IMG/VR virus record: IMGVR_UViG_3300044981_000091
Location: 1 to 25,652 of that record
Strand: one strand, 5' to 3'
DNA length: 25,652 nt
Origin: a virus
Part shown: piece by piece, positions 1 to 25,652 of the stretch
Position numbering within the stretch: position 1 is the stretch's first letter
Layout: every line of letters starts with the position of its first letter
Notes under the pieces: model-generated
Database searches by the model: none
Seen by the model: only the letters and a program-made list of their open reading frames with translations
What the model was told of the DNA's origin: nothing
Made by a program: the position numbers and the translations under genes

Positions 1-108
1 GTCCGTTATGGCCTGAGTAATGTAGAGGGCCAGGAGAAGCCTAAGTCCCCAGCTGATATCCTGCTGGGCGCAAGTAGAGGAACACAGAAACGGAGAGTGG
101 AGAAATGA
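1..108 (+). CDS. C-terminal end of an upstream late gene (partial)
   Basis: The first frame is open from base 1 and gives 35 residues, ending VEK before a TGA at 106-108. That stop overlaps the ATG of the endolysin as ATGA, the coupling seen all over this window, so I read it as the tail of a real plus-strand gene. The fragment is too short to identify; it is polar and basic at its end (TQKRRVEK). Being directly upstream of the lysis cassette, a tail or structural gene is possible, but that is inference. Confidence 0.6.
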   Translation, partial: VRYGLSNVEGQEKPKSPADILLGASRGTQKRRVEK

Positions 109-656
109 TTACTTATAGCCCAGCATTTGAAGCGTGTATGCCGTTCATCCTTAAGGAAGAGGGCGGGTATTCCAACACCCCCGGAGATCATGGTGGGGCC
201 ACCAACTTCGGAATCATCCAAAGCGAATACAACGAATACCGGCACATGAAGGGCCTGCCGATGCAATCGGTCCATGCGATCACCTCGGACGAATACCGAG
301 AAATCTATTGGCAGAGCTATTGGCAGCCGCATTGCCCAGAGCTCCCTGATGGCCTCAACCTCTCCGTGTTCAACATCAACGTCAATGGCGGACCGGGCCG
401 AGGAACCAAGCTGCTCCAGCAGGTAATGGGCATCGCCGTCGATGGCGTCTGGGGCCCAGCAACCTCCGCAGCGGTAAAGGCCATCCCCGATGTCGTCGAC
501 ATCATCCAGGCCTTCCATGATGCCGAGCGGAAGTTCTATCAAGCGATCATTAACTACAATCCCTCGCAGAAGAAATTCGCATCTGATTGGTTTGGCCGAA
601 ACGATCGGTGTGAAATCGCAAGCATCGGCATGGTGAAGAAGGAGCCTATGGTATGA
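105..656 (+). CDS. GH108-family N-acetylmuramidase endolysin
   Basis: This 183-residue protein probably cuts the glycan of peptidoglycan at the end of infection. The N-terminal part carries the GH108 signature KEEGGYSNTPGDHGGATNFG, with E19 as the expected catalytic glutamate and an aspartate/glycine-rich stretch behind it. The C-terminal half (about residues 100-135, with VDGVWGPATSAAVKA) resembles the peptidoglycan-binding part that follows GH108 domains. There is no signal peptide, so release should depend on a holin. The start is preceded by a purine-rich GGAGAGTGGAGAA Shine-Dalgarno region. The stop overlaps the next gene as ATGA. Length is normal for the family. Confidence 0.93.
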   Translation: MITYSPAFEACMPFILKEEGGYSNTPGDHGGATNFGIIQSEYNEYRHMKGLPMQSVHAITSDEYREIYWQSYWQPHCPELPDGLNLSVFNINVNGGPGRGTKLLQQVMGIAVDGVWGPATSAAVKAIPDVVDIIQAFHDAERKFYQAIINYNPSQKKFASDWFGRNDRCEIASIGMVKKEPMV

Positions 657-1015
657 CGCAATTCCTGAAGAACCTAACGCCGATCCAGTGGTTCGGCATT
701 ATCATCCTGTTCAACTCAACCCTGCTCGGTGGTGCTAGTCAGCTTGGGCATCTCTTCATCCCCGACGCAGGGGTCCAAGCAATTCTCGCAGTGGCGACCC
801 TCGGCAATGGCTTCCTTGGGGGCCTTGTGACGATGTTCGGTACCCCCGGTAGCATGGTCCGTTCCGTGTCCTCGTTCGACGGCGTTGAGCCGATTAAGAT
901 CAATGCGCATGCTTTGCCTTCGGTGCAGGCTGCGGCAATCGACCCAACCGAAACCAAGATCGGCGCAACCACCCCTGAAGTCCGCGCAACCTTTATCCAA
1001 GAGGCCCAGAAATGA
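653..1015 (+). CDS. Two-helix membrane protein, probable holin
   Basis: This 120-residue protein has two hydrophobic segments at about residues 12-32 and 40-62, followed by a soluble C-terminal half without hydrophobic stretches. Its place directly after the endolysin, with an ATGA overlap, makes a holin or other lysis-timing role likely. I do not recognise a named holin family, so the role rests on topology and position. It overlaps the next gene as ATGA. An alternative is a membrane anchor for another late protein. Confidence 0.75.
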   Translation: MTQFLKNLTPIQWFGIIILFNSTLLGGASQLGHLFIPDAGVQAILAVATLGNGFLGGLVTMFGTPGSMVRSVSSFDGVEPIKINAHALPSVQAAAIDPTETKIGATTPEVRATFIQEAQK

Positions 1016-1176
1016 CCCTTACCCCAGCACAAATGGCGCAAGCCGTAGCCGCTGCCCGAGCAATCGTCGCGGCGCATTCAACCGGCTTTATCAACTACAA
1101 CAACATGGTCAGCGATGCGCAGATTGCCGCCGCGCTTACCGAAGTCCTCGCAGCCGTAACGGAGGAAACGAAATGA
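1012..1176 (+). CDS. Small hypothetical protein (54 aa) in the lysis cassette
   Basis: The ATG at 1012 overlaps the previous stop and its TGA (1174-1176) overlaps the next ATG, so the frame fits the chain of coupled genes exactly. The product starts MTLTPAQMAQAVAAARAIVA and is alanine-rich and predicted helical, with no membrane segment. It is too short for most ORF cut-offs. Function is unknown. A GGCCCAGAAATG context supplies only a weak ribosome site, so translational coupling is likely. Confidence 0.72.
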   Translation: MTLTPAQMAQAVAAARAIVAAHSTGFINYNNMVSDAQIAAALTEVLAAVTEETK

Positions 1177-1679
1177 AATGGATTGTGGTAGCCTTGCTGG
1201 TGTTCGCAACCCCGGCACTGGCGCAGACGAAGCAGACGAATCCGTTGACGCAGTTCAACGATAAGCTGAAGAAAGACTTCACCAAGACCACTGGGGTCCC
1301 TGCGACCGGGGACTTGCCGTTCGATCTCTTGCAGGCCCTAGACGTGAAGCTACTCCCGGACCTCCAGTACAGCCTACTCCTAGCTAAGGCAACCAAGAAC
1401 GCCATCACGGCCAATTGCTACGATGCTTGGATTGCGATCATTCAGGTCCAGCAAACCGCTGTGCAGGATGCCTCAGGGGTCGCGATCCCGGTTCCGACGC
1501 CGCATATCATCACCGACTTCGAGCGGCTGGTGGAAATCCGAAACATGCTGCAACCGGATTCGCCTTTTATGACTGCGTGTTCGCCAGTTGCGAACATGGT
1601 CAAAGTCGACGTAACCAACTTCATCGGCCTAGTGGTCGGCGGAGGTGCGAGCCTATCTACACTAGTCCCCGGGCTCTAA
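1173..1679 (+). CDS. Secreted hypothetical protein in the lysis cassette
   Basis: This 168-residue protein begins with a clear signal peptide: MKW, a hydrophobic core IVVALLVFATPALA, and a likely signal peptidase I site after ALA at residue 17. It has two cysteines in the mature part (C82, C136) that could form a disulfide in the periplasm. There is no lipobox. I chose the ATG at 1173 because it overlaps the previous stop as ATGA and GGAGGAAACGAA lies just upstream; longer readings of this frame run back through the neighbouring genes. The location suggests a role at the cell envelope during lysis, but I recognise no spanin or other family. Confidence 0.8.
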   Translation: MKWIVVALLVFATPALAQTKQTNPLTQFNDKLKKDFTKTTGVPATGDLPFDLLQALDVKLLPDLQYSLLLAKATKNAITANCYDAWIAIIQVQQTAVQDASGVAIPVPTPHIITDFERLVEIRNMLQPDSPFMTACSPVANMVKVDVTNFIGLVVGGGASLSTLVPGL

Positions 1680-1695
1680 CACTTGAGATCGGTCC

Positions 1696-1995
1696 ATGGA
1701 ACATATGGAATACCTAATCGGCGCAGCGGTCCAGACGATCTTGTTCCTTGGAGGTGTCTATGGGATGATCTTGCGGAACGATGCGAGTAATGAATCAATC
1801 AGAGGAGAGGTTAGAGATATGCGCGAGGAGTTGAAAAAGCTCGCGCAGGTCATTATCCAACAAGCTGTTCAAACGAAGGAGATTGAGAATCTGAGGGAAC
1901 AATTGACGATGGTACAGCGTACTGTAGAGGACCTGCGTAGAGGTAATGGGTTTGTACGTGGAAGAGGTGGGGTGGATGGGGAGTATAAGGGATGA
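1696..1995 (+). CDS. Small membrane protein with coiled coil (spanin- or holin-like)
   Basis: The 99-residue product has one N-terminal hydrophobic segment (about residues 6-24) and then a long charged helix (about 30-80) with heptad-like spacing, e.g. EIENLREQLTMVQRTVEDLR. This N-in, single-helix plus coiled-coil shape is typical of inner-membrane spanins and some accessory lysis proteins. No lipoprotein partner is visible in this window, so the assignment is only topological. A second in-frame ATG at 1705 is an equally possible start. The stop overlaps the next ATG as ATGA. Confidence 0.72.
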   Translation: MEHMEYLIGAAVQTILFLGGVYGMILRNDASNESIRGEVRDMREELKKLAQVIIQQAVQTKEIENLREQLTMVQRTVEDLRRGNGFVRGRGGVDGEYKG

Positions 1996-2222
1996 CGTAT
2001 GAAGAAATGGCTGCGTTGGCAACGGGGATTGGGGTATTGCTGAATGCGGTGGTCACCGTGTTTAGCTTGATACAGAGCATGCGCAATGGTCGAAAGATTG
2101 AAGATGTGCACCTTGCGACAAATTCGATGAAGGATGCACTCGTGGCATCTACCGAGAAGGAGAGCTACGCTCGCGGGGTCAAGGCTGGGGAGAGCGGATC
2201 ATTGAACCTGCATGATCCCTAG
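1992..2222 (+). CDS. Single-helix phage membrane protein (76 aa)
   Basis: One hydrophobic segment lies at about residues 7-27, followed by a polar helix containing VHLATNSMKDALVASTEKES. Small phage proteins with an N-terminal helix and a V-H-x-x-x-N-S-x-x-x tail are common in lysis regions, and I recognise the style but not a named family. It is the last plus-strand gene before the convergent replication operon. Its TAG stop is read from the same CTAG palindrome that gives the TAG of the minus-strand gene ending at 2219. Confidence 0.75.
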   Translation: MTYEEMAALATGIGVLLNAVVTVFSLIQSMRNGRKIEDVHLATNSMKDALVASTEKESYARGVKAGESGSLNLHDP

Positions 2223-3484
2223 ACAAGGTTCCCATCGACATCGATATCCGGGACCTGGGCCTTGTAACACTTCAAGCCAGTGCGCTTATCAATAGCCACT
2301 GGCTTGATCATTTCTGCGGACTCCATAACCTTGATTACGCGTTCGATGGAGTGGAGGGGGATGCGTTCTTTGGCGAAGGCGATTATCTTGCGCTCTGGTA
2401 CTGGTCCGCGAACGCCGGAGGTGAGCACAAAGTGATATATCTCATCCATGGCTCTAGCATCAGCATTACCGGCTCCTGCTTTGAAAATGTCAGGCATAGT
2501 CTCTTCTGCTTCGAGGAGCCATCCCATTGCTCTGTTAAAATCATCCCTAGTGAGCAGAAGTGTGTCTGATCGGTCGATTGCGGAGACCATTGACAGCTTA
2601 TAGAGATGGACCCGTCTTCGAGTAGCGTAGTGGATGAGCTTGGGATGGGTGGGGACTGGTTCTTCTCCAAGGGCTCTCCAGCCGTTGACTGCGTTTCGAT
2701 ATTCCTCGGTGACCTCGAAGCGACCGACCAGACCAGAGATGCTGTTGAGGTCGTGAACAAGATCAGGGTTAAGACTAGCGTCCACTTCAGCAAAGTCATC
2801 GCCGATGGTCCTTTCGTCTGAGAAGATCATGATTGTTCGGGAACAGAACCCTTGCTCCCATGCGGACTCTGGGAGGTACTTGAGGAGTGTAGAGGGGGTG
2901 GCTCCGCAGATGAGGTTGAGTTGCGGGAGCGGGATTTTGATATTGAGATCGTTGCCCCGCCGGGTTTGCCCGTAGGGCGTCGTGTCGTAGAATGCTGACA
3001 TGGTGCCGATGGCTTCTTCGTCGTAGGCTTTCATGAATGCTGAGAGTTCGTCGCCGGTGATGTAGAGGGAGTTGTATTCTAGGGTATCCATTTCCCCCCG
3101 GTCATTGATCACGATCTTCCGCTTGGCTTTGGTGAGTGCATCGATCATCGAGGACGCAGACATCGAAGTCGGTGCAGCATGGGGCTCTGGGGTCTCTAGG
3201 TAGTATTTCTTCGCAGCGCGGATGCTCCGGGTCTTGCCCACCCCCGGATGCGCCACGAGGAAGCAGTAGACATTCGGATGTAGCTTCTCGCTACCCGAGA
3301 CTACGTAGACCTTCTGCTCTACGGCAGCGGCGATAACGGAGATCGCGGCCCACTTTCGAAATATGTAGGGGGCCTCTAGAACCGCCGTCTGCTCAACGAA
3401 TGATTCGATCCATGATCCCAACCTCCGGCCTGCGTGTCCGTTCGTCGTGGCCTTTGTAGTCTTTGAGCCCGTCGACGTTGTCAT
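2219..3484 (-). CDS. DUF3987-like P-loop ATPase, probable replication helicase/primase-type protein
   Basis: This 421-residue protein resembles the DUF3987/YfjI group of phage and plasmid replication ATPases. It has a Walker A at residues 78-85 (AHPGVGKT), an acidic Walker B-like LYITGDEL with D145 and E146, and a C-terminal region that looks winged-helix-like (PVPERKIIAFAKERIPLHSI). No primase zinc or TOPRIM motif is visible. The start at 3484 lies 92 bp inside the polymerase gene but has a strong AAGGGGGAG ribosome site, so the long overlap looks real. It is the last gene of the minus-strand operon. The role in replication is inferred from neighbours and family. Confidence 0.8.
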   Translation of the reverse strand: MTTSTGSKTTKATTNGHAGRRLGSWIESFVEQTAVLEAPYIFRKWAAISVIAAAVEQKVYVVSGSEKLHPNVYCFLVAHPGVGKTRSIRAAKKYYLETPEPHAAPTSMSASSMIDALTKAKRKIVINDRGEMDTLEYNSLYITGDELSAFMKAYDEEAIGTMSAFYDTTPYGQTRRGNDLNIKIPLPQLNLICGATPSTLLKYLPESAWEQGFCSRTIMIFSDERTIGDDFAEVDASLNPDLVHDLNSISGLVGRFEVTEEYRNAVNGWRALGEEPVPTHPKLIHYATRRRVHLYKLSMVSAIDRSDTLLLTRDDFNRAMGWLLEAEETMPDIFKAGAGNADARAMDEIYHFVLTSGVRGPVPERKIIAFAKERIPLHSIERVIKVMESAEMIKPVAIDKRTGLKCYKAQVPDIDVDGNLV

Positions 3485-4892
3485 TATTCGACTCCCCCTT
3501 GTTCCAACCTACTTTGCAATCGTAAGGAATGGCAAGGGTTCGGCCGTTGGCGAGGGGGATTTCCTCCACGAGCATGGAGCGGAGCAGGGGAATGATTTCA
3601 TCTTCATATTCTTCTGGATACATCCATGTGAGAGCATCGTGATCGTGCATCATTATGTAGACGGTGATGGAATTGGCCTTGGCCCAGCGCCAGATGCGGA
3701 GCATGGCTCTGTTAACTATGTCTGCCAAGGACCCTTGTGGATCATAAGCGACAGCTTCCCTCCAGACAGCAGGATCGTTGCGTCTACCGAAGAACCAGCG
3801 CTTGCGCCCTGTAAGCGATGTAAGGTGTCCAGATCGTTTAAGCTGATTATCAACCCAACCATGCCATCTGATGTGACTAGGGAATGCTCTGAAATATTTC
3901 GGTTGGAAGTCTCTAACAACTGTTTCAGGGAGCTTGGCTTGCTGGGCGAGGGTGCTGGCTTGTCCTCCGTAGTTGCTTCCGTGGCCGAGCTTTTTGCACA
4001 TGAAGCGGTAAGTGTAATGTCGATAGTATGGATGCTCGGCGATATCTTTATCTCGCTTGAGGTCACCGGTCCACGGAAGATTAGGCCAACAAATTCTTGC
4101 AACAGCTGTGTGAATGTCTCCTGACTCGACAGCATCTAAGTATCTCCCGTCGTTGAAGAGGTTGTGTTCGATTGCTCCGACGCAGTAGCTTTCACCGGAC
4201 TTCGCGTCGAATTTAGCAAATTTATAGCCTGAGTCAGCAACGAATACGCTTCTGAGAGATTCTTCGATGTTTTGCAGATTGCCTCCTGTTCCAAACTCCG
4301 AATAGCTAGAACTAAACCGTCCCGTGCTCGTACCAGCAATATTGTAAGAGGTTCGCATTCGTCCATCTGGGTCCACTCCTGTTTTCAGCATCTTGATCTT
4401 CGATGCGAGGTCTGCAATTGCGTTCAGGTGCTCGACGATCGGCTTCGCTACAAGGAACACCCCAAGCTTCTCTCGGGCATCACGGTCGGTGGTCGGTCGC
4501 CCGCGCTTCAGGATCGGTGGGATGCCGAGGTGTGTGTAGAAGAGCTTCTGGAGGTCGGGCGGGGATCGTGGGTTGAAGCGAGGCATCCCGACCCCGTCGA
4601 GGACGATTTGCTCTAGCTGGCCTTCAAGCCGGTCGATCTTGTCGAAGTAGTCGTCGAGGACTTGGGCTTTTCGATTCGAATCGACCAGCACGCCCCGCAG
4701 TCGCATTTCGAGAGCAGGACCTTGCAGCCCACGGCTAAAGGTATAGGTGCTAGATGTCTGAGCATCGAGTTGCGGATGTATTGCATCCAAAACCTCTTTT
4801 GTGATAACGACATCGAGTCCATTATAGACTTGGTCATTTTCCCAAGCATTTAGCTCTCCCGGCACAGTTAGATCAGTTCTAATGATCCTCAC
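3393..4892 (-). CDS. Family A DNA polymerase, polymerase domain
   Basis: This 499-residue protein carries the polymerase half of a Pol I-type enzyme. Visible motifs are TGRFSSS...NLQNIEE (about 190-212), motif A with D229 and E234 (FDAKSGES), motif B R296-x3-K300-x3-H304-GSNYG, and motif C MHDHDAL with D417. Motif C has His where most members have Glu, and motif B has His where E. coli Pol I has F762. The N-terminus holds Y23-x3-D27 (YNGLD), which matches the exonuclease III motif normally found in the 3'-5' exonuclease domain; the rest of that domain is on the upstream gene. The start is GTG, overlapping the upstream TGA as GTGA, with AGGGA upstream. Confidence 0.93.
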   Translation of the reverse strand: MRIIRTDLTVPGELNAWENDQVYNGLDVVITKEVLDAIHPQLDAQTSSTYTFSRGLQGPALEMRLRGVLVDSNRKAQVLDDYFDKIDRLEGQLEQIVLDGVGMPRFNPRSPPDLQKLFYTHLGIPPILKRGRPTTDRDAREKLGVFLVAKPIVEHLNAIADLASKIKMLKTGVDPDGRMRTSYNIAGTSTGRFSSSYSEFGTGGNLQNIEESLRSVFVADSGYKFAKFDAKSGESYCVGAIEHNLFNDGRYLDAVESGDIHTAVARICWPNLPWTGDLKRDKDIAEHPYYRHYTYRFMCKKLGHGSNYGGQASTLAQQAKLPETVVRDFQPKYFRAFPSHIRWHGWVDNQLKRSGHLTSLTGRKRWFFGRRNDPAVWREAVAYDPQGSLADIVNRAMLRIWRWAKANSITVYIMMHDHDALTWMYPEEYEDEIIPLLRSMLVEEIPLANGRTLAIPYDCKVGWNKGESNNDNVDGLKDYKGHDERTRRPEVGIMDRIIR

Positions 4893-5992
4893 TTATCCCT
4901 GCCTATCGTTTGCTCTTTGTGTTCATTCTTCCAAGGCCCATGATCGGTATAAATCGATCCCAAATACCCCAATCCCTTCAACGCTTCGGGTTGTAGCGCA
5001 TGATGCAGGAGCATTGTGTCATGAGTTGCTCCCATTGTGCGCAGGCCATAGGCTCGCCAAAGGAATGCAAGATCGTACAATCCATTCTGGAACACTTTGC
5101 GTACGGTTGAATCCTCAAGCACCGAACGTATAAGCTCCCAACACTGTCGTTCAGCTTCCGCAGTAGGCCAATAGCTTCCGTTCTTTGATCGCGAGTCATG
5201 GATCGGAATAACAAGAGCAAGGTCTGATCTGGGTGCAAATCCGATGCACGTAACCTGCGATCCGCTTGTCTCAATGTCGACAGAAAGGATTTCACAGCCG
5301 TTGGTGATGTAGGTCGATATGAACGTTTGGATATCTTGTAGACTGGGCTCGATCCAGATTTCACATTTCGGGCGACGGACATCGGGGAAGTCCTTCTCGC
5401 GGTTGATCTTGGAGAGGTCTGCTACTGTGGTGGGTCGGAGTTCGTATTGTCGGAGTACCGCAGCAGGGTGATAAGCACATAGAAGCTTATAGCCGCTAAT
5501 GGTATGAGTAGAGACGCAAGTAGTTCCACGAAGTTTAGTGATACCAGTTCGACCCGCCAGAGCCCATAGAGCGCTATTGCCCAAAGCAACAATGAGGTTA
5601 GGGTCATGGCTAAGGATTTCTTCACCAAGCCGGTCGAGTTCATAAGCGTACTCCTTTCTCACATACCCCGACTTCACCAGCGCAGGGTAGTACGGGATGC
5701 CCTCGACCTTTGGTCCGCAGAAGTGTTTCAAATCATTGCGGGGTGGATGTTGCTGGAAGACGTTCGTCCGGTAGACCTCCGGATGCATCTGCCAAACGGC
5801 CTCGGTGCAGTTGGGGTCCTGGGTGGTCCAGAACTTCGCGATGAGGGATCGGTCTTCGGCGGTGAGGACGATGACGCGAGCATCGTGGAGCATCCGCAGA
5901 AGCTCCACGCCCGAGGCCCCAACGAAGCCAGAGCCGATCTTGGCTTCGTTCTCACCCATGGCTTCGCCGCACAATACTACGGGCTTGGTCAC
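4889..5992 (-). CDS. Uracil-DNA glycosylase-like domain fused to a DnaQ-like 3'-5' exonuclease
   Basis: The 367-residue protein has two parts. Residues about 1-195 look like a family 4-type uracil-DNA glycosylase: GEAMGENEAK, FVGASGVELL, NVFQQHPPRND and CAYHPAAVL match its motif positions. Residues about 230-350 look like a polymerase proofreading domain: D239/E241 (VDIETSG), N303-x3-D307 (NGLYDLAFL) and D325 (THDTMLLHH). The final YxxxD exonuclease motif is missing here and appears at the start of the polymerase ORF. SPO1-like polymerases are known to join UDG and Pol A domains in one chain, so this phage seems to have a split version. The start is GTG with AGGGG upstream, overlapping the previous gene as GTGA. 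Confidence 0.87.
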   Translation of the reverse strand: MTKPVVLCGEAMGENEAKIGSGFVGASGVELLRMLHDARVIVLTAEDRSLIAKFWTTQDPNCTEAVWQMHPEVYRTNVFQQHPPRNDLKHFCGPKVEGIPYYPALVKSGYVRKEYAYELDRLGEEILSHDPNLIVALGNSALWALAGRTGITKLRGTTCVSTHTISGYKLLCAYHPAAVLRQYELRPTTVADLSKINREKDFPDVRRPKCEIWIEPSLQDIQTFISTYITNGCEILSVDIETSGSQVTCIGFAPRSDLALVIPIHDSRSKNGSYWPTAEAERQCWELIRSVLEDSTVRKVFQNGLYDLAFLWRAYGLRTMGATHDTMLLHHALQPEALKGLGYLGSIYTDHGPWKNEHKEQTIGRDK

Positions 5993-6435
5993 CTCAGCCC
6001 CTGCAACCGCCGAATCTCATCATCGATATACCACTGGGCCTTCTGGAGGTGCTCCACCGGGTCCCCCTTGTCCATATACCGCCAGAGGTATTTAATCGCA
6101 TTGCCCACGTTGAAGTTCATATGTCGGGTGACTTCGATGCACTCGATCCCTGAGGGGTGCTTCCGGTAATGCGCCGGGTTGATGACGTCTTCCGGGACTT
6201 CGTTACCCCGTTCCTCTTCATCAACCACACGATCGATCTTTCCGTCCTGTGCAAGGCTTCGCAGATCGCTGATATAGTCATGCCTTCCCTTCGGGCTGAA
6301 ATCGCTAGGCCTTTCTCCAGCGGCGTCATTGGGAGATGCGTCCCCACTCTCGATCCCGATCTTCGTGACATCAAACGGTTTCTCCATATCTTGCACGTAT
6401 TTAACCTCACCCGGTTTCATGAATCCTCTGCGCAT
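5989..6435 (-). CDS. DUF3310 (SaV-like) protein
   Basis: The C-terminal part of this 148-residue protein (about residues 84-146) matches the DUF3310 pattern: INPAHYRKHPSGIECIEV, then GNAIKYLWRYMDKGDPVEHL and KAQWYIDDEI. This small helical domain is frequent in phage replication regions; its biochemical role is not settled. The N-terminal half is polar and low in recognisable features. The start ATG is preceded by GGGAG at good spacing. It is the first gene after the terminator at 6451-6483 and is coupled to the UDG-exonuclease gene. Confidence 0.87.
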   Translation of the reverse strand: MRRGFMKPGEVKYVQDMEKPFDVTKIGIESGDASPNDAAGERPSDFSPKGRHDYISDLRSLAQDGKIDRVVDEEERGNEVPEDVINPAHYRKHPSGIECIEVTRHMNFNVGNAIKYLWRYMDKGDPVEHLQKAQWYIDDEIRRLQGLR

Positions 6436-6450
6436 TGTGATCTCCCGATG

Positions 6451-6483
6451 AAAATGGGCGGCGGAACCGAAGCCCCACCGCCC
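6451..6483 (-). terminator. Rho-independent terminator with UUCG loop
   Basis: Read on the minus strand, a GGGCGG...CCGCCC stem (6456-6461 with 6478-6483) continues inward through G-U and G-C pairs to a TTCG tetraloop and is followed by ATTTTC. It sits between the 149-aa gene ending at 6494 and the DUF3310 gene starting at 6435. It would reduce expression of the polymerase part of the operon relative to the upstream genes. I see no strong promoter between it and 6435, so read-through probably serves the downstream genes. Confidence 0.75.
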
Positions 6484-6493
6484 GAGTTAGGGC

Positions 6494-6943
6494 TTACGCA
6501 GCAAGGGTTCGCGCTACGGTAGCCCGGAACCGGCCTGTGTCCCCGACCGGCTCGTGTTTGATGAAGATTTTCACCTCCGAGTTCGGGACCTCGTCGATGC
6601 AGGCCGCGAGGGTCTTGCCCTTGGTCTCGACGCCGCAGTTTTTGATGAAGTCGGTGAGCATGAAGGCGGATTTCTCGGTGATGTAGAAGGTGTTGTCGAT
6701 GGTCTTGCCCGCGAGGCCATCGGGGAAGGCCTCGTTGAGTTCTTCGGTGTCGACATCGTCGTCCGGCGCGACGATGTGGTGGGTGAATTTGAAGAAGTCG
6801 GTTTGCTTCTGCGAGGATTTCCCGCGCTCGGGGAGGCCCGCGATGACAGTGGTGTAGGTGCCGACGGGGAGAAGAGCCGGCGGTTGAATGTCATCAGCGG
6901 GGGTGTTCAGGATGTCTTCGAAGGAGGTTGTTTCGTTAGTCAT
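6494..6943 (-). CDS. Conserved phage protein, possibly DUF669-like ssDNA-binding
   Basis: The 149-residue product starts MTNETTSFEDILN at 6943; the frame stays open to 7168, but that extension lies across the neighbouring gene and looks non-coding. A beta-type segment, PVGTYTTVIAGLPERGKSSQ, followed by TDFFKFTHHIV resembles the first strands of DUF669-like and other phage single-strand-binding proteins. Position beside a Sak4-like ATPase and an acidic-tailed protein supports a role in recombination or replication. The family match is from memory and is weak. An AGGAA ribosome site lies about ten bases upstream. Confidence 0.72.
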   Translation of the reverse strand: MTNETTSFEDILNTPADDIQPPALLPVGTYTTVIAGLPERGKSSQKQTDFFKFTHHIVAPDDDVDTEELNEAFPDGLAGKTIDNTFYITEKSAFMLTDFIKNCGVETKGKTLAACIDEVPNSEVKIFIKHEPVGDTGRFRATVARTLAA

Positions 6944-6959
6944 GGGTGTATGGTTCCTG

Positions 6960-7184
6960 TTAGAAGGGGATGTCGTCGTCGGGGTTGGGAATGGTAGGTC
7001 TAGCTGGCGGGGCTGTGAGTGGCTGTTCTTGCTCCTCTTTAAGCGCTTTGATTTCTTTCCCAAGAAGCGTTTCGATGTCAACGTAAAGGCCCGAGGCCCC
7101 GTACCCATTGATTCGAGATAACGCTTCAAGGGAAATGGAAAGGTTCTTGATTCGTAGTGAGGCATCACTCACGCGGCGTACCAT
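6960..7184 (-). CDS. Small protein with SSB-like acidic tail
   Basis: This 74-residue protein ends PNPDDDIPF, which is like the C-terminal tail by which bacterial SSB proteins contact replication and repair partners. The rest is a predicted helix pair (LSISLEALSRI; YVDIETLLGKEIKALKEEQ) and a proline linker, so it is not an OB-fold SSB by itself. I use ATG at 7184, which overlaps the upstream gene; GTG at 7172 is an alternative. Neither has a clear ribosome site, so coupling to the upstream gene is likely. Confidence 0.62.
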   Translation of the reverse strand: MVRRVSDASLRIKNLSISLEALSRINGYGASGLYVDIETLLGKEIKALKEEQEQPLTAPPARPTIPNPDDDIPF

Positions 7185-7386
7185 CGGGCTGGCGGGTGAT
7201 TGCCACGTTCGCCCACATAGCATTGGCACGATGGGCACGAAGAATGAAGGTCTTGTCTGGGCCATCCGGAAGCAAGGTATCAAGGGCTTCTGCATATACC
7301 TTCGCAGCCTGTCTTGCATGTGACATGGCTTCAATCTGCGCATCGGTTGGCTTCAGATATTCAAACGTAGAAGGGTGTAGAGACAT
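7165..7386 (-). CDS. Acb2/Tad1-hairpin-like protein, candidate anti-CBASS nucleotide sponge
   Basis: The 73-residue product has the layout of the phage Acb2/Tad1 hairpin domain: an N-terminal FEYLKPTDAQIEAM, a first helix, then LLPDGPDKTFILRAHRANAM and the end motif MWANVAI. Acb2 proteins from phages assemble as small helical oligomers that bind cyclic di- and trinucleotides and so block CBASS immunity; Tad1-type proteins do similar for Thoeris signals. Length fits. The gene has an AGGAGAG ribosome site inside the end of the ATPase gene and sits in the early operon, which suits a counter-defence protein. Ligand and activity are inference from sequence style alone. Confidence 0.7.
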   Translation of the reverse strand: MSLHPSTFEYLKPTDAQIEAMSHARQAAKVYAEALDTLLPDGPDKTFILRAHRANAMWANVAITRQPDGTPRE

Positions 7387-7387
7387 G

Positions 7388-8200
7388 TTAAGCTCTCCTC
7401 AATGTCACGCTCTTGGGCTTCGCAGGCGTCGCGTGAAGCGTCTGGAAGATGGTTGCAAGGCCTGTGTCGATGGGGAGTTCTTTGTTCACGAAGCCACCGA
7501 GCTTCGGCATTGCGAGGTCGATCATGGAATCACCTTCTATCTGTATAGTACGCTTCCCGGCTTTATTTCGGTATCGTACGTATACTGGAAAGTAGGACGG
7601 TATTTTCGGCGATAGTTTTTGGCCAAGACCAGACGGAAATATCTTCGTCGTGCCATCTGGGAGTTCCTGATACACTCCATGGCAGATGACGATGACATTC
7701 GTGTCAAAAGTCGCGGATGTAAGGTTCGCAAGGACCATCTCCACTGCACGTTGGGCATCGAAGAATATCGCGCGGCCATCGGTCTTGGGACCGGCGATGG
7801 AGGTGTGGTAGGCGAAGGCCGCGTCACAGAGGCGCGATAGGGAATCGAGGATGAGGATGGTATCGGCGCCCCATTCCTTCGGCTTCCCGAGGTCAGGCCA
7901 GTTGTCGAGGAGCTTCATTGCATCGATGAAGGCCTTTGCAGGGCCATCGAGCATTGGGCCGGTTGGGCCGGATTTGTATTTGTCGCGCAGGGTGACGAAG
8001 TCTACGTTGGCGATCTTCTCTGGGCATTCCTTGAGGACCCGTTCCTTGAGGCCATCGAGGAGGTTGTCCATATCAAGGATGCGGAGTTTGTACCCCGCGG
8101 CGACGAGAGATGCCAGCGAAGTGGTCTTGCCGGATTTGGCATCGCCGAGGAGGAGGAGCTTCGTGACGCTGCTACTGTGATGATCAGCGAGGGATGGCAT
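7388..8200 (-). CDS. Sak4-like / AAA_24 phage ATPase
   Basis: This 270-residue protein has Walker A at residues 19-27 (GDAKSGKTT) and a hydrophobic Walker B ending in D119 (DTILILDSLSRL). Later strands (TNVIVICHGVYQEL) fit the RecA-like core. The shape and length match the phage nucleotide-binding group that includes Sak4 single-strand annealing proteins, which help phage recombination together with an SSB. Its neighbours, a RecB/Cas4-like nuclease and proteins with SSB-like features, support that. The start at 8200 has only a weak GAAAG ribosome site. Confidence 0.85.
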   Translation of the reverse strand: MPSLADHHSSSVTKLLLLGDAKSGKTTSLASLVAAGYKLRILDMDNLLDGLKERVLKECPEKIANVDFVTLRDKYKSGPTGPMLDGPAKAFIDAMKLLDNWPDLGKPKEWGADTILILDSLSRLCDAAFAYHTSIAGPKTDGRAIFFDAQRAVEMVLANLTSATFDTNVIVICHGVYQELPDGTTKIFPSGLGQKLSPKIPSYFPVYVRYRNKAGKRTIQIEGDSMIDLAMPKLGGFVNKELPIDTGLATIFQTLHATPAKPKSVTLRRA

Positions 8201-8396
8201 ATGTTAGACTTTCATGTTCTTGAAAATTATTATGCATGTGCACGATTACTTCGAAAACTATTTCACGTTCTCGCCGTTTGATACGGTCAATTTCCTCACG
8301 TGATAGGATAGATAACTCACCCTGGGGTCCAGGCATCTCGATCTTTACCCACATGGTTCCAGCTTCAGCTGCTTTTAGTTCCAGTATTCTCGGCAT
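8184..8396 (-). CDS. Hypothetical protein (70 aa)
   Basis: The product begins MPRILELKAAEAGTMWVKIE and has a charged middle (REEIDRIKRREREIVFEVIV). The start has a GGAGG ribosome site nine bases upstream, and the stop overlaps the ATPase start by 17 bases, so it is probably translated. The pattern of two short strands and a basic helix does not match a family I know. Confidence 0.68.
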   Translation of the reverse strand: MPRILELKAAEAGTMWVKIEMPGPQGELSILSREEIDRIKRREREIVFEVIVHMHNNFQEHESLTYAIPR

Positions 8397-8580
8397 TGAG
8401 CAGAACCTCCGTGTAAAGGGTTAGCAGGTCACCCTCCCTGACATCATACAACCGCATGTCATGGGTGATGGTGATAGTGGTCGAGCCGCCGATGGCGAGC
8501 TTAATGCCTGCGTCGGTTCGTTCCACCACTCTGGCTTTGAGCAGCGGCCAAATTGCGCGCACGTTCTTCTTTTCGGTCAT
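8365..8580 (-). CDS. Hypothetical protein (71 aa), small beta-rich
   Basis: The product alternates hydrophobic and polar residues (IKLAIGGSTTITITHDMRLY; GDLLTLYTEVLL), which suggests a small beta barrel or sandwich. The start has GGAAGTAAGG upstream. It overlaps both neighbours (32 bases downstream, 80 bases upstream). No family recognised. Confidence 0.66.
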   Translation of the reverse strand: MTEKKNVRAIWPLLKARVVERTDAGIKLAIGGSTTITITHDMRLYDVREGDLLTLYTEVLLNAENTGTKSS

Positions 8581-8788
8581 TGGATCGCCTTACTTCCGCA
8601 ATGATGGCCTCAGTGATTATCCAGATAGTTGCGCAGATCACTGCGAAGCCCGCACAGTACAGTAGGAAATTTAATCCTCCCCAAGCGTAATGCTCGATTT
8701 CAGAAACTGCTGTGGAGCTAAAACAATTACCACAGGTTGTTCCAGTGTATTCAGCTTGATGTATCAACGACTGCGTAATGGATTCCAT
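8501..8788 (-). CDS. Small membrane protein with CGNC motif
   Basis: This 95-residue protein has a polar N-terminal part containing TTCGNCFSSTA, then WGGLNF leading into one long hydrophobic segment (about residues 36-63), then a basic tail. A strong GGAGGACGAGAG ribosome site precedes the ATG, which lies 25 bases inside the nuclease gene. The tail overlaps the next gene by 80 bases, longer than most overlaps here. It shares its plan (two N-terminal cysteines, WGG before the helix) with the protein at 16361-16582. Function unknown. Confidence 0.66.
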   Translation of the reverse strand: MESITQSLIHQAEYTGTTCGNCFSSTAVSEIEHYAWGGLNFLLYCAGFAVICATIWIITEAIIAEVRRSNDRKEERARNLAAAQSQSGGTNRRRH

Positions 8789-9780
8789 CTCTCGTCCTCC
8801 GGTAGTTGCACAAAATCAGCCTTCAGATAACTCTCTCGCACCGACGCAGGCCGTGAGCAGACCTCCCGAAACCGACACCCGCCGAACTTGTCGCAGGCAG
8901 TGTCGTTCATTGGCCAATGGCCCGCTTCTGCAAAGGCCTCCGCGGTGTTGAGGTGGTATTCGAGGTCGTCGAGCCATTCGTCGATGACGTCATCCGGGCG
9001 ATAGGTCGGGCGACGGACGAAGGACATCGGCTTATCCACTGTGACGTGCGCCGCCTCGACGATGACGCCCCTAATCGGCGAATCCATCACCACCTTACCC
9101 GCGAAGGCGTAGAGGGTCATTTGGTTATTTGGGGTGTATTGGTTGAAGTAGTAGTCGGTGGGGGTTGTGGCCGTGGTCTTATGATCGAGGACGAAGAGGT
9201 CGTCGTTGAAGGAGACGACGCGATCGAGGTGCCCGCAGAGGAGGTAGGGCTGATCAAGAGCACCTGAACTTATGGCTGGGGATATACCATAGTTTGGGTC
9301 CTCATGGCGATAGGCTTTGCCCGCAGTGGGTCCCCAATCCAACTCAAACCGAAAGCTCAACTCCACCGCGGGCTTTCCGTTTTCGAGGATAAAGGTCTCG
9401 CAGGAATCGTTCCGGAACTCGTCGAGGTAGGCGACGACGAGGTGGAGGAGTTGGTCCTTATTCTTGTTCGCGTAGGGCTTGAGTGTGGGGTCTGGGTCCC
9501 AATCGCGGATGCGGATCAATAGCTGCCTAACAGTCTCGCAGCAAGCGTCGTCGAAGGGCTGGCCCTCAGCGGTCAGGTTCTCGAAGTCCTGAATGGCGCT
9601 GTGGTATTCTTGGCCGAAGCGAAGGTGGATGGATTCCTCTTTCGGCACCCAGCCTTCGAGCATGTGGTATTGGTAGAGGCGGGGACATGTCTTCAAATAG
9701 CCCAATGAGGTACTGTCCCAAGCAAACTGTATCTTCGTCCCCGGAAGGAACGGTGACTGTGGCATGTTGGGCTGGGTCAT
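8764..9780 (-). CDS. RecB/Cas4-like PD-(D/E)XK nuclease with Fe-S cysteines
   Basis: The 338-residue protein shows the RecB-nuclease motif set in order: H60, GHLD (D186), D199-H-K201, and Q220-x3-Y224. It also has one cysteine near the start (C32 in TCPRLYQYH) and three near the end (C296, C302, C308), the arrangement of iron-sulphur-binding AddB/Cas4-like nucleases. It probably resects or processes DNA ends in recombination with the Sak4-like ATPase encoded downstream. The ATG overlaps the upstream small gene as ATGA, and the ribosome site is weak. No helicase domain is fused. Confidence 0.88.
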   Translation of the reverse strand: MTQPNMPQSPFLPGTKIQFAWDSTSLGYLKTCPRLYQYHMLEGWVPKEESIHLRFGQEYHSAIQDFENLTAEGQPFDDACCETVRQLLIRIRDWDPDPTLKPYANKNKDQLLHLVVAYLDEFRNDSCETFILENGKPAVELSFRFELDWGPTAGKAYRHEDPNYGISPAISSGALDQPYLLCGHLDRVVSFNDDLFVLDHKTTATTPTDYYFNQYTPNNQMTLYAFAGKVVMDSPIRGVIVEAAHVTVDKPMSFVRRPTYRPDDVIDEWLDDLEYHLNTAEAFAEAGHWPMNDTACDKFGGCRFREVCSRPASVRESYLKADFVQLPEDERWNPLRSR

Positions 9781-9875
9781 TTGCGTAGCTCATGTTTGAG
9801 ATAAAGCCACCAAACCCAAAATGCATTGGGCCTGAAAAATATATGACGATAAAAGCGGTAGAGTCTTCGGGCCAT
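9777..9875 (-). CDS. Very small Arg/aromatic-rich protein (32 aa)
   Basis: A TAATG overlap with the upstream gene, a strong AGGAG ribosome site and an ATGA overlap with the nuclease gene make this short frame convincing. It starts MARRLYRFYRHIFF and continues with FWVWWLYL and a basic end. About half the residues are aromatic or basic, so it may lie along a membrane or bind nucleic acid. Function unknown; similar in character to the 38-aa protein at 10107-10223. Confidence 0.7.
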   Translation of the reverse strand: MARRLYRFYRHIFFRPNAFWVWWLYLKHELRK

Positions 9876-10117
9876 TAGAATCTCCTAAACCCCTTGCCGG
9901 GTGCTGTTGGGGCTGGAGCTGGTTGCACCATCGTCGAGAGAAGCTGCTCGATCGACACCGCTGGCGCAGCCTTCGGCTTCCGGGTGCGAACCCCCTGCTC
10001 CCGCTGCGCACGTTGCTTGCGTTGGTAGGCGATTATCCGCGAGAGGTCTTGTTTGGAGAGCGAGAGGGGATCAAGGGACATGAGGAGGTCGAGATCGTGG
10101 AAGTCGTCATCGGGCAT
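9875..10117 (-). CDS. Hypothetical protein (80 aa), polar with basic linker
   Basis: The product starts with an acidic segment (MPDDDFHDLDLLMSLD), then a helix (LSKQDLSRIIAYQRKQRAQR), a basic stretch and a proline/alanine linker, and ends KGFRRF. The RRF end is encoded by the AGGAGATTC that serves as ribosome site for the next gene. A GGGAGG site precedes its own ATG. No family recognised; a DNA-binding adaptor is conceivable. Confidence 0.73.
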   Translation of the reverse strand: MPDDDFHDLDLLMSLDPLSLSKQDLSRIIAYQRKQRAQREQGVRTRKPKAAPAVSIEQLLSTMVQPAPAPTAPGKGFRRF

Positions 10118-10223
10118 CGAATAGCCTCCCTAGGAACATGTACCAGTACCAACGCCATGAGTAAGGTATACAGCGTCGGGCTGTATCTCGGTAAGATAGT
10201 TTGAAGTCCTTATCTGGGATCAT
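10107..10223 (-). CDS. Very small Trp/Tyr/Arg-rich protein (38 aa)
   Basis: The ATG at 10221-10223 overlaps the upstream stop as ATGA and the frame ends TGA at 10107-10109, overlapping the next gene by 11 bases. The product starts MIPDKDFKLSYRDTARRC and contains SWRWYWYMFLGRLF. Its 3' end contains the GGGAGG ribosome site of the next gene. It is below normal ORF cut-offs. Function unknown; a short amphipathic membrane-associated peptide is possible. Confidence 0.68.
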   Translation of the reverse strand: MIPDKDFKLSYRDTARRCIPYSWRWYWYMFLGRLFDAR

Positions 10224-10444
10224 GGTAGCTCCACCGTTTTCTTCATAATATAAATCGTACCCGGAGGCTGCGGTTGCATCACGATGAGATCATCGAATGC
10301 ATCAGAGAGCTTCTTCGCTTCGTACAAGGCCCCCACGAACTTGTGTTGATCATCCGGTACGCAGGTTATGTGGATACCGATCTCTTCGCCGAGCGCAGCT
10401 TCCCAAAGCGGGAGGTAGGCTTCTGGGGAAAGTCTAGTGGTCAT
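10220..10444 (-). CDS. Hypothetical protein (74 aa)
   Basis: The product begins MTTRLSPEAYLPLWEAALGE and includes IHITCVPDDQHKFVGALYEA, which reads like a small alpha/beta fold. The start lies 11 bases inside the upstream membrane-protein gene and the stop overlaps the next as ATGA. No family recognised. Confidence 0.72.
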   Translation of the reverse strand: MTTRLSPEAYLPLWEAALGEEIGIHITCVPDDQHKFVGALYEAKKLSDAFDDLIVMQPQPPGTIYIMKKTVELP

Positions 10445-10592
10445 CGGAGTACCGGGGGCTGACGATCCAAGCGAGCATCGCTATACCAATTCCACCGGGG
10501 AAGGATAAATTGGCGCTTAACATGATTAACACTGATCCCATGATAATGAAATAAGCTCGACCAAGCAAGAACCCCCACTTATGCGCCGTCAT
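10434..10592 (-). CDS. Small membrane protein (52 aa)
   Basis: A GGAGG ribosome site lies at ideal spacing before the ATG at 10590-10592, inside the end of the upstream gene. The product starts MTAHKWGFLLGRAYFIIMGS and has two hydrophobic stretches (about residues 7-27 and 32-45) separated by SFPGG, then a polar tail SPRYSDDH. This looks like a hairpin membrane protein. It fills what would otherwise be a gap between two genes. Function unknown. Confidence 0.72.
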   Translation of the reverse strand: MTAHKWGFLLGRAYFIIMGSVLIMLSANLSFPGGIGIAMLAWIVSPRYSDDH

Positions 10593-10920
10593 CCCCCGCC
10601 TCCACTTCGCTCAGAAGCTCCACGCGGGATTCATCGAGGATCATTTTCCTCGCGTAAATCCACCATTTCCCTTCGGTGTCATCGCGGATGGTGAATTGCA
10701 GGATGTCGTACTCCGACTTCCCATGCATCTGATGACCCGGTTCGTGGATCATCTTGTTCTCCTTGCGATCTAGTTCCCGAGCCTGATTAAGCCGCATGCG
10801 GTAGTTATGCGCATCGGCCTCGGTGAGGAAGATCATCCTTGCGCCGGTGTCATCCCCGAGCGCCCGGTCCATGAAGTCTGTGCAGTCTTGGAAAGCCAAG
10901 ATTGAATTAGGTAGGGGCAT
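10579..10920 (-). CDS. Hypothetical protein (113 aa)
   Basis: The product starts MPLPNSILAFQDCTDFMDRA and has a mixed alpha/beta pattern with FTIRDDTEGKWWIYARKMIL near the end. A GAGGAAG ribosome site precedes the ATG, which overlaps the end of the winged-helix gene. I do not recognise it. Codon use is like its neighbours. Confidence 0.75.
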   Translation of the reverse strand: MPLPNSILAFQDCTDFMDRALGDDTGARMIFLTEADAHNYRMRLNQARELDRKENKMIHEPGHQMHGKSEYDILQFTIRDDTEGKWWIYARKMILDESRVELLSEVEAGDDGA

Positions 10921-11281
10921 TTTCTTCCTCGATCTTTACGAGACGGTAGGTTGATGCGGACTGCGCAAAGCGGCAGATGATGCGTTGGTTCTTGAGGCGT
11001 TTGTTAGCTATGCAGATGCTAGTGCTGATGCTTCCAGTGGCATCGATTGGACCCCCATCAGCGTGGCTTGCGTACACGTGGTCAACAATCTGTTGCATCG
11101 TGCATTCCGGATTCCATGCAATGAAGAAGTATATCATCTTCTGAAGCGGCGAGAGTTCGATCCCCGCAAGGTTCGGGATCACCGCTCCGCAGCATAAGCA
11201 ATGCTCGATCTCGCTGCGCCTTGCGAGCTTTATAAGCTTTGTTCTTAGCCCTAGCTTTGCGACGACGTCTGCACGAACCAT
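10907..11281 (-). CDS. Winged-helix DNA-binding-like protein with CxCC motif
   Basis: In this 124-residue protein the region from about 43 to 118 (LSPLQKMIYFFIAWNPECTM, then IANKRLKNQRIICRF) resembles the winged-helix output domain of OmpR-type regulators as found in small phage proteins. Before it lies CLCCG (C28, C30, C31), a possible half of a metal site. It may be an early transcription regulator or a replication accessory. A second frame (11082-11297) overlaps it; I prefer this one for its fold-like pattern. The ribosome site is weak. Confidence 0.72.
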   Translation of the reverse strand: MVRADVVAKLGLRTKLIKLARRSEIEHCLCCGAVIPNLAGIELSPLQKMIYFFIAWNPECTMQQIVDHVYASHADGGPIDATGSISTSICIANKRLKNQRIICRFAQSASTYRLVKIEEENAPT

Positions 11282-11293
11282 TGCGGAACCTAC

Positions 11294-12718
11294 TCATGAC
11301 CAGAGGATTGCTTCCGAATCGATCTCGGTGAGGGAATCGCGGGATCGGGTGCTGATGACGTAGTCAAGATTCCGGTTTTGCTCCGTGGGATCGCGGCGCA
11401 CCAGCCAAGGATCAAGGTGGATCACCTTGGACCATTCGAGGCCCTTGGCCTTGTGGCCGGTGGTGAGGTAGATCGAGCCTTGTTGGCGGAAGAGGTGCTC
11501 CGCGTAGGTGATTGCATCGCCGAGGGTCCGGCCCTGTTGCGCAAAGATGCGTATGCAAGCTGCCATGTCTGGGGCGGATTTGGATTCGCGTTCGAGCTTT
11601 GCTTCCTCCCAATCGGCGATGGCGGTGAGGAAGTCGGCGCGGGAGTCGCTCTCGTCGCCGAGCTTCTTCATGATGGCGATCAAACGCGGACCGATGTCAG
11701 TGCCAGCAACACTGATACTGCGGCCAAGCCCAAGAAGCCGAAAGCCAACACGAAGAAGTGGAGCGTTATTGCGGCAAATGATAGTGCAATCATCAGGTAT
11801 GTTACCAGCATGTAGGTCCGTAGGCGTGTCCACCTGCCCGCCTTCCGTAAACCACCGGAAGCTCGGGACGTGCCATTGGACGTGTTGAACAATTGCTGAA
11901 GGGCAGCGGAACGAGATGCTGAGGGGCAGACTTGTACATCCATATACTTCTGTTGCGGTGGCCATGCCTCCAGCCTTAGCTCCTCGGAACCCGTAGATAT
12001 TCTGATTGGGATCACCAACCCCGATGAGCCTTGCCTTAGCCAACTTCGCAAGCAATGCATGATTAACCGGGCTAAGGTCCTGGTATTCATCAACAAGTAC
12101 AAGCGGGTACTTTGGGAACACTCCGCCGAACAATGCGGGCATGTAGACCTGATCGTTGTAATCGATAAGGCCTTCGAAGGATTGCTTGATGCTTCGTCGA
12201 AGCACGGTGTCAATAAGATCACTGGTAAGGTCATCGGGGACCTCGTCGAGGCTGCGGTGGAAGGAGGATTGGGTGAGGAGGCCGGTGCCCTTAGAGAAGC
12301 CGTCGGGGAGATAGCCAAGGGCCTTGGCAAGTGCACAACCTGAGAGGACATCGGAATAGATTTGCCACAAAGCGTCCTTGGTATCGCGCGGGGAATCATC
12401 GATGATGGCCTTGTAGATATTCCGGCATTTGTTGCTCTCGACGGTGAGCTTCCGGCCCTGCGAATCGGCCCAGATGCGATGGCCCATCGAGTTGAAGGTG
12501 CGAACGGTGGTGGAAGGTGGCATCCGGCCTTCGGCTTCGAGGGCGTTCTTTTTGTTGAACACGAGGTAGAGGATCGCTTTCTCGCGCACCGTTCGCGAGA
12601 GTTCCTCAAGGGTCGAGGTCTTGCCGGTGCCTGCAAGGGCAGAGATCATCAGGTTCCCAGGTTCTCTGGCCCGAGAGAATATCTCGACCTGTTCTTCAGT
12701 AGGTTCCGCGAGGGGCAT
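11294..12718 (-). CDS. UvrD/Rep-like superfamily 1A helicase
   Basis: This 474-residue protein has a Q-motif-like EEQ, Walker A A27-LAGTGKT34, motif II VDEYQD (210-214), motif III GDPNQNIYGFRGA (about 235-247), motif V-like TGHKAKGLEW and a motif VI-like YVISTRSRDSL. It is short for UvrD (about 700 residues), so accessory 1B/2B insertions are reduced, as in many phage helicases. It probably unwinds DNA for replication or recombination. It is the first gene of the 10.5-kb minus-strand operon and is served by the promoter at 12742-12770; GAGGA precedes its ATG. Confidence 0.92.
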   Translation of the reverse strand: MPLAEPTEEQVEIFSRAREPGNLMISALAGTGKTSTLEELSRTVREKAILYLVFNKKNALEAEGRMPPSTTVRTFNSMGHRIWADSQGRKLTVESNKCRNIYKAIIDDSPRDTKDALWQIYSDVLSGCALAKALGYLPDGFSKGTGLLTQSSFHRSLDEVPDDLTSDLIDTVLRRSIKQSFEGLIDYNDQVYMPALFGGVFPKYPLVLVDEYQDLSPVNHALLAKLAKARLIGVGDPNQNIYGFRGAKAGGMATATEVYGCTSLPLSISFRCPSAIVQHVQWHVPSFRWFTEGGQVDTPTDLHAGNIPDDCTIICRNNAPLLRVGFRLLGLGRSISVAGTDIGPRLIAIMKKLGDESDSRADFLTAIADWEEAKLERESKSAPDMAACIRIFAQQGRTLGDAITYAEHLFRQQGSIYLTTGHKAKGLEWSKVIHLDPWLVRRDPTEQNRNLDYVISTRSRDSLTEIDSEAILWS

Positions 12719-12741
12719 GGTTTAATCCTCGATTATGTCTT

Positions 12742-12770
12742 ATTATACACGATTTTGTGAGTGAAGTCAA
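12742..12770 (-). promoter_or_regulatory. Strong sigma70-type promoter of the replication operon
   Basis: On the minus strand TTGACT (12765-12770) and a perfect TATAAT (12742-12747) are 17 bases apart. The -10 box is followed by AAGACATAATCG, identical to the promoter at 16298-16326. The TGA inside the -35 box is also the stop codon of the gene ending at 12767. The helicase ATG is about 23 bases below the -10 box, so the leader is very short. Confidence 0.88.
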
Positions 12771-13003
12771 CTCCGCAACATGGCCATGGGTGCGTAGGCT
12801 TTGCCATTGCCCCAATATTCGCCGGTTTCGAGGTCTGCAACATGCGCCCACACTCCCCAGCCTTCGACTTCAAGAAACTCTTGCATTCGAGCCTCAGCTT
12901 CCTCCTTGGTGTCGTATGATCCACGGTAGTCACGAAAGCCTCCTGAGGCATAATAGATATCCCCGCCCATGAATACGAAACGTTTGACCTTGTGCTCGCT
13001 CAC
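12767..13003 (-). CDS. Hypothetical protein (78 aa)
   Basis: The GTG start has GGGAGG at good spacing and overlaps the upstream stop as GTGA. The product includes FVFMGGDIYYASGGFRDYRG followed by a helix (TKEEAEARMQEFLE) and WAHVADLETGEYW, suggesting a small alpha/beta protein. Its stop is part of the -35 box of the next operon. Function unknown. Confidence 0.75.
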   Translation of the reverse strand: MSEHKVKRFVFMGGDIYYASGGFRDYRGSYDTKEEAEARMQEFLEVEGWGVWAHVADLETGEYWGNGKAYAPMAMLRS

Positions 13004-13236
13004 TGCAACCTCCCCTGCGCCATGCTCGTGACCATCGCCTGCATCACGCGAAGCCGCTCGGCGACAGCTTGCCAGCCGAGGGCGAGGGCTTTGTCTTTGA
13101 TTCCATCTTCGGTGTGGACGAGGTGAGAGAGCATGAGGCAGTTTTCTTGGGCGAGGATAAGGTGCTCAGTGAGTTGTTCGTACATCAGGGCGGTGGTTGG
13201 GAGGCCGGATTGGGTTTCCCATTTCTGTTGCGCCAT
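13000..13236 (-). CDS. Hypothetical helical protein (78 aa)
   Basis: The product starts MAQQKWETQSGLPTTALMYE and is predicted to be mostly helical (LTEHLILAQENCLMLSHLV; ALGWQAVAERLRVMQAMV). Start and stop are coupled to both neighbours (TAATG, GTGA). No family recognised. Confidence 0.75.
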   Translation of the reverse strand: MAQQKWETQSGLPTTALMYEQLTEHLILAQENCLMLSHLVHTEDGIKDKALALGWQAVAERLRVMQAMVTSMAQGRLQ

Positions 13237-13442
13237 TACTTCTCTCCCCAGATAATAGGAAAACCATTCTCTTGCTTGAATGAGGTTTCAGACATGCCTT
13301 CCAATAGCATCTTGCATCCAGTAAGCTGTTTATATGCGTCTTGGATCGCATCAATTTGTTGCAAGTTGCGATCGGTGGTTATCTCTGCAAATGCATATTG
13401 ACCATTTGAGCTATAAATGCGCACCTTCCAATACCATTTCAT
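13236..13442 (-). CDS. Hypothetical protein (68 aa)
   Basis: I chose the ATG at 13442 because it overlaps the upstream stop as ATGA and has CCGGAGGAAGAA directly upstream; the frame stays open to 13481 but without such a site. The product starts MKWYWKVRIYSSNGQYAFAE and reads like a small beta-alpha protein. Function unknown. Confidence 0.73.
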   Translation of the reverse strand: MKWYWKVRIYSSNGQYAFAEITTDRNLQQIDAIQDAYKQLTGCKMLLEGMSETSFKQENGFPIIWGEK

Positions 13443-13654
13443 TTCTTCCTCCGGAGGGTGTACGTAGGGTCCTTGCGCCAATCAGGATACCGCTGATCCA
13501 CGCACTCGACTTCGATTAGGTGTGCGCGGTATCGATGCTCATAATCCGGGTCTACTACCTCCCGGAACTCGCCCGAGGGCATGCGATAACGGCGCAGCAC
13601 TGGCATCTGCGGATCGCGCCAGTCGAGGCGTGTGTCGGGCTTAGGGCGCTTCAT
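13439..13654 (-). CDS. Hypothetical basic protein (71 aa)
   Basis: The product starts MKRPKPDTRLDWRDPQMPVL, has a short beta-type middle (YRMPSGEFREVVDPDY) and ends TLRRKK, where the codons also form the ribosome site of the next gene. The ATG overlaps the upstream stop (TAATG) with CGGAGG upstream. Unknown function. Confidence 0.75.
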   Translation of the reverse strand: MKRPKPDTRLDWRDPQMPVLRRYRMPSGEFREVVDPDYEHRYRAHLIEVECVDQRYPDWRKDPTYTLRRKK

Positions 13655-13923
13655 TAGAACCTCCGATAAACAGGTTGCTTGGGCAACAGGTTGGTGAGGT
13701 CAAACCGTTTTGCAAAGGCATTCTGCCGATGCAGGTGTTCAATCCAGCCTTCGGGGATGTTGATCCCTGGGATCGCGAGGGGCTCAACCCAGAATGGGAT
13801 AATGTGGTTGCCGAGAGCATCTTCCCAATCACCATCGGGGGTTTCATATACAACTGTAAACATCACCTGAGCACACTCGACCGAAGTCGCGTTAATGCAA
13901 AAGGCTGCGAGGTGCGGTTTCAT
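13654..13923 (-). CDS. Hypothetical protein (89 aa)
   Basis: The product starts MKPHLAAFCINATSVECAQV and contains FTVVYETPDGDWEDALGNHI, then a helix and the end PVYRRF. The last codons CGG AGG TTC are the ribosome site of the next gene. It overlaps the upstream gene as ATGA. No family recognised. Confidence 0.74.
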   Translation of the reverse strand: MKPHLAAFCINATSVECAQVMFTVVYETPDGDWEDALGNHIIPFWVEPLAIPGINIPEGWIEHLHRQNAFAKRFDLTNLLPKQPVYRRF

Positions 13924-14153
13924 CCCTCATCCTCCCAAGGCATCGGTCTCCAGCAAGCAATGCCCCAGCCCCGGAAGCCGATGAACCGAACATGCTGGGC
14001 CTTGGGTCCAAGGAGCCTGCCGTAGCGAAGCCGGTGGCCGGGGAGGTTGATTACTAGCCAGCAGAGCCATCGGGTCCGCCCGCGTTCAAGGCGCTTCGCG
14101 ATCCAGCGGGCGAGGGAATAGAGCGCGGGGTGTTGGCGCAGGAAGCGGATCAT
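13920..14153 (-). CDS. Arg/Trp-rich hypothetical protein (77 aa)
   Basis: The ATG at 14153 overlaps the upstream stop as ATGA; the longer open frame to 14234 has no support. The product starts MIRFLRQHPALYSLARWIAK and is rich in Arg, Trp and Leu (TRWLCWLVINL; FIGFRGWGIACW). It has the same character as the 32- and 38-residue proteins near 9.8-10.2 kb and might associate with membranes or nucleic acid. Unknown function. Confidence 0.7.
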   Translation of the reverse strand: MIRFLRQHPALYSLARWIAKRLERGRTRWLCWLVINLPGHRLRYGRLLGPKAQHVRFIGFRGWGIACWRPMPWEDEG

Positions 14154-14368
14154 TGCAAGCGAGCCTTGGTTTGCTCGCCCATGATTGCAAGGAAGGTGTT
14201 CTTGTAAATATCCAACATCTCTTCGGTGGTGCAAGTGCCTTCTTGGTTCTTCCAGAGGCAGACGTGGATGTTCAACAAGACCTCAGCAGCATCTTGTGGG
14301 CCATCAACGCCTTCGACGAGTCGGGTGAATAGATCATCTGCGAGGGTGATTAGTTGATCTTGTGTCAT
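14150..14368 (-). CDS. Hypothetical helical protein (72 aa)
   Basis: The product starts MTQDQLITLADDLFTRLVEG and is predicted to be helical and acidic. TAGGAGGGCTTACA before the ATG is a strong ribosome site. The gene overlaps the end of the 272-residue gene by 35 bases. Function unknown. Confidence 0.76.
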   Translation of the reverse strand: MTQDQLITLADDLFTRLVEGVDGPQDAAEVLLNIHVCLWKNQEGTCTTEEMLDIYKNTFLAIMGEQTKARLQ

Positions 14369-15152
14369 TGTAAGCCCTCCTAAGGCTTCCTAAAACTTCA
14401 GCCTCTCGGCCCATCATGGTTTCGTCGGGATAGAGCCAGTCGATCGATCGTACACGAGCGAACTCTGCGCGGTAGCCGCGTTCATGTTCGACAACATCGC
14501 CCCAGAGGAACACCGTGCCGGTGCACATTGCGGGTCGGGAGTGTCGTCGGTAGCCTATGAAGAACGCAAAAGGGCTCTCTTCATAGTTCAAATACGTCCG
14601 AATATAATCATGATAATGCTTCGATGCAGAGTCCTTCCATGCATGAATTCCGCGCTGATCCCAGTCCTCCAGCCCCCGGCCTTCAAGGACTTGACCCGGG
14701 AGCCAGAAGTCGTCTTGGTAGACAGATTGGAGCTTGCCTTCGGTAATGCGCCAGCAACGATAGCCGACGATCTCGCCTGCGGTGAATCCATCGCGGCGGA
14801 GTGGGGGCTTGAGTGTAGGCTCATCAATGCCTAACACTCGCCAAGTTACTACGGGCAAGCCGGTTCTAACCCTGGTAACTCCACCGGCTTTGAGGGCTGC
14901 TGCTGCGGGGGAGATTCCGTAGGGACTGTTTCCCCCGGAGTTACTGGATTGGTTACTGGCACCACTGTTATGCGCCTTAAAGGTTCTCCGATGTCGGCCA
15001 TAGGGAAGCATCCTTAGTTGCGAGTTTGCGCGGTAGACGATATCAGGAACCTCATCCACGACCACACCATCGGGGCCGATTAAGACGAAGGTTTCGGATT
15101 TTTGGTTTTGCTTGACCGAGGAAACCTCTCGGCCTCTCCAAGTGATGGCCAT
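14334..15152 (-). CDS. Hypothetical protein (272 aa) with WGxVxEHERGYRAE motif
   Basis: The N-terminal 65 residues look like a small beta domain, followed by a Ser/Asn/Gly-rich linker (about 62-80). The C-terminal part holds EIVGYRCWRI, WLPGQVLEGR and LWGDVVEHERGYRAEFARV. I recall the pattern of GYRxWR plus an HERGYRAE element from phage and actinobacterial proteins of unknown function, but I cannot name a family. It is the largest gene of this operon. The ATG overlaps the upstream stop as TAATG with GGGGAT upstream. Confidence 0.75.
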   Translation of the reverse strand: MAITWRGREVSSVKQNQKSETFVLIGPDGVVVDEVPDIVYRANSQLRMLPYGRHRRTFKAHNSGASNQSSNSGGNSPYGISPAAAALKAGGVTRVRTGLPVVTWRVLGIDEPTLKPPLRRDGFTAGEIVGYRCWRITEGKLQSVYQDDFWLPGQVLEGRGLEDWDQRGIHAWKDSASKHYHDYIRTYLNYEESPFAFFIGYRRHSRPAMCTGTVFLWGDVVEHERGYRAEFARVRSIDWLYPDETMMGREAEVLGSLRRAYNDTRSTNHPRR

Positions 15153-15418
15153 TATATGATCCCCATTTCCTTCAGTGCATTTCGGGCTTTCGCGAGATCA
15201 TCGAGGGAGAGGCCTTGCTTCGCGAGGGCCTTTGGGATGATCTGCGGGCGGATGTAGGGCTCCGGATGCTCCAAGTGCTGGGCACCGAGGAGTTCGAGGG
15301 CTTGCGCGAGGCCACCAGAAGAGAGACGGAAGGAGATCACCGCATCAGGGGAGCCCTGCATGGCGCAGTAGATGTTGAGGTCGTCGGACCAGCAGAGGAT
15401 TGCGTAGGGAGGGGTCAT
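15152..15418 (-). CDS. Hypothetical protein (88 aa)
   Basis: The product starts MTPPYAILCWSDDLNIYCAM, a probable beta hairpin, then a helix (GGLAQALELLGAQHL) and a C-terminal helix (SLDDLAKARNALKEMG). The start is coupled to the upstream stop as ATGA. No family recognised. Confidence 0.75.
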   Translation of the reverse strand: MTPPYAILCWSDDLNIYCAMQGSPDAVISFRLSSGGLAQALELLGAQHLEHPEPYIRPQIIPKALAKQGLSLDDLAKARNALKEMGII

Positions 15419-15657
15419 CGCGAAACGGCTTTCAAATAAGCTTGTGAAGGCTTGTTCCAGTGCTTTAATCGGATAATCAACTTAATATTCATCAACTTGC
15501 AGTAGTGCCGTATTTGTTTGTTGCTAAGCATCCCCATATACCGTTCTCCGGTTCTAGGATTGCGCTTGCGGCGTATGTCTTGGCTAATGCACCAAACTTC
15601 ACCGCTACTGTTTATCTGTAATGTTCTATACGAGCATTTTCTCAAAACCGCCTCCAT
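15415..15657 (-). CDS. Hypothetical basic protein (80 aa)
   Basis: The product includes CSYRTLQINSSGEVWCISQD, a basic loop (RRKRNPRTGERYMGML) and a basic helix, and could bind nucleic acid. The ATG at 15657 has no ribosome site; an in-frame TTG at 15645 has GGAGG five bases upstream and would give 76 residues. I list the longer form but think the TTG start is at least as likely. Function unknown. Confidence 0.68.
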   Translation of the reverse strand: MEAVLRKCSYRTLQINSSGEVWCISQDIRRKRNPRTGERYMGMLSNKQIRHYCKLMNIKLIIRLKHWNKPSQAYLKAVSR

Positions 15658-15998
15658 GCAGGTTTGGTGGGTGCGCCCGGTTTGCCAAAGTCAGGTGCCA
15701 TAATACACTCAAGAGCATTTGCTAATGGTGTTAGCTCTGGCTCGGGTTCAGACGAAGGTTCCAACCACCCCTGCACCCAACCCCCGCGATCAAAATCGAA
15801 GAACCACTCATCCCCAACATGCTGCCGGTGCAGGAACTTCGGAAGCATCTCACGGTGTCGGCAGGAGGGATATTTGGCACGCGGACATTCGCAGGTTGTT
15901 GCGGTGCAGAGGTAGGAGGATTCGATGTTCATTGCGTCGTCGAATTTGGTGATGCGATAGCTTTCGCCAGCGGCTTTGCAGTTGTAGAGCACGGGCAT
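15642..15998 (-). CDS. SWIM-type zinc-finger-like protein
   Basis: This 118-residue protein has C36-E-C38-x7-C46-R-H48 (TCECPRAKYPSCRH), a good match to the CxC...CxH SWIM zinc-binding pattern. SWIM modules bind DNA or proteins in various recombination and transposase contexts. The rest has FFDFDRGGWVQGW and an acidic proline-rich linker. The ATG at 15998 follows GGAGGATAACCTA and overlaps the upstream stop as TAATG; the frame's earlier TTG lies inside that ribosome site. It ends PAWRRF. The role here is unknown. Confidence 0.77.
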   Translation of the reverse strand: MPVLYNCKAAGESYRITKFDDAMNIESSYLCTATTCECPRAKYPSCRHREMLPKFLHRQHVGDEWFFDFDRGGWVQGWLEPSSEPEPELTPLANALECIMAPDFGKPGAPTKPAWRRF

Positions 15999-16105
15999 TA
16001 GGTTATCCTCCAAACAACAAATGCAAAAACCCCTACCGCAGCCAGGAACAAGCCTCCAGCCTCAAGGTAGGCGGTTTGGGAGATTGCGAAGCCGAAGTCA
16101 TCCAT
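15998..16105 (-). CDS. Tiny single-helix membrane protein (35 aa)
   Basis: The ATG at 16103-16105 has GAGGG eight bases upstream. The product starts MDDFGFAISQTAYLEAG and continues with a hydrophobic segment (about residues 15-33) ending VVWRIT. Longer readings of the frame give a polar, unlikely N-terminus over the neighbouring gene. Coupled to both neighbours by short overlaps. Function unknown. Confidence 0.68.
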   Translation of the reverse strand: MDDFGFAISQTAYLEAGGLFLAAVGVFAFVVWRIT

Positions 16106-16274
16106 TGGCCCAGCCCTCGCGGCGCTCGGTATCGATGTCGAATTGTTCATCGGAAACCGGCGCATTGTTGCGCGGCCTCTGGCACCATTCATCCCAAGCC
16201 TCGCGGGTGATGGGGCAGGCGTAGCCGTAATGATCGCGCCACCAAGTTACGTAGATGTCATAAGCGTCTTGCAT
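16098..16274 (-). CDS. Small hypothetical protein (58 aa), first gene of its operon
   Basis: The ATG at 16272-16274 has GGGGA upstream and lies about 24 bases below the -10 box of the promoter at 16298-16326. The product starts MQDAYDIYVTWWRDHYGYAC and is acidic and aromatic-rich (EAWDEWCQRP). It is just below a 60-residue cut-off. Function unknown, but its place makes it one of the earliest and strongest expressed products. Confidence 0.76.
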   Translation of the reverse strand: MQDAYDIYVTWWRDHYGYACPITREAWDEWCQRPRNNAPVSDEQFDIDTERREGWANG

Positions 16275-16297
16275 GTCACGATCCCCGATTATGTCTT

Positions 16298-16326
16298 ATT
16301 ATACACCATTCCACAGATAAAGTCAA
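16298..16326 (-). promoter_or_regulatory. Strong sigma70-type promoter
   Basis: On the minus strand TTGACT (16321-16326) and TATAAT (16298-16303) are 17 bases apart. From GTGTATAAT through AAGACATAATCG the sequence equals that at 12742-12770, so both promoters probably share start-site or operator features. The -35 box directly abuts a terminator-like hairpin. Confidence 0.9.
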
Positions 16327-16352
16327 GGGCAGGGAACCGAAGCGCCCTGCCC
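16327..16352 (-). terminator. Terminator-like hairpin abutting a promoter
   Basis: An 8-bp GGGCAGGG/CCCTGCCC stem (16345-16352 with 16327-16334) encloses a loop CGCTTCGGTT that can form a UUCG-type cap. It follows the gene ending at 16361 and runs into TTGACTTTATC, only a modest T-tract. It would isolate the downstream operon from upstream transcription. Confidence 0.6.
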
Positions 16353-16360
16353 GATTAGTG

Positions 16361-16582
16361 CTATGATGGACCGAATATCATCCACCAAAGCCAGATAAGA
16401 GTAGCTGCAATAAAGCATACTCCAAGAGCACATAGGAAGATTGAGAAGGCCCAATCAACTCCACCCCAAGGAAGTTCAGTTGTCGTTTGGTTACAGATGT
16501 TATAGATTGTGGTTTTGCCAAACGAATAAACTTCGTGGATACATTGTGCTGCGTTGTAGTTAAGGGTTTGATTTCCGTCCAA
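16361..16582 (-). CDS. Small membrane protein with WGG motif (73 aa)
   Basis: The start is TTG at 16580-16582, chosen because AGGAGG lies five bases upstream; no ATG fits. The N-terminal 40 residues are polar with two cysteines (QCIHEVY; YNICNQT), then LPWGGVDWAF leads into a long hydrophobic segment (about residues 44-70). Topology is like the 95-residue protein at 8501-8788. It sits between two terminator-like hairpins. Function unknown; a membrane protein with an exported cysteine-bearing domain is one reading. Confidence 0.72.
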   Translation of the reverse strand: MDGNQTLNYNAAQCIHEVYSFGKTTIYNICNQTTTELPWGGVDWAFSIFLCALGVCFIAATLIWLWWMIFGPS

Positions 16583-16592
16583 TGAAGCCTCC

Positions 16593-16627
16593 TAAAATGA
16601 AAATGGTGGGCATTTGCGCCCACCATT
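16593..16627 (-). terminator. Rho-independent terminator
   Basis: On the minus strand a perfect 10-bp stem AATGGTGGGC/GCCCACCATT (16618-16627 with 16602-16611) and six-base loop is followed by TTCATTTT. It lies just after the stop at 16635 and just before the AGGAGG of the TTG-started gene. It should limit transcription into that gene. Confidence 0.82.
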
Positions 16628-16634
16628 GGTTGAG

Positions 16635-17333
16635 TTAGCCAATCATCTGCGAAGCAGGCCGCCATTCGTAATCTTCCTGCGTTCCACCGCCAGCAAGCCA
16701 GCCGACGAGAGAGACGTAGAAGGAATGGTCGTAGTAGCGTTTGCCGCTATAGGGGCCCGCAGAGGGCATAGGCACATCCGAAGCTTGCACAGTGTCCAAG
16801 GATGCAGTCTCGGACGGGGTGGTTGTCTCCGAGGCAGTAGGGCCCGGCTCACTCTGACCCTCAGCGGCCTTGATAATCTCTGCATTGGGATCAGCAGGCG
16901 GGGTATGCGCCTGCGGGTCTGGTTCGACCCGAACGGCTGCGCCTGCAACATCCTTGGGAAGATCACCGTGCCACACGGGCTTGGGTTCTGGTTCAGACGA
17001 AGGCTTCGGATCAAGCGCCTGTATCAACGCCCCCGCATTGCCGAACGTAGTGCGCACAAACGCCAGGGCTTTCTCAGTGCGGTCGTCAGCCTCAAGAAAC
17101 CTAAGCTCCGCGTCGTCACGGGCTACCTCCAACTGCTTGATTTGCGCATGGAGTTCATCAGCCTCGACCTTGCGATCGATAAGCTTCAACTCAAGGCGCT
17201 GGATATGCTCGTGTGCTCCATCAAGTTGATTGACAGCATGAGCGAGTTCCTCCCGAACCTGCGGAAGTTGCTCCATGGCTTGCGCCATTTGCACGAGATC
17301 GTGGACTAAACTATTCGCGGCATGTGGTGACAT
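16635..17333 (-). CDS. Hypothetical protein (232 aa) with coiled coil and Pro/Glu-rich linker
   Basis: Residues about 10-90 form a long predicted coiled coil (VREELAHAVNQLDGAHEHIQ and following), then come a Pro/Glu/Thr-rich linker and a C-terminal segment GKRYYDHSFYVSLVGWLAGG. The ATG at 17333 follows GGAGAGAGTATC; the frame is open to an ATG at 17489 with a weaker AGGAT site, but that extension is cysteine-rich and looks non-coding. A terminator follows directly. Function unknown; a scaffold-like or oligomeric role would fit the coiled coil. Confidence 0.73.
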   Translation of the reverse strand: MSPHAANSLVHDLVQMAQAMEQLPQVREELAHAVNQLDGAHEHIQRLELKLIDRKVEADELHAQIKQLEVARDDAELRFLEADDRTEKALAFVRTTFGNAGALIQALDPKPSSEPEPKPVWHGDLPKDVAGAAVRVEPDPQAHTPPADPNAEIIKAAEGQSEPGPTASETTTPSETASLDTVQASDVPMPSAGPYSGKRYYDHSFYVSLVGWLAGGGTQEDYEWRPASQMIG

Positions 17334-17592
17334 GATACTCTCTCCATATTGCATGGGCTCATTCCCACGCACTGTTGGGGAATAGAAAGGGCAGGATGAT
17401 CCTGAGATTGTTAGGCATTTGCATAAAGCTAAACCAAGATCACGTCGATAAAACGATAGCTTGGGGCAATATGAAATTGCAGTTCTCATTGCTCATCCTG
17501 CTTGGGACTACTGGCCCCTTAGAGGTTCAACCATCCTGACCTTGTGTGGGCATGTGGGCCGTGATCATTGCTGGCTGATAGCTCATCACTGG
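17334..17592. other. Intergenic region with a stem around a stop codon
   Basis: I see no convincing gene here on either strand. A 7-bp stem (CTCATCA 17582-17588 with TGATGAG 17597-17603) places the stop codon of the gene ending at 17593 in its loop, but no T-tract follows. No promoter close to consensus is visible, although the gene at 17333 would need one unless read-through occurs. Confidence 0.45.
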
Positions 17593-18276
17593 TTAATGAT
17601 GAGCAGGGTTCTGTTTCGGCTTCGCTCTCGGCGCAACCTTACCGGCTTGGGCCGCAGAGAGGGTCTTACCCTCCCCCTCGGCCTTCCGCTTCGGAGGCAC
17701 CCTCGGCTTTGCCTTGACTTCCTCGCTCGAAGCCTTTGCGCCGAAGATCTCTTCCAGCCCGGGCATCTTGAGGCTTTCCGCCGCCCCAGCCCGCTCTGCG
17801 AGGTTCTTCTCCGCAGCAGCGATCAAGCTGCCACGGTTGCGATCCAGCACGACCTTCGCGAAAGCGGTAATCTCCTTCGCAGAGTACGCACCGACCTTCT
17901 GGCCATTGGCTCGGATGACATCCTTCGCCATGTTCTTGGCCAAGCGCAGGGCTTCGGTTTCGACCGCACCGGAAGACTTCTTCGCCTTCGTTGCGCCTTT
18001 GATGGACCCAGCATACATTGCTTGGACCGTCTTCTCCGCAACCTCGCGAACCTCAGCCGTCCGCTTCACGCGGTCTTCGCCTTCGAGCTTGGTGATGCCG
18101 GGCATGATCTTCGACATCCCGACCTTGTTGACGATGGCATTGAGGCCCTCGGTGAAGATGGCCTTATACACCTCGTCCGAGAACTTGGAAGCGTCAACCT
18201 CCAAGACCCCGCAATCGCCCTTCAGGGTCACTGTAAACAGTGCCGAAGGGGCTTGTTCAACCGATAGTTCAGTCAT
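17593..18276 (-). CDS. Hypothetical Ala/Lys-rich protein (227 aa)
   Basis: The product starts MTELSVEQAPSALFTVTLKG with a short beta-type segment, then a helical, Lys/Ala-rich body (SIKGATKAKKSSGAVETEAL) and a basic disordered tail (KPRVPPKRKAEGEGK). The composition suits a nucleic-acid-binding or abundant accessory protein, but I recognise no family. The ribosome site is weak. A 268-residue antisense frame (17461-18267) is a GC-bias shadow. Confidence 0.76.
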   Translation of the reverse strand: MTELSVEQAPSALFTVTLKGDCGVLEVDASKFSDEVYKAIFTEGLNAIVNKVGMSKIMPGITKLEGEDRVKRTAEVREVAEKTVQAMYAGSIKGATKAKKSSGAVETEALRLAKNMAKDVIRANGQKVGAYSAKEITAFAKVVLDRNRGSLIAAAEKNLAERAGAAESLKMPGLEEIFGAKASSEEVKAKPRVPPKRKAEGEGKTLSAAQAGKVAPRAKPKQNPAHH

Positions 18277-18334
18277 TGATGCATTCTCACTGACTCTTGG
18301 GTTCTGATCTGTACTCAGGACCGGCGAATGGTGC

Positions 18335-18414
18335 TTGGCTAGCCAACGTCCAATCCGTCCTCTATGACCTCATCAGCAAGGGCGTAACCCTTGGACGGGG
18401 AGCTATTGCCCCGT
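18335..18414 (-). other. Cluster of hairpins in a leader region
   Basis: The gap between genes at 18421 and 18276 holds three perfect inverted repeats: ACGGGG/CCCCGT (18395-18414), CAAGGG/CCCTTG with a 5-base loop (18377-18393), and the palindrome TTGGCTAGCCAA (18335-18346). None has a T-tract, so they are not standard terminators. They could form a structured 5' leader for the 227-residue gene. Confidence 0.5.
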
Positions 18415-18420
18415 TTCGGT

Positions 18421-18540
18421 CTATCGATAACCTGTACGCACGTAGTACATATTACCATCGATCTCAACAATCTCCCAACCCTGTGGGCAAGATGACCCTG
18501 CGGGGCCTTTGCTAGTCTGTACTGGATATCGCTTGCTCAT
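18421..18540 (-). CDS. Small hypothetical protein (39 aa)
   Basis: The ATG at 18538-18540 has GAGAGG upstream and the frame runs to TAG at 18421-18423. The product starts MSKRYPVQTSKGPAGSSCPQ and continues WEIVEIDGNMYYVRTGYR, a likely beta hairpin. It follows the 76-residue gene after a 26-base spacer and would share its promoter. Function unknown. Confidence 0.66.
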   Translation of the reverse strand: MSKRYPVQTSKGPAGSSCPQGWEIVEIDGNMYYVRTGYR

Positions 18541-18566
18541 CTCAGCATCCTCTCTGGTTCAGATGA

Positions 18567-18797
18567 TTAGGCTTGAGTGATATTAGGATTGCTTTTGTAA
18601 TCGTGATCCCATTCATCCATAAGGAACTGAATGCAATCCCATTCCTTATCGGTGATAATACGCTCTGGTGCAGACCATAACCAGCGATCCTCGGTCCAAC
18701 CCTGTTCACGCAAGTAGTTCTCAGGGCCACTATCATCAATGGCATCGTCGAAATACTCTTGCATCTTGTTACGCAGTGCATCTGAGGCTGTGGGCAT
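18567..18797 (-). CDS. Hypothetical acidic protein (76 aa)
   Basis: The product starts MPTASDALRNKMQEYFDDAI and is acidic and Trp-rich (QGWTEDRWLW; WDCIQFLMDEWDHDY). The ATG follows CGAGGGAGC and lies about 30 bases below a strong -10 box. Small acidic early phage proteins are often inhibitors or DNA mimics, but nothing specific is seen here. An overlapping frame (18542-18781) is rejected. Confidence 0.75.
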   Translation of the reverse strand: MPTASDALRNKMQEYFDDAIDDSGPENYLREQGWTEDRWLWSAPERIITDKEWDCIQFLMDEWDHDYKSNPNITQA

Positions 18798-18826
18798 CGC
18801 TCTAGCTCCCTCGTTTCGACCAGCGC

Positions 18827-18855
18827 ATTATCCCACAGCCGCTCGGCGGCGTCAA
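18827..18855 (-). promoter_or_regulatory. Sigma70-type promoter beside a palindrome
   Basis: On the minus strand TTGACG (18850-18855) and GATAAT (18827-18832) are 17 bases apart, driving the 76-residue gene. A perfect 14-base palindrome lies one base upstream of the -35 box. Confidence 0.82.
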
Positions 18856-18856
18856 A

Positions 18857-18870
18857 TCACGATTTCGTGA
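18857..18870. promoter_or_regulatory. Palindromic operator candidate TCACGA-N2-TCGTGA
   Basis: A 14-base perfect palindrome, TCACGATTTCGTGA on the plus strand apart from its TT centre. The same half-sites recur at 19717-19730, again one base from a -35-like hexamer. The position suits an activator site or an operator near the promoter edge. Confidence 0.65.
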
Positions 18871-18914
18871 GGCGGAATAGGTGCGGGGAGATTGGGTGGA
18901 TAAGCTGTGCATAC

Positions 18915-19169
18915 TCAATCCAGATCAGGATACTCGGTATCAACCGGCCTATGTGTCCAGTGCTTATTCTCTTCCGTCTCCGCAATCAGAAAGTCATCCG
19001 CAATCCACAACCTCCGCGTGGTCGTATCAGCCCTAACCGGCCAAGGGCCATGCAATACCTTCGGCCAATTAAGAATATACCCATGCCTCACCCTCGTGTC
19101 CCATGAATTAAGGATCACAACCCGCTGATAGACCTTGAAGCGATAGGTATTCACGGCATCACCCAGCAT
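18915..19169 (-). CDS. Hypothetical protein (84 aa)
   Basis: The product starts MLGDAVNTYRFKVYQRVVIL and alternates strands with aromatic residues (GYILNWPKVLHGPWPV; RLWIADDFLIAETEE), suggesting a small beta protein. It overlaps the upstream gene by 19 bases. No family recognised. Confidence 0.7.
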   Translation of the reverse strand: MLGDAVNTYRFKVYQRVVILNSWDTRVRHGYILNWPKVLHGPWPVRADTTTRRLWIADDFLIAETEENKHWTHRPVDTEYPDLD

Positions 19170-19405
19170 TGTTTAGGTAGGGGCAATGCAAGGACATACT
19201 CAATATACGCAATGCCCTTAGCTGTTGTGCAATAATAAACCCCCTCAACCGGCTCAATCATTCCCCATGCAACCAATTGCCCTGTGAAGTTTGTGGTCGC
19301 AATACTATTCGCATGCTGTGGTTCATACTCAGCATACTTTACGGGCCTCGTGTGATACCAAAGCAATATCTGCAAATGCAACGGTGTTAGCGTAGGCTGT
19401 GCCAT
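19151..19405 (-). CDS. Small winged-helix-like protein (84 aa)
   Basis: The ATG at 19405 follows GGGAGAGGTCGGG and lies 28 bases below a perfect -10 box; the frame is open to 19477, but that part overlaps the promoter. The product starts MAQPTLTPLHLQILLWYHTR and its order (helix, helix, TGQLVAWGMIEPVEGVYYCT, helix) resembles small phage winged-helix proteins in which LVxxGLI leads into a strand and TxKG follows. A DNA-binding regulator is plausible; it is the first gene of the leftward region. Confidence 0.72.
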   Translation of the reverse strand: MAQPTLTPLHLQILLWYHTRPVKYAEYEPQHANSIATTNFTGQLVAWGMIEPVEGVYYCTTAKGIAYIEYVLALPLPKQCWVMP

Positions 19406-19432
19406 CCCGACCTCTCCCGATTGTACCATTTC

Positions 19433-19461
19433 ATTATACACCAATCCGGCGCAATTGTCAA
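19433..19461 (-). promoter_or_regulatory. Perfect-consensus sigma70 promoter
   Basis: On the minus strand TTGACA (19456-19461), 17 bases, TATAAT (19433-19438): full consensus. The flank GGTGTATAAT and a later AATCG are shared with the promoters at 12742 and 16298. It drives the winged-helix-like gene at 19405 and is probably the strongest early promoter. Confidence 0.92.
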
Positions 19462-19469
19462 CACCCGCA

Positions 19470-19487
19470 AGGGCCATTGGCGGCCCT
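19470..19487 (-). other. Hairpin upstream of the consensus promoter
   Basis: A 6-bp stem AGGGCC/GGCCCT with a six-base loop lies eight bases upstream of the -35 box. A hairpin also abuts the promoter at 16298-16326, so the arrangement recurs. No gene ends here that would need a terminator. Confidence 0.5.
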
Positions 19488-19509
19488 CATTAGGTGCTCA
19501 TTAGTCCCT

Positions 19510-19683
19510 CATGCTGCCCCTATTACCCAGCATCTGGTCCTACCTGGCTGTGCCCCTAGGTGGGGGTGGGTGACCCCTTGGGTAGGTTCTAAGTTAGCTA
19601 TATATATAGAGACAGACAGACAGAAGCACCCCACTAGGGACGGTCTTAGGTACAGCCAGACTGCGGGTAATGAGGGGAGCATG
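19510..19683. repeat. Long imperfect inverted repeat with TA/GACA-rich centre
   Basis: The left arm (19510-19568) and right arm (19627-19683) are inverted copies with a few bulges: both arms read CATGCT, CCCCT, ATTACCC, TCTGG, TACCT and CCCTAG in the same order when the right arm is reverse-complemented. The 58-base centre has (TA)5 at 19599-19608 and GACA repeats at 19611-19624. It lies between divergent transcription units and holds no gene, so a replication origin or other DNA-level control site is my leading guess. Confidence 0.72.
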
Positions 19684-19716
19684 AAGGCTGCATGAGGGCG
19701 GAATGACAGCGTTCGA

Positions 19717-19730
19717 TCACGAAATCGTGA
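19717..19730. promoter_or_regulatory. Second copy of the TCACGA-N2-TCGTGA palindrome
   Basis: The half-sites are identical to 18857-18870. One base downstream is TTGCAA (19732-19737), which could be a -35 box for the rightward gene at 19811, but the -10 region 17 bases on (GACCTT) is poor. A protein bound here might be needed for activation. Confidence 0.62.
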
Positions 19731-19810
19731 ATTGCAATCGCCGGGGCGATGTGAGACCTTAGGCCGTCGCCAACGCAATCCCGCATCAAGGGCGACGAGG
19801 AGATCGACCG

Positions 19811-20077
19811 ATGACCACGCAATTGACCCAAGACCAGATGCTTGCAATCATCAAGCAATTGCAAGATGATAAGGCCGCGCTCACTGCGAAGCTCGCTGCA
19901 CCCCGCCGCATCACCCTGAAAGTCTCGGCTAAGGGCGCAATGTCCCTCTACGGCCTTGGCCGCTGGCCCGTGACGCTCTACAAGTCCCAATGGCAGGCCC
20001 TGCTTGGCCAGACCAAGGCCATCGAAGAGTTCATGGCCACCAACGCCGCGCTGCTCGCCGACAAGCCGCAGGCCTAG
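19811..20077 (+). CDS. Conserved small hypothetical protein (88 aa)
   Basis: The product has an N-terminal helix (TQDQMLAIIKQLQDDKAALT), then ITLKVSAKGAMSLYGLGRWP and VTLYKSQWQALL. I recall the KVSxKGAxSxYGLGRxPVTLY pattern from small proteins of phages and plasmids; a function is not known to me. GACGAGGAG precedes the ATG. It is the first plus-strand gene after the divergent region. Confidence 0.8.
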   Translation: MTTQLTQDQMLAIIKQLQDDKAALTAKLAAPRRITLKVSAKGAMSLYGLGRWPVTLYKSQWQALLGQTKAIEEFMATNAALLADKPQA

Positions 20078-20084
20078 CCCTCCC

Positions 20085-20130
20085 TGGCCACGCCTACCCA
20101 AGGCCTCGTCCTCGCAAGGGGGCGGGGCCA
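20085..20130 (+). other. GC-rich stem after the 88-aa gene
   Basis: TGGCCACGCC (20085 on) can pair with the region ending GGGGGCGGGGCCA at 20130, giving about 10-12 pairs with one mismatch. AAAATTC follows instead of a T-tract, so termination is uncertain. The remaining 20131-20228 is AT-rich and holds no gene I can support. Confidence 0.4.
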
Positions 20131-20228
20131 AAATTCTGTCTCGCTCGCGGCCGCCATACCGCTCCCCGCAAGAAATGTGATTTTTGGGTTTGGGGCTATT
20201 GGTATAAAATTTGCAAAATAAATAATGC

Positions 20229-20258
20229 TTGACAAGTGCTTGGTAAATGGACTATACT
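20229..20258 (+). promoter_or_regulatory. Sigma70-type promoter of the packaging genes
   Basis: TTGACA (20229-20234) and TATACT (20253-20258) are 18 bases apart. The GIY-YIG gene starts 40 bases downstream. It probably drives the nuclease, terminase and following genes. Confidence 0.8.
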
Positions 20259-20298
20259 GAAACATGCATAGGTCGAAATCCGCCTGGGAGAGAGGTCG

Positions 20299-20703
20299 AT
20301 GGAAGAGCCGGGATTTTTGAATGCGGGGTACTTGCTCCATTGCGGAGTGTATATGCTCTTGCGGAGGCGTGAGGTGGTTTACGTAGGGCAGTCGAAATCA
20401 TTGCACAGGCGCCTTGGCGAACACATCAGCCGACGGGGTAAGAAGCCCGCGAAGAACTCGTACTACGGAACCAGCGAATACAATGGTCTTATGTTTGATG
20501 ATATTCTCGTGAGGCCTTGTATGCTGGCTGTCCTTACTGAAATTGAAGTTGCAATGATCCGCAAGTATCAACCGAAGTACAATGTAAGGGGTAAGAAGCT
20601 AAAGCCGGATATCTCGATCGAAGAACTTATCCAGATGATGCCGATGCCCGCAATCGCCGAAGCCCTGCAACCGAAATCGCCGCCAGTCTACCGAAGGTTC
20701 TAA
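20299..20703 (+). CDS. GIY-YIG nuclease
   Basis: The 134-residue protein has the GIY-YIG module at its N-terminus: G16-V-Y18, Y28-V-G30, R37/R38 in LHRRLGEH, E83 in EVAMIRKY and N95 in PKYN. All expected active-site classes are present. The C-terminal tail is proline-rich and ends VYRRF. GAGAGG precedes the ATG. It may be a free-standing homing-type nuclease, or a packaging-associated nuclease in the place where HNH genes sit beside terminases in other phages. The stop overlaps terS as TAATG. Confidence 0.88.
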   Translation: MEEPGFLNAGYLLHCGVYMLLRRREVVYVGQSKSLHRRLGEHISRRGKKPAKNSYYGTSEYNGLMFDDILVRPCMLAVLTEIEVAMIRKYQPKYNVRGKKLKPDISIEELIQMMPMPAIAEALQPKSPPVYRRF

Positions 20704-21356
20704 TGCCCGAACTCCACCGAGGTCGCCTTGCACAGCCCCCGCGAATCATCGCGGTGCGGCCGCTTACGCGCGAGGACCTTGGGGTGCTTAAGGCCCAACG
20801 CGTTGCTCCGCGGAGCAAAATCTTCCGCGATACCCACCACCGCCTTGCGCGGCTCATTGCCTCGGGCTTGCCCTATGCAGAAATCCTGCGCATCACTGGC
20901 TATTCCTACCAGCGCCTCTCGACCCTGAAGCTCGACCCGGCATTCCAGGAACTCGTCACTACCTATCGCGAGAAGGCCACAGATGCTTGGGTCAACTCGC
21001 AAGACGAGTTCTACGAAACCTCAACCTCCAACATGCTCCGCGCGGAACGACAGATCGAGGAGCACCTAGATCGCGCCGATGAAGAAGGCGAATTGGTGCC
21101 GCTCAAGTCCCTGCTCGCGATCACGAGCGACCGCGCAGACCGCTTCGGATACCCAAAGAAAAAGGAGATCAACTCCAACCACACGATCGACTTCGCGAAG
21201 CGTATCGAAACCGTCATGGCCCGTTCCGGCCGTGGCTCCGTAATAGACGCCAGACCTACGCCCCTCCCGGTACAGTCTGCGTCTATTGCGCCGGATCAAA
21301 GGCCTCCCGCTAACGATCCGGCGCCCGCACCGCCCGCAGTCCTACGGCGGTTTTAG
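20703..21356 (+). CDS. terS: Terminase small subunit
   Basis: This 217-residue protein has an early helix-turn-helix-like part (LARLIASGLPYAEILRITGY, then SYQRLSTLKLDPAFQEL, about residues 50-82), a helical middle and a proline-rich tail. This order is usual for small terminases, which bind the packaging site and load the large subunit. Its place between a nuclease and the large subunit supports this. An AAGG ribosome site lies in the end of the upstream gene. Confidence 0.82.
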   Translation: MPELHRGRLAQPPRIIAVRPLTREDLGVLKAQRVAPRSKIFRDTHHRLARLIASGLPYAEILRITGYSYQRLSTLKLDPAFQELVTTYREKATDAWVNSQDEFYETSTSNMLRAERQIEEHLDRADEEGELVPLKSLLAITSDRADRFGYPKKKEINSNHTIDFAKRIETVMARSGRGSVIDARPTPLPVQSASIAPDQRPPANDPAPAPPAVLRRF

Positions 21357-21365
21357 GAGAGGAAG

Positions 21366-21422
21366 ATGTCCCATCCGGCATGTGTGGTCGACGTCTTCCT
21401 CTCCGAGATCGGGGGCGGCTGA
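21366..21422 (+). CDS. Possible 18-codon leader ORF coupled to the large terminase
   Basis: GGAGAGGAAG gives this ATG a much better ribosome site than the terL start. The frame is MSHPACVVDVFLSEIGGG and its TGA overlaps the terL ATG as TGATG. It could be a coupling peptide that brings ribosomes to terL, or chance. Confidence 0.4.
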   Translation: MSHPACVVDVFLSEIGGG

Positions 21423-22957
21423 TGTTCGAACGCGGGGGCGGGGAACAATGGCAAGATCAACTCGTCGAATGGCTCGCGAGCGTCCGCGATGATCCCCTCG
21501 CATTCGTCCTCGGCGCATTCCCTTGGGGTGAAGAGAACACCCCCCTCGCGAAGTTCCCCCGGCCCCTCGACTGGCAATGTGAGGTGCTTGAGTATCTCCG
21601 GACTGGATTGCTGACCCCCCACCAAGCCATCTGCCGCGCCACCGCCTCCGGCCACGGCATCGGCAAATCCGCCCTCGTCTCCATGATCCTCATCTGGGCC
21701 ATGATGACCTTCCCGGATACCAAGGGGGTGATCACCGCGAACACCGAGACCCAGCTAAAGACCAAAACCTGGGCCGAACTCGGGCGCTGGTTCAACCTCT
21801 GCTGGTTCGCGCGGGAGTTCTTCGTCCTAAACGCCACCTCCCTCGTCTCCAAGGATCCCGAGCGCGAACGAACCTGGCGCGTGGACATGATCCCTTGGTC
21901 GAAAACCAATCCCCAAGCCTTCGCCGGCCTCCACAACTCGGGCAAGCGGCAATTCATGATCTTCGACGAGGCTTCCGAAATCGAAGACATCATCTGGGAA
22001 ACCGCCGAGGGCTTCCTAACCGATATCGATGCGCAGCGCTTCTGGCTGGCCTTCGGCAACCCGACCCGCAACGCGGGTCGCTTCCGCGAATGCTTCGACG
22101 ACGGGGGCTTTGCCGGTCTCTGGGAATCCAAGCAAATCGATTCCCGCACCGTCCCCATCACCGATCACGTGTACCAAGACCGGCTCATCAAAGTCTACGG
22201 CGACGATAGCGACTACGTCCGCATCCGCATCCTGGGCCAATTCCCCCGCCAAGGCCTGATGGAGTTCTTCAATGCCTTCGAAATCGACTCCGCAATGTCT
22301 CCCGAACGCGAGGTCTACATCGACTCCGCAACTCCTTTGGCTGTTGGCGTTGACGTCGCTCGCTACGGCGCCAATAACAGCGTTATCTTTCCTCGCCGCG
22401 GCAGGGATGCTCGATCGATCGCTCGCAAGGTGTTCCACGGCCTCTCCACCGTGGAACTGTCCAACCAAGTCTTCGGCGCATGGCACGAGTGGCACCCAGA
22501 CGGCATCTTCATCGACGAAGGCGGCGTGGGTGGCGGCGTGGTGGACCAATGCCGCTCCAAGCACCTCCAGGTAACCGGGGTCCAGTTCGGCGGCAAGGAC
22601 GACATCACCGGCGTGGTCTTCAACAACTCCGGCGAGAAATACGCCAACAAACGCGCTGCAATGTACGGTGCCCTACGCGCATGGCTACGTGATGGAGGCT
22701 CCCTCCGCGCAGACCCAGACCTCCGCTCCGCCATGCTCGCGATCCGGTACCTCTTCAACAAAAAAGACGAGATCATCCTCGTCTCCAAAGAAGACCTGAT
22801 GGAGGACAACCCGGGCCTAGTGCTCGATGATCTCGATGCACTCTGCTTGACCTTTGGTGGGCCGATAGCCAGCAAGGTCATTGCCGAAGGCGCCGGCCCC
22901 CTCCACGTCACCGAATACGATCCCTTCTCCGAAGACATGATGAGGCCTGCGGCATGA
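21422..22957 (+). CDS. terL: Terminase large subunit
   Basis: This 511-residue ATPase-nuclease packages DNA into proheads. Walker A is at residues 76-83 (SGHGIGKS), Walker B FMIFDEAS with D182 and E183, and the RNase H-like nuclease begins with GVDVARYG and continues with FIDEGGVGGG and VLDDLDALCL. I use ATG at 21422; an ATG at 21380 is in frame but has no ribosome site. The stop overlaps the next gene as ATGA. Length is normal. Confidence 0.94.
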   Translation: MFERGGGEQWQDQLVEWLASVRDDPLAFVLGAFPWGEENTPLAKFPRPLDWQCEVLEYLRTGLLTPHQAICRATASGHGIGKSALVSMILIWAMMTFPDTKGVITANTETQLKTKTWAELGRWFNLCWFAREFFVLNATSLVSKDPERERTWRVDMIPWSKTNPQAFAGLHNSGKRQFMIFDEASEIEDIIWETAEGFLTDIDAQRFWLAFGNPTRNAGRFRECFDDGGFAGLWESKQIDSRTVPITDHVYQDRLIKVYGDDSDYVRIRILGQFPRQGLMEFFNAFEIDSAMSPEREVYIDSATPLAVGVDVARYGANNSVIFPRRGRDARSIARKVFHGLSTVELSNQVFGAWHEWHPDGIFIDEGGVGGGVVDQCRSKHLQVTGVQFGGKDDITGVVFNNSGEKYANKRAAMYGALRAWLRDGGSLRADPDLRSAMLAIRYLFNKKDEIILVSKEDLMEDNPGLVLDDLDALCLTFGGPIASKVIAEGAGPLHVTEYDPFSEDMMRPAA

Positions 22958-23184
22958 CCTGTGGACCATACCCTAGTTGGATTCAAAGCATCAACACCAT
23001 TGAAGATGCTTATGAGCATTTACGATTTGCATGCAATCGTCTTGAAGAGCTTTTGGAAAAGAGTGATCCAGAAACTAAACAAACTAAGCGCTGTGATAAA
23101 GCCGTGACAGTGATGAAGGTTGGATTTAAGATTTTGAAGAAGGCAATTGGATATACTAAGTCTGAGATTAAGGAGGCGGCATGA
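22954..23184 (+). CDS. AT-rich hypothetical protein (76 aa)
   Basis: The product starts MTCGPYPSWIQSINTIEDAY and is a helical, Lys/Glu-rich protein (RLEELLEKSDPETKQTKRCD). It uses many A/T-ending codons, unlike terL and the portal, so it looks like a later insertion. Coupled to both neighbours by ATGA. Function unknown. Confidence 0.7.
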   Translation: MTCGPYPSWIQSINTIEDAYEHLRFACNRLEELLEKSDPETKQTKRCDKAVTVMKVGFKILKKAIGYTKSEIKEAA

Positions 23185-23360
23185 GCCCTCCCTCCGCACC
23201 GCTGCCCCAACTACCTCAATCCCCCGGCGCCCCGCCAGTCTTCGGGATGTCTCCCGTGGGCCAAAAGCCCGGCGCAAAGACCCCTACCCCCTCGTACCTC
23301 AACGCCGCGATGTCGCCCTCGAAGGGGCAGACTGCGCAGAAGACTTTGGTAGGTCAGTAA
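23181..23360 (+). CDS. Pro-rich hypothetical protein (59 aa)
   Basis: The ATG overlaps the upstream stop and follows AAGGAGGCGGC, a strong ribosome site. The product starts MSPPSAPLPQLPQSPGAPPV and is proline-, serine- and lysine-rich and probably disordered. GC-rich, in contrast to both neighbours. Function unknown; a head-assembly accessory is possible from position. Confidence 0.7.
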   Translation: MSPPSAPLPQLPQSPGAPPVFGMSPVGQKPGAKTPTPSYLNAAMSPSKGQTAQKTLVGQ

Positions 23361-23363
23361 ACT

Positions 23364-23606
23364 ATGGCTGATGTTGGTGTACCACCTTTTGTAAAAGATC
23401 AGGCAGACCTAAGTAAGCCACTCGAAGTTAATAAAATGTCAGATGATGAATTCAACGCAACTTGGGTTAGATCGGTTGCACGTAATGGTCGTAGCGATTT
23501 TGAAATGCGGGCTTTACATCCTGATCTCGATGCATATAAGTTAAATGAAAAGAGTGACATGATTAGCTATCATACCAAACCAAACCAGAAGGCTTTGACC
23601 TCATAA
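23364..23606 (+). CDS. AT-rich hypothetical protein (80 aa)
   Basis: The product starts MADVGVPPFVKDQADLSKPL and has a helical acidic middle (KMSDDEFNATWVRSVARNGR). A GGTAGG site lies upstream. The stop overlaps the next gene as TAATG. Base composition is low in GC compared with terL. Function unknown. Confidence 0.7.
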   Translation: MADVGVPPFVKDQADLSKPLEVNKMSDDEFNATWVRSVARNGRSDFEMRALHPDLDAYKLNEKSDMISYHTKPNQKALTS

Positions 23607-23809
23607 TGCCCACAGCCCCAATGCTCCCGCCGGAGGAAATGGCTAAGGCCGCCGGAGCACCCGCTGGTCTGAACCCAGCTAATTTCTTGATTGCTGCGGC
23701 AGATATGCATGGCTCTGGCCAACTGAGTATGCCCAAGGGTCCTTCGCAGACCATGCCCTCGCTCTCGAAGCACGGCGGCGGGCCCAAGAAGCTGAAGGTC
23801 CTCAAGTGA
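23606..23809 (+). CDS. Hypothetical protein (67 aa) before the portal
   Basis: The product starts MPTAPMLPPEEMAKAAGAPA and is Ala/Pro/Gly-rich with a basic end (GGGPKKLKVLK). It overlaps the portal start as GTGA. No family recognised; small low-complexity proteins in this place may act in head assembly. Confidence 0.7.
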   Translation: MPTAPMLPPEEMAKAAGAPAGLNPANFLIAAADMHGSGQLSMPKGPSQTMPSLSKHGGGPKKLKVLK

Positions 23810-25566
23810 ATATCTATGCCCCGCCGCAGCAAGGCTCCCCGACCTACGTCGAGCTAGTAACGGAGAAGGACCTCGCCCTGCGTGCGTTTCAGCAGGGGCG
23901 CCTGCTTGGCCTTCGCAACAATCGATATAGCTGGTGGACGCATGCCAGAGAGTTGGCCGATTACATCCTCCCCAGGAGATACCGATGGCTGATAACCCAG
24001 AACCAGCAGAACCGGGGCTCGCCGATCAATCAACATATTCTAGATTCTACCGGCACTTTAGCCGCGAGAAACTTAGCGGCCGGTATGATGAGCGGCATTT
24101 CGTCTCCCACACGACCGTGGTTCAAACTAAAGTACGGCCGCATCGACTCGACCCAGACATCGCCCGTAAGCTTATGGCTCGCTGAATGCGAGCGCCTAAT
24201 GTACCTCGTCTTCGCCGAGTCCAACTTCTACACAGCGATGGCGATCTTCTACTTCGATCTCATCGTCTTCGGTACGGCGGTGTTGTTAATTTATGAAGAC
24301 TACGACAACGTCGTCAACTGCATCAACCCCTGCTTCGGCGAGTACTACGTAGACATCGATGGCAAATACCGCCCGGTGATCTTCTATCGCGAGTTCACCT
24401 ACACCATCGCCCAGACCGTAGACGAGTTCGGCTACGACAACACCTCGCCAATGGTGCGCCAATACTACGACCTTCGCGATGGCGCGAACCTAACCCGGGA
24501 GATAATCATTGCCCATGCAATCGAACCCAACACCGACCCAGAGAAATACGGCATCCCCAAACACTTTAAGTACCGTGAAACTTATTGGGAATGGGGTGGT
24601 GCAACAAATCCGCAGGGCGGCACCTCGTCGCGAGGATTTCTCCGCAAGCGCGGGTTCCACGATCGAGCAGCTATCATTGGTAGATGGGACCTTGTGGCTA
24701 ATGATCCGTACGGGAGATCGCCGGGCATGGACGCGTTGCCCGACATTAAACAACTCCAGCAAGAGACGCGTAGGAAAGCGCAGGGTATCGACAAGGGCAT
24801 CAACCCACCCCTGATCGCAGATGTGCAACTAAAGAACCAACCCGCCTCGCTCCTCCCCGGTGGCATGACCTTCCTGCAAGGCATGATGAACGCCTCAGGC
24901 GATGGCATGAAACCTGCCTACGGCAACTGGAAGCCAGACATCGCAGCCATCTCCGAAGACATGCAAGAGGTCCGCCAGCGCATCAAGGACACGTTCTTCA
25001 ACTCCCTCTTCCAAGTCGCTTCGCAGTTCGAAACCCGCTCCAACATCACCGCGGTTGAATGGGATATGCGGAAGAGCGAATCGCTGATGATGCTCACGCC
25101 AGTGATCGAGCGCCTCCAGAGTGAGGTATTGGCCCCTGTCATCGACCGCGTCTGGGGCATCATGTCCCGCGCAGGAATCTTCCCGCCGCCCCCGGCCGAG
25201 GTCGCTGGGAAGGACCTCAATATCGAATACACCTCCATGCTGGCGATCTCGCAAAAGGCCGCCCAAGCTGGCTCCATCGAGCGCATGTTCCAGATCGTTG
25301 GCCAAGTCGCAGGCATCGACCCAGCAGCCACCGATAACCTCGACTTCGATATGGCCCTCGACATCTACTCCAATCTCCTCAACAACGACCCGCGGATCAT
25401 CCGCTCGCCCGCCGCCCTCGCAGCCCTACGCACAGCACGTCAGCAACAGCAGGCCCAACAGCAAGCCGTTCAAAACGCCGAGACGCTCTCGAAGGCCGGA
25501 GCCAATGCCTCCGCAATCGACGTGGGCGGTGGCCAGAACCTCGTGCAGAAGATGCTAACCGCATGA
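23806..25566 (+). CDS. Portal protein (head-to-tail connector type)
   Basis: This 586-residue protein resembles the podovirus head-to-tail connector family: an N-terminal ELADYILPRRYRW segment, then LDSTGTLAARNLAAGMMSGI (all such portals have this region), ARNLAAGM, and a C-terminal Gln-rich helix (RQQQQAQQQAVQNAE). It forms the dodecameric ring through which DNA enters and leaves. The start is GTG at 23806, overlapping the previous stop. Its type is the main evidence that this is a short-tailed phage. Confidence 0.92.
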   Translation: MNIYAPPQQGSPTYVELVTEKDLALRAFQQGRLLGLRNNRYSWWTHARELADYILPRRYRWLITQNQQNRGSPINQHILDSTGTLAARNLAAGMMSGISSPTRPWFKLKYGRIDSTQTSPVSLWLAECERLMYLVFAESNFYTAMAIFYFDLIVFGTAVLLIYEDYDNVVNCINPCFGEYYVDIDGKYRPVIFYREFTYTIAQTVDEFGYDNTSPMVRQYYDLRDGANLTREIIIAHAIEPNTDPEKYGIPKHFKYRETYWEWGGATNPQGGTSSRGFLRKRGFHDRAAIIGRWDLVANDPYGRSPGMDALPDIKQLQQETRRKAQGIDKGINPPLIADVQLKNQPASLLPGGMTFLQGMMNASGDGMKPAYGNWKPDIAAISEDMQEVRQRIKDTFFNSLFQVASQFETRSNITAVEWDMRKSESLMMLTPVIERLQSEVLAPVIDRVWGIMSRAGIFPPPPAEVAGKDLNIEYTSMLAISQKAAQAGSIERMFQIVGQVAGIDPAATDNLDFDMALDIYSNLLNNDPRIIRSPAALAALRTARQQQQAQQQAVQNAETLSKAGANASAIDVGGGQNLVQKMLTA

Positions 25567-25652
25567 CCCTCACCACCTACGAACGCGATCTCGCAATGAA
25601 CCATTACGTGGAGGCCGACGGATGGAAGTCCAGCACACCCTCAAGGTTCGAA
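25563..25652 (+). CDS. Start of the next late gene (partial)
   Basis: The ATG overlaps the portal stop as ATGA and the frame is open to the window end, giving 30 residues beginning MTLTTYERDLAMNHYVEADG. Position suggests another head or scaffold gene. Too little is present to identify it. Confidence 0.62.
   Translation, partial: MTLTTYERDLAMNHYVEADGWKSSTPSRFE

Follow-up and report, generated by a model that had tools for sequence, protein, structure and literature searches.

A family A DNA polymerase of tailed phages with its proofreading residues divided over two genes: a clade-wide break between Exo II and Exo III

In the window analysed here, which is the entire IMG/VR record IMGVR_UViG_3300044981_000091 (25,652 bases), the residues of the 3'-5' proofreading site of a family A DNA polymerase are divided over two overlapping genes. 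Exo I and Exo II are encoded behind a UDG domain by the upstream gene and Exo III is encoded by the polymerase gene, and the break is found at the identical residue in all of the 80 loci that hold both halves. We consider it highly probable that the two products function together as one family A polymerase made of two chains, whose proofreading site is composite and which would have come out of an old genes-in-pieces event.

The upstream gene (4889-5992, minus strand) starts with GTG and encodes a protein of 367 amino acids (chain 1), in which a UDG superfamily domain (residues 4-188; 5429-5983, minus strand; PF03167, E 1.6e-11) is N-terminal to the first part of a Pol I-type 3'-5' exonuclease domain; this order is that of the UDG-fused phage polymerases of the SPO1-like and Mel-JY34-like types and is also seen in the related locus L003. 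The exonuclease match, DNA_pol_A_exo1 (residues 233-346; 4955-5296, minus strand; PF01612, E 6.4e-6), is incomplete and comprises Exo I (D239-I-E241; 5270-5278, minus strand) and Exo II (N303-x3-D307; 5072-5086, minus strand) without Exo III. The downstream gene (3393-4892, minus strand, also with a GTG start) encodes the 499 amino acids of chain 2, which is made up of the Exo III helix and the thumb, palm and fingers of a family A DNA polymerase. Exo III is represented by Y23-x3-D27 (YNGLD; 4812-4826, minus strand) and the DNA_pol_A domain covers residues 85-463 (3504-4640, minus strand; PF00476, E 2e-32), in which the motif A and motif C aspartates, D229 and D419, are invariant and align with the Klenow motifs. 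Both chains match the same PHROG profile, phrog_17 'DNA polymerase', chain 1 at positions 551-788 and chain 2 at positions 808-1236, and are therefore consecutive parts of one family. The DNA_pol_A domain and the three exonuclease motifs are all present but the motifs are spread over two chains, and instead of the usual layout with exonuclease and polymerase in one polypeptide two ORFs are found in each of the 80 loci. The assignment of Exo I and Exo II to the UDG-exonuclease ORF and of Exo III to the polymerase ORF, first made from the letters of the window, is borne out by Pfam, by PHROG and by residue invariance.

The two ORFs meet at positions 4889-4892, where the plus strand reads TCAC and the minus strand GTGA; this overlap holds the stop codon of chain 1 (TGA, 4891-4889) and the start codon of chain 2 (GTG, 4892-4890). 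Immediately 5' of the GTG, in the polymerase frame, stands a TAA (4895-4893). These positions and the residue numbers of the motifs had been given by the first-pass annotation, and every detail is right in the window sequence. At its other end the polymerase gene overlaps, by about 90 nt as called (3393-3484, minus strand), a DUF3987 or primase-like gene (2219-3484, minus strand; Pfam and PHROG). Chain 2 carries at the position aligned with Klenow F762 a histidine, H304, which is invariant in the clade, and single-chain relatives, Mel-JY34 among them, also have a histidine at the matching position. In Pol I enzymes position 762 affects nucleotide selection. Elsewhere in the window PHROG matches include endolysin, terminase, head-tail adaptor and replication genes, so that the window is part of a tailed phage. 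A stand-alone GIY-YIG nuclease ORF (PF01541; 20299-20703, plus strand) lies just upstream of the terminase region and is possibly a mobile nuclease.

With both proteins as queries IMG/VR yielded 88 loci, among which a few are the same contig. The junction counts are based on the 80 loci, the window counted, that hold both halves; some of these are near-identical (e.g. L058-L060), and 80 loci do not amount to 80 independent events. The halves abut (gap of at most 35 nt) in 35 of the 80, mostly with a 4-nt overlap of ATGA or GTGA or with an overlap of 1 nt, and in the other 45 they are separated by 106-1702 nt. The same break is present in a cultured isolate, Caulobacter phage Kuura, where two small genes lie between halves that are annotated as a hypothetical protein and a DNA polymerase; no mention of the split was found in the passages of PMC9959647 covered. 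No relatives were recovered when bacterial genome contigs were searched. The break is an ancient one, shared by the whole clade, and genes have inserted at it.

Homologues that keep this domain order in a single chain were found in Microcystis phage Mel-JY34, in three other phage records and in about 16 IMG/VR loci. Mel-JY34 (33% identity in the UDG-exonuclease part) and the loci L102-L117 have the domain order and the motifs of the window chains, but in one chain instead of two. The alignment of split with unsplit forms, a comparison that the first-pass annotation had suggested, recovered the same motifs and placed the break in the short stretch that runs from a conserved WK to Exo III. This stretch measures 14-17 residues in the single-chain enzymes versus about 34 over the two new termini in the split forms. 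In a FastTree phylogeny all 75 sequences with this break group together in a single clade (support 1.0), in which Kuura and the locus L101 are sister to the remaining split sequences, and the single-chain enzymes lie outside; this indicates one split, derived from the single-chain state. One-chain homologues exist and the derived forms are split at one point, as is the case for genes in pieces.

Other breaks were observed among the relatives. In L119 (718-3383) and L125 (5001-7666) the break lies between the UDG and the exonuclease domains and is accompanied by a decayed HNH-like stretch. A recurrent break in the palm, at about residues 544-563 of Mel-JY34, was seen in L121, L122, L127 and L005, with small genes between the pieces; L116 and L120 have in-frame stops at roughly that position. 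Vibrio phage ABTNL-3 is also split in the palm.

Where the halves are separated, the longest ORF fills at least 90% of the insert in 40 of the 45 loci and averages 90 codons, versus 35 in shuffles; the commonest layout is a small coupled ORF with a 4-nt overlap at both ends. By BLAST the insert ORFs fall into 33 groups. Four of these are nuclease-like, two being HNH, one endonuclease VII-like and one LAGLIDADG-like, the last comprising two members, of which one passes the Pfam threshold; the nuclease matches at the junction of the relatives are PF02945, PF13392, PF14528 and phrog_99. About eleven relatives have a homing endonuclease gene at the break, the window has none there, and the others have unrelated ORFs or none, most of the inserts being without recognisable nuclease identity. 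The inserts of the deepest clade members, Kuura and L101, are likewise without a recognised homing nuclease. In L101 an RNase H-like gene (phrog_531; 4157-4678) lies between the UDG-exonuclease and polymerase genes. In L016 (4353-4571) the 3' end of the UDG-exonuclease gene with its Shine-Dalgarno-like sequence is duplicated and flanks a small ORF, the TIKRDE-coding tail sequence occurring once on each side.

The proposal that this junction attracts insertions as no other boundary does was upheld only in part. The boundary between the UDG-exonuclease and polymerase genes is interrupted in 45 of 80 loci and the control boundary between the polymerase and DUF3987 genes in 0 of 79, but the DUF3310-UDG boundary also takes inserts (7 of 19), so that the junction acts as an ordinary permissive gene boundary of the operon.

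There are two readings of the cause of the split. A simple mutation, that is a stop and a new start, may have divided the gene, with small genes including nucleases invading later and the protein mechanism unchanged; we regard this as a genuine possibility, if on the less likely side. It accommodates the mostly unrecognisable insert groups, the inserts at the DUF3310-UDG boundary (two observations by which the nucleases may postdate the split) and the presence elsewhere in the window of a homologue of one junction insert, namely a Pam3_gp59-family small ORF (18567-18797, minus strand) related to the insert of L061, but it does less well with nuclease genes of four groups situated exactly at the junction and with the HNH-like remnant that a relative split elsewhere carries at its own break. 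Since the gene has been split repeatedly and nucleases occur at more than one break, the evidence favours homing endonucleases as the cause, for this break as a candidate.

As to the proteins, the first-pass annotation had put forward three outcomes: the two chains assemble, proofreading is lost, or a rare frameshift makes a fused chain. The exonuclease residues speak for the first of these. D239 and E241 are invariant in all 76 readable sequences, N303 and D307 in 79 of 79, and Y23 and D27 in 84 of 84; for the four residues of chain 1 the chance of such invariance is 1.5e-4 by column counts. With six residues invariant and the break shared by all the two-half loci, the layout of the motifs is not due to chance. 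The ratio of replaced to silent codons, given here as a raw ratio over pairs less than 30% divergent and not as a corrected dN/dS, is 0.56 at residues 23-40 of chain 2, which include Exo III, 0.69 in the exonuclease region of chain 1 and 0.49 in the palm and fingers, and it rises to 2.17 over the first 22 residues of chain 2. These ratios fit a constrained site on both sides of the break together with a looser, new N-terminus of chain 2.

If proofreading had been lost, the UDG-exonuclease chain would be a separate repair protein, and a UDG with a partial exonuclease could indeed carry out base-excision repair on its own while the polymerase operated without proofreading. An Exo III motif would, however, be useless on an exo-minus polymerase, and the low ratio at residues 23-40, set against that of the 22 residues before them, is not what such a loss would leave. 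The invariance of the six residues over both chains contradicts this outcome, which we consider very unlikely. Because every exonuclease residue is kept on the two pieces, chains 1 and 2 very probably join to make one working proofreading site.

Such a joining is compatible with structure prediction. In L007, a relative of the window, the two halves share one reading frame and are separated by other sequence worth 52 residues, and the locus was modelled as a single string in which stops were read as glycine and the intervening sequence served as a junk tether between the chains. AlphaFold2, with an alignment of 68 rows that held split-family sequences only, gave a model with pLDDT 85.7 and pTM 0.81 in which the linker is disordered. 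Its best PDB matches in Foldseek were Klenow fragments, over about 700 columns and with TM-scores by target of 0.73-0.75. A natural single-chain homologue, modelled from a shallower alignment of only 17 rows, gave pTM 0.61 and TM-scores by target of 0.66-0.69, and the split model is no worse against Klenow than this one, the difference in alignment depth being kept in mind. As the chains are loosely held together by the tether and Pol I folds are familiar to AlphaFold2, the model indicates that the split sequences are compatible with a Klenow-like assembly rather than that free chains bind. Together with the invariant residues and the precedents discussed below, it supports the proposal that the two chains assemble.

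The tail of the chain 1 gene carries in the window a Shine-Dalgarno-like sequence, AGGCAGGGA (4896-4904, minus strand), located 5' of the polymerase GTG and with a predicted anti-SD duplex of -6.9 kcal/mol. In the family the tail has the consensus TIKRD, mostly coded ACN-ATN-AAG-AGG-GAY, and 39 of 80 sequences use AGG as the codon of residue 365, versus a background of 10% of the Arg codons. Anti-SD pairing at -6 kcal/mol or better is found in 45% of the chain 1 tails and in 9% of control stretches. Given this enrichment, the next gene, whether polymerase or insert, seems to be started from a signal within the chain 1 gene.

A programmed frameshift or read-through at the junction, which would yield a fused chain, is harder still to sustain than a loss of proofreading. 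The frames of the window are one base apart at the GTGA overlap, and in L047 and L079 just a stop and one codon separate halves that share a frame; but another gene separates the halves in 45 of the 80 loci, their relative frame is not constant (39, 25 and 16 loci) and a slippery heptamer is found in only one of 34 tight junctions. Moreover a -1 slip in the window would bring the tRNA onto UAA, the polymerase frame is mostly closed a few codons upstream, and the downstream gene has a Shine-Dalgarno-like signal of its own. For the family as a whole the frameshift proposal is thus contradicted by the intervening genes, the variable frame and the rarity of slippery sites. The restoration of one chain by a self-splicing intron or a split intein appears scarcely credible: phage polymerase genes with introns are known, e.g. 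in SPO1-like phages, but the window overlap has no intervening bases and no space for an intron, a search with Rfam families, group I introns included, gave no match in the window or in 11 split loci, in which respect the locus differs from intron-interrupted polymerase genes, and chain 1 stops about 12 residues past the conserved WK without an intein-like extension. A sequencing error or assembly artefact at the junction, which the first-pass annotation had named as a way to refute its reading and which a metagenomic contig might suggest, is excluded for practical purposes, since the break recurs at the same place in 80 loci, which come from many samples, and also in the isolate Kuura with its intervening genes.

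We therefore return to the two-chain polymerase and propose the following course of events. The ancestor would have been a single-chain UDG-exonuclease-polymerase, of the type persisting in the relatives, and it would have been cut once, at a point between Exo II and Exo III, in the ancestor shared by the window clade and Kuura, most likely when a small mobile gene, for instance a homing endonuclease, inserted there. The halves would now be separate, translationally coupled genes, the end of the UDG-exonuclease gene holding a ribosome-binding-like sequence for the next gene. At the protein level, the Exo III helix at the N-terminus of the polymerase chain would join the exonuclease fold that the UDG-exonuclease chain provides only in part, and the pair would be a Klenow-like heterodimer with one composite proofreading site and the UDG as an extra domain. 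The two-chain state might further have been kept because it is useful. The polymerase chain without its exonuclease partner would be proofreading-deficient, so that the ratio of the chains, or the exchange of the UDG-exonuclease chain, would tune fidelity or strand displacement during infection, and proofreading would have become a detachable subunit of the family A polymerase, with the UDG on it; this reading seems to us rather unlikely.

Split phage enzymes are a kind already known. In Aeromonas phage Aeh1 the conserved enzyme NrdA is cut at a functionally critical region by the homing endonuclease gene mobE, and the two chains assemble into an active enzyme (PMC2988022). The enzyme is another one and its nuclease is still there, whereas the window clade is split throughout, often with no insert or an unrelated one. 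A two-chain replicative polymerase is found in the T4-like Aeromonas phages 25 and 44RR, where a seg-type nuclease or an untranslated insert lies between the pieces gp43A and gp43B; those of phage 25 co-purify, with polymerase activity (PMC2988022). This polymerase, however, belongs to family B and is without UDG. The OM43 phages MEP401 and MEP402 have a family A polymerase as two ORFs with a small ORF between them; there the first ORF has, besides the exonuclease domain, an N-terminal portion of the polymerase domain, and the break falls in the latter (PMC10580990).

In the literature covered, which takes in few subscription papers, we found no earlier account of a split between Exo II and Exo III fixed over a clade. 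What we did not find described, and what appears new, is a break inside the exonuclease active site that is clade-wide; no described polymerase was found in which the proofreading active site itself is divided over two proteins. Dozens of phages retain the arrangement, and none of the catalytic residues has been lost in them. If the proposed explanation holds, the locus would be a natural split polymerase, in which completion of the exonuclease site in trans lends itself to simple mixing tests, and also an example of how a broken essential gene may turn into a lasting point of entry for small and mobile genes.
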